Shown here: one piece after another, positions 1 through 64,000 of the stretch
How the letters are laid out: each line of letters opens with the position of its first letter
Position numbering within the stretch: position 1 is the stretch's first letter
The notes under the pieces: model-generated
The model's input: the letters and a program-made list of their open reading frames with translations, nothing else
Told to the model about the DNA's origin: nothing
Database searches by the model: none
Made by a program: the position numbers and the translations under genes
Origin: Methanothrix harundinacea 6Ac
Lineage (GTDB): Archaea; Halobacteriota; Methanosarcinia; Methanotrichales; Methanotrichaceae
Length of the DNA: 64,000 nucleotides
NCBI RefSeq assembly: GCF_000235565.1
Contig: NC_017527.1
Coordinates: forward strand, 1,674,001-1,738,000
Direction of reading: 5' to 3'

Positions 1-486
1 CCCCGTCTCGCCCTCGCCACTGTGCCAGCCGACGACGACGTTACCTTCCTCGTCCTCTACAAGGGTGATTATGACCGTCAGGGGGATGTACCACGTCCCT
101 GCGTTGGGATCATAGATCTCAAAGAGGGCGTTGGCTCTTTCGTTGTTCGGATCTGCAATCAGGTTCTCGAAGGCTATGGCGTCTTCACCGACCTCCTCCA
201 GGACGGCGTTCGCGGCTTCCTCCTGCTTTATGCAGGCTTCGCAGTTGGTGCTGTGGTCCAGGATGAGGATCGGCCCATCTTCCAGGAGCTCGAGGACCCA
301 TGAGGGGTGGTCGACCTCAGAGCCAGCACCCGGATGGTGGTCGGGGTAGACGGTCCACCAGTCGTCGGGGTCGGGGCCCACCAGGTACTCTGCTGCCGAG
401 ACGGTGCCGATGAGGCCGGTGGCGAGGACGAGCCCTGCCACCAGGGCCGCAAGGTTATAACTGAGCGGATGCGAAATATCTACCAA
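1..486 (-). CDS. Secreted thioredoxin-fold protein, C-terminus cut by window edge
   Basis: Reading the minus strand from about 486 gives an open frame that runs off the left edge (at least 162 codons). It begins with a hydrophobic segment (LAALVAGLVLATGLIGTVSA) typical of a signal peptide. About 60 residues later comes ILILDHSTNCEACIKQEE, a beta strand followed by a CxxC pair (CEAC) and a helix, the usual layout of a thioredoxin-like active site. Further on, GTWYIPLTVIITLV fits the strand and cis-Pro region of that fold. A stop lies at 493-495, so the start must be a TTG (486 or 492) or the GTG at 441; none has a clear ribosome site. A role in extracytoplasmic disulfide or redox chemistry is inferred from the fold only. 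Confidence 0.6.
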   Translation of the reverse strand, partial: MVDISHPLSYNLAALVAGLVLATGLIGTVSAAEYLVGPDPDDWWTVYPDHHPGAGSEVDHPSWVLELLEDGPILILDHSTNCEACIKQEEAANAVLEEVGEDAIAFENLIADPNNERANALFEIYDPNAGTWYIPLTVIITLVEDEEGNVVVGWHSGEGETG

Positions 487-493
487 CTCCAAT

Positions 494-836
494 TATCGTT
501 TATTGCCCCACTTCGCTTCTCACACCTTTTATCTCCAGCCGCAATCTTGGGCAGATGTATCGACGATCATGGATCTCTCTTTCGCCTCGATTGGCGCTCA
601 TGGCTGGATTGATCCCCCGGTGGACTATGTTGATATATAAAGCTGTTGGAAATTCTGCGATATTATCTTCAATAATCAAATTGAAGCCCCCCATTTCCCC
701 GTTTTAACCTCCCATCTGGCTTATAAATGGCATCATACCCATCACCGCCACCGGCGAAAGGAAGGAGCTCCAGGAGGATCGATATACTTATATATCGAAT
801 TAGCTTGATATGAAAGCTGAAAGCCCCGGAGAGGAC
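494..836. other. Gene-free stretch with divergent promoters
   Basis: No convincing gene is seen here. The two minus-strand open frames in this interval (500-694 and 669-890) have no ribosome site, no recognisable domain, and the second is antisense to the Cys-rich gene that follows. AT-rich TATA-like segments sit near 635-660 and 785-797, fitting promoters for the genes on each side. Confidence 0.5.
779..798. promoter_or_regulatory. Inverted repeat over TATA-like element, possible ArsR operator
   Basis: An 8-bp perfect inverted repeat, TCGATATA - 4 nt - TATATCGA, overlaps an AT-rich TATA-like sequence about 40 bp before the first gene of the operon that encodes an ArsR repressor. Position and symmetry suggest an operator for autoregulation; the assignment is inference. 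Confidence 0.45.
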
Positions 837-980
837 ATGAGGTGCGATATCTGCGGCAGGGAAACGGAGACGCTCTTCAAAGCGAGGCATCGGGATAGGG
901 GCGGGGTGAAGATCTGCGAAGGATGTTTGAGACGGGAGGGGGAACGGCTCGTCTCCTCCTCCGGGTGCTCATGCTGTTGA
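837..980 (+). CDS. Cys-rich 47-residue microprotein
   Basis: A small gene encoding 47 residues. It carries CDIC near the N-terminus, CEGC in the middle and a CSCC tail, so it has seven Cys in three groups and is likely a zinc-ribbon or other metal- or thiol-binding protein. A GGAGAGG ribosome site lies just before the ATG at 837; an in-frame ATG at 810 is less well placed. It ends 4 bp before the ArsR-family regulator, so the two are almost certainly cotranscribed. With a regulator that itself has a CVC motif and a rhodanese-like gene downstream, a role in metal or sulfur sensing or trafficking is plausible but unproven. I do not recognise a named family. Confidence 0.65.
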   Translation: MRCDICGRETETLFKARHRDRGGVKICEGCLRREGERLVSSSGCSCC

Positions 981-984
981 GCCG

Positions 985-1389
985 ATGGATATGAGCGACA
1001 TCGTTGAACCCCAGGATCCCTCCGTTGAGCGGCTGGCGAGGCTGATGGGGGATCGCTGTAAGGCTAAGAACGCTAGCAAGAGGCTTCAGACCCTCACCGA
1101 GAAGATAGACGAGGCCAGGATAGCGGCGGAGGTCGAGGTCTTCAGAGCGATGGCAGACCCCTTCAGGCTTGCGATCCTCCAGCTCCTCAGGGAGGGGGAG
1201 CTCTGCGTCTGCGAGATCATGACCGCCCTCAACAGGCCCCAGTCTTCCACCTCTCACCACCTCTCCATCCTTAAGAGGGCGGGGCTGGTGAAGGAGAGGA
1301 AGGAGGGGAAGTGGTCCCGATACCGCCTCTCGGAGGGGGCGGTGATCGAGATGATCAACCTGGCGGGGCTGGTGGCGGAGGGGCGATGA
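985..1389 (+). CDS. ArsR/SmtB-family transcriptional repressor
   Basis: A 134-residue winged-helix regulator. Residues about 50-125 form the ArsR core: FRAMADPFRLAILQLLREG, then ELCVCEIMTAL, then the recognition helix region SSTSHHLSILKRAGLVKERKEG and the wing SRYRLSE. The CVC in helix alpha-3 is the classical site where ArsR and SmtB relatives bind arsenite or soft metals, with release from DNA on binding. The N-terminal 45 residues are an extension with further Cys (RCKAK). The start is the ATG at 985, 4 bp after the microprotein stop; ATG at 991 is an alternative. It probably represses its own operon through the palindrome at 779-798. Confidence 0.85.
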   Translation: MDMSDIVEPQDPSVERLARLMGDRCKAKNASKRLQTLTEKIDEARIAAEVEVFRAMADPFRLAILQLLREGELCVCEIMTALNRPQSSTSHHLSILKRAGLVKERKEGKWSRYRLSEGAVIEMINLAGLVAEGR

Positions 1390-1443
1390 GGCATGAGCCG
1401 AACCCGGTTCCAAGGCCGCCCGGTCTCTTGGAGGGTATAAAAG

Positions 1444-2382
1444 ATGCGAACGGATCATTTGAAGTGCGGATCTCTTCTATTGGTGTTGATGGCTCTTCTC
1501 GGCGGCGCTGAGGCGGGATGCTCCAGCTGCCGCGGGGGAGGTGACGCCACCTGGGGCGGCGAGGAGTGGATGGCTGAGACCCTCGGCGGGTCGTCTTACG
1601 GGTCCGTTTCTCCGATGATGGAGGACTCCGGGGCCGGCGATGAAGGGGCGGCAGAGGGATCGGAGGGCGAGCCGTCGCCGTCGTTCATAACCGCCGAGGA
1701 GCTCCGGGAGAGGCTCGGGGCTGAACGGAGGCCCATCATCGCCTACGTCAGCAACAGCCCGCCCTCAAGCGGCTCCTACATCGAGGGATCGATATCCCTC
1801 CCATCAAAGGGCTTCATCCAGGCCGACGGCTCCCTCAAGCCCGTCGAGGAGCTGGCCGCGGTCCTCGGGAGGGCGGGGGTCACCGAGGAGGACGATCTCG
1901 TCCTCTACGGAGACTGCTTCTCCTGCGGAGATTTCACCTTCGTCTACTGGATCATGAAGTACCTGGGCCACCAGAAGGTCGAGATCCTCCGGGGCCCGGC
2001 GGCGGGGCTTCCCACGGCCGGATCGGTGGCAACGAGGCCCGCCGCTAACTACTCCCCCTCTCCCCATCCCGAGCTCCTCGCAGAATACGAATCCGTCGCC
2101 TCCGGCGGGCTCGTAGTCGTCGACGCCAGGACCCCTGACCAGTTCGGAGGAGGCCACATCGATGGAGCTGTGAACATCGACTTCAACAGGGTGATCGACG
2201 GCAGCTGGATCAAGGACGATGCCGCCCTCGCCGAGGTCTTCGCCCCCCTAGATCCAGATCGTCCCATAGCCGTCTACTCCAAAAATGGTGGCACGGCATC
2301 CATCGTCTGGTTCGCCCTGGCCCTCCAGGGGCGAGACGCCAGCCTCTACTCCTGGAACGACTGGCTGAGGCACCGGAGCTGA
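1444..2382 (+). CDS. Secreted two-domain rhodanese (TST type) lacking catalytic Cys
   Basis: A 312-residue protein with an N-terminal signal segment (residues 1-24) followed by a Cys/Gly-rich spacer. Two rhodanese domains follow, about 80-190 and 205-312, arranged as in thiosulfate sulfurtransferases. The first has the LYGDCFSCGDFTFVYWIMKYLGH block matching the noncatalytic TST domain. The second has VVVDARTPDQFGGGHIDGA and ends SWNDWL, as TST enzymes do. The catalytic loop, usually Y-C-x-x-G-x-x-A, reads Y-S-K-N-G-G-T-A, so the persulfide-forming Cys is a Ser. Sulfur transfer by the normal mechanism is therefore unlikely; a binding or structural role is more probable. A GGAGGG site precedes the ATG. 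It lies 54 bp after the ArsR gene and is probably in the same operon. Confidence 0.75.
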   Translation: MRTDHLKCGSLLLVLMALLGGAEAGCSSCRGGGDATWGGEEWMAETLGGSSYGSVSPMMEDSGAGDEGAAEGSEGEPSPSFITAEELRERLGAERRPIIAYVSNSPPSSGSYIEGSISLPSKGFIQADGSLKPVEELAAVLGRAGVTEEDDLVLYGDCFSCGDFTFVYWIMKYLGHQKVEILRGPAAGLPTAGSVATRPAANYSPSPHPELLAEYESVASGGLVVVDARTPDQFGGGHIDGAVNIDFNRVIDGSWIKDDAALAEVFAPLDPDRPIAVYSKNGGTASIVWFALALQGRDASLYSWNDWLRHRS

Positions 2383-2540
2383 AAAGGACGGGCGAAAGAA
2401 CGGTCCATGGGTGTTGGGGAGGGAGTATCAGCCCTCCAGCGTCGAGAGGAAAACCAGCCCCTCCGAGGAGGTCGGCATCGTCGGGGGCCCACCTCGTCCC
2501 CCCTTATCCTAAGCCCCTCCCTCTCCCCGTGCCGCCGTCG

Positions 2541-3668
2541 TCATCCGGATAGGTTCATCAGCCTCCTGGTGAGCCCCTCAAAGGTCCTCTCCAGGGAGCT
2601 CCTGTAAGGTCTGTCCACCTCCTTTCGGCTCATCTTATCCGAGACAAAAGGCCTATCTTCGACCCAGGGGACGTACTCCCACTTCCAGAGGTCCGGGTTT
2701 GTATCGTGCTCGGCCATGGCGTGGTTGGAGGTGTTGACGAAGATTATGGGGTGTCTGTACTCGTCGGCGTAGTATCTAACCCGGTGTGGGGGAAGATCCG
2801 GTTCGGGGTCGCCGTGGATCGTGTCCTCTTCCAGGTTGTGGTGGCCGCTGTAGATCTTGGTGAATCGGAGACCGCTCGCTTTCTCATCAGGGGAGTCCGC
2901 CATGATGACGAAGCTCTCGATGTCCTTCAGGCGGCCGTATTTGGCGAGCCTTACCCGTTCGTAGATCTTATTGAGGACCCTATGCTTCCTCAGCTCCTCG
3001 TTATTGAAGACCAGGGTCACCTCCATCTCCATCCCCTCCTCCGTCGGGGGCCTCTTAAAGCAGTGGATCTCCCGGATGAAGTTCTTCATACCGTCCACCG
3101 CCGGCTGATATATGACAGGAGAGCATTCATCATTCTGCCCTACATTGAGGTTGAATTTGTTGGTGTACACCAGCTCGCCTGCTTCTAAAATATCCTTTAT
3201 ATATTTATAGACCTCTCCTATCGGGGCCTTCTGGTGGCCGCCCGATGATCCAGGCCCCTCCTCCGCCCACTGCCAAATCCAGGCGTCCTCCCCGATCTGG
3301 AAGGACCATCTCATCTTCGGGCCGATCATTATCCATCGATCTTTGACGTGATCTCGGACCTTGGCGGTGTAGTAGTCAGTCTCGATCTTGCCTATCCCCT
3401 TATCGATATCGATCCCCAGCATGTACCTAAGAGTTGCATCGAAGGGTCCCCCGTCGGAGTCGATCTTGTCGGGCCGACCGTATCTGGTCTGGACCTCTCC
3501 CCTCCTTCTCAGTATCAGCTTCTTCTTCCCGTCCTTGGTCCTGACCAGCTCCACCGTGGTGAGGTCCCTCCAGTCCCACGTCCTCTGCTCCTCCGTCCAT
3601 CGGAACTCTCCCAAATCTGCAGAGTATTCTCGCTCGATTTTAGAGAACCACAGCCCTTCAGCATCCAT
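2541..3668 (-). CDS. Unknown protein, 375 residues
   Basis: A long minus-strand gene with good codon use and a GGGGTGA ribosome site before the ATG at 3668 (a GTG at 3677 is possible). The product is soluble, highly charged and rich in aromatic residues, with Trp-rich stretches such as TWDWRDL and DAWIWQWAEE, and DLWKWEYVPW near the C-terminus. No signal peptide or membrane segment is visible, and I cannot place it in a family. It stands alone, convergent with the rhodanese gene across a 158-bp gap. Confidence 0.7.
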   Translation of the reverse strand: MDAEGLWFSKIEREYSADLGEFRWTEEQRTWDWRDLTTVELVRTKDGKKKLILRRRGEVQTRYGRPDKIDSDGGPFDATLRYMLGIDIDKGIGKIETDYYTAKVRDHVKDRWIMIGPKMRWSFQIGEDAWIWQWAEEGPGSSGGHQKAPIGEVYKYIKDILEAGELVYTNKFNLNVGQNDECSPVIYQPAVDGMKNFIREIHCFKRPPTEEGMEMEVTLVFNNEELRKHRVLNKIYERVRLAKYGRLKDIESFVIMADSPDEKASGLRFTKIYSGHHNLEEDTIHGDPEPDLPPHRVRYYADEYRHPIIFVNTSNHAMAEHDTNPDLWKWEYVPWVEDRPFVSDKMSRKEVDRPYRSSLERTFEGLTRRLMNLSG

Positions 3669-3934
3669 AAAAATCACCCCGATAATACCAACCCTTTTAA
3701 CAAGTTAAATGTTTCGATTGTTCAGCTCTTCCCGGCCGGCAAGGCTCATTAAACCGTCGAAATCAAAAGCAGATGGGACAGTTAAATCCGGAATTTTTGG
3801 GCACCGGATCGGATGGATCTACCGCCTGCGGCATCTCTGGAGACGGGAGGCGGAATCGGGTGGGGGTCGGGGGATTCCGGGCCCCGGACCCGCCCCCTGA
3901 TCCGCCGGCTCTGAGATGATGGTCCTGAGATCTC

Positions 3935-4828
3935 TCAGATGTTCTTTGAGAGCTTCATCAGCTTATCGATGAAGGCGTTTGTGGCATATCCTACGATGAA
4001 GCAGACCGCCATCCTCATATTGTCGCCCACTGCCGCCTCGAAGCTCTCTACCTTCTGGGCTGTGAGATTGGCGGCTCCAGTGGCCGTCAAAGTCGTATTG
4101 TATAGAAGGGGTTGCTCCAGCCCGAAGAGGGTCAGGTTTCCGGTTATATTCGAGGCGGTTAAAGATACGCCATCACCCGCCACGACCACCTCTCCCAGGT
4201 CTGTCAGGATGTAGGCGATGAAGCCGAATATCGCCGCCAAGAAGGGGAGAGCGGTATACCAGACCCGCTTATAATTCTGGACGACGCCGGTCGCCTTGAT
4301 ATCGTCCACGGTTCCGACCATGATCTGGGCCGATGCTCCCAGCCCTGAGATGGCGGGAGCCCAGAGGGGGACCGTCTCCAGGATATATTTATTCATATTA
4401 CTATATAATAGTATGTAGCCGAAGAAAACTGCTGCGATCATCCCATAAGATAGGGAAAACAGGCCGTACTTAGCCATAAAGAATGATATGTAGGTCCATT
4501 TCGGAAAGCTCAGGAGGCCATATTTCTCTTGATTGAGGGCCGCGGTCAGCTCGGAGTTGGACCGATCTGAGATCTTCATCGACTCTAGGGCATTCTTATC
4601 CCGGTAAAGGCTCTCCCGAGAGCTATTATAAAATTCTTTAGCACTTTTGACGTCTAAGCCCCTCGACTCTGCTATCTCTAAAAGCATTCCTAGCTTCGTC
4701 AGACGCTCTTCCGCGGCTTCCCTCATATTCACTTCATCCTTCAATTCAGAGATCGAAGGGCCACCATCGCCCCTGGACTCCTCCTTCTTGAAACCTTTTT
4801 CGGGCTGGTCGCTGGGATCCTCTTCCAT
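3935..4828 (-). CDS. Unknown membrane protein with charged N-terminal region
   Basis: A 297-residue protein. Residues 1-105 are hydrophilic and helical, including an acidic start and a coiled-coil-like KDEVNMREAAEERLTKLGMLLEIAESRG. The rest has about four hydrophobic segments: about 120-145 (GMIAAVFFGYILLYS), 155-170, 195-212 (ALPFLAAIFGFIAYILTDL) and 270-285. Between the third and fourth is a Thr/Asn-rich loop with several N-x-T/S sequons, consistent with an exposed outer face. AT-rich promoter sequences (near 4850-4885) lie upstream. No family is recognised. Confidence 0.7.
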   Translation of the reverse strand: MEEDPSDQPEKGFKKEESRGDGGPSISELKDEVNMREAAEERLTKLGMLLEIAESRGLDVKSAKEFYNSSRESLYRDKNALESMKISDRSNSELTAALNQEKYGLLSFPKWTYISFFMAKYGLFSLSYGMIAAVFFGYILLYSNMNKYILETVPLWAPAISGLGASAQIMVGTVDDIKATGVVQNYKRVWYTALPFLAAIFGFIAYILTDLGEVVVAGDGVSLTASNITGNLTLFGLEQPLLYNTTLTATGAANLTAQKVESFEAAVGDNMRMAVCFIVGYATNAFIDKLMKLSKNI

Positions 4829-5114
4829 GCCATACTTTCAAGTTTTTTCCTTATATACAGGTTTCGGCCTTATTAATATATATTATCCTAAGCATTTTCT
4901 CCGCCCCCTCCATCGGCAGACTTATTTATCTCCGGATCCATCCGGACCAGGGCCTGACCAGAATGCAAGCCCTCTGATGGGCCTTCTTTGAGGCCCCATA
5001 TCGGCGGGCTTTTGGCGGTCGGGGATAAAAGGCGAGGGGGCACCGACCGGGTTCGGGAAACCGAAGGTGCCTTGGGGTCCCGCTGGGGGGGATCCCGGGA
5101 GAGAAGGGCTCATC

Positions 5115-6191
5115 ATGGCAGAGGTCTCCGATCAGCTGATATTCTGGATCGTCGTCTCCGTCCGGTTTCTTCTCCCCCTCGCCATCCCCAGGTATCCCCT
5201 TATCGGGATCCTCGGCTGCATGATCGTCGATGCCGTCGACCAGTTGGTCTTCCAGCTCTTCACAAACCTCCCCCTCGAGGGCTACCAGGGCTACGACAAG
5301 TCCCTGGACATATACTACCTGACGATCGCTTACATCTCGACCCTTCGGAACTGGCCGAACCTCTTCGCCTTCAAGCTCGGCCGGATCCTCTTCTACCACC
5401 GGCTGGCGGGGGTGGCGCTCTTCGGGCTGACGCTCTACCGCCCCTTGCTCTTGATATTCGCCAACGTCTTCGAGTACTTCTTCATCTTCTACGAGGCGAC
5501 CCGTCTCCGGCGCGATCCGAACCGTCTGACTGAATGGGAGCTCATAGGAGCTGCGGCCTTCATCCTGATCGTCATAAAGCTCCCCCAGGAGTTCTGGATC
5601 CACATCCTCGATATGAACACCCTCGACTGGATCAGGTCCAACCCCCTGGCGCTCCTGGTCCTCGTCGGCTGGGGGGCGGGGATCGTCATGGGGTTATGGT
5701 GGCTTTTGCGGGGGGTGCCCCGGGCAGTCGAGAGGCCTTCGATCCTCGATGACCCCAAAACCGCCCCGACCGCTGGAGATGCCCCCGGAAAGAATCTGCC
5801 TCAAGACCGGCTGATCAACGGGGCTCTCATCGAGAAGATCATCCTGATCTCCCTTTTGAGCATCACCTTCGCCCAGATCCTTCCCGACGTGAGGGCGACT
5901 AACCTCGCCATAGCTGCGGGAGTGACCGCCATCATAGTCATAAATACGGCGGTGAGCCAGGGGCTGGCCCGCCGCGGGACGGAGTGGAGCTCGATCATGG
6001 CGGAGTTTCTCGTGATATCCGCGATGAACCTGGGGCTAGTGGCGGGGGCGGCCTTCCTCCTCCCGAGCATCAACGGGTCGATCAACCTCGATAACGCCCT
6101 CTTCATGGTCCTCCTCTTGACCCTGAACATCACCCTCTACGACCGCTACCGACGGCTCCACCTGGAGCGCTTCGCCGTCGGCATCCGATAG
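5115..6191 (+). CDS. Polytopic membrane protein of unknown function
   Basis: A 358-residue integral membrane protein with at least eight hydrophobic segments, starting FWIVVSVRFLLPLAIPRYPLIGILG and ending with VISAMNLGLVAGAAFLL and ALFMVLLLTLNITLYDRYRRL. The frame is open upstream to 5067, but the ATG at 5115 is preferred because it begins the hydrophobic protein proper and has GGGAGAGAAGG before it. Conserved-looking polar features inside the membrane region include LIGILGCMIVDAVDQ and FEYFFIFYEATRLRRDPN. There is no transporter signature I can name. Confidence 0.7.
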   Translation: MAEVSDQLIFWIVVSVRFLLPLAIPRYPLIGILGCMIVDAVDQLVFQLFTNLPLEGYQGYDKSLDIYYLTIAYISTLRNWPNLFAFKLGRILFYHRLAGVALFGLTLYRPLLLIFANVFEYFFIFYEATRLRRDPNRLTEWELIGAAAFILIVIKLPQEFWIHILDMNTLDWIRSNPLALLVLVGWGAGIVMGLWWLLRGVPRAVERPSILDDPKTAPTAGDAPGKNLPQDRLINGALIEKIILISLLSITFAQILPDVRATNLAIAAGVTAIIVINTAVSQGLARRGTEWSSIMAEFLVISAMNLGLVAGAAFLLPSINGSINLDNALFMVLLLTLNITLYDRYRRLHLERFAVGIR

Positions 6192-6285
6192 GCATGTATC
6201 CTTTGGGCGGCAGAGACTGGGTCTACCGCAGAGCGGGAGATGATCTGATCACGGCTTTCGGAGGGTTGGGGCTACCGGGAGGGGG

Positions 6286-7059
6286 ATGGTGACGAGGGGC
6301 GGCGGAGGACGGAAGCCCAGCACCTCTGTTGGTCGGGGCCCCGAGTTCACAGTGATGACCTACAACGTGGGAAACGGCCTCGCCAGGCCTGATCGCCTGG
6401 CATCGGCCCTCCGATCCTCCGGAGCCGGGGTTATAGGCCTTCAGGAGCTGGATCAATCGCAATCTCGGGCCCTCGAGGGGTCCCTTTCCGAAGAGTACCC
6501 TTACCAAATCCTCTTGCCGGCGGGGTTCGAGGGGATGGGCCTCCTCAGCCGCTATCCTGCGACCTCGGCGGAGGTGATCTCCCTTCCTCCCACCGCCGAT
6601 CTGATCTGTACCCTCGACCTGGAGGGAAGGAAGGTCACCATCATCGTAGCCCACCCCCCGCCCCCCATCAGCTTTTCGGGGATGGGGTTCGGGGGGAGGA
6701 CGGAAGCCCGGATCCGGAGAGTGATCGAGGCTGCCACCTCTGCCCCCCCCTCGGTGATCCTGGGGGACTTAAATGCGGCGAGCTGGCAGAAGACCTGCTG
6801 CCAGCTCAGGGGAGCGGGGCTCCTCGATGCTTTCGCCGCTGCCGGGAGGGGGCGGGGCTCCACCCTCCCCGTCCGCCTGGGGCGGTGGAGGCGGCTTGAG
6901 GCGGTGAACCGGATCCTTATGGGCTTGCCCCTCCTCCCTCTCGTCAGGGTGGATTACATCTGGCACACCTCCGATATTCAGGCCCTGGGGGCGTGGCTGG
7001 GAGAGGACGCCGGATCCGATCACCTCCCGGTCCTGGCCCGCCTCGCTCTCAGGGTTTGA
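6286..7059 (+). CDS. Endonuclease/exonuclease/phosphatase (EEP) family hydrolase
   Basis: A 257-residue protein with the ordered EEP-fold motifs: TYNVGNG (about residue 24), GLQELDQS (metal-binding Glu, about 51), GDLNA (about 162), DYIWH (about 223) and SDHLPV (about 243). These are the Asn, Glu, Asp-Asn and Asp-His residues used in magnesium-dependent phosphodiester hydrolysis. The family includes DNA repair nucleases, sphingomyelinases and inositol phosphatases, so the substrate cannot be assigned. There is no signal peptide. The first 20 residues are low complexity, and the true start could be an internal GTG or ATG closer to the first motif. Confidence 0.8.
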   Translation: MVTRGGGGRKPSTSVGRGPEFTVMTYNVGNGLARPDRLASALRSSGAGVIGLQELDQSQSRALEGSLSEEYPYQILLPAGFEGMGLLSRYPATSAEVISLPPTADLICTLDLEGRKVTIIVAHPPPPISFSGMGFGGRTEARIRRVIEAATSAPPSVILGDLNAASWQKTCCQLRGAGLLDAFAAAGRGRGSTLPVRLGRWRRLEAVNRILMGLPLLPLVRVDYIWHTSDIQALGAWLGEDAGSDHLPVLARLALRV

Positions 7060-7226
7060 GGCAGATCTGGGTGGGGTATCTCGGGCTCGGAAGACGCCCC
7101 CGTCTCCGTCGATATCTTCGGGACCTGTCAAAGTCCCCCCTCCGTCAAAGCCTTCCTCTCTCTTCGATTCATCCCCCCAGTAGATAGAGCGGCGAGACGA
7201 AAGGCTCAGATTTCGGATCCCGGCTT

Positions 7227-8015
7227 TCAATCCGACGGTCCGCCTCCGTTCAGGGACCTGATCGGTACGACGTAAGGGCGATCTAGGTCCTTCATGACGA
7301 CCGCCTCGACTCCGAAGATGGTCCTGATGTTCTCTTTGGTCAGGAGGGAGATGGGGTCCCCGACGGCGTAAATCCTCCCCTCCTTCAGCATCACGAGGGA
7401 GTCGGAGTACCGGGCTGCGAGGTTCAGGTCGTGGATGGCCATCACCGCGGATATGCCGGTCTTCTTGACAATGGACCTGACCGTATCCATGGCCTCGAGC
7501 TGGTGCTTGACGTCGAGGTTGGATGTCGGCTCGTCCAGAAGTAGGACCTCGGGCTCCTGGGCCAGGGCCCGGGCGATCAGGACACGCTGCTTCTGGCCTC
7601 CTGACAGCTCGGAGAAGTCCTTGAGGGCGAACTCCTCGACGTGGAGGAGCCTCATCACCTCGACTACCCGGTCGATATCCTCTTCGGCGACCCTCCACCC
7701 CATCCTTGGTCTTCTTCCCATGAGGATGGTGTCGAATACGGTGGTGGTGAGGGAGCTGGTCGTCGACTGGGGTACGTACCCTATGAACCTTGCCACCTCC
7801 TGGCGGCTCAAGCTCTGGAGGTTGCGGCCGCCGTCCAGGATGATCGTCCCTTTTGGCTTCAGGATCCGGTCGATGCACTTGATGAGGGTCGTCTTCCCCG
7901 ATCCGTTGGGTCCGACTAGGCTCAGGACCTCGGAGTCTCCGACGACGAGGTTCAGATCATCCAGGATCCTCCTGCTGCCGTAGGAGAAGCTGAGGTTTTT
8001 GATGGTGATCTTCAC
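7227..8015 (-). CDS. FecE/BtuD-type ABC transporter ATPase, copy 1
   Basis: The 262-residue ATPase of an iron-siderophore/cobalamin-type importer. It shows Walker A GPNGSGKTT (about 35-43), a Q-loop at YVPQS, the signature LSGGQKQR, Walker B VLLLDEPTSNLD and the H-loop in MAIHDLN. The start is the GTG at 8015, overlapping the permease stop (GTGA), which gives translational coupling. A longer open frame to 8300 is only a shadow inside the permease gene. The protein is identical to the ATPase at 61187-61996 through IRSLNGG, after which the last residues differ. No binding protein gene is adjacent here, unlike the second copy. Confidence 0.9.
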   Translation of the reverse strand: MKITIKNLSFSYGSRRILDDLNLVVGDSEVLSLVGPNGSGKTTLIKCIDRILKPKGTIILDGGRNLQSLSRQEVARFIGYVPQSTTSSLTTTVFDTILMGRRPRMGWRVAEEDIDRVVEVMRLLHVEEFALKDFSELSGGQKQRVLIARALAQEPEVLLLDEPTSNLDVKHQLEAMDTVRSIVKKTGISAVMAIHDLNLAARYSDSLVMLKEGRIYAVGDPISLLTKENIRTIFGVEAVVMKDLDRPYVVPIRSLNGGGPSD

Positions 8016-9086
8016 CAATACTCCTTCCTCCTTCTCAAGAACAGGTAAATGAAGAACGGAACGCCGAGGAAGGATGTCATGATCCCCACCGGCAGGATCA
8101 CCGGCGCGAGGACGGTCCTGGCGACGGTGTCGGCGGCCAGGAGTATGAGGGCGCCGACGAGGGCCGAGGCCGGTAGAAGGAACCGATGGTCCCCCCCGAC
8201 GACCATCCTTGTGATGTGGGGCGCGACGAGTCCTATGAACCCGATCGTCCCGGTGAAACATATGACGCTCGCCGTGATGAGGGATGCCAGCATCATGCAT
8301 AATACCCGTACGAACTCGACGTTCACCCCGAGGCTCTTGGCCGTCTCGTCCCCGGCCCCCATGGCGTTGATGTCCCAGGCGAAGTATACGAGGGCGACGG
8401 TGCAGACGACGGTCACCATGGCAATTATCGCCACCTTATCCCAGGATGACCGGCCGAGGCTTCCCATCATCCAGAATACCACCTCGTGGACCTGCTCGGA
8501 CTTTCCGATGTACTGCAGGAAGGATGTCATGGCACTGAATAGGTACATGATGGCGATCCCGGCGAGGATCATCGTCTCCGGGGTGATCCCCTTGTACCTG
8601 GCAAGGCCGTAGACGGTCATCGATGCCAGCATCGTGAATATGAACGCGTTTCCGACAATAAGCCACTGACCGCTGGCAAACCCGGCCCCGAGGATGATGG
8701 CGAGGGACGCCCCGAAGCTGGCGGCGGATGCTATCCCGAGGGTGAAGGGGCTAGCCAGGGGGTTTTTTAAGATCCCCTGCATCGCAGCCCCGGCGACGGC
8801 TAGCCCCATCCCGGCGAAGATGGCCATCAGCACCCGGTGGAGCCGCAGCTGCCATACGATCGTCTCGATGAAGCTCGTCGTCTGGAACGTGTCGGGGAAG
8901 AACCGGGCCAGGATGGCGGTGTAGACCTCGACCGGGGTGATCTTGGCGGAGCCGAGGGTGGCGGCGACCCCGGCCAGGACCACGATCCCGGCCACCGAAG
9001 CGAGGATGAAGAGGACCTTCCTCCCGACGAACCGGGAGTACTCATCCCTCAGCTCCGAGGCGTCTGCCGGCGTACCTGGTGACATC
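7241..9086. repeat. Segmental duplication copy 1 (permease-ATPase)
   Basis: These 1846 bp match 61222-63067 at a constant offset of 53981. I found only two differences, T/C at 7711 and C/T near 7257, both silent. Identity stops sharply at both ends: one base after the permease start codon side (9086/63067) and within the last codons of the ATPase (7241/61222). Confidence 0.95.
8012..9085 (-). CDS. FecCD/BtuC-type ABC transporter permease, copy 1
   Basis: A 357-residue membrane protein with about ten hydrophobic segments and the hallmarks of the FecCD family: the LRLHRVLMAIFAGMGLAVAGAAMQG block, NPLASPFTLG, and the C-terminal GTIGFIGLVAPHITR loop that contacts the ATPase. As in this family, two copies would form the channel of an importer for metal chelates, haem or corrinoids. 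It is the first gene of a two-gene unit with the ATPase. The protein is identical in sequence to the one at 61993-63066. The upstream region has diverged from that of the other copy and carries its own inverted repeat. Confidence 0.92.
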   Translation of the reverse strand: MSPGTPADASELRDEYSRFVGRKVLFILASVAGIVVLAGVAATLGSAKITPVEVYTAILARFFPDTFQTTSFIETIVWQLRLHRVLMAIFAGMGLAVAGAAMQGILKNPLASPFTLGIASAASFGASLAIILGAGFASGQWLIVGNAFIFTMLASMTVYGLARYKGITPETMILAGIAIMYLFSAMTSFLQYIGKSEQVHEVVFWMMGSLGRSSWDKVAIIAMVTVVCTVALVYFAWDINAMGAGDETAKSLGVNVEFVRVLCMMLASLITASVICFTGTIGFIGLVAPHITRMVVGGDHRFLLPASALVGALILLAADTVARTVLAPVILPVGIMTSFLGVPFFIYLFLRRRKEYW

Positions 9087-9112
9087 CGTCCACTCTAAAC
9101 CATCGATAGATT

Positions 9113-9142
9113 AATAATAATTTCGGTTATCGTATTATTATT
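9113..9142. promoter_or_regulatory. Inverted repeat in promoter of permease copy 1
   Basis: AATAATAAT and ATTATTATT form a 9-bp inverted repeat with a 12-nt spacer, about 28 bp before the permease ATG on the minus strand. It may be an operator for a metal-responsive regulator or simply AT-rich promoter DNA. The equivalent stretch of copy 2 keeps only part of the symmetry. Confidence 0.35.
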
Positions 9143-9965
9143 TAATTTCCAGCCCCCCTATCCTCTCCTGGAGAGATCACGCCGGAGGGAGGCATCCCGT
9201 CATGGGGGTTTGGGAGACCAGAGGGTGAGCGACTCCGAGGATGAGGGCAGTTTCCGGAAGGTGGCGGAGCCGGGTCGGAGGCGGACCAGCACCGGCAACG
9301 ACGGGGTGAGATCTCTGGCGGCTCCTTCCCTCCGGAGGCCGAGGAAGAGTCGGGTCAGAAGGCAATAGATCCTGCCTTCCTTTCCAGCGTTAATGGGAGG
9401 GAATCAAGAGCTTTGTGCCGCATCTCGCCCTCGGCGAGGACTCTCGGGACAGGCTGGGCTTTTGGCATATACTACGCCTGCTACGGCGTGCATATATCCG
9501 ACCTTTTCGGTTCCCAGCCGCTCCATCGCTTTCCGGATGCTGCCTCAATAGACAGCACCTCTCAGGTCTCGCCTGAAGAGCTTTGCCGGTATGCTCGTCA
9601 TCGTTCTTACAGCGCGAAATGCGGCAAAGATGCTATTTAATCGTTATAGATATTTATAACTTCTGGTTCGTCGGATCCGATGGCGCCATTCGGCCCACGT
9701 CCAAATCCGGCGATCCCTGGCGTCCGATCTTCGAACCCCTCGATCAGGGAAGCGGTAAGGGGTCTCACCCCTCCCGCGTTCATAGCCGAGGGGCAGGACC
9801 GAAACATATTTTGCGGGTGGTGGAGATATTATCCATTTCAAGGGGCGAAAGGATGAGCTCTTTGTCGGAGTCTCTTGAAGAGGATGGCGTCTGCCGCAAG
9901 AGTTGGGGTAGATGCGGTCATTGTTCAGGTCTGAGAGTGGAGGAGCTTGAAGGCGTGGGTCCATC
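9143..9965. other. Long stretch without a convincing gene; holds repeat core A
   Basis: About 820 bp with no reading frame that I can support. Short open frames (9413-9640, 9583-9987, 9644-9973 on minus) lack ribosome sites and domains. The stretch includes the hairpin-forming 25-bp core at 9469-9493 that recurs at 23499-23523. An AT-rich segment at about 9635-9660 (TATTTAATCGTTATAGAT) could be a promoter or the end of a transcript. Confidence 0.5.
9469..9493. repeat. 25-bp hairpin-forming repeat core, copy A
   Basis: The core reads ATACTACGCC-TG-CTACGGCGTGCAT and can fold as ACGCC / GGCGT with a 6-nt loop. It differs from copy B (23499-23523) at only two bases, both pyrimidine transitions in the loop, so the stem is fully conserved. 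A shorter match (TTG-GCCGC) lies 56 bp upstream at the same distance in both copies. Confidence 0.6.
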
Positions 9966-10466
9966 ATGTCCACCGAATGCAGGATAGGGGTTCAGAACGA
10001 GGACGGGAGTATTTTATCCATATATTGCCATAGTGACGGATTTCCGGCGGGAGTTGGGGCGATACTCTTTGATTTTTATGATTCGGAGGAGAAGGTTCGG
10101 AAGTTGCTGATTCTCGGCGACCTCTTCGAGCTGGGGGCGGTGATCGGCGATAGTATCCCCTTCGAAGAGCGGGGGCGGAGACCCTCCCCCCGGGGGTCGG
10201 AGTGGTTCGACCTTCCGTTTCAGTGCATCGCCTATCGTCGGGACAGGGGCGATAAGGGCGCTGAGGCGATGGTATCAGAGGGATGGGAAAGCCTCAAAAG
10301 AGAGATGATCAAGGCCTTTGGTCCTGACCATCTCTATCTATGGCGATCCGGAGAATGGTGGTGGTGTCATTACCCGTTCCTGGATGCCGATATGAAGGCC
10401 CTCTCCGAGGTCCTGGAGGAGATGATGGAGGCGGTGGCGAGGGGAGAGGGCTGCTCTGGTCCCTGA
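9966..10466 (+). CDS. Conserved unknown protein of phage-associated type
   Basis: A 166-residue protein beginning MSTECRIGVQNEDGSILSIY, followed by CHSDGFPAGVGAILFDFYDSEEKVRKLL and LGDLFELG. From memory this N-terminal pattern (MSTR..I.V...DG....IYCH.DG.P..VG..L...Y.....V..L..LG) belongs to a small protein family common in phages and plasmids of bacteria. The function is unknown. The C-terminal half has a Trp-rich block, YLWRSGEWWWCHYPF. Finding it in a methanogen suggests transfer from a mobile element. Confidence 0.7.
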   Translation: MSTECRIGVQNEDGSILSIYCHSDGFPAGVGAILFDFYDSEEKVRKLLILGDLFELGAVIGDSIPFEERGRRPSPRGSEWFDLPFQCIAYRRDRGDKGAEAMVSEGWESLKREMIKAFGPDHLYLWRSGEWWWCHYPFLDADMKALSEVLEEMMEAVARGEGCSGP

Positions 10467-10664
10467 CCCCTCCGCCATCACCATCCTTCTCGTCGGCACC
10501 AGGGTGGGGTGGCTCTGGCCTTATCCGGTTTCCGACCAGGGTAGCCGAGGAGGTCAGCGCCGATCTTCCTTCTCAGATCTAAATCCAGACCTTCGGCGGT
10601 GGATCTAGAAAGGCTTTTATCGAAACGGAGAGAGTGCTTATCAAAGGCATAGTGGGGTTTCTTC

Positions 10665-11093
10665 ATGAGAATGGTCGCCGTTTTATCCCTTCTGGTTCTT
10701 ATGACGACCAGCCCTTCCTCCTGCGGAGGGGAGGCGGTGAATGTTGGTGGAGATTATGGAGCCTCATGGCTCAAGACCATCCCTCTCCAGGAGAGATTCA
10801 GCACCAGAGGCGATGAGGGCGGCCTCTGGACCTGGGGTGGGACGCCCCGATGGATGAATGTGGTCAATGGCACCCTGGAGCCGGGGATGGGAGGCGAAGA
10901 AGATGAACTCGATTATGCTGGCATAGGGTGGCTGGGGTCCTCGTTGGGGTCAGAGTTGACCCTCAACCAGAGCGATCATCCCGTCGCATTATCGAGCTTG
11001 AGCTTCCTTTACCCCTACTATTCGTTCGACCCCTGGGTTCTGGATGGGCCTCATGGGGGGGCGATAAGAGCCTCGGCAAGTTCTTACCGTTGA
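10665..11093 (+). CDS. Small secreted protein of unknown function
   Basis: A 142-residue protein with a short signal peptide (VAVLSLLVLMTTSPSSCGG). The Cys in PSSCGG might be a lipid-attachment site, though the lipobox is weak. The mature part is rich in Gly, Trp and Asp (WTWGGTPRWMNVVNGTLEPGMGG, WLGSSLGSELTLNQSD) with no family recognised. The start is at the ATG at 10665 (MRMVAVL); the basic N-terminus supports it. Confidence 0.55.
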   Translation: MRMVAVLSLLVLMTTSPSSCGGEAVNVGGDYGASWLKTIPLQERFSTRGDEGGLWTWGGTPRWMNVVNGTLEPGMGGEEDELDYAGIGWLGSSLGSELTLNQSDHPVALSSLSFLYPYYSFDPWVLDGPHGGAIRASASSYR

Positions 11094-11191
11094 GGTGATG
11101 AGGTTTCTGAGGTGGACAAGGATTTGATCTGAATAAGAGATCGGTATCCTCTGTCATTGAATCCATTATATATAAATTGGGTGCTGGTCAG

Positions 11192-11857
11192 ATGAGAATT
11201 CTCGCCATGGCCGATCTTCACGGGCGTTCTGAAGAGTTATCTGCTCTCCGGGGCGTAGAAGCCGATCTGATCGCCTTCTGCGGAGACCTCCACAACCTGG
11301 ATCGGGGCGACGAGGCGAGGCGGGTGGCTGAAGCCCTGGCTGGGCTTGGCCCCCCTGTCCTGATCGTGCCTGGGAACATGGACCCCAAGGAGACTGCTCC
11401 CTCGGTGTGGAAGGCCGCCGGGCTGAGGATCGTCCATCGCCGCTCTCATCGGCACGGAGACTGCGGGTTCATCGGGTTTGGCGGCATGGTGATCCGCGAT
11501 CCCATGCGGCTCCAGAGCCCGGCTCGATACTACCACACCGACGACGACATCTATCGATCGCTCACCCGCCTCTATGGGGATATATCCGATTGTCGCCGCA
11601 AGATCGTCCTCACCCACCAGCCGCCGAGGGGCTCCAGGGACCTCATCTACAGCGGCGAGAGGACCGGGTCTTTTGGCCTCCGCCGCTTCGTCGAAGAGCG
11701 CCACCCCGACCTTCTGATATGCGGCCACATCCACGAGGACCGGGGATACGGAGAGATCGGCCCCACCCGAGTCGTCAACGTCGGAGAGATGCGCCGGGGA
11801 TATGCGGCAGTCATAGAGCTGGACGAGGGGATTGAGGTCGGATGGATAGAGCCTTGA
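11192..11857 (+). CDS. Calcineurin-like metallophosphoesterase
   Basis: A 221-residue protein with the metallophosphoesterase motifs in order: MADLHGR (D-x-H), FCGDLHN (GD), PGNMD (GN), LTHQPP (H) and ICGHIHEDRG (GHxH). These bind two metals and hydrolyse phosphomono- or phosphodiesters; this archaeal subgroup often has undefined substrates. The frame is open back to a TTG at 11177, but that codon sits in the TATA-like TTATATATAAATT, so the ATG at 11192 is the start. The distance from TATA to ATG is so short that the transcript is probably leaderless. Confidence 0.85.
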   Translation: MRILAMADLHGRSEELSALRGVEADLIAFCGDLHNLDRGDEARRVAEALAGLGPPVLIVPGNMDPKETAPSVWKAAGLRIVHRRSHRHGDCGFIGFGGMVIRDPMRLQSPARYYHTDDDIYRSLTRLYGDISDCRRKIVLTHQPPRGSRDLIYSGERTGSFGLRRFVEERHPDLLICGHIHEDRGYGEIGPTRVVNVGEMRRGYAAVIELDEGIEVGWIEP

Positions 11858-12015
11858 TGGGTGCCTGATCGAGTCACGGTAGCCCTTGGACCCTTTTAGA
11901 GGGCGTCTTGAGGCGAGGGGATGGACGCGAAAGGCTCTCCGCGGAAGGACTGCAGGTTCAGATGCCCCGACATTGGACCAGGATAGCGGCCGCCGATGCC
12001 GGAGTCTGGACGGCT

Positions 12016-12465
12016 CTACCTCCGGCTCACCGCCTTCCAAGGAGAGGCCTTGAATGCGGTTCCCGGATACTCGACCCCTGAGGCGGCCTCTTCGGTGATC
12101 AGCCGGTACTGTCTCTGGTTTCTGTTTCCGCGCCGCTCGAGGACCCCATCTTGATACATCCTCGAAAGGTATGTGGATACCGTGCTGAGCTTTATGTCGT
12201 CGACGATGATCTCATATCGGTCTTTGAGATCGTTCGACGAGAACCAAGAGTTTGGGAACTCATCCCTGACGAAGACCTCCAGCCTGTCGCGCAGGGTACG
12301 GCCATCGGCAGATCTCGGCAGGGCATCCGCTGGGAGATCATCCGGGGCCTCAAGAAAGACGCCGGCGGCGTCCAAAAAATCGATGATCTTCTCTCGAAGG
12401 ATGGCCCCCTCAAATTCGTGAGTGGACCTCAAGCCCTTATCTTCGATCTCGATCTTGATCTTCAT
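12016..12465 (-). CDS. Unknown protein with predicted winged-helix C-terminal half
   Basis: A 149-residue protein. Residues 1-75 (KIKIEIEDKGLRSTHEFEGAIL and onwards) look like an alpha/beta domain. Residues about 80-130 (WFSSNDLKDRYEIIVDDIKLSTVSTYLSRMYQDGVLERRGNR) have the spacing of a winged helix: an entry helix, a Ser/Thr-rich recognition helix and a basic wing followed by RQYRL. This suggests a DNA-binding regulator, but I cannot name a family. It stands alone. Confidence 0.65.
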   Translation of the reverse strand: MKIKIEIEDKGLRSTHEFEGAILREKIIDFLDAAGVFLEAPDDLPADALPRSADGRTLRDRLEVFVRDEFPNSWFSSNDLKDRYEIIVDDIKLSTVSTYLSRMYQDGVLERRGNRNQRQYRLITEEAASGVEYPGTAFKASPWKAVSRR

Positions 12466-12894
12466 CTGACCATCCTTCGCCCAGAGAGGGCGCGAAGCTC
12501 GTAAAATCGTTGTATGAGCATCATAGATATTTTAGTTTGCGGTTGGACGCCTGAGCTTGGGGGGAGTTGCCGGCTTCCCCACCTTGGAGCCTGGAGGTGG
12601 TCGATGCCGTCCCCGGTTCCCGGGGATCTCTTTTTAGATTTGGATTCAATTTATTTATAAAGTAGGATCTATGGCCTCTTGCCTTCACCGGAGACGATTG
12701 GCCATCTTCAGATGCTCTTCCACCTCCAGGATCTCCCCGAGGGCCTCCTCGGTTTGACTTCACGAACCCTTCTACGCCGCCTATCCGTCAATACGGAGGA
12801 GTTGGACCGAGATTTCTTCGGCAAATTCGGTCCCGTACCGAAAAGCCCTTCCATCAAGTATGTGGCGGATCGGCGGCGGGGCTGGCCCGTCGAG
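12466..12894. other. Intergenic stretch, no gene seen
   Basis: About 430 bp between the 3' end of the DUF2207 gene and the 5' end of the winged-helix gene. An AT-rich run near 12640-12665 (TTTTTAGATTTGG, AATTTATTTATAAAG) may hold the promoter of the minus-strand winged-helix gene or a terminator. Open frames here are antisense shadows. Confidence 0.45.
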
Positions 12895-14820
12895 TTACCT
12901 GGCCCCACCGCCCCCACCTCCAAATCCGCCCCCTCCACCGAATCCGCCTCCATCGCTGAATCCTCCACCGCTGAATCCGCTATCAGAGGCCGTGACCACC
13001 GGTGGATATGTCCTGGGGTAGAGATCACCAAAGTACCAGTTCATCTCGCTTGCCACGTGAACCTCGGGGATGATTACGTTGAGCTTTTCCATCGCCTCGG
13101 CTACCTTATCCCCGATCCCCAGGGCGGTGCCATAAACGAGCCATTCTTTCCAGATCTCCAGATCCTCGGGGGCGTACTTCTGGATGGTAGCAAAGTCGGA
13201 TAGGTGACTTTTAAAGGAATCCCACTCCAGCTTCTCCCGGTAGTATCCCCCCTTCCACCTCCCAAAGAGGGCCGATGGGGCGATGAAAACCGGGATCATC
13301 TGCATAAAGATGATCAACCCCTTGAAGAGGATGGGCGACCAGAGGACGCCAAACAAAAATCTTATAAACAGAATAAAAATTACAAAAAATATAATGAATG
13401 GCGTGGCGTTTATTAGGTCTGAAATTTTGAGAGATCGAATCCATTTTTTTGGAGAGTTGATCAATCTTCGATGGGTCAGGGGTGATTTATTTAGGAATTC
13501 GTTTGAGGTCTCCTCATCAACGAGGTTCATCAGACGTTTCATCTCTTCATGAACTCTGGTCAGCTCCTTGGTGCGGCCCATCTCGGCCTCCCTCACCAAT
13601 CTATCGATATGTATCTCGAATAAGATCGTGTTGAAGATGCCGTCTCTGGAGTGTCTTTTGAGGAAATCCAGCACCTGCTTCTCATATTTGTCACATTCTT
13701 CCTTATGATCTTTCGATATTCTTATCTTAAGCCCCTCCTCTTCGGTGCCCTGAGTTCTTTCTATTTCGATGACATTTCTAAGATAAAGATCCAAAAGCGT
13801 AGCATAAAAGCCGTTTGTATCGGCCTCGAAGACATCTCCGTTGAAGACCAGGTTCACCACCCAGGGCTTCCTCTTCTGGGGGAGATAGCTGAGGGTCTCG
13901 GGGACGACGACGAACTCTTCCCTGCCCCATCGGCGGTAGACCAGGTAAAGGATCGCGGGCAGGATGATGATGAAGATTGCCAATAGCCGGTCCAGCATCA
14001 TGAAAAAATTGCCTGAGCTTTTCACGTTTGCAGATACGGTTTTATCCTCGATATCGGCGACGAATCTTGGAAAGCCCTCCATCATATTCAGGACTTCCGG
14101 CGAAAAGAGGATCTCCACCTCTAAGAGTTCATCTTCTTTGCTGCTTCCAGTCAGTAGCCAGACCTCCCCCTCTTGCCTCGTCTCCATGGGTGTATGAGGG
14201 AATATTCGACGGACGAGGCCGTCGGGGTCGTGAATGGCTATTGTAACCGCTTTGTATGGGATGTGCTCGTCGGCCAGCTTCAGGTTAAGATGAGCGTATT
14301 CTTCGTCATATTCCAGAGGCGGCCGGATCTTGAAGAGGTAACTTATCTCATAGCTCCCTGCCGAGAACCTTTCCGGCCGGTAGCAACCCGCCTCGTTCTG
14401 GAATGCGAGAGATTGGATCTCAGAGGCGGCGTCATAATTTCCATTCAGTATCTCGACATGGCCCTTAAAGTCTTTGATGTAGGCGATGGTTCCAGGAGGG
14501 GGGTCTATTGCCAGAAGTTCCACGCGAGACCTGTTGATCTGCTCCTGGGTGAGCGGGACCTTCCAAGGCCGGTAAAGCATCCTGTATTGGCCCGATCTCC
14601 GGATCTGGTAGAGGTACTTCTCCATCAGAGTGCCATTAAGGTACAGATCTGCTCTATACTCCTCTACATAGATCTCTCCTCCAATCGAAACGGATGGCTT
14701 CGATGGCTTTGAATCGAGATCCAGGATGCCATCTCCAAAGCAGCCGGTGAAAAATAGGCCGACGATCCCAATTATAAAGACCGATGAGATCAGGGCCAGA
14801 ATTTGCCTCTCTTCCCTCAA
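12895..14820 (-). CDS. DUF2207 membrane protein with Gly-rich tail
   Basis: A 641-residue protein with an N-terminal membrane or signal segment (ALISSVFIIGIVGLFFTGCFG, possible lipobox FTGC). About 260 residues follow as an extracytoplasmic beta-rich domain of DUF2207 type (IKDFKGHVEILNG, FSAGSYEISYLFK). Then come a transmembrane segment (LAIFIIILPAILYLVYRRWGRE), a cytoplasmic part, two more membrane segments around 480-525, and a tail of Gly repeats (GGGFGGGGG). This architecture, with the Gly-rich end, is typical of the YciQ/DUF2207 family, which commonly pairs with LemA. The gene overlaps the LemA gene by ATGA, confirming the operon. The role is unknown; an envelope or signalling function is usual speculation. 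Confidence 0.82.
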   Translation of the reverse strand: MREERQILALISSVFIIGIVGLFFTGCFGDGILDLDSKPSKPSVSIGGEIYVEEYRADLYLNGTLMEKYLYQIRRSGQYRMLYRPWKVPLTQEQINRSRVELLAIDPPPGTIAYIKDFKGHVEILNGNYDAASEIQSLAFQNEAGCYRPERFSAGSYEISYLFKIRPPLEYDEEYAHLNLKLADEHIPYKAVTIAIHDPDGLVRRIFPHTPMETRQEGEVWLLTGSSKEDELLEVEILFSPEVLNMMEGFPRFVADIEDKTVSANVKSSGNFFMMLDRLLAIFIIILPAILYLVYRRWGREEFVVVPETLSYLPQKRKPWVVNLVFNGDVFEADTNGFYATLLDLYLRNVIEIERTQGTEEEGLKIRISKDHKEECDKYEKQVLDFLKRHSRDGIFNTILFEIHIDRLVREAEMGRTKELTRVHEEMKRLMNLVDEETSNEFLNKSPLTHRRLINSPKKWIRSLKISDLINATPFIIFFVIFILFIRFLFGVLWSPILFKGLIIFMQMIPVFIAPSALFGRWKGGYYREKLEWDSFKSHLSDFATIQKYAPEDLEIWKEWLVYGTALGIGDKVAEAMEKLNVIIPEVHVASEMNWYFGDLYPRTYPPVVTASDSGFSGGGFSDGGGFGGGGGFGGGGGGAR

Positions 14821-15428
14821 TCCCAGCCCACCTCCGGCCTCTTAGGACCCTCTTCCTCGGTGGTGAGGTAGCCCAGCCGCCTCAGCTCGTCCTCCTCGAA
14901 GTTGAGGTAGTCCATCCTTCCGAATTTCACCAAATACGTCACATACTTTGAGGGGAATGAATCCAGGATCGTATTGAAGTTCTGGACTATGTTATTGTAG
15001 GTGTACCTGTGGCGTGAGATCTCATCTTCCACGCCTTTTATGGCGTCCATGGTCATCATCACCGTCTCGGAGGTCCTCAGCTGGGGATAGCCCTCGGCAA
15101 CCGCCACCAGGTTCCCGAAGACCCCCTTGCTCTCTCCCTCGATCCTCGTAAGCTCAATAGGATCTGCACTCGCCACCCGGGATCTCATCCCGGAGATCCT
15201 CTCCAGGACCTCCCGCTCGAATCGTGCGTAGCTCTTGACGGAATCGACGAGCTGCTCGATCATATCCAGCCGCTTTTTCATGGCCACTCTCATCTGCGAT
15301 AGGGTCGCCTCAGCACCGTGGCGGAGCCTCTGAAGCCTATTGTAGATGGAGATGAAATAGACTGCCGATGATAGCAGGAGGAGGAAGGCCGTCAGAATGG
15401 CAGCCGATCCATGAAGCTGGATTTCCAT
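14817..15428 (-). CDS. lemA: LemA family protein
   Basis: A 203-residue protein with one N-terminal membrane segment (AILTAFLLLLSSAVYFISIYNRL) followed by an all-helical domain. The family core is clear: an RLRHGAEATLSQMRVAMKKRLDMIEQLV block corresponding to the usual V.......V.V.LKRR.DLIPNLV, and a later EDEISRHRYTYNNIVQNFN block. It is the first gene of a pair with DUF2207. LemA proteins are membrane anchored with the helical bundle outside or in the cytoplasm, depending on the lineage; their role is not known. Confidence 0.88.
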   Translation of the reverse strand: MEIQLHGSAAILTAFLLLLSSAVYFISIYNRLQRLRHGAEATLSQMRVAMKKRLDMIEQLVDSVKSYARFEREVLERISGMRSRVASADPIELTRIEGESKGVFGNLVAVAEGYPQLRTSETVMMTMDAIKGVEDEISRHRYTYNNIVQNFNTILDSFPSKYVTYLVKFGRMDYLNFEEDELRRLGYLTTEEEGPKRPEVGWD

Positions 15429-15567
15429 AGCCTCTTATGAAGGCGAGATATATGTTAAAGTTTTTGGCTCAACCTCCAGGATCTTTGAGATATGATGGCC
15501 TTATCGAAGGGGCTTATCAGCCCCGATCCCATGGCCGTAGGCAGCAACCCCTCGAGGATCGCGAGTT

Positions 15568-15573
15568 AAAAAA
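15568..15573 (-). terminator. T-run after tRNA-Leu
   Basis: Six consecutive T on the minus strand begin two bases after the tRNA discriminator position, the usual oligo-T termination signal for archaeal RNA polymerase. Confidence 0.6.
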
Positions 15574-15574
15574 G

Positions 15575-15659
15575 TGCGGGGGAAGGGATTCGAACCCTTG
15601 AACTCCTGCGAGAATAGATCTTGAGTCTATCACCGTTGACCTGGCTTGGTTACCCCCGC
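15575..15659 (-). tRNA. tRNA-Leu(CAA)
   Basis: On the minus strand an 85-nt type II tRNA can be folded. The acceptor stem is GCGGGGG pairing with CCCCCGC, the discriminator is A, the T arm is GGGTTCGAATCCC, the variable arm is long, and the anticodon stem is ATAGA/TCTAT around the loop CTCAAGA, giving anticodon CAA. CCA is not encoded. There is no intron. Its 5' end is one base after the stop codon of the 51-residue gene upstream, so the two may share a transcript. Confidence 0.93.
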
Positions 15660-15660
15660 C

Positions 15661-15816
15661 CTATTCGAAGTGAGTGACGCAGGTCCAGTGGTAGTATCCG
15701 AGGACGCCCGTCCCCGTCACCTCGTCGTACTCCTCCAGCAGGCGACCGCAGATCGCGCACCTCTCCCCCTCGGAGACCTCGATCTCCGAGTCGTCGCAGA
15801 TCACCACCACGGCCAT
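15661..15816 (-). CDS. 51-residue zinc-ribbon-like protein
   Basis: A small gene starting at the ATG at 15816. The longer open frame to 16044 contains Pro/Arg-rich sequence with no coding character. The product has ERCAICGRLLEEYDEV with a CxxC knuckle and a later HWTCVTHFE, giving Cys and His ligands for one zinc ion, similar in style to many archaeal small Zn proteins. It is directly followed by tRNA-Leu on the same strand with a single spacer base. Function unknown. Confidence 0.6.
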   Translation of the reverse strand: MAVVVICDDSEIEVSEGERCAICGRLLEEYDEVTGTGVLGYYHWTCVTHFE

Positions 15817-16062
15817 GACCGGATATAGCGTCTCCAGTTTTAAAGGTTTTGCCGCCGTATCTCCCTTCTTCCCCCCGGGAGGTCTTTTTGGGGGGCGAAG
15901 GGGAGGGGGGGAGGTCGCCGGAGGTCCACGCCGGTCGCCGGCCTCGAAGATTCTGATCCGAGGCCATAGACGCCTCCAGTCCCCCCGGGGGGCGATCATC
16001 CCGGATCGATAGATACATAACGGCCTTCGGGGATGGTATCCCATAGAACGAGGTGTCCATCG

Positions 16063-18384
16063 TTGAAAATAATCGGTCTTGAAGACCAGGAGGTCGAGGC
16101 CAGCCTCCGGAGCGCCGGCCTGGGCCTATCGGTTCCAGAGGCGCGCTCCGTCGCCGAGGCGCTGGGGAGGGACCCCACCATCCCGGAGCTCTTCAACTAC
16201 GATACCATGTGGAGCGAGCACTGCTCCTACAAGAGCAGCCGCGCCACCCTGAACGAGTTCCTCTGCACCTCCGGCCCCAACGTCGTCCAGGGTCCGGAAG
16301 AGGACGCCGGGATCGTGGCCATCGACGACGAGTGGTGCGTCGTCATCGCCCACGAGAGCCACAACCACCCGAGCCAGATCCTGCCCAACGAAGGCGCCGC
16401 CACCGGGATCGGCGGCATAGTGAGAGACGTCAACTGCATGGGCGCCAAAGTCGTCGCCACTGCCGACCCCCTCCGGTTCGGCGACCCCTTCGGCGAGGAT
16501 AAAAACCACGTCCGCTGGGTCGCCGAGGGGGTCGTCGACGGGATCTGGCAGTACGGAAACGCCCTGGGGGTCCCCATCATGGCCGGAGACGTCGTCTTCG
16601 ATGACAGCTTCGACACCAACTGTCTCGTCAACGTCGTCGCCATCGGGGTAGTGCGACGGGGCGAGATCATCAAGAGCCGGGCCCCTGCGGGCGCGGGAGA
16701 GAAAGGCTACGACGTCATCGTCGTCGGAAAGCCCACCGACTCCAGCGGCTTTGGCGGCGTCACCTTCGCCTCCGAGGAGCTGCGGGAGGAGGACGAGGAG
16801 GCGAACCGGGGGGCGATCCAGATCCCCGACCCCTTCCTCAAGAACGTCCTCTTCAAGGCGAACGAGGCCTTGTTCAAGCTGACCCGGGAGGAGGGGATCA
16901 CCATCGGCTTCAAGGACCTGGGGGGCGGCGGGTTCACCTGCGCCTCCTCGGAGATGGGGGCGAGCGCCGGGTACGGGATGGACCTCGACCTGGACCTGCT
17001 CCACAAGGTGAGCGACGACCTTCCCCCCGAGGTCGTCGCCTGCGCCGAGACCCAGGAGAGGTTCATGCTCATCTGCCCGCCGGAGCTGACGGAGCGGGCC
17101 CTCAAGATCTACAACGAGAACTGGGACCTCCCGAACGTCTACGAGGGGGCGAGGGCCTCCGTCGTCGGGAAGGTGACGACGAACGGCAGGTACATCACCC
17201 GTTACCGGGGCGAGGTGACCTGCGATGTCCCGATCCAGCACCTTACGGGGGGGATCCGCTACCAGAGGGAGGAGCGGCCCCGGATGACGAGCTTCGAGGA
17301 GCCGGAGGTCGCCCCTCCTGAGGACCTGACCGACGCCCTCCTGAAGGTCCTGGCATCGCCGAACGTCTCCTCCAGGGAGCACATCTATCGGTACTACGAC
17401 ACCGAGGTCCAGGGGAACTCGGTGATCAGGCCCGGGGAGGCGGACGCCGGCCTCATAGCCCCCGTCCGGGGCAAGAAGTTCGGGATCGCCCTATCGGTGG
17501 ACGCAAACCCCTTTTACGGGAGGATCAGCCCCTACTGGGCGGGGGCGACGGCCGTCGCCGAGGCGATGAGGAACGTCGCCGCCATCGGCGCCACCCCCGC
17601 CACCCTCACCGACTGCCTCAACTTCGGAAACCCCGAGAAGCCCGAGGCCTTCTGGGAGTTCAGGGAGTGCGTCCGGGGCCTCGCCGACGCCGCGAAGGCC
17701 CTCTGGCTGAAGGGGTACGAGGATACCCCCGTCCCTATCGTCTCCGGGAACGTCAGCTTCTACAACGAGTCCCCCGAGGGGACGGTCGACCCCTCGCCGA
17801 TCATCGCCTGCGTCGGCCTCATCGACGACGTCAGGGACGCCGTCACCATGGACCTGAAGAGGGCCGGTGACTCGATCTACCTTCTCGGGCCCCGGTTCGA
17901 CGAGCTGGGGGGGTCCGAGTACTATCGGACGGTCTGGGGAGCTGCGGGCAGGAATGTGCCGGTGGTCAGGTTCGACCTGGAGAGGAGCATGATCTACGCC
18001 GTCATCGACTCGATAGCCGAAAAAACCGTCGTCGCCGCCCACGACATATCCAACGGCGGCCTTGCGGCCACCGCCGCCGAGATGGCCCTGGTGGGGAGGG
18101 GAGACCTGGGCATCGATCTGGACCTCGACGCCGCCGGATCGGACCTCCCCGCCGACCGGCTCGTATTCAGCGAGTCCTCGGGCTTCCTTTTGGAATGCAA
18201 GGCCGGGTCCGAGGAGGATCTGGAGCGGATTCTGAAGGGATGCGGCCTTGAGATCATCCGCCTCGGGAAGGTGACCGACTCGCCGGAGCTGGTCATGACC
18301 CACCGGGGGAAGACCGTGGTCAGGATGGACCTGATGGAGGCGAAGAAGGCCTGGACCGGAGGCCTCGGGGAGGCGATGAGATGA
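16063..18384 (+). CDS. purL: Phosphoribosylformylglycinamidine synthase subunit PurL
   Basis: A 773-residue small-type PurL, the ATP-dependent subunit that converts FGAR to FGAM using ammonia from PurQ. Signature segments: FNYDTMWSEHCSYKSSR near residue 45, HESHNHPSQILPNEGAATGIGGIVRD, KDLGGGGFTCASSEMG, and in the second half GATPATLTDCLNFGNPEKPE and HDISNGGLAATAAEMAL. The preferred start is the TTG at 16063 (LKIIGLEDQ) because GAGGTG lies 7 bases before it; an ATG at 16033 would add ten residues. It is the first gene of a three-gene unit and overlaps purQ by ATGA. Confidence 0.95.
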   Translation: MKIIGLEDQEVEASLRSAGLGLSVPEARSVAEALGRDPTIPELFNYDTMWSEHCSYKSSRATLNEFLCTSGPNVVQGPEEDAGIVAIDDEWCVVIAHESHNHPSQILPNEGAATGIGGIVRDVNCMGAKVVATADPLRFGDPFGEDKNHVRWVAEGVVDGIWQYGNALGVPIMAGDVVFDDSFDTNCLVNVVAIGVVRRGEIIKSRAPAGAGEKGYDVIVVGKPTDSSGFGGVTFASEELREEDEEANRGAIQIPDPFLKNVLFKANEALFKLTREEGITIGFKDLGGGGFTCASSEMGASAGYGMDLDLDLLHKVSDDLPPEVVACAETQERFMLICPPELTERALKIYNENWDLPNVYEGARASVVGKVTTNGRYITRYRGEVTCDVPIQHLTGGIRYQREERPRMTSFEEPEVAPPEDLTDALLKVLASPNVSSREHIYRYYDTEVQGNSVIRPGEADAGLIAPVRGKKFGIALSVDANPFYGRISPYWAGATAVAEAMRNVAAIGATPATLTDCLNFGNPEKPEAFWEFRECVRGLADAAKALWLKGYEDTPVPIVSGNVSFYNESPEGTVDPSPIIACVGLIDDVRDAVTMDLKRAGDSIYLLGPRFDELGGSEYYRTVWGAAGRNVPVVRFDLERSMIYAVIDSIAEKTVVAAHDISNGGLAATAAEMALVGRGDLGIDLDLDAAGSDLPADRLVFSESSGFLLECKAGSEEDLERILKGCGLEIIRLGKVTDSPELVMTHRGKTVVRMDLMEAKKAWTGGLGEAMR

Positions 18385-19181
18385 AGATAGCCGTCGTCCA
18401 GTTCCCGGGGACGAACTGCGAGCACGAGACCCTCGTAGCCGCGAAGAGCGCTGGCCTTTCCGGGGAGATCTTCCGGTGGAACAGGCCGGCAGAGGAGCTA
18501 TCCGGCTTCGACGGGTACATTATCCCTGGAGGATTCTCCTATCAGGACAGGCTCCGGGCCGGGGCTATCGCCTCGAAGGAGCCGGTGATGGACGCCCTCC
18601 GGGAGGAGGCGGAGAGGGGCAAGCCGATCATCGGGATATGCAACGGCTTTCAGATCCTGGTGGAGGCGGGGCTCCTTCCGGGCCTCGGAGGCATAGACGC
18701 CGCCCTAGCCTCTAACGTGATGGTCTCGAAGGGGGAGATCGTGAGGCGCGGATTCTACTGCGCCTGGACGACGCTGCGGCACGAGGCGCCGCCGAAGAGG
18801 TGCAGCGGGAGCTTCCTCCTGGAGGTGGGGGAGCTCGTCCGGATGCCCCTCGCCCACGCCGAGGGGAACCTCGTCACCGTCGACCCGGACCTGATGGCGA
18901 GGCTGAACGAGGACCACCAGGTGGTATTCCGGTACTGCAATGAGGCGGGGGAGGTGGACCCCGAGTATCCCGTCAACATCAATGGGAGCCTCGAGAACGT
19001 CGCTGGGATCTGCAACCCCGAGGGGAACGTCCTGGGGATGATGCCCCACCCCGAGAGGTCGTCCTTCGCCTGGCAGCTCCCGCCGGCCGATCCGGCGAAG
19101 AGCGTCGGGGATATGGAGGCCCCCGGACCCGGGAGGAGGATATTCGAGTCGATGAAGCGGTACATAGAGGTGAGGAGATGA
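18381..19181 (+). CDS. purQ: FGAM synthase glutaminase subunit PurQ
   Basis: A 266-residue class I glutamine amidotransferase. It starts IAVVQFPGTNCEHET and has the nucleophile elbow IIGICNGFQILVEAGLLPG, with the catalytic Cys in GICNG. The His-Glu pair is in MMPHPERSSFAW. It hydrolyses glutamine and passes ammonia to PurL for step four of purine synthesis. The length fits archaeal PurQ of the longer type. Start and stop overlap the neighbours by four bases on both sides (ATGA), so the subunits are made in coupled fashion. Confidence 0.95.
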   Translation: MKIAVVQFPGTNCEHETLVAAKSAGLSGEIFRWNRPAEELSGFDGYIIPGGFSYQDRLRAGAIASKEPVMDALREEAERGKPIIGICNGFQILVEAGLLPGLGGIDAALASNVMVSKGEIVRRGFYCAWTTLRHEAPPKRCSGSFLLEVGELVRMPLAHAEGNLVTVDPDLMARLNEDHQVVFRYCNEAGEVDPEYPVNINGSLENVAGICNPEGNVLGMMPHPERSSFAWQLPPADPAKSVGDMEAPGPGRRIFESMKRYIEVRR

Positions 19182-19651
19182 AGATAAACCTCAGGGTCTG
19201 GCTGAAGATCCCCGACGCCGAGGCCGCCACCGTCAAAAACACCCTCCGCCGGAGGATGGGCTACGAGGGCGTTCTTACGGACCTCCGCCGGGAGAGGCTC
19301 TGGTCGATCGAGGTCGACGACGGAGTCGATGACCCGATGGACCTTGCGCGGCGGCTGGCCAGGGATCTCGTCAACGAGAACAAGGAGAGCTATCGGGCCT
19401 CCGTCGGCGCCGTAACCTTCGAGGGGGGGTACGTCCCCGTCAGGGTGGGGCTACACATCGAGGACGGCGAGGCGGTCTCCGCCCTGAAGAGGCTCCGGGA
19501 CCGGCTCGGCTTCGAGATGGTGAGGGGGGTGGAGAGGTCCGTCGTCTGGAAGCTGGCCCTCAGCTCCCCCAACCCCCGGAGGACGGCGGAGGAGATCGCC
19601 GAGGGGCTCCTGATAAACCCTCACAAGGACTTTTATGAGATCATGACGTGA
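19178..19651 (+). CDS. purS: Tandem double PurS (FGAM synthase structural subunit)
   Basis: PurS is normally about 80-85 residues and works as a dimer or tetramer that bridges PurQ and PurL. This gene encodes 157 residues with two PurS-like domains in a row. Residues 1-74 run from INLRVWLKIPDAEAATVKNTL through YEGVLTDLRRERLWSIEV to ARDLVNENKESY. Residues 80-157 run from GGYVPVRVGLHIEDGEAVSAL through LGFEMVRGVERSVVWKLAL to AEGLLINPHKDFYEI. The second keeps the NP-x-x-D-x-E ending typical of PurS. It overlaps purQ by ATGA. The gene order purL-purQ-purS is reversed from the common purS-Q-L order. Confidence 0.82.
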   Translation: MKINLRVWLKIPDAEAATVKNTLRRRMGYEGVLTDLRRERLWSIEVDDGVDDPMDLARRLARDLVNENKESYRASVGAVTFEGGYVPVRVGLHIEDGEAVSALKRLRDRLGFEMVRGVERSVVWKLALSSPNPRRTAEEIAEGLLINPHKDFYEIMT

Positions 19652-19661
19652 AGGGAGGCGT

Positions 19662-22028
19662 ATGACCTCCTACATCCAGCATCCTCTGCTGAAGGAGAAG
19701 GCGGTGGAGAGGCGGCTCTTCCAGCTGGAGCTTGCGGCCTCCGCCCTCCAGGCCTCGACCCTGGTGGTCCTGCCGACGGGTCTGGGAAAGACCGTCGTCG
19801 CCTTGATGGTCCTCATCGCCAGGCTAAACCGGGGCAAAGTCCTCTTCCTCGCCCCGACGAAGCCCCTGGTGGAGCAGCACGCCTCATTTCTTGAGAACGT
19901 CCTCGCCGACAGCACCATCGTCGCCTCCTTCACTGGCGAGATTTTGCCGGAGAGGCGAAAGGAGATGTGGGAGGAGGCTAAGATCGTCGTATCGACCCCC
20001 CAGGTGATCGAAAACGACCTATTATCCCGGAGGATATCCCTCCGGGACGTCTCCTGCATCATCTTCGACGAGGCCCACCGGGCCGTCGGAAACTACGCCT
20101 ACGTCTATATAGCGGAGCGGTACGGTCGAGAGGGAACCGATCGGCTCGTCCTCGGGATCACGGCGAGCCCCGGGAGCAGCCTCGAGCGGATCGAGGAGGT
20201 CTGCGGAAACATCGGCGCGACGAGGATTGAGACCAAGACCGAGGCGGACCCCGACGTCTCCCCCTTCGTCCACCAGCGGGAGATCGAGGTCGTCAAGGTG
20301 GCGGTCCCCCCGGAGATCCAGAGGGTCCGGTCCCTCCTGGAGGAGGTCCTGGAGGAGCGGGGCGAGGCCCTCGACCGCCTCGGCGGGTCCGATGGCCTCC
20401 GGATGCCGAAGAGGATGGACCGGACCTCGAAGAAGGAGCTTCTAGACCTGCAGAAGAGGCTCCGGGGCCTTATTGCAAAGAACCCGTCGCCTAGCCTCTA
20501 CCAGGCGGTCTCGGTCCTGGCGGAGGTCCTGAAGCTGAAGCACGCCGTCGAGCTCGCCGAGACGCAAGGGGTCGACTCCCTCGGCCGGTACCTGGAGAGG
20601 CTCGCCTCGGAGGCGGAGTCGAGGGGGGGGAGCAAGGCCGCGAAGAGGATCATGGAGGACCCGAGGGTGGAGGAGGCGGTCGGGGACCTCGCCAGGATGG
20701 ACGTCGACCATCCGAAGCTCCGGGCCGTTCTGGAGCTGGTGAAGGAGCAGCTCACCGCCAAGGCCGACTCGAGGATCATGGTCTTCACCAACTACCGGGA
20801 CACCGCCAGCTCCGTCCTCGACTACCTGAGGGAGGCGGGAGATGAGATCATAAGGCCCGTGCGGTTCGTCGGCCAGTCGAGCCGGGCCTCCGACGAGGGG
20901 CTGAGCCAGAGGAGGCAGGCGGAGATCCTCCAGAAGTTCCGGGAGGGCGCCTACAACGTCCTGATCGCCACCTCCGTCGGGGAGGAGGGGATCGACATCC
21001 CGGCGACGGACCTGGTCCTCTTCTACGAGCCGGTCCCCAGCGAGATCAGGTCGATCCAGAGGAAGGGTAGGACCGGTCGGGCGAGGGCCGGCCGGGTCGT
21101 GGTCCTCGTAGCCCGGGGGACGAGGGACGAGGCGTACCGCTGGATCAGCGACAGGAAGGAGAAGAGCATGCGCCAGCAGATCCGGGAGATGAGCTGGCCG
21201 GACCGGCGGGACCTGGGATCGGCGGCCGGGGCCGGGGGAGGAGAGGGCCATGGCCTCTCCTCCGGCCCCCGGGTCGGAAGGCAGCTCGTCATCGGCGAGG
21301 TGGGGCCAGGGCCGGGGGGGGAGCCCGGAGGGCCCGGCGAGTCCAGGCCCTTGGGCCCCCCCGACCTCTTCGGCCTCTCCGAGGAGGCCTCCGCCCTCGT
21401 CATCGTCGACCCGAGGGAGAGGAGCCTCGCCCGGATGCTGGAGTCGATGGGGGTGGGGGTGACCCTGCGGGTCCTGGAGGTGGGAGACTACGTCGTCAGC
21501 GACCGGGTCGGGATCGAGAGGAAGACCGCGGACGACTTCGTCGACTCCCTCGTCGGCGCGGAGAGGAACATCTTCGCCCAGCTGAAGGACCTCGCCCGGT
21601 CCTACGAGAGGCCTATCCTGATCCTGGAGGGGCGAGACCTCTACGCTCGGCAGGTCCACCCGAACGCCATCCGGGGCGCTCTCGCCTCCATAGCCGTCGA
21701 CTTCGGCGTCGCCATCATCCCGACGGCGGACGAGGATGAGACCGTCTCGGTGATCGCCGCCATCGCCCGGCGGGAGCAGCACGCCGGGGGCGGCGCCCCC
21801 CACGCCCACGGCAAGAAGACCCACCGGACTCTGAAGGAGCAGCAGGAGTACCTGGTCTCCTCGATCCCAGGGGTCGGAAATGCAGTGGCAAAGAACCTCC
21901 TCCGCCACTTCGGGTCCGTGGAGCGGGTCTTCGCCGCCTCGGCGGAGGAGCTGAAGGAGGTGGAGCTGGTGGGGCCGAAGACCGCAGAAAGGATCCGGGA
22001 GCTGGTGGGCGGGGAGTACAAGGGGTGA
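19662..22028 (+). CDS. hef: Hef: fork-structure helicase/nuclease (XPF/FANCM-like)
   Basis: A 788-residue protein with three parts. First is a superfamily 2 helicase: motif I LPTGLGKT (about 38-45), II DEAH (about 136) and VI QRKGRTGRA (about 466). Then comes a Gly/Pro-rich linker (about 520-575). Second is an XPF/ERCC4-type nuclease, with GDYVV and the catalytic ERKTADDF (about 616). Third are two helix-hairpin-helix units at the C-terminus (SIPGVGNAVAKNLLRHFG, VGPKTAERIRELV). This matches full-length euryarchaeal Hef, which unwinds and cuts stalled replication forks. A GGGAGG site lies before the ATG, 10 bp after purS. Confidence 0.95.
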   Translation: MTSYIQHPLLKEKAVERRLFQLELAASALQASTLVVLPTGLGKTVVALMVLIARLNRGKVLFLAPTKPLVEQHASFLENVLADSTIVASFTGEILPERRKEMWEEAKIVVSTPQVIENDLLSRRISLRDVSCIIFDEAHRAVGNYAYVYIAERYGREGTDRLVLGITASPGSSLERIEEVCGNIGATRIETKTEADPDVSPFVHQREIEVVKVAVPPEIQRVRSLLEEVLEERGEALDRLGGSDGLRMPKRMDRTSKKELLDLQKRLRGLIAKNPSPSLYQAVSVLAEVLKLKHAVELAETQGVDSLGRYLERLASEAESRGGSKAAKRIMEDPRVEEAVGDLARMDVDHPKLRAVLELVKEQLTAKADSRIMVFTNYRDTASSVLDYLREAGDEIIRPVRFVGQSSRASDEGLSQRRQAEILQKFREGAYNVLIATSVGEEGIDIPATDLVLFYEPVPSEIRSIQRKGRTGRARAGRVVVLVARGTRDEAYRWISDRKEKSMRQQIREMSWPDRRDLGSAAGAGGGEGHGLSSGPRVGRQLVIGEVGPGPGGEPGGPGESRPLGPPDLFGLSEEASALVIVDPRERSLARMLESMGVGVTLRVLEVGDYVVSDRVGIERKTADDFVDSLVGAERNIFAQLKDLARSYERPILILEGRDLYARQVHPNAIRGALASIAVDFGVAIIPTADEDETVSVIAAIARREQHAGGGAPHAHGKKTHRTLKEQQEYLVSSIPGVGNAVAKNLLRHFGSVERVFAASAEELKEVELVGPKTAERIRELVGGEYKG

Positions 22029-22171
22029 AAAGAGTGCAGATTTTTGTTTACGAATTATAAGCAATTTTTTATGAGTCGTAAGGATGTCATCTATGCAGAA
22101 GCAAAAAAGGGTCTAAGTTTCCTATCGTGGCAATTCGCTCTTACATCAGGCCATATAAGCCAATGGTTCAA

Positions 22172-22912
22172 TTATATTATTTTTCTTAATTGAGGGTTAC
22201 TTTTTCTAAATTCAGCAAATATTATAAGTATTAAAATCAACCAACAAAGAACTCCAAATATGTACTCTCTCGGCGCTGAGACGATGAGATTACTTACGGT
22301 CGCAATTATATATCTAGGAAGAGAAAGAAATGCAAAAATTAATGCAAATACAGGGATAGCTTTCGTCCAATCCTTTTCATACCAATGATTAATGTGTATT
22401 GTGAAAACTTGTTTATCCAAATAGACAGTAGACGAGCTCTTAGATCTATATTTCAATAGTATATTTATATTTTGGTCTCCGGTTGGCGCATCACCTGAAA
22501 TAACAAATTTTATACGAAATGGTGCATAATATCTCTCGCCTACATGGCCTTCTCCGACTAATTTCCCTTCAAAGCCAAATTTATTACTCCCATAATAAGA
22601 TAAAACAATCTTATTTATATTTATATTGAATCTCGGCCCGATCTTTTCGCTGACCCAATGCAGATTCACAATCTGTCCAATATAATTTTCCTCATATTGC
22701 TCGACATGAATATCATATTTACGTTGAAAAAAATAAACCTCTTCATTTTTAATAATAGATGGTGGGATAGATACGAGAAGGCTGGCATAATCTATATTTC
22801 CATCGCCAGATATATATAGATCTATACTAAATTCGTCATATCGATTTACATGATAATCATTTGTCACATGAGCTAAAATTGAATATGAAGGTTCGCCTCT
22901 CTCAATTGTCAT
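22172..22912 (-). CDS. AT-rich gene for membrane-anchored unknown protein
   Basis: A 246-residue protein with no signal peptide at the very start. It has a beta-rich hydrophilic region (residues 1-175, for example DEFSIDLYISGDGNIDYASLLVSIPPSII) and two C-terminal hydrophobic segments (AIPVFALIFAFLSLPRYIIATVSNLIV, YIFGVLCWLILILIIFAEF). Base composition is far more AT-rich than the purine and hef genes beside it, pointing to recent acquisition. I recognise no family. Confidence 0.6.
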   Translation of the reverse strand: MTIERGEPSYSILAHVTNDYHVNRYDEFSIDLYISGDGNIDYASLLVSIPPSIIKNEEVYFFQRKYDIHVEQYEENYIGQIVNLHWVSEKIGPRFNININKIVLSYYGSNKFGFEGKLVGEGHVGERYYAPFRIKFVISGDAPTGDQNINILLKYRSKSSSTVYLDKQVFTIHINHWYEKDWTKAIPVFALIFAFLSLPRYIIATVSNLIVSAPREYIFGVLCWLILILIIFAEFRKSNPQLRKII

Positions 22913-23017
22913 GTATAATCAATTCAAAGTTTTACTATAAGCTATTTTAAGTTTACCCTTAATAACGATACCTTATAAAGACCGTGGAAAGATTCTACCG
23001 AATCGAGGAAGATTCGG

Positions 23018-23258
23018 ATGCATAAATACGCGATAGAGATCTTCTATAGCTCAGAGGACGAGGGCCACATCGCAATCCTTCAGGAGCTCCCCGGGCTCTT
23101 CCGCTCCCGGCGAGACCGAAGAGGAGGCCCTTAACGAAGTTCTGGTCGCCATCCAGCTCTGGCTGGAAACGGCGGAGAAGGAGGGGCGAGAGATTCCTTC
23201 GCCCCGGGGAAAAGCCCTCCTCGCCGAGCTGGGCGAGAGCCAGACGGCGGGCGTCTGA
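23018..23258 (+). pseudogene. HicB-like antitoxin, frameshifted
   Basis: The first frame reads MHKYAIEIFYSSEDEGHIAI then LQELPGL and soon stops. The adjacent frame continues with GETEEEALNEVLVAIQLWLE, then TAEKEGREIPSPRG and a normal stop at 23256-23258. Joined, these give an 80-residue HicB-type protein (YxxxI..s.eDeg..A..pELPGC.A.GeT.eEAl.ev..AI..WLe). The break is in the CCCGGGCTCTTCC stretch after ELPG and is most simply a loss of two bases where PGC is expected. A GAGGAAG ribosome site precedes the ATG. No HicA toxin gene is adjacent. A sequencing error is possible. Confidence 0.75.
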
Positions 23259-23274
23259 GCATTTGAGCGCTTCG

Positions 23275-23304
23275 TTCTTCTTCTTCTTCTTCTTCTTCTT
23301 CTTC
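23275..23304. repeat. (TTC)10 trinucleotide tract
   Basis: Ten uninterrupted TTC units directly after the HicB-like pseudogene. It is a perfect polypyrimidine run and lies outside any supported gene. Confidence 0.95.
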
Positions 23305-23498
23305 TAACGGCCCGGATTCCTAACTGACAGATTCGAGTGGACAAATCCACCTCTGCGCGCCGGTCTGCGGGGGGTGGAACGACGAAGGGGCCTCTCAACT
23401 GCAAAAGGCCGGAGAAATTAAATTGAGCTGATAAAATAGATCTTGCGCCGCGTCCTGCGCCTTCTGGGGTTTTCCCCAGGTTCATGCGGACCGGATCC

Positions 23499-23523
23499 AT
23501 ACTACGCCCGTTACGGCGTGCAT
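23499..23523. repeat. 25-bp hairpin-forming repeat core, copy B
   Basis: Matches copy A (9469-9493) at 23 of 25 positions, with the stem ACGCC/GGCGT intact and both changes in the loop. A TTG-GCCGC match occurs 56 bp upstream, as in copy A, but the sequence in between is not conserved. Confidence 0.6.
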
Positions 23524-23888
23524 CTCTTTCGCGGATTCGGCCCTTCAGGCGCTCGCACTCACCGGCTCACCAAAGGCGCCTCCTGGCCTTTGCCGGCCCG
23601 TCACGAAAGGCGGCCGCATGCTCTGCCCATCGGGGCAGGCATCTTCTGCCAGGGGCCTGAGCCTGTGCTCACGCCACAGCACATCCGCACAGTACGCGGC
23701 AAGAGTTTCCTTTTGTCATCATTATCATATATAGATTACGGGCCATCGCCGGATAATTCATTCGATTAATTTTATATTTTAGCTTTTGGAGAATTTGGAG
23801 GCCTTCCTGGAGCGGGGCGGAGGTCCTGAAGAATACTTTCGCCTCCCATCCTCTAGACTTTACATCCTCCCGGACGATAGTTGAGTCC

Positions 23889-24404
23889 ATGGAACTGGAA
23901 CTACAGTCCCCCCTATCCCTCGCCCCCCACGCCTTCAACGTCCTCATCTCCCCCGAGGAGGTGCTGATCGCCTCCCTCAACGGCCAGGCGAGCCTCCAGC
24001 GGGTCCAGGTCCTCTACGTCTCCGGGAACAGCTCCCGAATCCTCGACAAGCTAAACCGCCGCTTCACCGAGCTGGACGTCCGGAGGGCCTTCACCGCCCA
24101 CCAGCTCCTGACGATCCTGAAAGAGGCGTACCAGACCCTGATCATCTTCGAGCACGACCCGAGCCTCTTTGAGGACGGAGCCGATATGGCCGAGTACGTC
24201 GGCCAGGCTCTGAAGGAGGCCTCGGCCTCGGGCGGCTCGGCCGTCCTTCTGTACTCTCCATCGACCGATCGCCACCTCGACGAGATCTCCAAGTTCGCCG
24301 ACCGGATCTTCGTCTTCAACGAGGTCCAGAAGTGCGTCTACAAGGGGGCATCAAAGAAAGTCAAGCCGGGTCCGAGGGGGCAGCGGACCCTGGAGGCGTT
24401 CTGA
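23889..24404 (+). CDS. Probable inactive RecA-like protein of the PolB2 operon
   Basis: A 171-residue protein with alternating strands and helices: VQVLYVSGNSS, then LTILKEAYQTLIIFEHDPSL, then GGSAVLLYSPSTDRHLDEISKFADRIFVF. This resembles the core of a RecA-fold ATPase, with a Walker-B-like strand (TLIIFEHD), but there is no Walker A P-loop. Archaeal PolB2-type polymerase genes are known to sit with genes for inactivated RecA-like proteins; the match to that family is my inference from fold pattern and position. Its stop overlaps the next start (TGATG), so the three genes 23889-26753 form an operon. Confidence 0.5.
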   Translation: MELELQSPLSLAPHAFNVLISPEEVLIASLNGQASLQRVQVLYVSGNSSRILDKLNRRFTELDVRRAFTAHQLLTILKEAYQTLIIFEHDPSLFEDGADMAEYVGQALKEASASGGSAVLLYSPSTDRHLDEISKFADRIFVFNEVQKCVYKGASKKVKPGPRGQRTLEAF

Positions 24405-24718
24405 TGGGCAGGACCTTCAGGAGCGTCCGGATGGGCTCCCAGGAGGTGGCAGACCGGTGGATGAAGGCCACCCGGACTCTGAGGAAGGAGGACCAGATCT
24501 ACGGCCAAAGGCTCGCCGAGATGGCCAGGGTCCACTCCAGCGAGGGCTTCTGCGCCCTCGACGACCCCCTGGAAGCGGCGGCATTCTCCGTCCTCATAGA
24601 GCTCTTGAAGGCGCTCGACCCGGAGGGGGACGGGCCGCCGGGAGGGTTGAAGGGGGGGAAGAGCGTCGATAAGAGGGTCGACGATGGTGGTGTGAAGAAG
24701 CCAGATGTGGATCTTTGA
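24404..24718 (+). CDS. Small helical protein of the PolB2 operon
   Basis: A 104-residue protein, basic and helical in residues 1-70 (FRSVRMGSQEVADRWMKATR, LRKEDQIYGQRLAEMARVHS, EAAAFSVLIELLKAL), followed by a Gly/Lys/Asp-rich tail. The start is the ATG at 24404 that overlaps the upstream stop; the frame is open further upstream but that part is antisense to nothing and overlaps the previous gene. It overlaps the polymerase gene by 14 bp. No family is recognised. Tight coupling on both sides suggests that it works with the polymerase-like protein. Confidence 0.65.
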   Translation: MGRTFRSVRMGSQEVADRWMKATRTLRKEDQIYGQRLAEMARVHSSEGFCALDDPLEAAAFSVLIELLKALDPEGDGPPGGLKGGKSVDKRVDDGGVKKPDVDL

Positions 24719-26753
24719 CTGCTATCACCGGGGGTCTGTGGAGCTCTGGGACCGGGAAGGGTCCTCGCCGAAGCCCCTCGCCTTCAGGTACTCGGCCCCC
24801 TTTTACCTCCATCTCGAAGACCCCCACGCCCACTGGGAGATGATCGAGGGGCTGGAAACCAGGTTCAAGGTGGAGGAGTGCGCCTTTGAGACCGTCTACG
24901 GACCCCTCAGCGGGTACGAGATCTGGGCGGGAAGGGACGTCGCCGAGAAGATCGAAAAGCAGACCCGGCTCCAGGCCCATCTGTACAACGTCGACCTGAG
25001 GCCCGACCAGCGTTTCCTCGCCGAGAAGGGGCTCTTCCCCTGCGGAGGGGGGGAAGAGTCCCGGTTCGATCCGGACTTTGAGATACCCCTCACCCCTCTG
25101 ACGATCGAGGTCCATGCGGACCCTCAGATTTCGAGGACGATGACCGAGATATCGGTCCAAAGCCTCCGCCGGGAGACGTCCCTCGCAGGATCAGAGCGGA
25201 AGGTTCTGGCGGAGCTCTTCGACCTGGTGAGGGTCATCGATCCTGACATCATCCTCTTCCCCGACTCCGATCAGTGGGTTCCGAGGATGGTAGCGAAGGC
25301 TGAGAGGTACGGCCTCGATCCGTCCCTCAGCAGGACCGGCGGGTTCAGGAAGATGGCCTCAAGGTCCTACTGGAGCTACGGGAGGGTGGAGCACAGGCAC
25401 GGCGCCTCGATCCCGGAGGGGAGGATCCTCATCGACACCGAGAACAGCTTCACCTATCGGGAGGGCGGGATCGGAGGGGTGGTCCTGGCCTCCCGGCTCA
25501 CGGGGCTTTCCCCGAACCTGACCTCCCGCTTCACCCCCGGCACCCTCATCTCCAACTACGAGGTCTACGAGGCCCTGAGGAGGGGGATCGCCGTCCCCTT
25601 CAGAAAGGACGATCCTGAGGGGCAGAGAAAGATCACCGAGCTGAAGGCGGCGGACAAGGGCGGCATGATATTCCAGCCCCGGCCCGGCGTCCACGAGAGG
25701 GCCTGCGAGCTGGACTTCACCTCCTTTTACCCGTCGATCATCGTGAACTACCACCTCTCCCCCGAGACGGTGGGCGGCTCCCGGCCGGTCGGTCCCGGGC
25801 CGGGCGGCTTCCGCGGCCCTGCGAGAAGGGGCTTTCTCTGCGAGGTGATCGAGCCGCTCCTGGAGCTGAGGCTAAAGACCAAGAGGCTGAAGAAGGCGGA
25901 GCCCCGGTACGGGGGGCTCGATTCGGCGCTGAAGTGGATGCTGGTCACCTGCTTCGGATACACCGGCTACAAGAACGCCAAGTTCGGCAGGATCGAGGTC
26001 CACGAGGCGATCACCCGCATCTCGAGAGATCTCCTCCTCCAGGCGAAGGAGATCGCCGAGGGGCTGGACCTGGAGGTCCTCCACGGGATCGTGGACTGCC
26101 TCTGGGTCAGAGGCGGCGACGTCCCTTCCGTCACTCTATTCAAGGAGAGGGTGGAGGCCGCCACCGGGATCGGGACCGAGCTGGACCCCTACGACTGGAT
26201 CGTCTTTCTCCCCCTCGCCGACGGCTTCGGGGCCTACAACCGGTACTTCGGCCTGCTCTCCAGCGGCAGGCTGAAGCTCCGGGGCGTCGCGGCCCGGAGG
26301 AGGGACACCCCGGAGTACGTCCGGCGGATGCAGATGGAGGTCATCGAGAAGATGGGGGAGGCCCGGAATATCGATGAGCTGAGGCTGATCAAGCCCGAGG
26401 CTCTAAAGATCGCCAGGAGGTATCGTCAATGGCTGCCGAATGCCGACCCCTCGGAGCTGGTCGTCCGTCGGCGGATAAGCAAGCTCGGCCGCCAGAAGAG
26501 GTGCGCCCAGGCTTCGGCGATCGAGGCCTATCGGAGGAGGGGGGTGAAGGTCTCGCCGGGGATGGCCGTGGAGTACGTGGTGCGGGATGCGAGGAGGTGG
26601 GAGGTGGACGGCTACTGGGACGCCTCGGAGTTCGACCTCGACTACTATGGGATTCTCATAAAGAAGGCCTGGGAGGAGGCGGCCTTCGCCTTCAGGTTCA
26701 TAGAGGATGGGCTGGGGCAGGGAGCGGGGGCGGGGGACGGGAGAAATGTTTAA
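24705..26753 (+). CDS. Family B DNA polymerase, PolB2-like with broken catalytic motif
   Basis: A 682-residue B-family polymerase relative. Motif A is good (ELDFTSFYPSIIVNYHLSPET, about residue 335). Motif B is recognisable but altered (LKWMLVTCFGYTGYKNAKFG, about 409). Motif C, normally Y-G-D-T-D-S, reads HGIVDCLWV (about 461), so the second metal-binding Asp is gone. The N-terminal region shows only weak traces of the 3'-5' exonuclease motifs (TIEVHADPQ, ILFPDSDQW). This fits the archaeal PolB2 group, which is described as having disrupted catalytic sites. A structural, repair or translesion role is possible; high-fidelity replication is unlikely. It is the third gene of the operon. Confidence 0.8.
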   Translation: MWIFDCYHRGSVELWDREGSSPKPLAFRYSAPFYLHLEDPHAHWEMIEGLETRFKVEECAFETVYGPLSGYEIWAGRDVAEKIEKQTRLQAHLYNVDLRPDQRFLAEKGLFPCGGGEESRFDPDFEIPLTPLTIEVHADPQISRTMTEISVQSLRRETSLAGSERKVLAELFDLVRVIDPDIILFPDSDQWVPRMVAKAERYGLDPSLSRTGGFRKMASRSYWSYGRVEHRHGASIPEGRILIDTENSFTYREGGIGGVVLASRLTGLSPNLTSRFTPGTLISNYEVYEALRRGIAVPFRKDDPEGQRKITELKAADKGGMIFQPRPGVHERACELDFTSFYPSIIVNYHLSPETVGGSRPVGPGPGGFRGPARRGFLCEVIEPLLELRLKTKRLKKAEPRYGGLDSALKWMLVTCFGYTGYKNAKFGRIEVHEAITRISRDLLLQAKEIAEGLDLEVLHGIVDCLWVRGGDVPSVTLFKERVEAATGIGTELDPYDWIVFLPLADGFGAYNRYFGLLSSGRLKLRGVAARRRDTPEYVRRMQMEVIEKMGEARNIDELRLIKPEALKIARRYRQWLPNADPSELVVRRRISKLGRQKRCAQASAIEAYRRRGVKVSPGMAVEYVVRDARRWEVDGYWDASEFDLDYYGILIKKAWEEAAFAFRFIEDGLGQGAGAGDGRNV

Positions 26754-27227
26754 TAGCAGTCAGATCCCCAGGATACAAAAAAGGGATCTGGGTTAATAAG
26801 CCCCTTTGATGAACAGCTCAAACTCAAAGGCAATTCGATCCAGACGGATGGATAACGCCGTGCCCAACCCAGGGCACGGCAATGATAATAATCGATATGC
26901 ACCATCGTGGAGGCCGACCGATAGAGCCTCCGCGAGCCCAATAACCTTCTTCTGGCGCGATCCCAGCTTCAATCTGAGGGGAGACGTTAAATTCTCGCCA
27001 TCTGTCCGACGCCTACATCCCAATAAGATACAGCCAAAATATCCTGGTCTTTCCTGCCAAATTTCGCCTATTTTGATGATGTCAGAGTCTATTGCTATCG
27101 ATGTGTGAGTATTCCTATTTACCATTGCCCATTCTTTAATTATCTCGGATCCGTCTCTTATTTTAGCTCGTTCTCCGCTCTTAATCGATTCTCGATCCTT
27201 TTCCTCGTTTTTCGTCGATAGCTACCG
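26754..27227. other. AT-rich stretch, no supported gene
   Basis: About 470 bp between the polymerase gene and the transposase. One minus-strand frame at 26793-27125 (110 codons, starting MVNRNTHTSIAIDSDIIKIG) is open but has no ribosome site or domain and could be debris of an older insertion. The composition resembles the transposase region more than the polymerase operon. Confidence 0.4.
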
Positions 27228-28172
27228 CTATTTTGAGACGATTTCAGCATTTTTAAGTGTACATAGCTGGTATAAGTCGAAAGCAAAGGCAGTGAATACC
27301 ATTTTAACGTGAACTCTCGGGATCGTCGTTACCATTACATGCGCGCTTCGGAACACTCTTTTAATAACAGCAAACTGACGTTCGCCCGGAAATCTCAGTT
27401 TGCTAATCAAGCGGTTTCGCAGCTTATCGAGATCGCTTAGAGGATGACCCGCTGCTGCACGTTTCATTGTGAAGTCGTTTCCCTTAGCCTTCACACCGAA
27501 ATATCCTTTGTCCCTGAGGACCACCTCTCCTTCAACCGATAGATCAACCCGACTATCGTGCACCGAAGCAGTTGTCGATTCGATGCTCCTTATCAGGCCG
27601 TAATCGATATCGACTTTAGAATGAAGTTTATAACCAAAATGGAGTTCCTCACCCTTCTTAGCCCAAGTTCCATCCCTGCTCCGACGAGTCCTAGCGGTCT
27701 CTCTTCTTGGTTTCTTTGAACCTCCTGGGTCGGCCTCTATAAACGTTGCATCCTGAATGGTTCCTCTTTTTACCTGAAGCCCTTTAAAATCGAGCTGTCT
27801 CTGGAGCTCTTCCCAAACGGACTCATCCTTTCCCGTCTGGGCCATCCGCTCGCGAAAAAGCCATATCGTCCTGGAATCGGGTATAGAATCAGGAAATCCT
27901 AAGAATTTCATAAAAGATATTCGATCCGAAATCTGCTTTTCAGTCTCGAGGTCGCTCAACCCGTACCACTGCTGGAGCAAAAGCACCTTGAGCATCAGGA
28001 TAACATCAAAGTTCGGCCTTCCGCCTCGTTCGGTTTTATTATGATACATCTCTTCAAGAATTGGTCGAAATGGTTCCCACTCGATCAAGTTCGTTATCTT
28101 TGAAAGCCTATCGCCCAGCTTCTCTACGTTCTTGTAAGCTTCTCGAAGGCCCCAGGCAGTAAAAGAACTCAT
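27228..28172 (-). mobile_element. IS5-family transposase, apparently intact
   Basis: A 314-residue DDE transposase. The N-terminal domain has the pattern PNFDVILMLKVLLLQQWYGLSDLETEKQISDRISFMKFLGF and PDSRTIWLFRERM. The catalytic part has TIQDATFIEADPGG (first Asp), VVLRDKGYFG (second Asp) and GERQFAVIKRVF (Glu region). It is uninterrupted and AT-rich compared with the core genome. Imperfect candidate ends, TAGC....CTAT, are seen at about 27222 and, inverted, at about 28213, which would make an element of about 1 kb; I could not confirm a target duplication. Confidence 0.85.
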
Positions 28173-28226
28173 ACACTATTCATGTATATATTAGTATATA
28201 ATGTTTTCCATAGACATGCTAGGTTT

Positions 28227-28553
28227 TTAGGAATCCTCGCTCAAAGATTCTAACTCAACTTCAACTTCAAAAAGACTCAAAGCTCCAGAATTTACGGCTG
28301 AGGCCCATCTATCTACCGGAAGAAGTTGGACTCTGTCTTGCTCCAATGCTGCGATACATAACTCTATTTCAGATCTAATAATATTTTTATATTTTATTTT
28401 ATCCTTATGATTGATATGTGACTGATATGCATAGTTAACTGCAAACGCGAGTATTACACCGAAAAAGGATCCTACCATGGGAGGAATCAATGTTTTAATT
28501 TGTAACCCAAAAATTATAGGACCTTGATCCAAAGGCGTTGATTGATTTAACAT
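28227..28553 (-). CDS. Membrane-anchored unknown protein, probably truncated
   Basis: A 108-residue AT-rich gene with one membrane segment (IPPMVGSFFGVILAFAVNYAYQ) and a cytoplasmic helical region ending DRWASAVNSGALSLFEVEVE and a few more residues. This resembles the N-terminal half of longer bacterial and archaeal proteins in which an SAxNSGxLxLF block is followed by another helical segment. The frame stops about 10 bp from the likely end of the IS5 element, so truncation by the insertion is probable. Function unknown. Confidence 0.5.
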   Translation of the reverse strand: MLNQSTPLDQGPIIFGLQIKTLIPPMVGSFFGVILAFAVNYAYQSHINHKDKIKYKNIIRSEIELCIAALEQDRVQLLPVDRWASAVNSGALSLFEVEVELESLSEDS

Positions 28554-28644
28554 GTAGATATTCAGTATCGTATCGTTCGTTTCTGTCCCTCCGTTAGACT
28601 ACCAGCTGGTTTAAACCCCATGGATTTTTCGTAATATGCCCCCT

Positions 28645-29289
28645 TTATAGAGGCCCCCTCATCCTCTCCTCCAGCTCCCGGAGCTGCACCTCCAGCCTCC
28701 GCTGGCCGATGGCGTTGGTGAGGTCGCCCCGGGTCCGGTCCAGGAGGGAGCGGGCGACGTCCCCCTTCCGCCGCATCCCCTTGGTGACGGCGTCGGGGTA
28801 GTCGAAGGACATCAACAGGTGGTAGATCTCCTCCATCGCCGCGAGGTGGACCTCCCCCTCCTCCGGCCTCCCCAAACGGATCAGGTCGAGGATGTGCCTC
28901 CTCAGCTCCCCGACGGCGTCGCCGAGCCCCGCCAAGTAGCTCGTCATCTCGACCCCCACCTCCCGGGGATGGGGGATCGTCCCCTCGGTGATGAGGGAGT
29001 AGACGATCCTCGCCTCGGCGTACTCCTGCTCCGCGCCGTCGACGAGGCCGGAGTAGCGGACGTCGGGATGCTCTTTCAGGAGGTTCAGGATAGAGGCTAG
29101 GTCCTCCCCCGCCCGGCCGGCGAGGTCGAGGGCCCGGTCGAGTTCCCCCCGGTGGACTGACCTGATGGCGGCGCCCGACGATCTGACCACCGCCCTCGTC
29201 AGGGCCAGCGCCTCCTCCCGGGCCCTGTCCTTCTCCTCGAGGTGGTGGGATATCTCCTCGGCCAGTTCGTCGGCCGTCGAAGGCGTCAT
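28645..29289 (-). CDS. Translin-family RNA/ssDNA-binding protein
   Basis: A 214-residue all-helical protein. The pattern EEISHHLEEKDRAREEALALTRAVVRSSGAAIRSVHRGE, then AEQEYAEARIVYSLI and GVEMTSYLAGLGDAVGELRRHILDLI, matches archaeal translin-like proteins. Family members form octameric baskets that bind RNA or single-stranded DNA; in archaea the role is not settled. Its start overlaps the stop of the upstream TIM-barrel gene (ATGA), so the two genes and the UPF0201 gene before them form one unit. Confidence 0.85.
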   Translation of the reverse strand: MTPSTADELAEEISHHLEEKDRAREEALALTRAVVRSSGAAIRSVHRGELDRALDLAGRAGEDLASILNLLKEHPDVRYSGLVDGAEQEYAEARIVYSLITEGTIPHPREVGVEMTSYLAGLGDAVGELRRHILDLIRLGRPEEGEVHLAAMEEIYHLLMSFDYPDAVTKGMRRKGDVARSLLDRTRGDLTNAIGQRRLEVQLRELEERMRGPL

Positions 29290-30059
29290 GCGGAGCCCTC
29301 CAAAAAGGCCTTCAGGTTCCTCATGGACTGGGCCCCCTGGACGAGGGTCCGGGCCTCGGTGACGAACCTGCCCTCGTACCCCTCCAGGCCCTTCGCCACC
29401 CTCCGCCAGTTGACGTTACCGCTCTTGACCGGCAGGTGCTCGTCCCTCGCCCCCTTGTTGTCGTGGACGTGGACGTGGATCATCTTCTCCTTCAGGGCAA
29501 GAAACGAGTCGACGTTCCCGTTGGTGTTGGCGTGGCCGACGTCGAAGACGAACCCCAGGTTCTCCCGCCGGACGTTCTCGAGGATCCCCTGGATCTCCTC
29601 GGGGGTCCTTCCAAGCATCGACTCGATCTTCAGCATATTCTCGACGGCGATCCTCATCCCGAACTCTGCGGCGTGGTCGCAGATCTCCTGCAACCCCAGA
29701 ATGTTCTGCTCCCAGGCCCGGTCAGGCATCTGCTTTCCCAGGGGCGAGAGGTAGCCGGGATGGACGACGGCGAGGCCGCAGAACTCGGAGGCGAAGCTGA
29801 TGCACTCCTTCATCTGCCGGAGGGTCTCCTCCCAGATCGGCTGGTTCATGCTGGCGAGGTTGAGGTCGGAGTAGGGTAGGTGGATGGTGATGACGAGGTC
29901 GGTCGTCTCGACGATCTCCCGGGCGAGGGGTATGGTCTCGGCCGTCAGCCTCTGCCTTCCCTCGTTGACGATCTCCCAGCCTGAGTACCCGAGATCCTCC
30001 AGCTGGTAGGCCCAGTCGAAGGGCTGATCGACGAGGGCGCTGGAGGAGAAGCTAAACAT
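29286..30059 (-). CDS. Xylose-isomerase-like TIM-barrel protein
   Basis: A 257-residue protein of the AP endonuclease 2 / sugar isomerase superfamily. Typical segments: FDWAYQLEDLGYSGWEIV, TIHLPYSDLNLAS, AVVHPGYLSP, RIAVENMLKIESMLGRTPEE, LGFVFDVGHANTNG, IHVHVHDNKGARDEHLPV. The His, Glu, Asp-His and His-Asp residues are the divalent-metal ligands of the family. Whether it acts on DNA or on a sugar is not clear; for archaeal members of this type neither is proven. The start is the ATG at 30059, which overlaps the UPF0201 stop (ATGTTTAG). Confidence 0.8.
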   Translation of the reverse strand: MFSFSSSALVDQPFDWAYQLEDLGYSGWEIVNEGRQRLTAETIPLAREIVETTDLVITIHLPYSDLNLASMNQPIWEETLRQMKECISFASEFCGLAVVHPGYLSPLGKQMPDRAWEQNILGLQEICDHAAEFGMRIAVENMLKIESMLGRTPEEIQGILENVRRENLGFVFDVGHANTNGNVDSFLALKEKMIHVHVHDNKGARDEHLPVKSGNVNWRRVAKGLEGYEGRFVTEARTLVQGAQSMRNLKAFLEGSA

Positions 30060-30468
30060 GATCCCCATCCTCCAGCTCGATCTCCTCGATGGGCTTCCCG
30101 TCGACGGTCCGGGGGGCGAGCCAGTCTATGAGGGAGGGCCCCCCCCTGATCTCGACGTGGATCGATCCGAGGGGCTCCTCCTCCGGCGGAAAATTTATCC
30201 TCCCCACGGTGGCCGCCTGCTTATTCAGCCTGAACTGGACGGCGTCTGCGACCACTCCCTGGAGCATCACCGACCTCGCGGTATCCAGGATCCTCTGCTC
30301 CCTCAGGAGGCGGTGGAAGGCGGCAAGGCTGGCCGCGCCCCCCCTCCCGCTGATGAAGCCCCCTTCGGCATCGACCTCGATCCCCGGAAATAGGGCCTCC
30401 AGGGCCCCGGCCACCTTCTCGGGGCTCTCGGTGGGCCTGACGGCCGCCCTCAGCGACACCTCGATCAT
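30052..30468 (-). CDS. UPF0201 family protein (archaeal RNA-binding type)
   Basis: A 138-residue protein with the family pattern: an N-terminal strand VSLRAAVRPTESPEKVAGAL, then ILDTARSVMLQGVVADAVQFRLNKQAATVGRINF, and the ending GKPIEEIELEDG. UPF0201 members are nearly universal in Euryarchaeota and have an L5/RpL11-like RNA-binding fold. It is the first gene of the unit with the TIM-barrel and translin-like genes, and the mix suggests nucleic-acid metabolism. Confidence 0.85.
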   Translation of the reverse strand: MIEVSLRAAVRPTESPEKVAGALEALFPGIEVDAEGGFISGRGGAASLAAFHRLLREQRILDTARSVMLQGVVADAVQFRLNKQAATVGRINFPPEEEPLGSIHVEIRGGPSLIDWLAPRTVDGKPIEEIELEDGDHV

Positions 30469-30527
30469 CTTTATGGGGTCTTTCGTCCTGGTATTTTAGA
30501 GTTGGGTAGGCTGAGGGGAGGCGGGGG

Positions 30528-31769
30528 TCAGCGGCTGCTCGTCCTGAACCGCAGGATCGCCGCGATGCCGCCGAAGGCCCGGAGGAGCTGGGCCCCCTCC
30601 TCGAAGTCGGTGGATATGATCTTGACGGAGCTTCCGCTCTCCTCCGCCATTCGGGAGAGGTCGGATATGATGTCCACCTCGTCGGCTAGGGCGAGCTGAG
30701 ACCCGCACCTCAGACAGGTCCCCGGAGGCGGGCTGTTCGACGATCGCGTGGCATCTTCGGAGAAGTCGCAGCTGGCGTTGGTGCAGACGATCCGGGCCCT
30801 CGTCTTCCGGAGGTCCTCGGAGAGGAGGAGGGTGTCCACCGCCCCCATCGTCAGGTTCTCCCGGACCTCCTTCTCCCCGTAGGAGGCGAGGCCCTTATCG
30901 CTCACCAGCTCCTTCATGAACCTCCTCATGACCAGCTTCTCCTGGGTCAGCTCCAGGTCGAGGAGCCGCTCCTGGGCCGCCTCCACCAGCTCGTAGAGCC
31001 CCGACTCGTCGGTGTAGGTGACGTCCAGGGCCTCCAGGATCCTCTGCTGGAGCTCGTGGTGGAGGAAGGCGCCGTCGACGAACTCCTCCTTCGTCGGGGA
31101 CGGCCCTCCGATCAGGATCCCCTCCAGGTCTTTTCTGTCGATGGAGAGGAACGCCTCGGTGGCGCTGTCTCCGATCCTCTTGTAGAATTCGTGGATCGCG
31201 ATCAGCCTCAGCTGCTGGAACCTGTGGCTGCTCTGCCCGCCCTTCCTCTGCTTTCCGGGGACCGAGGAGGTGAGGTGCTTTATGGCCTCCACCTGCTTTC
31301 CCCGGAGGGTCCCGATCGTCGCCTCCCTCCGGTCGAGGACGATGAGGCCGAAGGTCTTCTTGTCGGCGAGCATATCCTCCAGGGGGGTTAGGAGGAACGA
31401 TGAGTCGCAGTGGTACCGGTAGGTGACGATCGGCTCCGGAGGCTCCAGGACCCGGCTGTACATGTCGGTCTTGTTTCCGCCGATGTCGACGGCCCCGACG
31501 AAGATGGCGACGCCGTTGGGAGGGGCCTTTGGGATCAGCCGGAGCCTTGCCATCACCGACTCGAGGGCGCTCTGGACGTTCGTCCGGGTGAGCTTGGACT
31601 TGATGTTGGACGCCTGGCCGTGCTCGTCCCGGAGCTGGGCTGTGACGTCCGATATCTGCTTGTCGGGGGGGATGTAGAGCGAGATCAGCTCTGTTCCCCT
31701 ACCGCTCTTGCTCCTCAGGTCTTCGAGCAGCCGTTTGAATTCGTACTTCTCTTGGGCGGTAAACTCCAT
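30528..31769 (-). CDS. prf1: Peptide chain release factor aRF1
   Basis: A 413-residue class I release factor. NIKS (residues 55-58) reads stop codons and GGQ (about 177) triggers peptidyl-tRNA hydrolysis. The C-terminal domain has a Cys pair motif (CTNASCDF and CLRCGSQ) that can hold zinc, followed by IISTDFEEGAQLLRAFGGIAAILRF. The start is the ATG at 31769, after GAGGAG; the open frame to 31907 is not coding in character. It is a single-gene unit upstream of which the MTA/MTI phosphorylase gene runs in the opposite direction. Confidence 0.96.
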   Translation of the reverse strand: MEFTAQEKYEFKRLLEDLRSKSGRGTELISLYIPPDKQISDVTAQLRDEHGQASNIKSKLTRTNVQSALESVMARLRLIPKAPPNGVAIFVGAVDIGGNKTDMYSRVLEPPEPIVTYRYHCDSSFLLTPLEDMLADKKTFGLIVLDRREATIGTLRGKQVEAIKHLTSSVPGKQRKGGQSSHRFQQLRLIAIHEFYKRIGDSATEAFLSIDRKDLEGILIGGPSPTKEEFVDGAFLHHELQQRILEALDVTYTDESGLYELVEAAQERLLDLELTQEKLVMRRFMKELVSDKGLASYGEKEVRENLTMGAVDTLLLSEDLRKTRARIVCTNASCDFSEDATRSSNSPPPGTCLRCGSQLALADEVDIISDLSRMAEESGSSVKIISTDFEEGAQLLRAFGGIAAILRFRTSSR

Positions 31770-31991
31770 CTGGCATCTCCTCAAAAGGGCCCGGTATTTG
31801 GGGGGGATACTGTAGCCGCCATCCGACGGCCGTTTCAGAGGCAAGACGTGGACGGGGCTTATGTAGGTTTCGCCATACCTGCGCCCGATAGGCGCCGTCG
31901 ACCTCAAAAGAGCCCCCGATTGAATCGAGGCTGCCGCCGATTTCTCTCCCGGGGAGAAGTCCTATAACTTCAGAGGATCTTCCTGCCGAAC

Positions 31992-32744
31992 ATGAATGGT
32001 AAGATCGCGGTGATCGGAGGAACGGGGTTTGAGGTCGGGGGCGAGCCTTCCCTCATCGATACCCCCTACGGCCGGCTGATGGCGGCGGCGACGGAGCTTT
32101 GCGGCCGGGAGGTCCTCTTCATCCCGCGCCACGGCGAGGCCCACCTCCCACCCCACCGGGTGAACTACCGGGCCCTCCTCTGGGCGGCAAGGGCCTCCGG
32201 GGCGGTCCGGGTCGTCTCCACCAACACTGTGGGGTCGATGGCCTGGCACCCCGTAGGAAGCCTCGTCATCCCCACCGACTTCGTCGATTTCACCAAATCG
32301 AGGCCCTCGACCTTCTTCGAGGAAGAGGCGGTCCACGTCGATCTGACTGCGCCCTACTGCCCCGAGGTTAGGCGGGCCCTGGCGGCGGGGGCGGAGGCGG
32401 CCGGCGCTCTCGTCTCCGACGGGATATACGTCTGCACCGAGGGGCCCCACCTGGAGAGCCCGGCTCAGATCAGGATGCTCCGGCAGTTTGGCGACGTCGT
32501 CGGCATGACCGGCTACCCCGAGGTCGTCCTAGCCCGGGAGCTGGAGCTATGTTACGCCTCGATCTGCATCGTAACAAACCCCGCCGCCGGGATGAGGAAA
32601 GATTCGATGTCTGCGGCGGAGATCAGAACCGAGATGGCGATATCCGCCCGGCTTCTGAGGGAGGTCATAGAGGCTGCCATAACGATGATCCCCGAGGAGA
32701 GGGGCTGCTCCTGCGGTCGGGCCCTCGCCGAGGCGAGGCTATGA
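31992..32744 (+). CDS. MTA/MTI-type nucleoside phosphorylase
   Basis: A 250-residue purine nucleoside phosphorylase of the MtnP type. It starts IAVIGGTGFEVGG and has FIPRHGEAHLPPHRVNYRALLWA, VVSTNTVGSMAWHPVGSLVIPTDFVDFT and YVCTEGPHLESPAQIR, with GMTGYPEVVLARELELCYASICIVTN at the base site. It splits methylthioadenosine or methylthioinosine with phosphate in methionine salvage. In methanogens this branch often works on methylthioinosine made by a deaminase. Asn or Asp at the base-contact position decides the substrate, and I cannot settle it by eye. The C-terminus ends with a CSCG pair. Confidence 0.88.
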   Translation: MNGKIAVIGGTGFEVGGEPSLIDTPYGRLMAAATELCGREVLFIPRHGEAHLPPHRVNYRALLWAARASGAVRVVSTNTVGSMAWHPVGSLVIPTDFVDFTKSRPSTFFEEEAVHVDLTAPYCPEVRRALAAGAEAAGALVSDGIYVCTEGPHLESPAQIRMLRQFGDVVGMTGYPEVVLARELELCYASICIVTNPAAGMRKDSMSAAEIRTEMAISARLLREVIEAAITMIPEERGCSCGRALAEARL

Positions 32745-32751
32745 CCCTCCT

Positions 32752-33525
32752 TTAGGGATCGGCCTCCTCCTTTCTGCAGACGAGGACGAGAAAATCGGGG
32801 ACCCGGGAGGCGTCAAGCCGCTCCGGATGGAGGGTGGTCCAGGATTCGGGAGGTTCGGGTTCCAGGAGCCTCAAGAGGCGAAATCCAGAAGAGATCAGGG
32901 AGTTCACCGTATCACCGAGGGTCCGATGCCAGGCCACCGTCGGCTCCATGCCGGATCTCGGGCCCCAGGGGACGAGGAACGGTCCCCGATCGAAGTAGCG
33001 GTCGACCTTCCTGTACAGCTTTCTTCCTTCGCCGTCCTTCACCCATCCGAAGACGGGGGCGGAGAAACACGGATGGTTTACGATGTGGAGATAGATGCCT
33101 CCTGGTCGGAGGAGGCGGCTTAACTCCCTGAAGGACCCCTCGAAATCTGCGGCGTCCTGGATGACGTTGTTGGTGACCACGGCGTCAAAAGAGCGGTCGG
33201 CCAGGAAGGGGAGGTGGGCTATATCCCCTTCATGATACCTGATGGATAGGGGCTCTGCTTCCTCTTCTGCCAGAGCAAATGCCAGCATCTGAGACGATGC
33301 CTCCACGGCGGTGACGGCGGCGCCCAGTTCTGCCAGCTTCCGGCTGAGGTAGCCATCGCCACAGCCGGCATCGAGGATCCGTTTACCCCCGACGTCTCCC
33401 AGGGCCTCGAGGATTATGGGGTCCAGGAGATCTCGACGGTTGGGATCGTTTCTGCCGAAGTTCCGGTGCCAGGCATCTGCATTGCGGTTCCAGCTATCGG
33501 TGCTATCGTCCTGGGTATAAGGCAT
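32752..33525 (-). CDS. SAM-dependent class I methyltransferase
   Basis: A 257-residue protein with motif I ILDAGCGDGYLSRKL (about 45-60), the acidic ribose-binding residue in TAVEAS, motif II region HEGDIAHLPFLADRSFDAVVTNNV and RLLRPGGIYLHIVNHP. These define a Rossmann methyltransferase. The N-terminus (WNRNADAWHRNFGRNDPNRR) is common in small-molecule methyltransferases. The substrate is unknown. The start is the ATG at 33525 with GGGAGGG before it. Confidence 0.82.
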   Translation of the reverse strand: MPYTQDDSTDSWNRNADAWHRNFGRNDPNRRDLLDPIILEALGDVGGKRILDAGCGDGYLSRKLAELGAAVTAVEASSQMLAFALAEEEAEPLSIRYHEGDIAHLPFLADRSFDAVVTNNVIQDAADFEGSFRELSRLLRPGGIYLHIVNHPCFSAPVFGWVKDGEGRKLYRKVDRYFDRGPFLVPWGPRSGMEPTVAWHRTLGDTVNSLISSGFRLLRLLEPEPPESWTTLHPERLDASRVPDFLVLVCRKEEADP

Positions 33526-33630
33526 CGAGCCAGCCCTCCCTGGCAATCAGAATTGGTCTTTTATGGCACCGGCGGAGATCGGCTGGGGAAGGGAGCCGCC
33601 GACCACGGGCCGGATATATCGAGGTCCTCC

Positions 33631-33999
33631 CTAGAGGACCGTCACGGTGATGCTCGCCTCGCCCCTCGCCCCGGCCCCGTCCGTCGCCGTCAGGGTGACG
33701 ACGTACCGGCCCCGGCTCATCTCTGACGGCGGGGCTTCGAAGGAACTCTTGGTGGAGAGGGTCCCATCCAAGGAGGACGACCACCGGTAAGCGTAGGGCT
33801 TCCTTCCGCCCGTCGCCTCCCCCTCGAACCTGATCGGCTCATCCCCGGAGAGGAGCGAGCCGGTGGCGGGGGAGGTTATCGCCACGGTGAGGCCGGAGGC
33901 CGACCCCTCGGGGCTGGCCCCATCCCCCGCCTTATCCATGCAGCCCGAGACGAGGCAGGCGGCAAGGCAGATGAGAATTGAGATCGCTCTTCCTCTCAT
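33631..33999 (-). CDS. Small lipoprotein with Ig-like (PKD-type) domain
   Basis: A 122-residue protein. The signal peptide ends in a lipobox (LVSGC, Cys at about 20). It is followed by one beta-sandwich domain: LTVAITSPATGSLLSGDEPIRFEGEAT, PYAYRWSSSLDGTL and GRYVVTLTATDGAGARGEASITVTV, with the alternating pattern of PKD or cadherin-like folds. It is likely anchored on the outer side of the membrane. It ends 21 bp before the CooC-like gene stop and has its own start; no partner is known. Confidence 0.7.
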   Translation of the reverse strand: MRGRAISILICLAACLVSGCMDKAGDGASPEGSASGLTVAITSPATGSLLSGDEPIRFEGEATGGRKPYAYRWSSSLDGTLSTKSSFEAPPSEMSRGRYVVTLTATDGAGARGEASITVTVL

Positions 34000-34020
34000 G
34001 GTCTTAGGTCTTGGTAGGGC

Positions 34021-34785
34021 TCAGGCTCCCAGGATCTGGTCAGTGATCTTTCGCGCGGCCTCGACCGCCGGGGAGTCGTCGGGGAGGTCGAAGACGGTCT
34101 TCCCCTGGTAGGCGACCTCCGTGAAGTTGGGGTCCTCGGGGATGGCGCCCAGGTACTTGAACCCCAGGCTCTCCGCTGCCTCTTTGACCTTCTCCAGCAT
34201 CTCGGGCCTGGTCTTGTTGGCGACGACGTAGTACCGCTCGATCGTCGCCCCCACCTCCGAGGCGACATCCCTAATCCGCTTCAGGGTGTCGAGGCTCACC
34301 TTGGACGCGTCGGTGACGATGATGGCGTCGTTGATCTTCCCCGAGGTCTTCCTCGCGATGTGCTCCACCCCCGCCTCGCAGTCCATCAGGAGGTAGCTGT
34401 AGGTGCCGCCCTCGACGGTCTTCTCGAAGACTGCCTGGAGGAGGTCGTTGACGGCGCAGAAGCAGCCGGACCCCTCGCCCCGGCCCATGATCAGCATCTC
34501 GTAGCCGTCCTGCTCCCCCTCCATCAGGAGGGAGTCAAAGAGGTTCTGGAATATGTCGATCCCCGTCAGCTCCGGGCTCTCCTCCCTCTGCCTCTTGTAC
34601 TTCTGGAGCATATCGGAGAGGGTCGGCGTCCCATCAGCTCCGAGGACGCTTGCAAGACACTCGTTGGCGTCGGCATCGACGGCGAGGACGGTACCCTCTC
34701 TCCGCCTCACCAGCTCCCGGAGGATCAGGGCGGTGAGGGTGGTCTTGCCGGTCCCGCCCTTTCCGAAGAACCCCAGGATCTTCAT
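34021..34785 (-). CDS. CooC-like CODH maturation ATPase
   Basis: A 254-residue MinD/SIMIBI ATPase. The N-terminal deviant Walker A is GFFGKGGTGKTTLTAL, with switch I around DADANECLASVLG. RGEGSGCFCAVNDLLQ contains the CxC that binds nickel or zinc across the dimer in CooC proteins. LLMDCEAGVEHIARKTSG is the Walker B/switch II region. CooC inserts nickel into carbon monoxide dehydrogenase, a core enzyme of aceticlastic methanogens, so the annotation suits the organism. The gene overlaps the S3Ae gene by ATGA. Confidence 0.85.
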   Translation of the reverse strand: MKILGFFGKGGTGKTTLTALILRELVRRREGTVLAVDADANECLASVLGADGTPTLSDMLQKYKRQREESPELTGIDIFQNLFDSLLMEGEQDGYEMLIMGRGEGSGCFCAVNDLLQAVFEKTVEGGTYSYLLMDCEAGVEHIARKTSGKINDAIIVTDASKVSLDTLKRIRDVASEVGATIERYYVVANKTRPEMLEKVKEAAESLGFKYLGAIPEDPNFTEVAYQGKTVFDLPDDSPAVEAARKITDQILGA

Positions 34786-35378
34786 GAGGCAACCGGCCCT
34801 GCCAGGATCTCGGTCTTTCTGATCTCCACCCGCCTCAGGGGGTAGATGTCCTTTGCGTCCTTGTATATGTCGAGGGAGAGCCTCCCGAGGACGACCTCCT
34901 GGATGAACTGGTTTAAGTCCAGGGTCCCCGCCTTCTCCTGAATTATATTCGAGGCGATGTTTCTGATCGTCTTGACCTGGGTGGTCCTGGCGCGCTTTAC
35001 GGTGAAGCAGCTCGGCTTCACCCGGACCCGGTAGCCGTCGCTGGTGGTGACGTCGATGATGGAGTCGATCCGGGAGGTCCTCCTCTTCACCAGGGACCGG
35101 ACGTAGTCGCTCGTCAGCTCGTGGCCGACGAAGCTGGTGTAGGCGGAGTCGCCAGCCACCTGGTCCACCCTGAACTTCAGCTTGGTGTTCTGCTTAGAGA
35201 AGTTATTAGTCAGCTCCCCTAGGGTCGTCTCGATGACCCTTCCCATCAGGTTGCTCGGGTCGCTCGCCAGGGTCTCCCCGACGGGAGACTTTCCGAACAT
35301 CTCGGGGCCCACGACCTTGTACCACTGCTTCGTCTTGACCTTCCTGCTGTCAGACTTCCTCTGTGACCTTCTCGCCAA
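34782..35378 (-). CDS. rps3ae: 30S ribosomal protein S3Ae (eS1)
   Basis: A 198-residue ribosomal protein. It begins with a Lys/Arg-rich tail and KQWYKVVGPEMFG, then VGETLASDPSNLMGRVIETTLGEL, KLKFRVDQV and SDYVRSLVKRRTSRID, all typical of archaeal S3Ae. It binds near the platform of the small subunit. It is upstream of, and overlaps, the CooC-like gene. A TATA-like TTTTATATA lies at about 35440 on the minus strand. Confidence 0.95.
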   Translation of the reverse strand: MARRSQRKSDSRKVKTKQWYKVVGPEMFGKSPVGETLASDPSNLMGRVIETTLGELTNNFSKQNTKLKFRVDQVAGDSAYTSFVGHELTSDYVRSLVKRRTSRIDSIIDVTTSDGYRVRVKPSCFTVKRARTTQVKTIRNIASNIIQEKAGTLDLNQFIQEVVLGRLSLDIYKDAKDIYPLRRVEIRKTEILAGPVAS

Positions 35379-35492
35379 TAAACATCCTCCAGTAAGGGTA
35401 ATTGCATCAGGTTGCTTCAGAGTAGACCCAAGCTAGATGTATATAAAAAGATCGCCCCTCTCCCCCGAGTTGGGGGAGGGGGCGGGGCCTGG

Positions 35493-36830
35493 TCAGCAGT
35501 CGAAGGGCCAGACGTAGATGTAGACGTAGTTGGACCAGTCGTTGCACTGGTAGACCAGGAGGTGCCATCCTGGGGTGCTGCTCTTGAACCAGGTCGGATA
35601 CCACCCCTCCTTCTTGTAGCCGAGGCTCTTCACCTCGGGCTTGCAGTAGTATCCGGGCTTGCAGGGCGGCCACTCGAAGGACCAGTACATCCCGGGTCGG
35701 GTTATCTTGGACCAGAGGGGGAGCCACTCGCCCTTCTGGGTGCTGGCCACCGTCGTCAGCCTGTTGGGCCAGGTCTGGACGTAGTACTCGTTGTACTTCG
35801 ACGCCGCCATCGGGGTGTAGACGAGGCCGAAGTCGGATATGGTGCAGGTGGCTTCAGCGCTGTAGCCGGGGGGCGAGATGCCGCCGGTGCTGCCGCAGCT
35901 GTATCCTGGAGCGGAGACGCCGCAGGCGGAGGTCCCGGCCGTCGGGGCACACTGCCCTGCCGGCCATCCTGAGCCGCCCGCCGGGGCGGAGCACTCCGGG
36001 GCGGGAAGCCGCAGGTCAGTGGGCATCAGCCCCTCTGATGCCGGGTCGGGCGGCGTCGGCGTGGCGATCCCCGAACCCGTCGATAGGGCTCCTCCGGTCA
36101 GAGACGTGGTCGAAGGCATCGTCTGAGGGGCCACGATCTTCGAGTAGGTGGCTGTTATGCCCTCTCCATAAGATGCGCCTCCGGAGTAAGGCCCGCCCTT
36201 GCCGGGAGAATGGCCGCCGGACTCCGGCCAGACGTAGATGTAGACGTAGTTGCTGGCCTTGTCGCAGTGGAAGCAGACCACGTGCCAGCCAGGGTCATCA
36301 CCCTTGAACCAGCCCCTGAGGTAGTCGGGCCAGGTCCAGAAATGCCAGCTGACCGTGGGGGTGAGCTTGTTGGGATACCACTCGTAGACGAAGAAGTTTC
36401 CGGTATAGGCGACCTTCGCCCAGAGGGGAAGATACCCGCCGTTGCTGCACCCCGCCACCGTCGTCACCCCGTCGGGGGTCTGGACGTAGAGCTTGTTCTG
36501 GGACTCCACCGACCCCGGCCAGTACCAGGAGACGGAGGTGGCTGCTGAGGACCCCTCCATCCCCGCCCGAACGATCGCCGGCGGGGTCGCCGATGCGAAG
36601 CTCAGCCCCCCCTCGGGCGTCAGGCTGTACATCTCGGGGGTGGGGAGCTTCAGGTCCGTCGGAGAGTACCCCTCGTCGTAAGGCCCTTTGAGGCTCGGGG
36701 CCTCTGCCTGGTACGGCCCCATGAGGCCGGTGGAGGCCGATCCCCCGGTTTGTTCAACCAACCCTACCGCGCCGAGGGCTGTCGGCGCCAGCGCCAGAAG
36801 CGCTACCGCGAGATGAAGTAAGAATCTCAT
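35493..36830 (-). CDS. Secreted protein with two repeated Trp/Tyr-rich domains
   Basis: A 445-residue secreted protein. The signal peptide (RFLLHLAVALLALAPTALGAVG) supports the ATG at 36830. Two copies of one domain follow: about 95-220 and 330-445, each with LYVQTPDGVTTVA or YYVQTWPNRLTTVA, LPLWAK or LPLWSK, WYPTWFK or similar, and a closing SNYVYIYVWP. Between them is a Pro/Gly/Thr-rich linker. The paired Tyr/Trp strands suggest an extracellular beta-sandwich or carbohydrate-binding module. I know no family for it. Confidence 0.7.
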   Translation of the reverse strand: MRFLLHLAVALLALAPTALGAVGLVEQTGGSASTGLMGPYQAEAPSLKGPYDEGYSPTDLKLPTPEMYSLTPEGGLSFASATPPAIVRAGMEGSSAATSVSWYWPGSVESQNKLYVQTPDGVTTVAGCSNGGYLPLWAKVAYTGNFFVYEWYPNKLTPTVSWHFWTWPDYLRGWFKGDDPGWHVVCFHCDKASNYVYIYVWPESGGHSPGKGGPYSGGASYGEGITATYSKIVAPQTMPSTTSLTGGALSTGSGIATPTPPDPASEGLMPTDLRLPAPECSAPAGGSGWPAGQCAPTAGTSACGVSAPGYSCGSTGGISPPGYSAEATCTISDFGLVYTPMAASKYNEYYVQTWPNRLTTVASTQKGEWLPLWSKITRPGMYWSFEWPPCKPGYYCKPEVKSLGYKKEGWYPTWFKSSTPGWHLLVYQCNDWSNYVYIYVWPFDC

Positions 36831-37353
36831 GCTACCCCCTCCAACTCCCTTCATTTGATCTCGGTAGATATGACGTCCTTATCTATTTAATAATTTTCGA
36901 CTCGATTTCGAGGGGAGCTCCGCCCCGGGCCGAGGGAGGACCGCTCGAGGAGACCCTATCTCCAGCAAACCCCCCAGAAGATCTCTCCCGAAAGGGGATC
37001 CGGGCCCCCCTTTCTGCCCCAGGAGATGGACCTGCGCCGTCGGGGTTGCAGCAAACCGTCGACCGGAGGCTTCGTAGCTCCGGCGAGGTCTCGCCGCCGC
37101 CGAGGGGTCCGGCACTCGGCTTTGCGCGACAGGGCTTCGACTCCCCGGAGCCGGCCTCATAAATACTTAAGTACGAATGAATAGATATGGTGACCAGATT
37201 GTTAAGTCTGAGGAGGAGGGACTTTGCGGCCCTTTGGGGCAGGGCCCTAGCCGATGGGCCGGGATCAGGGTCATATCCGGTTTATGCGGCGGGATGCCGG
37301 ACCGGGGTCCCGGGCGGGGGTTATCCTCCTCCGGCGGCGCGAATTTGGGTGGG
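36831..37353. other. Intergenic stretch with divergent promoters, no gene seen
   Basis: About 520 bp. AT-rich TATA-like sequences at about 36878-36895 face the secreted-protein gene, and others at about 37158-37190 (AAATACTTAAGTA) face the flavodiiron gene. No open frame in the interval has coding character. Confidence 0.45.
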
Positions 37354-38544
37354 ATGAAGATGGGATCGTATAGAGAGATCAGCCCTGGGGTGTACTCCGT
37401 GGGGGTCATCGACTGGGACCGGCGGCTCTTCGACGAGCTGATACCTTTGCCGGATGGGACGAGCTACAACGCCTACGTCGTCGGAGGGGGCGAGAAGACG
37501 GCCCTCATCGACGCCGCAGATCCGCCTTTCGCGGAGGCGCTGCTGGATAACCTGGAGGCCCTCGGCCTCGACCGGATCGACTACATGGTGGCAAACCACG
37601 CCGAGCAGGACCACTCGGGGGCGATACCCGCCATCCTCGAACGGTATCCGATGGCCTTGGTGGTCTGCACCCCCCGGTGTAAAGAGCTCCTCGTCGATCA
37701 CCTCCAGATCCCGGCCGAGAAGTTCCTGACCGTCGAGGACCGATCGACTCTCTCCCTGGGCGGCAAAACCCTGGAGTTCCTATACACCCCCTGGGTCCAC
37801 TGGCCCGAGACGATGGTCACATACCTCAAAGAGGATGAGATCCTCTTTCCTTGCGACTTCTTCGGCTCCCATTACGCGACGAGCGACCTCTTCGCGGACC
37901 CGAAGATCATCTATGAGCCCGCCAAGAGGTACTACGCCGAGATCATGATGCCCTTCCGGGCGGTCATCAGAAAGAACCTGGAGGTCGTCGACTCCTTGGA
38001 GATAAAGATGATCGCCCCAAGCCACGGCCCCCTCCACCCCGACCCCTCCTTCATCATCGAGGCTTATAGGGACTGGTCTTCCGAGGAGGTCAAGAACGAG
38101 GTGGTGATCCCCTTCGTCTCGATGCACGGGAGCACGAGGCTGATGGTCGACCACCTGACGGGCGCCCTCATCGCCCGGGGGATCGGGGTGAGGAGGTTTG
38201 ACATCGCCGTATCAGACGTCGGCAAGATCGCCGAGGCCCTCGTCGATGCCGCTACCCTCGTCCTTGGGACCTGCACCGTCCTTGCGGGGCCCCACCCCAA
38301 CGCCGCTCACGTCGCCTTCCTCGCCAACGCCCTGCGGCCGAAGACGAGGTTCGCGACGATCATCGGCTCCTACGGCTGGGGAGGCAAGACGGTGAAGGCG
38401 ATCCAGGAGGCGATACCCCTCCTGAAGGTGGAGGTGATCGAGCCGGTCCTGGCGAAGGGTCTCCCCACGGCGGAGGATTATCAGGCCCTAGACCAGCTCG
38501 CCGACGAGATCCTGAGGAGGCACCGGGAGCTGGGGATCGCCTGA
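37354..38544 (+). CDS. fprA: F420H2 oxidase / flavodiiron protein FprA
   Basis: A 396-residue A-type flavoprotein. The first part is a beta-lactamase-like diiron domain with the ligand motif NHAEQDHSGAIP (H-x-E-x-D-H, about residue 80-90), then TPWVHWPETM and PCDFFGSHY with further His and Asp. The second is a flavodoxin-like domain (VVIPFVSMHGSTRLMVDHL, VLGTCTVLAGPHPNA, IIGSYGWGGKTVK) that binds FMN. In methanogens this enzyme reduces oxygen to water with F420H2. The start is the ATG at 37354 (an ATG at 37360 is equally possible). It is a stand-alone gene followed by a reductase gene 20 bp on. Confidence 0.92.
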   Translation: MKMGSYREISPGVYSVGVIDWDRRLFDELIPLPDGTSYNAYVVGGGEKTALIDAADPPFAEALLDNLEALGLDRIDYMVANHAEQDHSGAIPAILERYPMALVVCTPRCKELLVDHLQIPAEKFLTVEDRSTLSLGGKTLEFLYTPWVHWPETMVTYLKEDEILFPCDFFGSHYATSDLFADPKIIYEPAKRYYAEIMMPFRAVIRKNLEVVDSLEIKMIAPSHGPLHPDPSFIIEAYRDWSSEEVKNEVVIPFVSMHGSTRLMVDHLTGALIARGIGVRRFDIAVSDVGKIAEALVDAATLVLGTCTVLAGPHPNAAHVAFLANALRPKTRFATIIGSYGWGGKTVKAIQEAIPLLKVEVIEPVLAKGLPTAEDYQALDQLADEILRRHRELGIA

Positions 38545-38564
38545 AGGAGGAAAGAGACCAGCCG

Positions 38565-39581
38565 ATGACGAAGGTCCTGATCTACGGGGCGGGGGCGATC
38601 GGCTCCTTCTTCGGCTACCTCCTCTCGGAGCAGGAATTGGAGGATGGAGCCGGATCGGCGGGGGAAGAGGGGACCGGGGCGGAAGATACGAAGAGGGGCG
38701 CTCTCCCCGCCGTCGAGGAGGTCGCCCTCCTGGGAAGGCCCGGCCACATCGAGAGGATAAGGGAGCGGGGCCTTCTGGTCACCCTCGCCGAAAAAGATAG
38801 CCCCCTCTCGATCCGCTTCAGACACGCCTTCGCGGGCCTCGGCGAATTCGCGCAGTCGGATTTCGCCCCCGAGGTCGTCATCGTCACCGTCAAGACCTAT
38901 TCTCTCCCTGCCGTCGCGGAGGAGATCAAGGGATCCGGCCTCCTGACGGGAAAGCTCTCGGACTCCCGGTTCGTCCTCCTGATGAACGGGATGGGAAACC
39001 GGGAGCGTTTTGACCTCTCCGGAGCCAGGATCTACGAAGCTATCACCTCCTTCGGCGTCGTCCTCTCCGGGGACGGGAGGATCGGGCTGAAGGGGCAGGG
39101 AAAGACCGTCTTCGAGGAGGGGATCGGCGAGGATCTGGAGCGGTTCATCGGGGCCCGGCTTGCTGAGAAGGGCTTTCTCGCGGAGTTCGCGCCGGACTTC
39201 CGGCGCCAGCAGTGGATGAAGCTCTTCGCGAACGCCGTCATAAACCCCATCACCGCCCTCACCCGGGAGAAGAACGGGATCGTCCTCTCCCCTCATCTTG
39301 CGCCGGTCGTCGAGCTGATTGTCCAAGAGTGCGTCGCCGTCGCTGAAAAGGAGGGGGAGAGTTTTGATGAGCCTGCAGTCCTGGAGTTCGTCCGGACCGT
39401 CGCCGAGAATACGGCCGCCAACACCTCCAGCATGCTCCAGGACGTCCTCCGGGGGAGGGAGACGGAGATCGACGCGATAAACGGCTTCGTCCTCGATCGG
39501 GCGAGGAGGCATGCGATGGAGGCCCCGGCGAACGAGATGCTGTGGGGGATGGTGGGAGCGATCGAGAATGGTGGGATATGA
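38565..39581 (+). CDS. panE: Ketopantoate reductase family protein
   Basis: A 338-residue NAD(P)-dependent reductase. It opens with VLIYGAGAIGSFFGYLL, the Gly-rich nucleotide site, and contains VVIVTVKTYSLPAVAEEI, VLLMNGMGNRE, TSFGVVLSGDGRI and, in the C-terminal helical domain, WMKLFANAVINPITALTREKNG with the catalytic Lys and Asn. PanE makes pantoate for coenzyme A. An insertion of about 25 residues rich in Gly/Glu follows the first helix (SEQELEDGAGSAGEEG), which is unusual. It is probably cotranscribed with fprA (20-bp gap with GGAGGAAAG). Confidence 0.88.
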   Translation: MTKVLIYGAGAIGSFFGYLLSEQELEDGAGSAGEEGTGAEDTKRGALPAVEEVALLGRPGHIERIRERGLLVTLAEKDSPLSIRFRHAFAGLGEFAQSDFAPEVVIVTVKTYSLPAVAEEIKGSGLLTGKLSDSRFVLLMNGMGNRERFDLSGARIYEAITSFGVVLSGDGRIGLKGQGKTVFEEGIGEDLERFIGARLAEKGFLAEFAPDFRRQQWMKLFANAVINPITALTREKNGIVLSPHLAPVVELIVQECVAVAEKEGESFDEPAVLEFVRTVAENTAANTSSMLQDVLRGRETEIDAINGFVLDRARRHAMEAPANEMLWGMVGAIENGGI

Positions 39582-39620
39582 TACAAAAATATAATAAGTT
39601 CGATAGCTTAAGACCATAAT

Positions 39621-39628
39621 TTTAAATA
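39621..39628 (+). promoter_or_regulatory. TATA box of AT-rich island genes
   Basis: TTTAAATA about 30 bp before the ATG at 39658. The spacing allows transcription to begin only a few bases before the start codon, so the transcript is near leaderless. Confidence 0.5.
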
Positions 39629-39657
39629 GATTAACGAGCGACTCATCATCGATTATT

Positions 39658-40362
39658 ATGGAGAAAACAGAACCTATAAATGAATCTAGGTGGAATAAAA
39701 CATATTTTGACGAAGTTTTTAAAAAGGAAGATCCTTGGATGTATTTTTCTTCTGATTACGAACAAAAAAAATATATTCGGCAGTTATCCCTTTTAGTTGA
39801 TCGTAAACCAACGCCTAATAGGATATTGGAAATCGGGTGTGCAGAAGCAGCTCAGACGAGAATGATTATTCAAGCCTTTCCTGAAGCAGAAGTGGTGGCT
39901 GTTGATATATCTTCAAATGCCATCAGAAGGGCTAAAGAAAACTTGAAATCTAATAATGTTACCTTTTTGGATGCGGACATATTAGAATGCATCGCTAATA
40001 TAGACGACAAATATTTTGATATTATTATTTGGTCTGAGTCTCTTTATTATGTTGGTGATCGTCTTAGTACGAGAGACATATTTGAGCTATTTGAGAAAAT
40101 AACAAATAAATTGAATAATGCAGGTATTTTGTGCATGGCAAACATAATAAATCAACAAAATGGCCCAGAATATTTTATAACAAAAGAGGCTATTATGAAT
40201 AGTTATTTTTCATTATTAGCTAGCCTCATGGAAAACATTCATAAATCCCGGTTTGTTGAACAAAAAAAGAGTTCCGGAAACTACCATGAATATCAAATAT
40301 GGTTATTTGAAAGAAATAGTGGAGATGACGAAAATGGTAATGGACTTAAATGTCGAGATTAG
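39658..40362 (+). CDS. AT-rich SAM methyltransferase (NodS/SAM type)
   Basis: A 234-residue methyltransferase. The N-terminus WNKTYFDEVFKKEDPWMYFSSDYEQKKYIRQL is typical of NodS-like methyltransferases. Motif I is ILEIGCAEAAQTRMI (about 60-74), followed by AVDISSNAI, then FDIIIWSESLYYV and NNAGILCMANI. It is much more AT-rich than the neighbours, so it is probably transferred. It overlaps the start of the following AT-rich gene, suggesting a two-gene transferred unit. The substrate is unknown. Confidence 0.75.
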   Translation: MEKTEPINESRWNKTYFDEVFKKEDPWMYFSSDYEQKKYIRQLSLLVDRKPTPNRILEIGCAEAAQTRMIIQAFPEAEVVAVDISSNAIRRAKENLKSNNVTFLDADILECIANIDDKYFDIIIWSESLYYVGDRLSTRDIFELFEKITNKLNNAGILCMANIINQQNGPEYFITKEAIMNSYFSLLASLMENIHKSRFVEQKKSSGNYHEYQIWLFERNSGDDENGNGLKCRD

Positions 40363-41146
40363 AATTGAATCCATTGAGCAGGTTTTCTCTATGAGTAGAA
40401 ATAGAGATCAAAGTTCAGAGGTGGATTATAATAAATGTGTTTACCCTTATACGCCGAAAGAATTCATAAAAAGATTAGAAAAAGGGAAATTTGGAAATGA
40501 TATCGCAATAGTTTGGGGTACGACTAGACATTCTCCAGGTGATTGTAAGCATCCTGGATATATATCAGATGCAATGTATGTTCCTGAGATAATTCAAAAC
40601 ATACATAAACTAAATAAGAATATAAATTTTAAAAGTTTTTTAGATATCGATTTGACGGACGAAGATAAAAAGAATTATAATTTTATTTTATGCGGTGATG
40701 GAGAGGTAAATTACTTAGCAAAGAAAATTTTAGATATATATTCTTCAGTAAATAAAATTAAATATTTTCAGTCTGATGGGCCTTTGTATGACGTTAGCCA
40801 ATCGAGAGCCAAAAATAATATGCATTGTGTGATACAATTCTTTAAGAATCCTTGGAATAAGAATGAAGAAAAATTTATTATTCATGTTGGTGGAATCGGA
40901 CCAATTGGCACCATTGCAGGCTTAAAGTGGTTATCATTTGCTCTAGATAAAAAAATTGATAAGAGTAAATTACCTCATTATCCTTTTTTTACCATATATG
41001 GCGAGGAAAAAGATGACTATAGTGAAAAATTTGATGGTTATAAAAACCATTGTAAGGAATGCTCAATAGTGAATGAAGATAAAAATGTTTATTATCGAGG
41101 TAAGATTTCAAATGTTGTCTCATTTTATCCAATTGATCGCTTTTAG
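40334..41146 (+). CDS. Unknown AT-rich protein following the methyltransferase
   Basis: A protein of about 270 residues (start uncertain: ATG at 40325, 40334 or 40340; 40334 has GGAG at a good distance, and TTG at 40253 is too early). Segments of note: AIVWGTTRHSPGDCKHPGYI, FILCGDGEVNYLAKKILDIY, FIIHVGGIGPIGTIAGLKWLSFALD. The Gly-rich strand-turn patterns suggest an alpha/beta fold, but no family is recognised. It overlaps the methyltransferase end and probably functions with it. Confidence 0.65.
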   Translation: MVMDLNVEIRIESIEQVFSMSRNRDQSSEVDYNKCVYPYTPKEFIKRLEKGKFGNDIAIVWGTTRHSPGDCKHPGYISDAMYVPEIIQNIHKLNKNINFKSFLDIDLTDEDKKNYNFILCGDGEVNYLAKKILDIYSSVNKIKYFQSDGPLYDVSQSRAKNNMHCVIQFFKNPWNKNEEKFIIHVGGIGPIGTIAGLKWLSFALDKKIDKSKLPHYPFFTIYGEEKDDYSEKFDGYKNHCKECSIVNEDKNVYYRGKISNVVSFYPIDRF

Positions 41147-41162
41147 GTGAGGATTTTATACT

Positions 41163-41518
41163 TTGTCCGCCCTAACCTTACCTTCAATGGGCGAAGATGC
41201 GAGCTTGGTCGTCTCTGCTGGGGATGTGAAAGCCTTCGCGAAGCTCTCGGTCATATCCCAGCTGGCTCCATTAAAAGAGAGGATCCGATCCTTGGAGAAG
41301 AAGTACGGATGCGATCTCGGAGCCTTTGAGGAGAGGATTAAGCAGCCACCAGAGGACTTTGAGAGCTGGGACGACTTCATCGAGTGGAAGGCTTATTCTG
41401 AGAGCGTGAAGGAGCTTGAATCCCGTCTCGAGATGATCGAGGATGCTGAAGACAGGTGTCTGGTGAGATCTCCCTTGAAGAAGTATTGAAAGAGGTTCGT
41501 GAGAGGCTGGCAAAATAA
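41163..41518 (+). pseudogene. Antitoxin-like gene with frameshift near the 3' end
   Basis: A TTG start at 41163 follows GGTGAGG. The first frame gives MSALTLPSMGEDASLVVSAG, then KAFAKLSVISQLAPLKERIRS and LEKKYGCDLGAFEERIKQP, then ESWDDFIEWKAYSESVKELE, and ends early at 41489. In the next frame the sequence continues as QVSGEISLEEVLKEVRERLAK to a stop at 41518. A loss of one base near 41455 joins the two. The coiled-coil-like body with ESWDD.IEWKAY resembles orphan archaeal antitoxins of the type often found before a VapC or RelE toxin. No toxin gene is adjacent. Confidence 0.6.
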
Positions 41519-41548
41519 GGGATCGCCTTAGACGCTCCTCCTTTCCCC

Positions 41549-42931
41549 TCAAGCCCCTCCAGCTTCATCCTCCGCCTTCTCCACCCCGGTCTCCTCCCCT
41601 CCTTTCCCCTCCTCTCTCTCCCCCACCTTCTTCCTCGCCCCGGCGGACCGCCCCCGGAGGGCCGCCTCGTAGGCGAGGATCGACCGCTCCAGGTTTTCCT
41701 CCCGGTCCTCCAGCCTCGATAGCTTCCGGTAGGCGACCCCTAGGTTGTTCTGGGTCTCGGCGTATCCTTCGGGGTCGGCATCCAGGGTCCGGACCTCCAG
41801 GGCCTCCTCGAAGGCGCCGATCGCCTGCTTCAGGTTCGCCCCGTCGGCGGGTCCGTTGGCGGCGCCAGCGAGGATGACCAGGGCCTCGCCGAGGAGGCTC
41901 TTCGTCTCGGCGAACTCCCGGGGGTGGTCCTCCCGGGTCCGGACGGCCAGGGCCTCCTCATAGGCCTCGATCGCCTTCTTCAGACCCTCCCGGTCCGACC
42001 ACCGGATCTCGCCCTCGACCGCCTGGGGTTCCGCCTCCAGGACCAGGGCCCTCCCGAAGAGGGTCTGGGTCTCGGCCCGCTCCTGGGGGTGGCCCTCCTT
42101 CGTCCTGATCTCCAGGGCCGCCCTGAAGGAGGATATCGCCCTCTCCAGGTGGACCTCCCGGAGATCCCCCTCCGCGAGCTGGGCGAGGGCCATCTCCGCC
42201 CGTCCCAGGCTGTTCTTGGTCTCGGCGTAATCCTCCGGGTACGCCTCTGCCGTCCTGAACCTGAGGGCCGCCTCGTAGGCCTCCATCCCCTTATCGAGGG
42301 CTTCTGCGGCCTTGGCCCCCCCTATCTGGGAGAGGAGGAGGTACGCGTCGCCGATGTTGTTCTCCGTCTGGGCCTCCTCCTGGCCCCTCCCCTCGGCGGC
42401 GTAGATCTTCTGGGCAGCCTCGAAGGCGAGGATGGCTCGATGGAGGTTTTTGGCCCCCTCCTCCGCCCCTCCTTTCCGCCCCGAGGGATCGGGGACCCCA
42501 TCCCCCTCGATCTCCGATTGCCGGACCAGGGAGATCCCGAGGCCGTTCTGAGCCTGGGCGTGTTCGATTGGATGGGCCTCGGCCTTGAAGAGGCCGATCG
42601 CCTCCTGGAAGGCCTCCACCGCCAGGGCCAGGTTCTCCTCCTTCGCCCCCTCGAAGGAGGAGGCGTAGCGGGAGAGCCCCTCCCTGAACCGGATCTCCCC
42701 CCTTACCGCGGGCTCAAGCCTCGGGACGCCCTTCAGGATCTGGTCGTAGATGGATCGGGCCTTCTCCTCCTGCCCCATGCCGGCGAAGTCGTCGGCGCAC
42801 TTAGCCAGCAGCAAGAGAATCCTCCTGTAGGTCTTCCTCGTCCTGTACTCGGTCGCGATCCACGCCAGGGCCGCGCCGGCAACCCCGAAAACTGGCGCCA
42901 CAACCCATGGGCTGCTCATCTCGATGGCCAT
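41549..42931 (-). CDS. TPR-repeat protein, membrane-anchored
   Basis: A 460-residue protein. A short hydrophobic segment (WVVAPVFGVAGAALAWIATEY) lies near the N-terminus, followed by a string of tetratricopeptide-like helical pairs of about 50-55 residues. Each runs like AIxAFEEALxVRTxExxPxExAETKNxLGxA (for example AIEAYEEALAVRTREDHPRE). At least six units are visible. The C-terminus is a charged Glu/Lys tail. This repeat form (RTxxxxPxxyAxTqnnLG) is widespread in Methanosaeta-type and bacterial proteins used as scaffolds. No binding partner is visible. Confidence 0.8.
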   Translation of the reverse strand: MAIEMSSPWVVAPVFGVAGAALAWIATEYRTRKTYRRILLLLAKCADDFAGMGQEEKARSIYDQILKGVPRLEPAVRGEIRFREGLSRYASSFEGAKEENLALAVEAFQEAIGLFKAEAHPIEHAQAQNGLGISLVRQSEIEGDGVPDPSGRKGGAEEGAKNLHRAILAFEAAQKIYAAEGRGQEEAQTENNIGDAYLLLSQIGGAKAAEALDKGMEAYEAALRFRTAEAYPEDYAETKNSLGRAEMALAQLAEGDLREVHLERAISSFRAALEIRTKEGHPQERAETQTLFGRALVLEAEPQAVEGEIRWSDREGLKKAIEAYEEALAVRTREDHPREFAETKSLLGEALVILAGAANGPADGANLKQAIGAFEEALEVRTLDADPEGYAETQNNLGVAYRKLSRLEDREENLERSILAYEAALRGRSAGARKKVGEREEGKGGEETGVEKAEDEAGGA

Positions 42932-43152
42932 ATCACCCCAACTCCCTCTTCATCTCGAAATCCGATACATCAAATCCAATAGGCTCCTCGGCTACATCCT
43001 CTTCAGATCGAACTTTTTTGAATATTCGCCTTTGAACCCCCGGAAAAGACCGAAAAGCTCCCCACCAGGAGATCGTCCCCTTGGTTTAAGGGCTGGCCTG
43101 ATTTATAAGTCTGGTCATAATCCGAGGGAAGACTCCGGCAGATTCCGCTAAA

Positions 43153-43992
43153 TCACACGGTGACGCGGAGAACCTCGAACGCCCCCATCATCTCCAGGCC
43201 GATGTAGACCATCAGGAGGGTGAAGACCTTCCTCAGCCGGTCGGCCCGGATCCGATGGGCGGCTCTGACGCCGATCCGGGCGGTGGGGATGCTGGCTCCG
43301 GCGAGGAGCGCCACCTGGAGTAGGTTGAGGTAACCCAGGCTGAAGGGGGGGAGGCCGGGGACGCCGAGGCCGTGGTAGACGTAGGAGAGGACCCCTCCCG
43401 AGGAGGTGAGGATGATGGCGGCGGAGGAGGTCCCCACCGCCCTGTGGATCCCGAGGCCCATCGCCGTCGAGAGGACCGGGACCATCATCACCCCGCCGCC
43501 GATCCCGACGAGGCCGGATATGAAGCCGAGGGGGAGGCCCAGGAGGAGGTAGCATCCGTCGCTCCTCGGGATGGTGCCGTCGCCCTCGCCCCCTCCGGCG
43601 GTGAGGTCGGGGGCGGTCGCCATCCGCAGGGCCGCCGCGATCACCACGAGGCCGAAGGCGATTCGTAGGAGGTCTCCCGGGGCTTTAGCCGTCACCGCCC
43701 CCCCGAGGAAGGCGCCGACTAGGCCGGCGAGGCCGAGGAGGAGGGCTGCCCGGGGTACGACCGCCCCCCTCCGATGGTGGCCGAGGGCGGCGTTGATGGC
43801 GGTGGGGAGGGCGACGGCCAGGGCGGTCCCAAAGGCGATCCGGGTCGCCATCGTCGGCTCGATCCCCGAAGCGGTGAGGACCCAGAGCTGGACCGGGACC
43901 ATGATGAAGCATCCTCCGACCCCCAGCATCCCGGAGGCGAAGCCTGCGGCGACTCCGGCGAGAACGAGGCCGAAGGCGAATATCAGCTCCAC
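43153..43992 (-). CDS. TauE/SafE-family membrane permease
   Basis: A 279-residue protein with about eight membrane segments in two similar halves. Each half starts with a Gly-rich helix: AGVAAGFASGMLGVGGCFIMVPVQLWVL, and LGFISGLVGIGGGVMMVPVLS. That is the repeated signature of the TauE/SafE (sulfite/organosulfonate exporter) family. The substrate is probably a sulfur oxyanion, but family members vary. It is divergent from the U32 gene with 58 bp between the starts. Confidence 0.85.
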   Translation of the reverse strand: MELIFAFGLVLAGVAAGFASGMLGVGGCFIMVPVQLWVLTASGIEPTMATRIAFGTALAVALPTAINAALGHHRRGAVVPRAALLLGLAGLVGAFLGGAVTAKAPGDLLRIAFGLVVIAAALRMATAPDLTAGGGEGDGTIPRSDGCYLLLGLPLGFISGLVGIGGGVMMVPVLSTAMGLGIHRAVGTSSAAIILTSSGGVLSYVYHGLGVPGLPPFSLGYLNLLQVALLAGASIPTARIGVRAAHRIRADRLRKVFTLLMVYIGLEMMGAFEVLRVTV

Positions 43993-44012
43993 CCTTCGAC
44001 GGATGCCGTGAT

Positions 44013-44030
44013 GGGATAAAGATATATCCC
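44013..44030. promoter_or_regulatory. Inverted repeat between divergent genes
   Basis: GGGATA - 6 nt - TATCCC, a perfect 6-bp inverted repeat in the short interval between the TauE/SafE gene and the U32 gene. It covers the AT-rich part (AAAGATATAT) that must hold at least one promoter, so binding there could affect both genes. Confidence 0.4.
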
Positions 44031-44050
44031 GCCCTCCCAGGTATCCCTCC

Positions 44051-46600
44051 GTGATGCGGAAGAGCCGGATGCCGGAGCTCCTCGCCCCCGCCGGGTCCTG
44101 GGGGGCTCTGGAGGCGGCGTTGGATTCGGGGGCCGACGCCGTCTACCTCGCCGGAAAGAGGTTTGGGGCGAGGAGGGGGGCGGAGAACTTCGACGATTCC
44201 GAGCTGGCGAGGGCGATCGACCTCGCCCACCTCTCCTCGGTCAGGGTTTACGTCGCCGTCAACACCCTCATCCCCGAGGCGGAGCTCGAGGAGGTCGCCG
44301 CCCACCTCCTCTCCCTCTATGAGGCCGGGGCCGACGCCGTCCTCGTCCAGGACCTCGGCGTCGTCAGCCTCGCGAGGGATCTCGTCCCGGAGCTGGAGCT
44401 CCACGCCTCGACCCAGATGACGATAACTTCCATCGAAGGGGCGAGGTGGGCCGCCGATATGGGCCTCTCGCGGGCCGTCCTCGCCCGGGAGCTCAGCCTC
44501 GCCGAGGTGGAGGAGATCGCCAGAGCCTCTCCTATCGAGCTCGAGGTCTTCGTCCACGGCGCCCTCTGCTACTCCTACTCCGGCCAGTGCCTCCTCTCCT
44601 CAGTGATCGGCGGGAGAAGCGGAAACCGCGGATCCTGCGCCCAGCCCTGCAGAAAGCCCTATCGACTCCTGAGGTCCCGGAGGCGGGACGCCTTCGGAAG
44701 GCCCCTCCAGCTGGAGGAGATCCCCACCGAAGGTAGGTACCTCCTCTCCACGAGAGACCTCTCCGTCTACCCCCATATCGAGGATCTGGCACGGGCTTCC
44801 ATCGCGGCACTGAAGATCGAGGGGAGGATGAGGTCTCCCGAGTACGTAAGAACCGTCGTCTCCATTTATAGGCGGGCCCTGGACGGCATATCCGAGGGCG
44901 GATGGTCCCCTTCTGAGGAGGACGAGAGGGACCTCGCCCTCGCCTTCAACCGGACTTTCACTCCTGGATGCATAGGCGGAGCCCCTCGCGGCGACCTCGT
45001 CTCCGCCGAGAGGCCCGACCACCGCGGGCTATGGATCGGGAAGGTCGTCTCCTGGGACCGGCGGGGCGGGGCATCGGTGAGGGTCGAGGGGTCAGTCCTC
45101 CCGGAGGTGGGGGACGGCCTTGTCATCCTATCCGGCGGAAGGGAGGTGGGGCTGGTGGTCCGATCCCTCAAATCGTCTCAGGGGGGTACCCTCAGCCTCG
45201 CCATGGGGGAGCGCGTCGATGGGGGCGCAGAGGTCTTCCTCACCCGGAGGGCCTCTCTCGGAAGACGGCCGGGGCCCCGGTCCAGGAGGGAGATCCCCAT
45301 CGACCTCTCGGTCCGATGGGAGGGGAGAAGGCCGGTCCTGGAAGGAAAGGCCCATCTTCCGGACGGGAAGGTCGTCGCCACCCATCTTGAGTCGGACTTC
45401 GCGATGGAGCTGGCGAGAGAGAGGCCCCTCTCGGCCGAGGAGATCGAGGCCCAGCTCCGGAAGACGGGCGGAACCCCCTTCGCCATCGGGACTGTGGAGA
45501 TGGATTATCCCGGCCGCCTCTTCGCCCCCCTGGGGGAGATAAACCGGCTCCGGCGGGAGTTTCTGGAGCTGGCCGAGCGAGAGGTGATAGCCTCCTATAG
45601 GCCGGCCGAAGGGGCGGCGGTGATGGCCGGGGCGAGGCTTTCTCGGTTCATTGGAGGGCGAAGGGCCGCGCCGAGGAGGCCTTCCTCTTCCAAGAATGGG
45701 CTATCGATCTCCGTCTACGCCGACTCCCTCGCCGCCGTCGCCGGGGCGGCGGAAGGAGGATCCCGCCGAATCTACTTCGAGCCGCCGGTGGGGATCGGTA
45801 CCAGGAGGAGGTGCAGCCCAAAAGATACAGGCCCCGCCGAGGTCCTGGAGATCCTGGGGCGGGCGGGGGAGGTCACTTCTGACACCGGGGCCGACCTCGT
45901 ATGGAAGTGGCCGAGGATCACAAGGCGGAGGTTCCTCGACTCCGCCCTTTCCCTCCTGAAGGAGGTGGAGGTGGCGGAGGTGATGGTGGAGGGGGTGGGG
46001 CTCGCCGGGGCTGTCAAGGAAGGGAGGCCGGATATGAGGGTCTCAGCCTCCGTCGGCCTCAACGTCTGGAACAGCCTCGCCGTCGAGCTCCTGGCGCCGG
46101 AGCTATCCAGGCTGACCCTCTCGCCGGAGCTCTCGGCCCGGGAGGTGGAGGAGTTATGCGGAAGGGCCCGGTCGACCTCAGAACCCCCCGATCTGGAGGT
46201 CCTTGTCCAGGGGAACGTCGAGGCGATGGTCGCCGAGAACTGCCTCCTCTCCTCGGCCCCGGGATGCGAGGAGGTGGCCGCCTCCGGTGACCCCTTCTGG
46301 GGGATCGAGGACGAGACCGGGAGGGTCTTTCCCGTCCGCGCCGACGGGGAGGGCAGGACTCACGTCCAGAACGCCGTGGAGCTCTCCCTCCTGGACCAGC
46401 TGCCGAAGCTCGCCGGATTGGGCGTCTCCTCCATCGCCATCGACGCCCGGGGGAGGACGGCGGAGTACGCCCGCCGGATCGTCGAGATCTACGACGATGC
46501 GCTGAAAGGCGGCGACCTCGACCGGCTCAGGAGGGAGGCGAGGGAGATCTCCCTCGGGGGGACCACCGGCGGGGCATTCCTCCGGGGAAGGAGGGAATGA
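44051..46600 (+). CDS. Peptidase U32 family protein
   Basis: An 849-residue U32-family protein. It begins MPELLAPAGSWGALEAALDSGADAVYLAG and has ELHASTQMTI, LAREL and EVFVHGALCYSYSGQCLLSS, with the SCAQPCRKPY Cys pair and ALKIEGRMRSPEYV. These are the features of U32 proteins now tied to tRNA or rRNA hydroxylation and ubiquinone-type hydroxylation, often with an iron-sulfur cluster. The C-terminal part has a second related region (ending with LDQLPKLAGLGVSSIAIDARG and EYARRIVEIYDDAL), as in long family members. Start candidates are GTG 44051, ATG 44054 and ATG 44069; the last gives the canonical N-terminus. Confidence 0.87.
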   Translation: MMRKSRMPELLAPAGSWGALEAALDSGADAVYLAGKRFGARRGAENFDDSELARAIDLAHLSSVRVYVAVNTLIPEAELEEVAAHLLSLYEAGADAVLVQDLGVVSLARDLVPELELHASTQMTITSIEGARWAADMGLSRAVLARELSLAEVEEIARASPIELEVFVHGALCYSYSGQCLLSSVIGGRSGNRGSCAQPCRKPYRLLRSRRRDAFGRPLQLEEIPTEGRYLLSTRDLSVYPHIEDLARASIAALKIEGRMRSPEYVRTVVSIYRRALDGISEGGWSPSEEDERDLALAFNRTFTPGCIGGAPRGDLVSAERPDHRGLWIGKVVSWDRRGGASVRVEGSVLPEVGDGLVILSGGREVGLVVRSLKSSQGGTLSLAMGERVDGGAEVFLTRRASLGRRPGPRSRREIPIDLSVRWEGRRPVLEGKAHLPDGKVVATHLESDFAMELARERPLSAEEIEAQLRKTGGTPFAIGTVEMDYPGRLFAPLGEINRLRREFLELAEREVIASYRPAEGAAVMAGARLSRFIGGRRAAPRRPSSSKNGLSISVYADSLAAVAGAAEGGSRRIYFEPPVGIGTRRRCSPKDTGPAEVLEILGRAGEVTSDTGADLVWKWPRITRRRFLDSALSLLKEVEVAEVMVEGVGLAGAVKEGRPDMRVSASVGLNVWNSLAVELLAPELSRLTLSPELSAREVEELCGRARSTSEPPDLEVLVQGNVEAMVAENCLLSSAPGCEEVAASGDPFWGIEDETGRVFPVRADGEGRTHVQNAVELSLLDQLPKLAGLGVSSIAIDARGRTAEYARRIVEIYDDALKGGDLDRLRREAREISLGGTTGGAFLRGRRE

Positions 46601-46649
46601 GGGTGGAAAAGGGCTATAAGAAGGCGAGGCAGAAGGGTGGACGACGACG

Positions 46650-46940
46650 ATGGACTCATCATCTCCGAAGGGGCGGCACGAGGCGCTCCGCCCCGACTAT
46701 CGAAGCGGGACCTGCTGCGTCTGCGGCCACCTCCTCGCTAACCACCTCAAGGAGGGGGACGGCTGGAGGTGCACAGAGAGGGGGCTCGACGCGAGGCGGT
46801 GCGAGTGCTTCCTCCGGCCGATCCTGACCGGTACGGAGCGGGAGAAGGAGTTCTACGACTTGGGCTGGCGGATGAACGCCTCGGAGCGGGAGGTCTACGA
46901 GTTCAAGAAGAGGTTTCGGGACTCCTACCGGAGGTGGTAG
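46650..46940 (+). CDS. Small Cys-rich unknown protein
   Basis: A 96-residue protein. Two Cys clusters (GTCCVCGHLL, and WRCTERGLDARRCECF) suggest a zinc site. The C-terminal half is basic and helical (EKEFYDLGWRMNASEREVYEFKKRFRDSYRRW). It follows the U32 gene by 49 bp on the same strand. Function unknown. Confidence 0.55.
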   Translation: MDSSSPKGRHEALRPDYRSGTCCVCGHLLANHLKEGDGWRCTERGLDARRCECFLRPILTGTEREKEFYDLGWRMNASEREVYEFKKRFRDSYRRW

Positions 46941-47012
46941 CCCCTTTGGAGATATCATCTCCAATGGGGATGATCCCATCGGATGATCGGGCCCGAAAGC
47001 CGGGACCACCCC

Positions 47013-47741
47013 TCACCTCTCCATCGCCTGTCGCCGGAGGTCCTCGGGCATCTTCTCGATGGCGTATCGGAGGGCAGTCCGGGGCATCACGGCCTTCTTC
47101 TTCAACACGTACTCGAAGACCTCCTGCTGGTGGCTCTTGCTCGCCTCCTTCAGCAGCCAGCCGTACCCCTTCTGGACTAAGTCGTCGCCGTCCTGGAGGA
47201 GGAGGTCGGATATCTCGAAGACGTCCTCCAGGAAGAGCCCCTTCCGGGCCGGGAGGATGAGGGTCACCGCCGCCGCCCGCCTCAGCCACCGGTTCTCTGA
47301 TCCAGTCCAGCCCTTCAGCTTCGCCACGTACTCGGGGTACATCTCGAGGAAGGTGCCCAGGGCGTGGTTACAGAGGGTGTCGCACTTCGCCCAGTTGTTG
47401 ACGTATTGGGAGAGCCACCCCTCGAAGACGGCAAAGTCGGCGGGCTCGTACCTCTTCCTCAGGGAGTAGGCCCACTCGAAGGCTATGGCTGCCTCCTCGC
47501 CGTAGTCGGACTTCAAAAGCTCCTCGCATAGGGAGAATAGCTCTTTTTTATTCAGGTCCTTGACATCCCGATACCGCCTCTTGGCTATCTCCCTCACAGC
47601 GGCGGCCTTCACCCCGTGGAACTTCGCCTCCTCTTTGAAGAACCGCTGGCCGCTCTCCCTCGTCTTCTCATCTGCTCTCTCTATAAGCTCGCGCCTCAGA
47701 TCGGAGATGACTTCTTCTTTCATCCTATAATCAAACCCCAT
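47013..47741 (-). CDS. AlkD-like DNA alkylation repair HEAT-repeat protein
   Basis: A protein of about 242 residues made of helical repeats. Segments such as KFHGVKAAAVREIAKRRYRD, AIAFEWAYSLRKRYEPADFAVFEGWL, VNNWAKCDTLCNHALGTFLE and RWLRRAAAVTLILPARKG match AlkD-type glycosylases, which cut out bulky or positively charged alkylated bases. Two or three Trp/Asp residues of that site (NNWAKCD) are present. The start may be ATG 47741 or 47723. A GTG at 47804 overlaps the msrA stop and is possible if translation is coupled. It is likely cotranscribed with msrA. Confidence 0.78.
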   Translation of the reverse strand: MGFDYRMKEEVISDLRRELIERADEKTRESGQRFFKEEAKFHGVKAAAVREIAKRRYRDVKDLNKKELFSLCEELLKSDYGEEAAIAFEWAYSLRKRYEPADFAVFEGWLSQYVNNWAKCDTLCNHALGTFLEMYPEYVAKLKGWTGSENRWLRRAAAVTLILPARKGLFLEDVFEISDLLLQDGDDLVQKGYGWLLKEASKSHQQEVFEYVLKKKAVMPRTALRYAIEKMPEDLRRQAMER

Positions 47742-47800
47742 ATATTCGCCAGACTGAACCCTGATGCCTTGCTCTCCCCATAAGAGCCCGTCGGGGCTCG

Positions 47801-48274
47801 TCACCAGATCCTGCAGCTCCTCCTTCCGTGCTTCTCGAAGTACTGCTGGTGGTACTCCTCGGCCCGATAAAACCCGGAGGCGGGGACGATCTCGGTGACG
47901 ATCTCCCTCCTATAAAGGCCGGAGCTCTGGAGCCTCTCCATCTTCGCCCGGGCCTCCGCCTCCTGCTCGGGATCGTGGAAGAAGATCGCCGAGCGGTACT
48001 GGCTCCCCACGTCGGGCCCCTGTCGGTTCATCGTGGTGGGGTCGTGGATCGACCAGAAGAGGTCGAGGAGCTCCTCGAAGGAGACGACCTTTGGGTCGTA
48101 GACCACCTCCACCGCCTCGGCGTGGCCTGTCCGGTCGGTGCAGACCTCCTCATAGGTCGGGTTCGTCGTGGACCCGCCGGTGTAGCCGACGGCCGTCGAG
48201 ATGACCCCCTCCAGATCCCGGAAGGCGGCCTCCACCCCCCAGAAGCAGCCGGCAGCGAAGGTGGCCTTCTTCAA
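47801..48274 (-). CDS. msrA: Peptide methionine sulfoxide reductase MsrA
   Basis: A 157-residue MsrA. It has the catalytic GCFWG motif at the N-terminus, followed by VGYTGG and [20 protein letters not shown], then [21 protein letters not shown] and [14 protein letters not shown]. The enzyme reduces methionine-S-sulfoxide in proteins. The start is the TTG at 48274 with GAGGGG six bases before. The frame is open further upstream to 48349 but that part has no MsrA character. There is no resolving Cys cluster beyond CRIW at the C-terminus. Confidence 0.88.
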
Positions 48275-48351
48275 TTCATGCCCCTCTATCCCTCTCTGAT
48301 AATTTTCGTTCAATTTTATCACCACCAAAAAAGAGTCGATCCCCGACACGA

Positions 48352-49482
48352 CTAGACGGCCAGCTCAAGCCAGGTCTTCTGGACCGTGCCAGTCATCGCT
48401 TCTGTCAGCTGCTCCTCGTAGCTGGTCAAGAGCTTTCCCGTCGCCTTGTCGTAGGTCAGAAGCCTCCGGTAGTCCTGACCGTTCGTCTCCTCGAAGACGA
48501 CGCCGTTCTGATCGTTCTGGATGACGGTTATCATCATGCCTGTATCCGGATCTGAATCCACGTCACCTCCATCGTCGATGGCGAGGGCGGCGCTGGGGAG
48601 CCAGAATCCCATCAGCTGGTATACGCCGGCGGCGGAGCGGACGGGGATCAGTCGTCCGCCGTCTCCTCCAGCCGACCATCTGATGAGGGAGGATTTTGCT
48701 CCTGCAGAGACGACCTCGGCCGTGAGGGTCACGGGGAAGGGCGACGGCACAGTCCCGGGGATCTCGTAGACGGTCTGGCCTTGATACGTCATGGTCAGAC
48801 CGGGAGATAGCCAGCCCGGCGAAGATCCGCCGGCCCATGGGATCTCCAGCTGCCGCGTGTTCCTGAAGTCGATTATCCCCGTCTCGACGGCCGAGCCGTC
48901 CGCCGCGAGGATGTCATAGCGGTGGTGGAGGAGAAGGCCCGTCTCCTCGTCGTAGGTGATGGAGTACCTCACTCCGCCGTGGCTCACCTCGAACCTGATC
49001 CCCTGGTAATTCGTCCCCGCCACCTCCACCGGGCCGCGAATTATCGTAACCCGGTCATCGGCCCCCTCCGCCGCCGCCTCCAGCACCTCGGGGCTCGCCC
49101 AGAAGTCGCCCAGGCCTGCGGGGACGATCGATCCGTGCCCCGCCCCCGTCAGGGGGCGGAGGCTCCCCAGGGGGCCCCGGACGTATACGGAGGTGGAGGT
49201 GACGGCGGTCTTCCCCTCCAGGGCCACGAGGTCGATCTGGATGAGGGCCTCCCCCGCCTGGCCCCCGCCGACGGCCCCGCCTTCGACGGTGGCGTAGTAG
49301 GTCGCCCTCAGCCCCTCTACGACCCAGGGAGGGGCGGGGAGGGATTCGAGCTCGGGGTAGAGGAGGGGGAGCGGGTTCTCCTTCCCGCTGGGAAGGATCG
49401 GGAGGGCATCTGCAGGAGGTAAACCGGCCGGCGTTAGGCAGATCACCAATAGGATGGCTGATAAAATTTCGATGATCTTCAT
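48352..49482 (-). CDS. Secreted unknown protein
   Basis: A 376-residue protein with a signal peptide ([25 protein letters not shown]). The mature protein is beta-rich: [62 protein letters not shown]. The last two are similar YDxxTGxLL units that look like repeated outer-surface beta modules. The start is the ATG at 49482, not the upstream open frame to 49635. No family recognised. Confidence 0.65.
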
Positions 49483-49631
49483 TAATTCACGGCTCCGGGT
49501 CGCTCTCTCAGGTAATATCACGCGGATCGGATATAAAGGGATGGCATGGGTCCGGGTTGGTGGCTGAAATAGAGAAACAGAAAAACTAAAAAAATATATA
49601 AAAATTATAAAAGAGGGTCCAACGGGCTGTC

Positions 49632-50417
49632 TCAACCCATCAGGCGGGGATCTCCTTGGACGTCGACGTTGATGATATACCTGCTACCGGTCCAGTAGGT
49701 GTAGCCGTACCAGTTCTTATAATAAAATACTGGATGAGTCAGCCTTATGGTATGCTGCTGGTTTCCCGCGACGTTGAAGGTGTACCTCCCATCAGGGACG
49801 TCCGAGCCGGTCCCTTCGGTCCCAATTTGAACGCCGTCAACCACCACCGTATACCCCTTATACTGGCTGGAGACGGTTGTCACCTCGGCGCTGTCGCCAG
49901 GGATCGCCCCTGTCCCACCGCTGGAACCGGACCCAGAGTTCCACCCGGGCCCCGAGCCGGCGCCGGGACCTGAGCCGTTGCCGGAATCGGAGCCCCAGCC
50001 GGGGCCAGAGCCCGAGCCCTGGGCGCCACCCGATTCCGTCGGATCCTGAGATGGGGAGCCCTCCTCGCAGGATGAATACCAGATCCATCCGGTGAACCAG
50101 ATGTAAACCTCATCGCCCTCTGATAGGTATACAAATTCCGGCCCGTCGAATTGGGGTAGCAAGTCGTAATCGTACCCCTCGATGGAGACGGCCCATAGGT
50201 AATCGTCCCAGTTATCGATGAAGAGCTCATCCTCGAAGGCGATCTCCAATAGATCCATATCCGTCAGCCCATCAAGCTCCAGATAGGCGGTGAACTCCTC
50301 ATCGCAGAGGCCATCCTTGTCACCGTCGATGCAGAAGTCCACGTTGACCTCTTCGCCCCATGCCGGGCCGGCGAAAACTAAAAGAGATAAGGCGGCTAGA
50401 AGGAACTTAAATCTCAT
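49632..50417 (-). CDS. Secreted protein with EF-hand-like loop and Gly/Ser linker
   Basis: A 261-residue protein with a signal peptide (KFLLAALSLLVFAGPAWG). It is followed by CIDGDKDGLCDEEF, a 12-residue loop with the DxDxDG...E pattern of a Ca-binding EF-hand or dockerin loop bracketed by two Cys. The middle is a 50-residue Gly/Ser/Pro linker (SGPGWGSDSGNGSG and similar). The C-terminus is a beta-rich domain (YTFNVAGNQQHTIRLTHPVFY). Both linker and signal point to an exported, possibly surface-anchored protein. Start at 50417 with GGGAGAG before the ATG. Confidence 0.7.
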   Translation of the reverse strand: MRFKFLLAALSLLVFAGPAWGEEVNVDFCIDGDKDGLCDEEFTAYLELDGLTDMDLLEIAFEDELFIDNWDDYLWAVSIEGYDYDLLPQFDGPEFVYLSEGDEVYIWFTGWIWYSSCEEGSPSQDPTESGGAQGSGSGPGWGSDSGNGSGPGAGSGPGWNSGSGSSGGTGAIPGDSAEVTTVSSQYKGYTVVVDGVQIGTEGTGSDVPDGRYTFNVAGNQQHTIRLTHPVFYYKNWYGYTYWTGSRYIINVDVQGDPRLMG

Positions 50418-50620
50418 ACCATCTCTCCCGATTTATCCTCACCCTCCGACCTTTCGGCCTCCGGTCATGCTCCGGGTCGATCGGCTCGGAGATAGTCCAG
50501 AACTTTATGGGATAATATGCTCCTCAGGGCTCCAAATAGTTTTCGAGGGTCTAAGGAGGCGAACGACTTAGGGGGTGTAAAAATGATATTATAATAAAAT
50601 TAAAAAAAATAGTTCCTCCC

Positions 50621-51988
50621 CTACTTCACCACCGGGCACTTCGCCGAGGACCAGGCGGCAAGCCCCCCCAGGATCACCGTCATCTCCTCCAGCCCCTCCC
50701 GCCGGAGGATCGATGCGGCCACCATCGACCGCAGGCCGCTCCCGCAGAAGATGTAGACGGGCCGGTTCCTCGGCACCTCGCGGATCCGTTCGGGAAGCTT
50801 TGTTATGTGGATCTGGTGGGCTCCGGTGATCCTCCCGGACCTCTTCACCTCGTCGTCGCCCCGGACGTCCAGGATCCAGGCGTTCTCCTTCTCTTCGCTG
50901 TCGAGGCGCGCGCAGAGGTCGGGGACGGTAGCGGTGGCGATCGAATCGCTCTTCTTTCCGGCCATGTGCCAGGCGACCATCCCCCCGGCGAGGTGGCCGG
51001 CGAGGCGGTCGTAGCCGATCCGCCGCAGCCGCCGGGTCGCGATGCTAAGGTCGCTGGTCTCATCGACCAGGAGGATATCCCTGTCGTAGGGCAAAAACCA
51101 GCCGGCGAAGCTCGGAACCCCCGCAAGCCAGATGTTGAGGGCCCCCGGGACGTGGGCCGCCCCGAAGGCGAGCTCCGTCCGGGTGTCGAGGACCAGTCCA
51201 TCCTCCGCCGATTCTTCGAACTCCTCCGGCGAGATGGTGGCGGGGTCGGGGAGGGTGGCGAGGTGGGGGGCTCCCGCCAGGTTCAGCCGCTCCATCTCCC
51301 GGAAGTAGGGGGGCATCTCCAGCTCCACCGCCATCTTCTCGACGAACTCCTCTACACCACCGACCTGAAGCTTGGGGTTTCTCTTCCGCTCGATCCCCAG
51401 GGTCGTCCACTTCCTATCGGCTATGGAGGCAGCACAGGCCGACCCGGCCCCGTGGGCCGGGCAGGCGATCACCCCGTCCCCCAGGGGGAGGAGCCGGTCG
51501 AAGATCGATTCGTACAGGAGGCCTGCCATCTCCTCGGCCCGGTCCATCCCCATGAAGTCCACCCTCCCCAGGTCTCCGGCGAAGAGGGCGTCCCCGGTGA
51601 AGACGATCCAGGGATCGCCTCTGGCGTCCCGGAGGAGGTAGCTCATGGAGCCGAGGGTGTGGCCGGGGGTGGAGATCGCCTCGATCTCGAGCCTTCCGAC
51701 CTTCCATCTCATCCCGTCTTCTACCGCATCGCCGTACCGGTAGTCGAGGTGGCCGTCGGCGTGGAAGACCTCGGCCCCGGTCCGGGCCGCGAGCTCCAGG
51801 GAGCCGATGATGTAGTCCTCGTTTCTGTGGGTCTCCAGGATGGTGGCGATCCCCATCCCCTCCCTCTCCGCCATCCTCCGGTAGACCTCGCAGTCCCTCC
51901 GGGGGTCGATCACCACGGCCTCGTTTCCGTCGCCCACGATGTAGGAGTAGTGGGCGAGCCCCTCCGATTCTACTCTCTCAAAGAGCAT
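50621..51988 (-). CDS. MBL-fold / rhodanese fusion protein with altered metal site
   Basis: A 455-residue fusion. Residues 1-240 form a metallo-beta-lactamase fold: YSYIVGDGNEAVVIDPRRD, a metal motif, TPGHTLGSMSYLL and FTGDALFAGDLGRVD. The canonical H-x-H-x-D-H reads HRNEDY, so the second His is Asn and the last is Tyr. Residues about 255-345 are a first rhodanese domain without an obvious active Cys (DILLVDETSDL). Residues about 365-455 are a second with IFCGSGLRSM, which has the active Cys. The order resembles persulfide dioxygenase-rhodanese fusions (sulfide detoxification), but the altered metal site means activity must be tested. Confidence 0.82.
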   Translation of the reverse strand: MLFERVESEGLAHYSYIVGDGNEAVVIDPRRDCEVYRRMAEREGMGIATILETHRNEDYIIGSLELAARTGAEVFHADGHLDYRYGDAVEDGMRWKVGRLEIEAISTPGHTLGSMSYLLRDARGDPWIVFTGDALFAGDLGRVDFMGMDRAEEMAGLLYESIFDRLLPLGDGVIACPAHGAGSACAASIADRKWTTLGIERKRNPKLQVGGVEEFVEKMAVELEMPPYFREMERLNLAGAPHLATLPDPATISPEEFEESAEDGLVLDTRTELAFGAAHVPGALNIWLAGVPSFAGWFLPYDRDILLVDETSDLSIATRRLRRIGYDRLAGHLAGGMVAWHMAGKKSDSIATATVPDLCARLDSEEKENAWILDVRGDDEVKRSGRITGAHQIHITKLPERIREVPRNRPVYIFCGSGLRSMVAASILRREGLEEMTVILGGLAAWSSAKCPVVK

Positions 51989-52231
51989 GAAGTTCATCTC
52001 CGACCGATAAGACTTGAATACTAGATTCGACTCGATAAACTGCCTTCAGGAGGCGGGGGAGGGATCCCAGCTGGACCCCCTCAGTTCAATATCCCATATT
52101 TATTCGGCGGGAGATTATATGAAACTTTTTCCAGACCTCTGGGGAGGCTCCGATAGCCCCCAGATCCTCCGACCAAGGGGCATCTTCCTTAAAATCTCAC
52201 ATTTATACCTGGAGAAAGAAGCGGGCCGATT

Positions 52232-52621
52232 TCATATCTCTTTCAGCTTCGCGAGCAGTCTTTTGAGCCGCTGGACTGAGGCCCCGTCGATGACATACCG
52301 GTCGCAGTCCTCGGCCGGTTCGGCCTTGGAGAGGGCCCTCTCCACCACTCCTCCCATCTCCATGAGGAGGTTCTTCTGGGCGACGTCTCTGGTGACGACG
52401 TCGATGTACTCCCACCAGGCCTCCTCCAGCCCCCTGAGGGGAGCGCCTCGGACCCCTATCCCCCTCATCAGGTCCAGCCGGTCCTGGAGGGTCTCGGCCT
52501 CGGGCCACTCCCCCCTCTGATGCTCTTGAAAGGCGTCAAAGGCCGCCCTTCCTACCCGGTCGTCCCTCTTCCGCTGCTCAAAGAGCCAGATAGAAAAGTC
52601 GACCCTTCTCCCGCCCGTCAT
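52232..52621 (-). CDS. Small helical unknown protein
   Basis: A 129-residue protein, charged and helical (FSIWLFEQRKRDDRVGRAAFDAF, EHQRGEWPEAETLQDRLDLMRG, EEAWWEYIDVVTRDVAQKNL). The start at 52621 has GGGAGG nearby; an upstream GTG at 52639 is possible. No family recognised. It stands at the edge of the metal cluster but has no clear link to it. Confidence 0.55.
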   Translation of the reverse strand: MTGGRRVDFSIWLFEQRKRDDRVGRAAFDAFQEHQRGEWPEAETLQDRLDLMRGIGVRGAPLRGLEEAWWEYIDVVTRDVAQKNLLMEMGGVVERALSKAEPAEDCDRYVIDGASVQRLKRLLAKLKEI

Positions 52622-52955
52622 AGCCTTCGCCTCCCTCACCCTATTTCCCTCATGGGATAACTATCTGACCATCGAGACCTCCGGAGCCGGGGTCCGGCTC
52701 GATCCTCCAGCCTCTTCTAGGAGGATGCGATCGAGAATTTGTAGCAATTCAAGCGAAAAGTTTATTACTAAATAAGATGTAGCCCATTTGGCGTGCGTGA
52801 AAATCCGTTTCGTGACCTTTCAGAGAACCGCGCTCGCCGCCATGGGTGGCAAAGACGACAGCAGCCTTCCTGACCCAAGGGTGCTGGATCGGCCGGGGTG
52901 AGAGATCTATCCCCGGAGGGTCCGGCATCCCTTTTCTTCTGCCCGACCTTATGGT
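52622..52955. other. Gene-free stretch before the decayed ATPase
   Basis: About 330 bp with no supported gene. An AT-rich run at about 52757-52780 could be a promoter. The rest (52790-52930) is GC-rich and shows no good frame. Confidence 0.4.
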
Positions 52956-53609
52956 TCAGACAGCATCGCCATTTAGAGGCTTTATCGGGATGATGTAAGG
53001 CAGGTCCAGATCCTTCAAAACCACCCCCTTTACCCCGAAGATCATCCTGATGTTCTCCTTGGTGAGGTGGCATAGAGGATCGCAGATGGCGTATACCTTT
53101 CCCTCCTTCAGCATCACCAGGCTGTCGGAGTACCTGGCCCCTGGGTTCAGGTCGTGGATCCCCATCACCGCCGAGATCCTGGTCTTCTTCACCAGGGATC
53201 TGACCGTCTCCATCACCTTCAGCTGGTGCTTGACGTCCTGGTTCGAAGTCGGCTCGTCCAGGAGAAGGATCTCCGGCTCCTGGCAGAGGGCTCTGGCGAT
53301 AAGGATCCTCTGCTTATCGCCGCCGGAGAGCTCCGAGAAGTCCTTGAGGGCGAACTCCTCGACGTGAAGGAGCTTCATCATCTCGACGACTTTATCGATA
53401 TCCTCGTCAGATACCCGGCCGCCGTCGAGAAGGATCGCACCCTCGGGCTTGAGGATCCTGTCGATGCCCTTGATGAGGGTGGTTTTGCCGGAGCCATTGG
53501 GGCCCACGATGCTGAGAACCTCTGAGTCACCGACGACGAAGCTCAGCTCGACCGGGATCCAGCAACTGCCGTAGCTTAAGCTGAGATCCTTGATGGCGAT
53601 ATTTTCCAA
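52956..53609 (-). pseudogene. Decaying third copy of the FecE-type ATPase
   Basis: A 217-residue frame clearly paralogous to the two intact ATPases in this window (about 75 percent identical by eye). Walker A GPNGSGKTTLIKG, the signature (here LSGGDKQR instead of LSGGQKQR), Walker B ILLLDEPTSNQD and the H-loop region GIHDLN are still seen. After ILLDGGR, however, a block of about 45 residues is missing in frame, and VSDEDIDKVVEMM follows directly. The lost block in the intact copies carries the Q-loop (YVPQS) and the helical part that couples to the permease. No permease gene precedes it. It is probably non-functional. Confidence 0.8.
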
Positions 53610-53899
53610 TCTTCACTTCCTGGTATGTTGAAGCCTGGAGAAAGAAGATGTCAAAGGTGCTGGAGATGTGATCCGTGAGCGAGTTCATAAGTCAGATTTC
53701 CCAGATACCAGCAGGAGATTCGGTGAGATATTACCCTGAGAGCACTGTAGAGGTGACGAGACGAACTCCTCCAGAATAGCCATCATTAATTGACATCGCG
53801 CTAGCAACTTCTTCGAGCTAGCCTGGGGGGAGTGAGTACGTCGCAGCAAGGACATTACCCCCTGCTACGAGGATACCGACGAGGAGTAGAGGTGGCAAT
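53610..53899. other. Stretch where a permease gene would be expected
   Basis: In both intact copies the permease gene lies directly upstream of the ATPase. Here the same place holds about 290 bp with no open frame and no similarity to the permease that I can see. It contains several short direct and inverted bits but no gene. Confidence 0.5.
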
Positions 53900-54630
53900 A
53901 AAAGGATAACTGAAAACTATGATGAAGTCAAGTCTGAGAATTGAGAAAATGTCTATCCGGATTACTACGATGCTGTGGCATTAGCAACAAAGCCTCACCA
54001 TTTCCCAAGTCCGGTAAACGATCCTGAATGGCTGAAGCCGACGGTTGATTGGTTTGTAGAAGCAGAAACAGCCATGGAGGTTGGCCCTGGCAAGGGTGAG
54101 TTTGCCGAATCGGGAGCGAGGAGGGGCAGCCTCAGCAGATATTACATAGTCGACATGTCAGAAAGAATGCAGGATTTGGTGAAAGCCCGCCTGGAAAATG
54201 CGGATACTTCAACAGAGCTGGTTTTCATCCACGCCGAATTGGACCGCGACCCTCTTTCTGAGATTCCCGACGGAACTATAGATAAGATCATCATGATAAA
54301 CGCCTTCCAGGACATAAACCCCAAACACGCCCTCTGGGAGTTCAGAAGAATCTTGAAACCCGGTGGTCTGTTCAGGGCTAACGTCACCGATAGATCGGTG
54401 AGAGAAGAAACCGCCGCTGATGACGATCTTTTTAACAAGGAAAGCGGGTATTTCTATCTGACCAGCAATCCTGGCGCTGAAGATCAAAATGAGGTGAAAC
54501 CCCTGGGCCGCATCACCACGAAGGCTGGAGAAGATGTGCCCTACTATAGGATGATGAGATCATATTATCGATGGGAGCTCAAGCTTTCTTTTGCTGAACC
54601 CCAATGCCTAAAAAGATCGGACCGAAGCCT
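53900..54630 (+). pseudogene. SAM methyltransferase remnant with in-frame stop
   Basis: From about 53900 the frame reads NKRITENYDEVKSEN, then TGA at 53942-53944, then ENVYPDYYDAVALATKPHHF, PVNDPEWLKPTVDW, AMEVGPGKGEFAE (motif I, SAM binding), INPKHALWEFRRILKPGGLF. If the TGA were TGG (Trp) the reading would be continuous. The 3' end lacks a stop of its own and runs into the antisense of the next gene at 54634. No ATG begins the frame; the GTG at 53975 is the first possible start after the stop. So both ends are damaged. Confidence 0.65.
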
Positions 54631-54633
54631 TAC

Positions 54634-55824
54634 TTACGGCTCCGGATATACGAATACTCCCTTCTCCTCCAGATCGTAGTCAAGACCCTGGAACTCGGTG
54701 AGGTACCTATGATGGATCGCTTTTGGATCGAAATCCTCGAAGAGCTCGGGGTGAAGTATCTTGGCCGCGTAGGCGACGCCTATGAAGTGCCGACATCCGC
54801 TGTAGGGAAGGTAAGTCCATAGGGGCGAGGCCACCAGGTAGACCTCCCCATTCTTCACCGCGTTCACGTTCGCAAGCTCTTGCCGGTCCATGATCTCTTG
54901 TATTATCGCTTCCGCATTCGCGGTATCTTCCGCCATCTTCTCATCGGGATCCTCCTCCGAGAGGAGCCTGATGATCACGTCGGGATTTGCGGAAACCACA
55001 GCTTCTGGATCTATCTCCGCCGTCTGACCGAGGTCGAAGATGAAACGCCCTCCCGCCATCTCGATGGGATCGATGTTGTTGTCCGAGGTCTTGTATCGGT
55101 CCGACTCGCAGTAGACCTTCGGCCTCTCCTCCTCGGTGAGGTTCCCAGTCCTCTCCTCCACCGTCCCTAAAACGCCCTCATAGAAATCCAGGAACTTCGC
55201 CGCCTCCTCCTCCCTCTCAAAGAGGACCCCCAGCTTCTCCACCTCTTCCGAGTAGATATCCGGTCTGCTGCACGCAAGGCATGCGACGGTTATCCCAGTT
55301 CCCTCCATCTTCTCCATGAAAGGTTCGTAAAAGGCGCCGAAACGACCGCCTCCTGAGCCGGGATGCACTATGAGCAGATCAGGATTTGCCTGTACAATCG
55401 CCTCCGCATCAGGATCGTGGAAGTGTCCCAGGGAGGGGATGTCGCTGAAATCTGAGAAGTATGAGTAGTGACCTGAGGTGTGGTCGGCTATGACCACCAA
55501 ATCAAGGGGCACCTGCAACGTCCTCAAAGTTTCGAGATGCTGGGATATGGTACAGCCGACGGTCTCCACCGGCTTATAGATGGTCACTTCCCGCCCCTTG
55601 GTATCGATGATCGTCCTGGGGTACTCCTCATGAATGTGTCTTATCTCCTCTAGCTCTTCAGAGGTGATGCTCCCGTTCCCCTCTGCTGCCTCCATCTCCT
55701 CATCGGAGACCACCTTGTTCCCGTCCAGGTCCCCTGGTATCGTTCCAACATCAGCTACCGCGGGCCCCATTGCGAAGAAAAGGCACACCGCCAACAGTGC
55801 TGCCTTGGATGCCGTCATCTCCAT
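54634..55824 (-). CDS. ABC transporter substrate-binding protein, paralogue 2
   Basis: A 396-residue exported periplasmic-type binding protein (BtuF/FecB class). The signal peptide (KAALLAVCLFFAMGPAVA) is followed by TIPGDLDGNKVVSDEEMEAA, a Ca-binding dockerin-like loop of the form DxDxNxxVSDEE. Then come SQHLETLRTLQVPLDLVVIADHT, a first lobe with LGHFHDPDAEAIVQANPDLLIVHPG, and a second lobe with PDVIIRLL and VNAVKNGEVYLVASPLWTYLPYSGCRHFIG. It is clearly similar to the protein at 59927-61123. Its start is 308 bp after the CobN stop, with its own inverted repeat, so it may be expressed separately. It has no intact permease or ATPase of its own. Confidence 0.85.
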   Translation of the reverse strand: MEMTASKAALLAVCLFFAMGPAVADVGTIPGDLDGNKVVSDEEMEAAEGNGSITSEELEEIRHIHEEYPRTIIDTKGREVTIYKPVETVGCTISQHLETLRTLQVPLDLVVIADHTSGHYSYFSDFSDIPSLGHFHDPDAEAIVQANPDLLIVHPGSGGGRFGAFYEPFMEKMEGTGITVACLACSRPDIYSEEVEKLGVLFEREEEAAKFLDFYEGVLGTVEERTGNLTEEERPKVYCESDRYKTSDNNIDPIEMAGGRFIFDLGQTAEIDPEAVVSANPDVIIRLLSEEDPDEKMAEDTANAEAIIQEIMDRQELANVNAVKNGEVYLVASPLWTYLPYSGCRHFIGVAYAAKILHPELFEDFDPKAIHHRYLTEFQGLDYDLEEKGVFVYPEP

Positions 55825-56132
55825 TTTTTATCACCTATGCCAGCTTCAATAATACTAAATAGAGTTAAATTAGTATCAATTCATGTTTTTCAGTTAAAAT
55901 GTCCTTCATAGTTATAATTATTTCGATCATCTTGTTATTGAATGTCTATATCATCATAAATTTGGATATTCAAAGGGGATGAACCTTCTGATCAACAAAA
56001 CGCGATCGAGCGAGGATTAAGCTCATAAAAAGAGTTGCAGCTCCCCCTCGTCTCAGGGACGGTGCGCTTAAAGCTGTTCGGTTTGGAAAGGAGACCTCAA
56101 ATTCGATCGGCTCAGCCTTAGCAGAGATCGCT
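55825..56132. other. Intergenic stretch upstream of binding protein 2
   Basis: 308 bp, AT-rich in its left half, with the inverted repeat at 55852-55876. No open frame of interest. Confidence 0.5.
55852..55876. promoter_or_regulatory. ATACTAA/TTAGTAT inverted repeat
   Basis: A perfect 7-bp inverted repeat with an 11-nt spacer, 28 bp upstream of the binding-protein ATG on the minus strand. Half-sites of the same sequence (TTAGTAT) recur in the promoter region before the ChlI-like gene at 63316-63322. This suggests a shared regulator of the metal cluster; it is inference. Confidence 0.45.
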
Positions 56133-59100
56133 TCACCTCTCGCCGAGGCTCTCCTCTATATCTCCCTCCATCTGGAGATAAGCGTCCCTCAGCTTCTCCA
56201 TCTCCTCCTCGCTTGCGTCCCAGTATCCCCTCTTCTCGGCCTCGAAGAGCCGTTCCGCAATCTCAACGGCCGCGAACCGATTGTTCTCGAGGAGCCTTTC
56301 GCGAACCTCATCATCGAAGATGTACCTGTCGGCGATGGAGGACCAGATCCAGTTATCGACGGAATGGGTGGTGGCAGCGAGACCCAAGACGTTCTCCAAC
56401 CTTTCAGCCACCTGCTGGGCACCGTGAAAGTCGTGCTTGAGCATCCCATCAATCCACTTGGGGTTGAGAAGCCTCGTCCGGACTCCTCTCGTCACCGCGT
56501 CCCTCACGTCCTCGGTCTGGATCGCCTCGCCTGTGGTGTCGGATATGAGCATCTCCGGCCGCTCGCCTCGCGCGGTCCGAACGGCGTTAGAAAGCCCTCC
56601 GAAGTACTCGAAGTAGTGGTCGAGGTCGACGATCTCCCTATCATGGGTGTCCCTCACCTGGGACACCAGGTCGACCCTGGCGAGGTTTGACCTGTATACG
56701 GCCTCGCTCTTGACGGCGTGGAGGTTTTTAGCATAGAGGTGGCTCATCGACTGGATGTAGACCTCGGCCAGCTCGTCCTCCGTCTTCCAGATAGAATCCT
56801 CGACGAGAGGGAGCATTCTCGTACCGTACTCTCCAGCCCTCGGGCCGAATATCCTGCCGTTGGCCATCCTGATGAGTGTCTTCTCATCTAGGTTTGATCC
56901 TCCATCGTCTTCTCCGGACTTTAGCCTCTCCAGGTTCTCGATGGAATGCTTCCGGACATAGTTCATATCAAGAGGCTCGTCAAGCCCCGCTACAAGGTTG
57001 AAGGCCTGGTCGAGAAGTTCCACCACGTTCGGGAACATATCCCTGAAAAAGCCGCAGATGTTCACCAGACAGTCGATCCTGGGCCTGCCCAGCTCTTCTA
57101 GGGGCACTAAGGAAAGCTTGGGCGCGAAGGAGCCGGGGGCCCTCTCGACTTTTACGCCCAGGTAGCTCAAGATCTGTCCCACCGACTCGCCGCCGGTCTT
57201 GGTCGTCTCAAAGCCCCAGAGGATGACGCCGGTCGTCTCGGGGCAGGTGCCGTTCTTCTCCATGTACTTGGATACGGTGTTTTCGGCGATCTCCGCGCCC
57301 CTCTCGAAGGCTGCTGGTGTTGGGATCTTCGTCGGGTCGAACTGGGTGAGGTTTCTGCCCGTTGGGAGGACTTCTGGCGACCTTATGACGTCGCCTCCGT
57401 CCCCCTGCTCGACGAACTCGCTTCCCAATCCCCGAACGAAATTTTCAAGCTCGCCTCCGTTCTGAGAGTAGCTCTCCATCAGCCTCAGGCCGTAACTGAG
57501 GGTCTTAATAAGCTCCTTTTTTCCCTCCCCCGATAGGCCGCTCTCATCGGCTGCGGCCTCTGTCGACAGATCGATGGCCACATCCACGAGCCTTCTGCAC
57601 CACTCATCAATCTGCTCCAGATCTTTTGCAAAGCCCACTCTATTTTTGAGGGCGAAGTCGTAGTCGATCCCCTCGGACTCGGCGAGGATCCTGTTCAGGG
57701 ACTTCAGCTCTTCGCGGTCGTAACGGAGGATGAAGACGACAAACTGCTTCATGACGTCGGGATCGTACTTATCCCCCAGGACGTGGAGGCCGTCGGGGAT
57801 TATCCTCCGCTTCATCTCGTAGAGCTGGTCGTGGAGAAGATCGACCTCTTCGGCCTCGAAGTTCAGCTCCCTCGCCTTCTCCAGGATCATCTCCCGGACT
57901 CGCTCGCACCTTTGAGGGTCCTGGACCTGAGCTTCGGAGTGCTCGTCGATGAGGTCCTGAAGCTCTGCGTACTCCTCGTAGAGGTCGGACGCCGTGTAGG
58001 GAGGCGAGTTGTAGCCGACTATCGTCCCGTATAGTCTGCGCTTTGCGATCACCACCTCTGACGTGTTCACGACGTGGTAGAAGTAGAGGTGAGGCATGTT
58101 TCCTATCAGAAGGTCCGGGAAGCATGAAGAGCTCATCCCCACCTCCTTTCCCTTCATGAACTCGGCCAGGCCGTGGGTCCCGACGTGGACGACCAGGTCC
58201 GCCTTCCAGACCATCTCGAGCCATTCGTAAAAGGCGACGTACTGATGGTGAGGCGGCTTCGTCTTGTCGTGGGTGGCCGAGGCGAGGTCCTGATCCCCCA
58301 GGGGCGGACGGGCGGGCTGGATCCCGACGAAGACGTTCCCAAACTCGATCCCCGGGATCAGGATCTCCTCGCCGAGGGTCATCACTTTTCCCGGCGGCTC
58401 GCCCCAGGACTCGATCATATCCGATCCCATCTCCTCGGGCAAAGAGGCGAAGAACCGGCGGTAGCCTTCCGCCTTCATTGAGGGGCAGCTCTTCAGCGTC
58501 TCATCCTTCGAAAACCAGGTCCCAGAGTTCACTATCGAAAAGTCCTGGAAGAGCAGGTGGAGGTCCTTTTCGGGGAGGTCGACCCTGTAGCCCTCTTCGG
58601 CCATCCTCTCGAGGAGCCTTCGGACGCTTTTGAAGACGTCGAGGTACGAGGCCCGGCCGAGGTTTGCCTCCCCCGGAGGGTAGTTGTAGACTACGATCGC
58701 CACCCTCTTCTCGTCGTTTGGCATCTTACGGAGCCGGTTCCAGTTTCTGATCCGCGCGGCGATCCTGGATATCCGGTCGTCGATGGGGATCACGTCCTGG
58801 GCGTCGAGCTCTCCGACCTTGAAGCTCTGGACGCCGCAAGCGGGTATCGGCTCGATGCAGCCATCGAGCTCGGGCCAGATCACCGCCATGATCACCTCGG
58901 GGGGTGAGAGGCCCGTAGGCGACTCCATCCACTTCTCCACCTCCCTGCTGTACATGGGGGCGGGGGTGAAGACGGGGACGTTCAGATCCTTGAGGAGGTC
59001 CCGGGTCAGCTGATGGTTTCCTCCCAAGGGGCCTCCATTCAGCCTGAACCAGGTGAGGTTCACGAGGGCGTCAATGATCGACCGACCATCTTTAAAGAAG

Positions 59101-59909
59101 AACTTCCTCATGGCCCGGAGGTTGTGGATCCCGTCCGAGTAGACCGGCACCAGGTTCACGTCGCCCAGCTTCTCTGCCAGGGCCTTCAGCGTCGACTGGC
59201 ACTGGTCGAAGTGCATATTCCCGTAGAAGAGGTAACCGATCGTAGGCCTATCTTCTGAGAAGCCGGAGCTCTCTAGAAATTCATCGAGGTCATCGAAGCT
59301 ACCATAAACCGGATGGTATATCCCGTACTTGGGGAACTCCTGGGGATCTTTAGCCTTCGGTAGATCGCAGCCAAGGTGCTCGTTCAGGAAGTGGAGGAGA
59401 AGGTTTCGGTAGTTCTCTTTTCCGCCATATCTCCAGTACCGTGCGATCTTGACGTAGCTTGACGTATCCTTCATCGGGCCCACGGGCACCAACTTCCCAG
59501 CGGTGGCCATCAGGCTCTCGGCCCTCTGGATCTTCTTCCAGACCTCCTCGGGGTCCCTCACTTCCCCGGGATTTATGCGGTCAGCCAGCCGGCTTCCAGA
59601 AAAGGAACCGAGCCTCGTTATCCTCATCATCCGAGAGAAGGGGCTCGATAGGTTCACGACGATATTCTTCTCGTCTTTCAGGGCGTTGTAGACGACCTCG
59701 CTCGCGTGCCCCTCTCCCCTTATGTCGACGAAGACGGCGTCAGACCTCTTCAGATCCTCTCGAAGAAGCACCTCATCCACCTCTTCTTCGTCGATCGTGC
59801 GGGGGTAGTAGATCTTGAGGTCCAGGTCGAGGCGGAACTCTGCCTGGATCTCCTGGGCGGCGAGGGCGAGGCTCTTGGCCGGGACCGTCGATATGAAGGC
59901 GACCTTCAT
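56133..59909 (-). CDS. cobN: CobN/ChlH-type metal chelatase large subunit
   Basis: A 1258-residue protein, the normal size for the large subunit of cobaltochelatase or magnesium chelatase. It begins VAFISTVPAKSLALAAQEIQ. Recognisable CobN/ChlH blocks: YLFYGNMHFDQCQSTLKALAEKL, DLVVHVGTHGLAEFMKGKEV, GMSSSCFPDLLIGNMPHLYF, VIAKRRLYGTIVGYN and a C-terminal MGLAATTHSVDNWIWSSIADRY-like part. Such proteins bind the tetrapyrrole and carry out metal insertion together with AAA+ subunits such as the one at 63353. In methanogens the natural metal and tetrapyrrole for these CobN homologues are not settled. The gene starts 17 bp after the stop of the binding-protein gene, in the same operon. Confidence 0.92.
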   Translation of the reverse strand: MKVAFISTVPAKSLALAAQEIQAEFRLDLDLKIYYPRTIDEEEVDEVLLREDLKRSDAVFVDIRGEGHASEVVYNALKDEKNIVVNLSSPFSRMMRITRLGSFSGSRLADRINPGEVRDPEEVWKKIQRAESLMATAGKLVPVGPMKDTSSYVKIARYWRYGGKENYRNLLLHFLNEHLGCDLPKAKDPQEFPKYGIYHPVYGSFDDLDEFLESSGFSEDRPTIGYLFYGNMHFDQCQSTLKALAEKLGDVNLVPVYSDGIHNLRAMRKFFFKDGRSIIDALVNLTWFRLNGGPLGGNHQLTRDLLKDLNVPVFTPAPMYSREVEKWMESPTGLSPPEVIMAVIWPELDGCIEPIPACGVQSFKVGELDAQDVIPIDDRISRIAARIRNWNRLRKMPNDEKRVAIVVYNYPPGEANLGRASYLDVFKSVRRLLERMAEEGYRVDLPEKDLHLLFQDFSIVNSGTWFSKDETLKSCPSMKAEGYRRFFASLPEEMGSDMIESWGEPPGKVMTLGEEILIPGIEFGNVFVGIQPARPPLGDQDLASATHDKTKPPHHQYVAFYEWLEMVWKADLVVHVGTHGLAEFMKGKEVGMSSSCFPDLLIGNMPHLYFYHVVNTSEVVIAKRRLYGTIVGYNSPPYTASDLYEEYAELQDLIDEHSEAQVQDPQRCERVREMILEKARELNFEAEEVDLLHDQLYEMKRRIIPDGLHVLGDKYDPDVMKQFVVFILRYDREELKSLNRILAESEGIDYDFALKNRVGFAKDLEQIDEWCRRLVDVAIDLSTEAAADESGLSGEGKKELIKTLSYGLRLMESYSQNGGELENFVRGLGSEFVEQGDGGDVIRSPEVLPTGRNLTQFDPTKIPTPAAFERGAEIAENTVSKYMEKNGTCPETTGVILWGFETTKTGGESVGQILSYLGVKVERAPGSFAPKLSLVPLEELGRPRIDCLVNICGFFRDMFPNVVELLDQAFNLVAGLDEPLDMNYVRKHSIENLERLKSGEDDGGSNLDEKTLIRMANGRIFGPRAGEYGTRMLPLVEDSIWKTEDELAEVYIQSMSHLYAKNLHAVKSEAVYRSNLARVDLVSQVRDTHDREIVDLDHYFEYFGGLSNAVRTARGERPEMLISDTTGEAIQTEDVRDAVTRGVRTRLLNPKWIDGMLKHDFHGAQQVAERLENVLGLAATTHSVDNWIWSSIADRYIFDDEVRERLLENNRFAAVEIAERLFEAEKRGYWDASEEEMEKLRDAYLQMEGDIEESLGER

Positions 59910-59926
59910 GGATCATGCTCCATAGA

Positions 59927-61123
59927 TCAATCTGAAGAGGGGTAGACGAAGGCCCCCCTCTCCGATAGGTCGTAGTCTAGGCCCTGAAACTCCGAGAGGT
60001 ACCTCTGGTGGGTCTCTACGGGATCGATATCCCCAAAGAGGCCCGGATGGAACCACTTGGCCATCTGCTCGATCCCGACGAAGTACCTGCAACTGCAGTA
60101 TGGAAGGTAAGTCCAGAAGGGGGCGGCCATGGCGTAGACCCGTTCCTCCTGGACCGCCTTCACCCCCTGGAGCTCCGTCTTGTTCATCACTTCTTCCCTT
60201 GCGGCCTTCAACCTTGAGTAGTCCCCCGCCGCCTTGGCGTCGAAGTCGTCGTAGGAGACGAGCCTGATGATGACGTCGGGGTTCGCGGCGATCACGGCCT
60301 CGGGGTCCACCTCCCTCACAGGGCCCGCACCTTCGAAGATGTACCTCCCCCCGGCCATCGTTATCGGGTAGACGTCCGAGGGGGAGGTCTTATAGACGTC
60401 GTACTCGCAGTAGACCATTGGCCTCTCATCCTCGGGGATTTCGCTCACCTCATCCTCCACCGAACCCAAAACACCCTCATAAAAGTCGAGGAACTCCCGG
60501 GCCTCGGTCCCCCGCTCGAAGAGGATTCCGAGCTTCTCCACGTCCTCGGAGTAGGTCTCGGGGACGTTGCACCTGAACCTGAAGACGGTGAGCCCCGAGG
60601 CATCCAGCTTCGACAAAAGCTCGTCAAAGCCTCCGGATGGTCCTGGGCCAGGGTGGACTATCACCACGTCCGGCTCTAGGGCCAGGATCGTCTCCAGGTC
60701 GAACTCGTAGAAGTGGCCGATGCTGGGAAGATCCGCGAACTCCGAGAGGTAAGAGTACCTCTCCATGTCCTGGGGCACGCCCACTATCGTCTCTTTTGGC
60801 ACCTTGATGGAGCGGAGGGTCTCAAGCTGCTGGGGAGTGGTGCATACCGCCCTCTCCACGGGCCTATAAATCGTCACCTCCATCCCTCTCCCGTCGATTA
60901 TCGTCCGGGGATAGCTCTGCTGGATGTGCACGATCTCTTCCAATTCCTCGGAGCTCACATTGCCAGCGACTTGATTTGCCCTTGCAGCATCCAGCTCCTC
61001 GTCGGAGACTACCAGGTCCCCGTCGAGATCTCCGGGAACAGTCTTCATACAAGCGTTTTCTCCTTCTGCCATCCCCAAAAGGGAGATCGATAGAATCAGA
61101 ACCATCAATGTCCAGTTTCGCAT
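59927..61123 (-). CDS. ABC transporter substrate-binding protein, paralogue 1
   Basis: A 398-residue exported binding protein. After the signal peptide (TLMVLILSISLLGMAEG) it has TVPGDLDGDLVVSDEELDAARA, a DxDGDxxVSDEE Ca-binding loop. The BtuF/FecB-type body follows: TIIDGRGMEVTIYRPVERAVCTT, IGHFYEFDLETILALEPDVVIVHPG, EDERPMVYCEYDVYKT and VYAMAAPFWTYLPYCSCRYFVG. Its position, 63 bp after the ATPase stop, fits the binding protein of that importer. The C-terminus QGLDYDLSERGAFVYPSS is nearly the same in paralogue 2. A GGAGGAAAT site precedes the ATG at 61123. Confidence 0.87.
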   Translation of the reverse strand: MRNWTLMVLILSISLLGMAEGENACMKTVPGDLDGDLVVSDEELDAARANQVAGNVSSEELEEIVHIQQSYPRTIIDGRGMEVTIYRPVERAVCTTPQQLETLRSIKVPKETIVGVPQDMERYSYLSEFADLPSIGHFYEFDLETILALEPDVVIVHPGPGPSGGFDELLSKLDASGLTVFRFRCNVPETYSEDVEKLGILFERGTEAREFLDFYEGVLGSVEDEVSEIPEDERPMVYCEYDVYKTSPSDVYPITMAGGRYIFEGAGPVREVDPEAVIAANPDVIIRLVSYDDFDAKAAGDYSRLKAAREEVMNKTELQGVKAVQEERVYAMAAPFWTYLPYCSCRYFVGIEQMAKWFHPGLFGDIDPVETHQRYLSEFQGLDYDLSERGAFVYPSSD

Positions 61124-61186
61124 TATTATTTCCTCCTCAATAAAAGCACAAATAATTCTGAAAGAGTGCTAAAAGATTCACAAGAT

Positions 61187-61996
61187 CTACATCCATCTAT
61201 TGAAAGATAGATCCCGCTTCTCGCCTCCGTTCAGGGATCTGATCGGTACGACGTAAGGGCGATCTAGGTCCTTCATGACGACCGCCTCGACTCCGAAGAT
61301 GGTCCTGATGTTCTCTTTGGTCAGGAGGGAGATGGGGTCCCCGACGGCGTAAATCCTCCCCTCCTTCAGCATCACGAGGGAGTCGGAGTACCGGGCTGCG
61401 AGGTTCAGGTCGTGGATGGCCATCACCGCGGATATGCCGGTCTTCTTGACAATGGACCTGACCGTATCCATGGCCTCGAGCTGGTGCTTGACGTCGAGGT
61501 TGGATGTCGGCTCGTCCAGAAGTAGGACCTCGGGCTCCTGGGCCAGGGCCCGGGCGATCAGGACACGCTGCTTCTGGCCTCCTGACAGCTCGGAGAAGTC
61601 CTTGAGGGCGAACTCCTCGACGTGGAGGAGCCTCATCACCTCGACTACCCGGTCGATATCCTCTTCGGCGACCCTCCACCCCATCCTTGGCCTTCTTCCC
61701 ATGAGGATGGTGTCGAATACGGTGGTGGTGAGGGAGCTGGTCGTCGACTGGGGTACGTACCCTATGAACCTTGCCACCTCCTGGCGGCTCAAGCTCTGGA
61801 GGTTGCGGCCGCCGTCCAGGATGATCGTCCCTTTTGGCTTCAGGATCCGGTCGATGCACTTGATGAGGGTCGTCTTCCCCGATCCGTTGGGTCCGACTAG
61901 GCTCAGGACCTCGGAGTCTCCGACGACGAGGTTCAGATCATCCAGGATCCTCCTGCTGCCGTAGGAGAAGCTGAGGTTTTTGATGGTGATCTTCAC
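61187..61996 (-). CDS. FecE/BtuD-type ABC transporter ATPase, copy 2
   Basis: A 269-residue ATPase with the same residues as copy 1 through IRSLNGG, then a unique C-terminus EKRDLSFNRWM. All the ATPase motifs are intact (GPNGSGKTT, YVPQS, LSGGQKQR, VLLLDEPTSN, MAIHDLN). The start is the GTG at 61996 overlapping the permease stop; the longer frame to 62281 is a shadow. It is followed by the binding-protein gene and CobN, so this copy is the one placed in the complete importer-chelatase operon. Confidence 0.92.
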   Translation of the reverse strand: MKITIKNLSFSYGSRRILDDLNLVVGDSEVLSLVGPNGSGKTTLIKCIDRILKPKGTIILDGGRNLQSLSRQEVARFIGYVPQSTTSSLTTTVFDTILMGRRPRMGWRVAEEDIDRVVEVMRLLHVEEFALKDFSELSGGQKQRVLIARALAQEPEVLLLDEPTSNLDVKHQLEAMDTVRSIVKKTGISAVMAIHDLNLAARYSDSLVMLKEGRIYAVGDPISLLTKENIRTIFGVEAVVMKDLDRPYVVPIRSLNGGEKRDLSFNRWM

Positions 61997-63067
61997 CAAT
62001 ACTCCTTCCTCCTTCTCAAGAACAGGTAAATGAAGAACGGAACGCCGAGGAAGGATGTCATGATCCCCACCGGCAGGATCACCGGCGCGAGGACGGTCCT
62101 GGCGACGGTGTCGGCGGCCAGGAGTATGAGGGCGCCGACGAGGGCCGAGGCCGGTAGAAGGAACCGATGGTCCCCCCCGACGACCATCCTTGTGATGTGG
62201 GGCGCGACGAGTCCTATGAACCCGATCGTCCCGGTGAAACATATGACGCTCGCCGTGATGAGGGATGCCAGCATCATGCATAATACCCGTACGAACTCGA
62301 CGTTCACCCCGAGGCTCTTGGCCGTCTCGTCCCCGGCCCCCATGGCGTTGATGTCCCAGGCGAAGTATACGAGGGCGACGGTGCAGACGACGGTCACCAT
62401 GGCAATTATCGCCACCTTATCCCAGGATGACCGGCCGAGGCTTCCCATCATCCAGAATACCACCTCGTGGACCTGCTCGGACTTTCCGATGTACTGCAGG
62501 AAGGATGTCATGGCACTGAATAGGTACATGATGGCGATCCCGGCGAGGATCATCGTCTCCGGGGTGATCCCCTTGTACCTGGCAAGGCCGTAGACGGTCA
62601 TCGATGCCAGCATCGTGAATATGAACGCGTTTCCGACAATAAGCCACTGACCGCTGGCAAACCCGGCCCCGAGGATGATGGCGAGGGACGCCCCGAAGCT
62701 GGCGGCGGATGCTATCCCGAGGGTGAAGGGGCTAGCCAGGGGGTTTTTTAAGATCCCCTGCATCGCAGCCCCGGCGACGGCTAGCCCCATCCCGGCGAAG
62801 ATGGCCATCAGCACCCGGTGGAGCCGCAGCTGCCATACGATCGTCTCGATGAAGCTCGTCGTCTGGAACGTGTCGGGGAAGAACCGGGCCAGGATGGCGG
62901 TGTAGACCTCGACCGGGGTGATCTTGGCGGAGCCGAGGGTGGCGGCGACCCCGGCCAGGACCACGATCCCGGCCACCGAAGCGAGGATGAAGAGGACCTT
63001 CCTCCCGACGAACCGGGAGTACTCATCCCTCAGCTCCGAGGCGTCTGCCGGCGTACCTGGTGACATC
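61222..63067. repeat. Segmental duplication copy 2 (permease-ATPase)
   Basis: Matches 7241-9086 at offset 53981 with only two silent differences seen. The duplication covers the whole permease and the ATPase except for its last codons; it does not include the binding protein, CobN or the promoters. Confidence 0.95.
61993..63066 (-). CDS. FecCD/BtuC-type ABC transporter permease, copy 2
   Basis: 357 residues, identical to copy 1. It is the first gene of the operon permease - ATPase - binding protein - CobN. It is divergent from the ChlI-like gene across 286 bp. The promoter region, unlike the coding part, differs from that of copy 1, so the two copies can be regulated differently. Confidence 0.92.
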   Translation of the reverse strand: MSPGTPADASELRDEYSRFVGRKVLFILASVAGIVVLAGVAATLGSAKITPVEVYTAILARFFPDTFQTTSFIETIVWQLRLHRVLMAIFAGMGLAVAGAAMQGILKNPLASPFTLGIASAASFGASLAIILGAGFASGQWLIVGNAFIFTMLASMTVYGLARYKGITPETMILAGIAIMYLFSAMTSFLQYIGKSEQVHEVVFWMMGSLGRSSWDKVAIIAMVTVVCTVALVYFAWDINAMGAGDETAKSLGVNVEFVRVLCMMLASLITASVICFTGTIGFIGLVAPHITRMVVGGDHRFLLPASALVGALILLAADTVARTVLAPVILPVGIMTSFLGVPFFIYLFLRRRKEYW

Positions 63068-63256
63068 AGACCGGGATAGACTAGTTATTCATTAATAATT
63101 CTTGCGGTATTAGTTTTACTATTTAATTTCTAGCCTTGAACACGTCTGGAGATCGGTTATATACGATAATCTTCCTCATCAATAGGCAAAATCCAACGGT
63201 TACATCAAATATCGGCATCAATAATTGGGGCCATCAATAGCTACTTATATACTTAA

Positions 63257-63325
63257 ACTATAATATTAGTAAAATTTTTATTTAATTGGTAACACGAAAG
63301 AAAGTTTTATATCATTTAGTATGAT
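63257..63325. promoter_or_regulatory. Candidate regulatory half-sites between permease 2 and ChlI-like gene
   Basis: In the divergent control region there is ACTA - 6 nt - TAGT at 63257-63270 and ATCAT - TTAGT - ATGAT at 63311-63325, the latter containing TTAGTAT as in the inverted repeat before binding protein 2. A TATA-like AT-rich segment lies among them. The shared half-site could be for one repressor of the metal cluster. Confidence 0.35.
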
Positions 63326-63352
63326 ATGGTCCCTAATATCAGGTGAATACCG

Positions 63353-64000
63353 ATGCACCATTTAAAGAGAAGGACTCTTCCATTTACTTCCATAGTAGGC
63401 CAAGAGGAGATGAAATTCGCCCTCATCCTCAACGCCATAAACCCCCGGATAGGCGGGGTGCTCATAAGGGGGGATAAGGGGACGGCGAAGTCGACGGCAG
63501 TAAGGGCCCTGGCAGAACTTCTAGCAGATATCCCTGTGGTGGAGGGCTGCCCCTTCAACTGCAATCCTTACAACCCGGAGGAGATGTGCGACCTGTGCCA
63601 AGAGAGGGGGGAGAATCTGAAGGTCGCCTCCAGGAGGACTCCCGTCGTCGACCTGCCCCTGGGGTCCACCGAGGACAGGGTGGTGGGGTCCCTGGACGTC
63701 GAGAGGGCGATAAAGGAGGGGATCAAGGCCCTGGATCCCGGTATCCTGGCAGCGGCAAACCGGGGGATCCTCTACATCGACGAGGTGAACCTCCTCGATG
63801 ATCACGTCGCCGACGTCCTCCTGGACTCGGCCGCCATGGGGGTCAACGTCGTCGAGAGGGAGGGGATCTCCGTCGCCCACCCCGCCAAGTTCATCTTGGT
63901 GGGGACGATGAATCCGGAGGAGGGGGAGCTGCGGCCACAATTGCTGGACAGGTTCGGCCTCCAGGTCAACGTCGAGAGCATCGACGACGTCGACATGAGG
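63353..64000 (+). CDS. ChlI/BchI-type AAA+ chelatase subunit (cut by window edge)
   Basis: At least 216 residues of a Mg-chelatase-type AAA+ ATPase. It starts [20 protein letters not shown] and has Walker [17 protein letters not shown] Cys block ([20 protein letters not shown]) is typical of the archaeal and cobalt-chelatase type. [17 protein letters not shown], then Walker [20 protein letters not shown], and the [20 protein letters not shown] block complete the N-terminal half. It would energise metal insertion by CobN. AGGTGA lies 7 bases before the ATG at 63353. The C-terminal half (perhaps fused to a ChlD-type part) lies outside. Confidence 0.92.

Follow-up and report, generated by a model that had tools for sequence, protein, structure and literature searches.

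In the dockerin repeat, Ca2+ is liganded by loop positions 1, 3, 5, 9, and 12, and recognition is attributed to positions 10, 11, 17, 18, and 22 (PMC6780208); in the type II dockerins of B. cellulosolvens, Met is dominant at position 10 (PMC5590126). Dockerins are common on substrate-binding components in ANME, where scaffoldin-like proteins with up to five cohesins have also been described (Chadwick et al. 2022, PMC9012536). For Methanosaeta concilii, 17 dockerin and 0 cohesin domains were counted (Timmers et al. 2017, PMC5244752); the portion of that article available does not name the carrier proteins or discuss the imbalance. Dockerins without cohesins in methanogens have been counted in print, and neither an explanation nor an earlier publication of the points made here was found in the open-access literature.

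Here we examine two secreted substrate-binding proteins, P1 and P2, encoded in the window (the whole 64,000-nucleotide stretch of DNA analysed), and their relatives. The dockerin/cohesin imbalance of M. concilii is the same as that of the window's family. The dockerin-bearing proteins of ANME, as given in the available part of PMC9012536, are of the NikA/OppA and TroA types, whereas those studied here are of the FecB type and belong to a methanogen family with almost no cohesins, and a short, one-loop form of the module is found only on the side studied here. Type I dockerins (PF00404) share the F-hand ligands at positions 1, 3, 5, 9, and 12 with the present modules, and the two-loop paralogues of P1 and P2 match both the family and dockerin structures; P1 and P2, in contrast, have one loop with ligands and one without. 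Likewise, cohesin genes adjoin the two-loop genes in relatives, as in cohesin-dockerin systems, whereas P1 and P2 are acidic at positions 10/11 and no cohesin was found in the window genome.

Results

Genes of the locus

The window genome is archaeal (2.57 Mb in two contigs, the larger of 2,559,043 bases; 99.89% complete). The genes of interest are all on the minus strand, on which the reading order is FecCD permease, ABC ATPase, P2, CobN/BchH-like chelatase subunit, and P1, as follows:

54634..55824, minus strand: P1, secreted FecB-type (class III) substrate-binding protein with an N-terminal short module (ORF of 396 aa; Peripla_BP_2, 67 bits)
55618..55737, minus strand: short module of P1, residues 30-69 (loop, helix, degenerate loop, helix; from the sequence, with helices in a low-confidence model of residues 24-69)
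55696..55731, minus strand: 12-residue EF-hand/F-hand loop of P1, DLDGNKVVSDEE, residues 32-43 (sequence and EF-hand pattern)
56133..59909, minus strand: CobN/BchH-like chelatase large subunit, between P2 and P1 (PF02514, 1154.7 bits; BchH above the NCBIfam cut-off)
59927..61123, minus strand: P2, secreted FecB-type substrate-binding protein with an N-terminal short module (ORF of 398 aa; Peripla_BP_2, 71.3 bits; lobes similar to YiuA/FepB-like structures, Z 25-27)
60908..61036, minus strand: short module of P2, residues 30-72 (sequence; helices 41-52 and 58-70 predicted by the model)
60995..61030, minus strand: 12-residue EF-hand/F-hand loop of P2, DLDGDLVVSDEE, residues 32-43 (sequence and EF-hand pattern)
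61187..62281, minus strand: ABC ATPase of the corrinoid/iron-complex importer type (Pfam and NCBIfam profiles; ORF as listed, true start probably internal)
61993..63066, minus strand: FecCD/BtuC-type permease (PF01032, 313.1 bits)

The chelatase subunit is thus a third gene within the span that P1 and P2 delimit (54634-61123), and CobN-like chelatases were found to be a family-wide companion of these binding proteins. When 25 family genomes were compared, the four without a P2 match at 1e-20 were also without CobN, which was present in 20 of the 21 others. This co-occurrence points to a tetrapyrrole, corrinoid, or metal chelate as the putative substrate of the P1/P2 transporter.

Both proteins belong to Peripla_BP_2 (Pfam PF01497) by score (67 and 71.3 bits against a cut-off of 27.5). 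The P2 model matched YiuA/FepB-like chains at Z 25-27 (rmsd 2.7-3.4 over 287-306 aligned residues), placing it in the class III fold, and the match extended over about residues 70-395. P1 and P2 share this part with FecB/YiuA/BtuF-type proteins of known structure, whose alignment with P2 begins only at about residue 65-74; the N-terminal module is an addition to this common part. The VIA list of fold matches is uninformative on the module, as it covers residues 68-394 only. With TIGR04281, the archaeal PGF-CTERM-anchored substrate-binding proteins, P1 and P2 share the transport role and a weak match (41 and 54.1 bits); the match falls far below the 325-bit cut-off, and the module-bearing proteins are without the C-terminal hydrophobic anchor; the relatives of P1 and P2 instead split the anchor (cohesin plus PGF-CTERM) and the binding protein (dockerin) into two genes.

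An EF-hand-like loop at the N-terminus of P1 and P2

As stated in the first-pass annotation, a common motif follows the signal peptide in both proteins (PGDLDGNKVVSDEE in P1 and PGDLDGDLVVSDEE in P2, each at residues 30-43). Residues 32-43 read D-L-D-G-N/D-K/L-V-V-S-D-E-E, by which the Ca2+ ligand positions 1, 3, 5, 9, and 12 of the first loop are filled with D, D, N/D, S, and E. After it come a helix, a second loop that lacks acidic ligands at positions 1, 3, and 5, a second helix, and the junction YPRTIxD leading to the binding lobes; the two F-hand repeats of a type I dockerin are therefore not present. Helices were modelled in P2 at residues 41-52 and 58-70 with a poorly modelled loop (mean pLDDT 47 for residues 31-40), and a 46-residue model of P1 (residues 24-69) also displayed helices, at low confidence (pTM 0.22).

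To judge the motif, we used a PROSITE-like pattern of the 12-residue EF-hand loop. P1 fits this pattern fully and P2 departs from it at loop position 6 only. With position 6 relaxed, the pattern matched 25 of the 27 N-termini of the short form and not one lobe among the 153 FecB-like proteins; it also matched once in the 225,812 residues of 622 other ORFs, and 103 times in a set of 54,000 shuffled modules. Judged by sequence, the EF-hand-like motif is more than chance.

Profile comparisons were less direct. P1 and P2 gave no match to the Pfam dockerin PF00404 at E ≤ 10, short modules matched Pfam EF-hands weakly and below cut-off (best E 0.0073), and the best solved structure retrieved by a profile of the short segment was a centrin (0.019). 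The dockerin/EF-hand likeness proposed earlier thus holds for the sequence, in which ligand positions 1, 3, 5, 9, and 12 are conserved while exposed positions 2, 6, 10, and 11 vary, and for the two-loop paralogues, which resemble Dockerin_1 and solved dockerins; P1 and P2 themselves are not dockerins by Pfam membership, with kinship to dockerin-like modules being likely. Their first loop would be expected to bind Ca2+.

Spread and forms of the module

A P2 search of 41 genomes returned matches at 1e-20 in 22, with up to 45 in one genome. From regions picked for their richness in matches, 204 matches were retrieved, which after removal of copies left 153 distinct FecB-like proteins of the window's archaeal family. 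Modules were found in 103 of these (27 of the short form and 76 of a two-loop, dockerin-like form, GNANMDDTIDEDDI...DANYDGEIDEDDI), a proportion that is not a genome-wide frequency because of how the regions were chosen. The other 50 had neither form by the patterns used, some of them being truncated or having a module that was missed (e.g., L044 and L063). The window genome encodes three short-form and two two-loop proteins, all of the FecB type.

The loops of the short form were found to have D/E at position 1 (27/27), D/N at 3 (27/27), D/N at 5 (26/27), S at 9 (27/27), and E at 12 (27/27), where the search pattern required positions 1, 3, 9, and partly 5 and left position 12 free; the conservation of the two-loop form at these positions is by construction, as the class patterns demand some ligand residues. 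All 18 two-loop segments compared with Dockerin_1 matched at E ≤ 1 (best 5.3e-6), and the two-loop profile found dockerin structures first (5lxv, 1.4e-4); the two-loop paralogues of the window genome scored 19.6 and 17.4 bits against PF00404, below the cut-off of 22.9. The kinship of the short and two-loop forms is drawn from an hhalign alignment (probability 94.8) to which a shared downstream segment contributes in part; the short form may have arisen directly from the two-loop one. In some lineages (L155, L156, and L158-L160) the helical hairpin seems to be kept and the loop lost, which suggests that the loop is not always needed.

The first-pass annotation had also considered the motif to be lacking in ordinary FecB/BtuF-type proteins. 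This was borne out (i) by the solved relatives and (ii) by a scan of genome contigs, which returned only Thalassospira/Rhodospirillales homologues, the module being missing in the seven examined of 14. It does not extend to the archaea, in which the module was carried by the 103 of 153 proteins noted above. Loss of a lipid anchor was considered as a reason for the module and found to be weak, since a lipobox was detected in none of the 93 module-bearing proteins and in 4 of the 34 plain ones, leaving 30 of the latter also without one (by our own rule, applied to complete N-termini, with 26 of the 153 set aside as incomplete).

Conservation of the module and its association with different lobes

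Modules were found to be more conserved than the lobes to which they are attached. Median identities of module and lobe were 0.63 and 0.33 for 72 two-loop proteins, 0.55 and 0.33 for 27 short-form proteins, and 0.60 and 0.32 for 33 proteins from cohesin-bearing genomes. Fourfold-degenerate sites differed in 0.54 (same genome) and 0.60 (other genomes) of comparisons for two-loop modules and in 0.45 and 0.61, respectively, for short modules, which indicates that the conservation comes from selection and not from recent copying. It is explained by a common partner or by fold constraint, and the latter could be sufficient by itself.

The module behaves as a cassette. On a FastTree lobe tree of 144 of the 153 proteins, the label short, two-loop, or plain changes at least 20 times (shuffled mean 60.3), and proteins of all three kinds stand side by side in gene arrays. 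For the 25 best cross-host lobe pairs, mean identity was 0.58 in the lobe and 0.49 in the module; by these comparisons, module identity follows the host and not the lobe. Module losses were detected inside short-form clades (L042 and L055), and the module is missing from L035, a homologue with 54% lobe identity. That Ca2+ might control the binding lobe, as had been suggested, is unlikely: the module varies and can be missing with the lobe unchanged, as L035 illustrates, and it follows the host.

Cohesins in relatives and in the window's family

Twenty genomes outside the window's family, picked for carrying modules, were surveyed, and cohesins over cut-off were detected in 14. Counting PF00963 matches only, 18 of 60 two-loop modules had a cohesin within 3 kb on the same strand, these cases being spread over 11 of the 13 cohesin-bearing genomes; none of the 10 short modules of the same survey had one. 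Four genomes of a single genus (f3, g18; Methanosarcina-like by our reading) have the cohesin gene directly upstream of the two-loop binding-protein gene (in L168, cohesin at 7169-7831 and dockerin-bearing protein at 5776-7194). Inspected by eye, these loci contain downstream a methyltransferase-like frame and FecCD in all four; three also have a frame that resembles, at full length, the L171 DUF4198 protein, and an ATPase-like frame occurs in three. The two cohesin proteins tested, those of L168 and L171, were over the Pfam cut-off for both Cohesin and PGF-CTERM; with the NCBIfam PGF_CTERM model, three of the four cohesin proteins of this genus fell below its cut-off and the fourth was missed. 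An array of f20 is adjoined by a frame of 639 residues that combines four cohesin stretches with a dockerin at its terminus.

A custom profile, A5, was built from the cohesins that adjoin substrate-binding-protein genes of relatives. A5 matched in 4 of 10 control genomes, none of these four having been used to build it and one of them being missed by PF00963 at 0.01, and it also matched in 112 of 392 genomes of the phylum. Among 28 two-loop genomes outside f1, A5 detected a cohesin at 1e-5 in 21 and none in G039, G097, G105, G147, G270, G300, and G422; the cohesin state of G200 is from A5 alone. In contrast to the controls, no cohesin was detected by A5 in the 50 genomes of the window's family, the window genome included. 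PF00963 found none over cut-off in the window genome and one in the 50 family genomes, in G016, itself without a P2 match at 1e-20, and no secreted cohesin-like gene was seen by eye beside the arrays of the family. A cohesin in the window genome, for which the first-pass annotation had advised a search, was rejected on these two negative profiles, which a strongly diverged cohesin might escape.

The docking to a surface partner proposed in that annotation is strongly suggested for the relatives, where cohesins adjoin two-loop genes and some encode a PGF-CTERM anchor, and has no cohesin counterpart by either profile in the window genome. From gene neighbourhood and module identity, the membrane-anchored cohesin of the relatives probably keeps the binding protein close to the importer by gripping its dockerin.

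Loop positions 10 and 11

The recognition positions differ with the cohesin state of the host. In the 34 modules from cohesin-bearing genomes, loop 1 has Met/Val at position 10 and Arg/Lys at 11 without exception, and an acidic residue at 10 or 11 occurs in neither loop. In the window's family, by comparison, 72 of 76 modules are acidic at 10/11 in loop 1 and 61 in loop 2, as are 11 (loop 1) and 8 (loop 2) of 13 modules from other cohesin-negative genomes; P1 and P2 have Asp-Glu. On the set used for a tree (FastTree, 115 rows), the M/V-R/K pair was found in 34/34 modules of cohesin-bearing and 1/79 of cohesin-negative genomes, the exception being L088 (G022), a two-loop module with Met-Lys in loop 1. 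Cohesin-bearing and cohesin-negative hosts interleave on the lobe tree, and the supported independent pairs, 11 in number, all agree (median sign-test p 0.00098), where gene-tree pairs are not independent hosts and cohesin state differs over a handful of families only (cohesin-bearing: f3 in part, and f10, f20, and f32; cohesin-negative: f1, f12, f16, f17, and G039 of f3). As the hosts are fewer than the gene pairs, the contrast makes a strong pattern and a test of moderate strength.

Discussion

The best reading of these results, which we consider to stand about an even chance, is that of a Ca2+-loop docking module common to many binding proteins and aimed at a partner other than a cohesin. 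P1 and P2 are secreted substrate-binding proteins of a FecCD/BtuCD-type importer at a CobN-like chelatase locus, each with an N-terminal, EF-hand-derived docking module that is probably a shortened relative of dockerin. In this module the first F-hand loop keeps the Ca2+ ligand set and the second has lost its acidic ligands, with both helices staying; it most likely folds with one bound Ca2+. A cassette on many FecB-type binding proteins of this archaeal family, it most likely tethers proteins that differ in ligand specificity to a single surface partner, common to them all and not recognisable as a cohesin. Candidates for this partner are the permease, the S-layer/sheath, or another secreted protein; pairing of dockerin with a membrane-anchored cohesin would probably serve the same end in relatives. 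For the window's family, a shared non-cohesin partner is the simplest reading, and we infer this partner, Ca2+ binding, the tether function, and an origin of the short form from the two-loop one. Of these steps, a tether role for the short form has the least support because no cohesin adjoins any short module.

Other explanations were weighed against the same data. Should the module be a local structural Ca2+ site, it would fold against the lobe to which it is attached, at the hinge or the N-terminal strand, and stabilise or gate that lobe without a partner, a proposal with which the short, constant junction (YP-R-T-I-x-D) leading into the first strand of the lobe and the single ligand-bearing loop of the short form agree; we regard it as unlikely, given that L035 retains 54% lobe identity without the module, that losses occur within short-form clades (L042 and L055), that module identity tracks the host (the best 25 cross-host lobe pairs having 0.58 identity in the lobe and 0.49 in the module), and that solved relatives need no such part. 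An intact cohesin-dockerin tether, with docking as in the cohesin-bearing relatives and a cohesin too diverged for the profiles, is improbable. Docking is an established dockerin role, cohesin neighbours exist elsewhere, and the two genes of the two-loop form in the window genome are clearly dockerin-like, yet PF00963 was negative in the window genome and positive in a single family genome that is itself without a P2 match, A5 was negative throughout the family while matching four of the ten control genomes, no secreted cohesin-like gene was seen beside the arrays, and the contact positions 10/11 differ.

We hold to be quite improbable that the module is a functionless relic, remaining from a dockerin after cohesin loss. 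Ligand positions are intact, and the module is conserved above the lobe across near-saturated fourfold sites, both of which count against decay, even though no cohesin was found in the window genome, the second loop of the short form is degenerate, the loop is gone in some relatives, and plain paralogues exist (up to 50 of 153). Returning to docking without a cohesin, its fullest version is that a dockerin-derived Ca2+ module, its contact positions having become acidic, was retargeted to a single surface partner other than a cohesin; dozens of importer binding proteins, differing in their ligands, would then share one site for the purpose that a membrane-anchored cohesin serves in relatives. 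We put this version forward tentatively, as a plausible account that may well prove wrong.

The modules are carried by importer binding proteins whose genes lie near CobN-like chelatase genes, as many as ten following one another in an array. The paired genes of the relatives, in which a cohesin with a PGF-CTERM anchor is encoded beside a binding protein with a dockerin, offer a straightforward way to test binding directly. Should docking on a non-cohesin hold for the window's family, the dockerin/F-hand fold would gain a new receptor.

Gene neighborhoods of the binding proteins

Genes for FecB-type binding proteins were found in consecutive arrays of up to ten in four regions from relatives (L058, L059, L064, and L070), with permease genes few or absent; a search with P2, one of the two secreted binding proteins of the window, gave 45 matches within a single genome (G006) at 1e-20. 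The BchH/CobN-like subunit encoded at 56133-59909 scored above the NCBIfam BchH cut-off, and the host genome is methanogen-like. Genes for such subunits alternate in units with binding-protein genes in relatives L073 and L074, and in G020 NifH-like and two nitrogenase-component-1-like genes (L070:19-3660) adjoin a binding-protein/CobN array. Genes for SAM-dependent methyltransferases also repeatedly adjoin these loci, both in the window and in relatives:

Window 53975-54679, +, SAM-dependent methyltransferase gene
L079:6798-7733, SAM-dependent methyltransferase gene
L058:3996-5078, SAM-dependent methyltransferase gene

In four genomes of one genus (L168-L171), operon-like runs contain the genes for a cohesin protein, for a binding protein with a dockerin, and for FecCD, together with a methyltransferase-like frame. 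Two of the cohesin proteins were tested with Pfam, and both scored above the PGF-CTERM cut-off. Scaffoldin-like proteins with multiple cohesins (L175:4736-6652 and L176) adjoin dockerin-bearing binding proteins, and one of them ends in a dockerin.

Acidic segments and a shortened ATPase gene

The N-termini of L155, L156, and L158-L160 have lost the acidic loop but seem to retain the helical part. A further acidic segment, DGDKDGLCDEE, follows the signal peptide of a small secreted protein in the window (49632-50417, -), whose PEGA match was weak and below the cut-off. A copy of the importer ATPase in shortened form also lies in the window:

52956-53609, -, shortened ATPase copy
61187-62281, -, ATPase ORF used as reference

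Compared with the reference, the copy is missing the segment between the Walker A and signature parts, which gives it the look of a duplication remnant.
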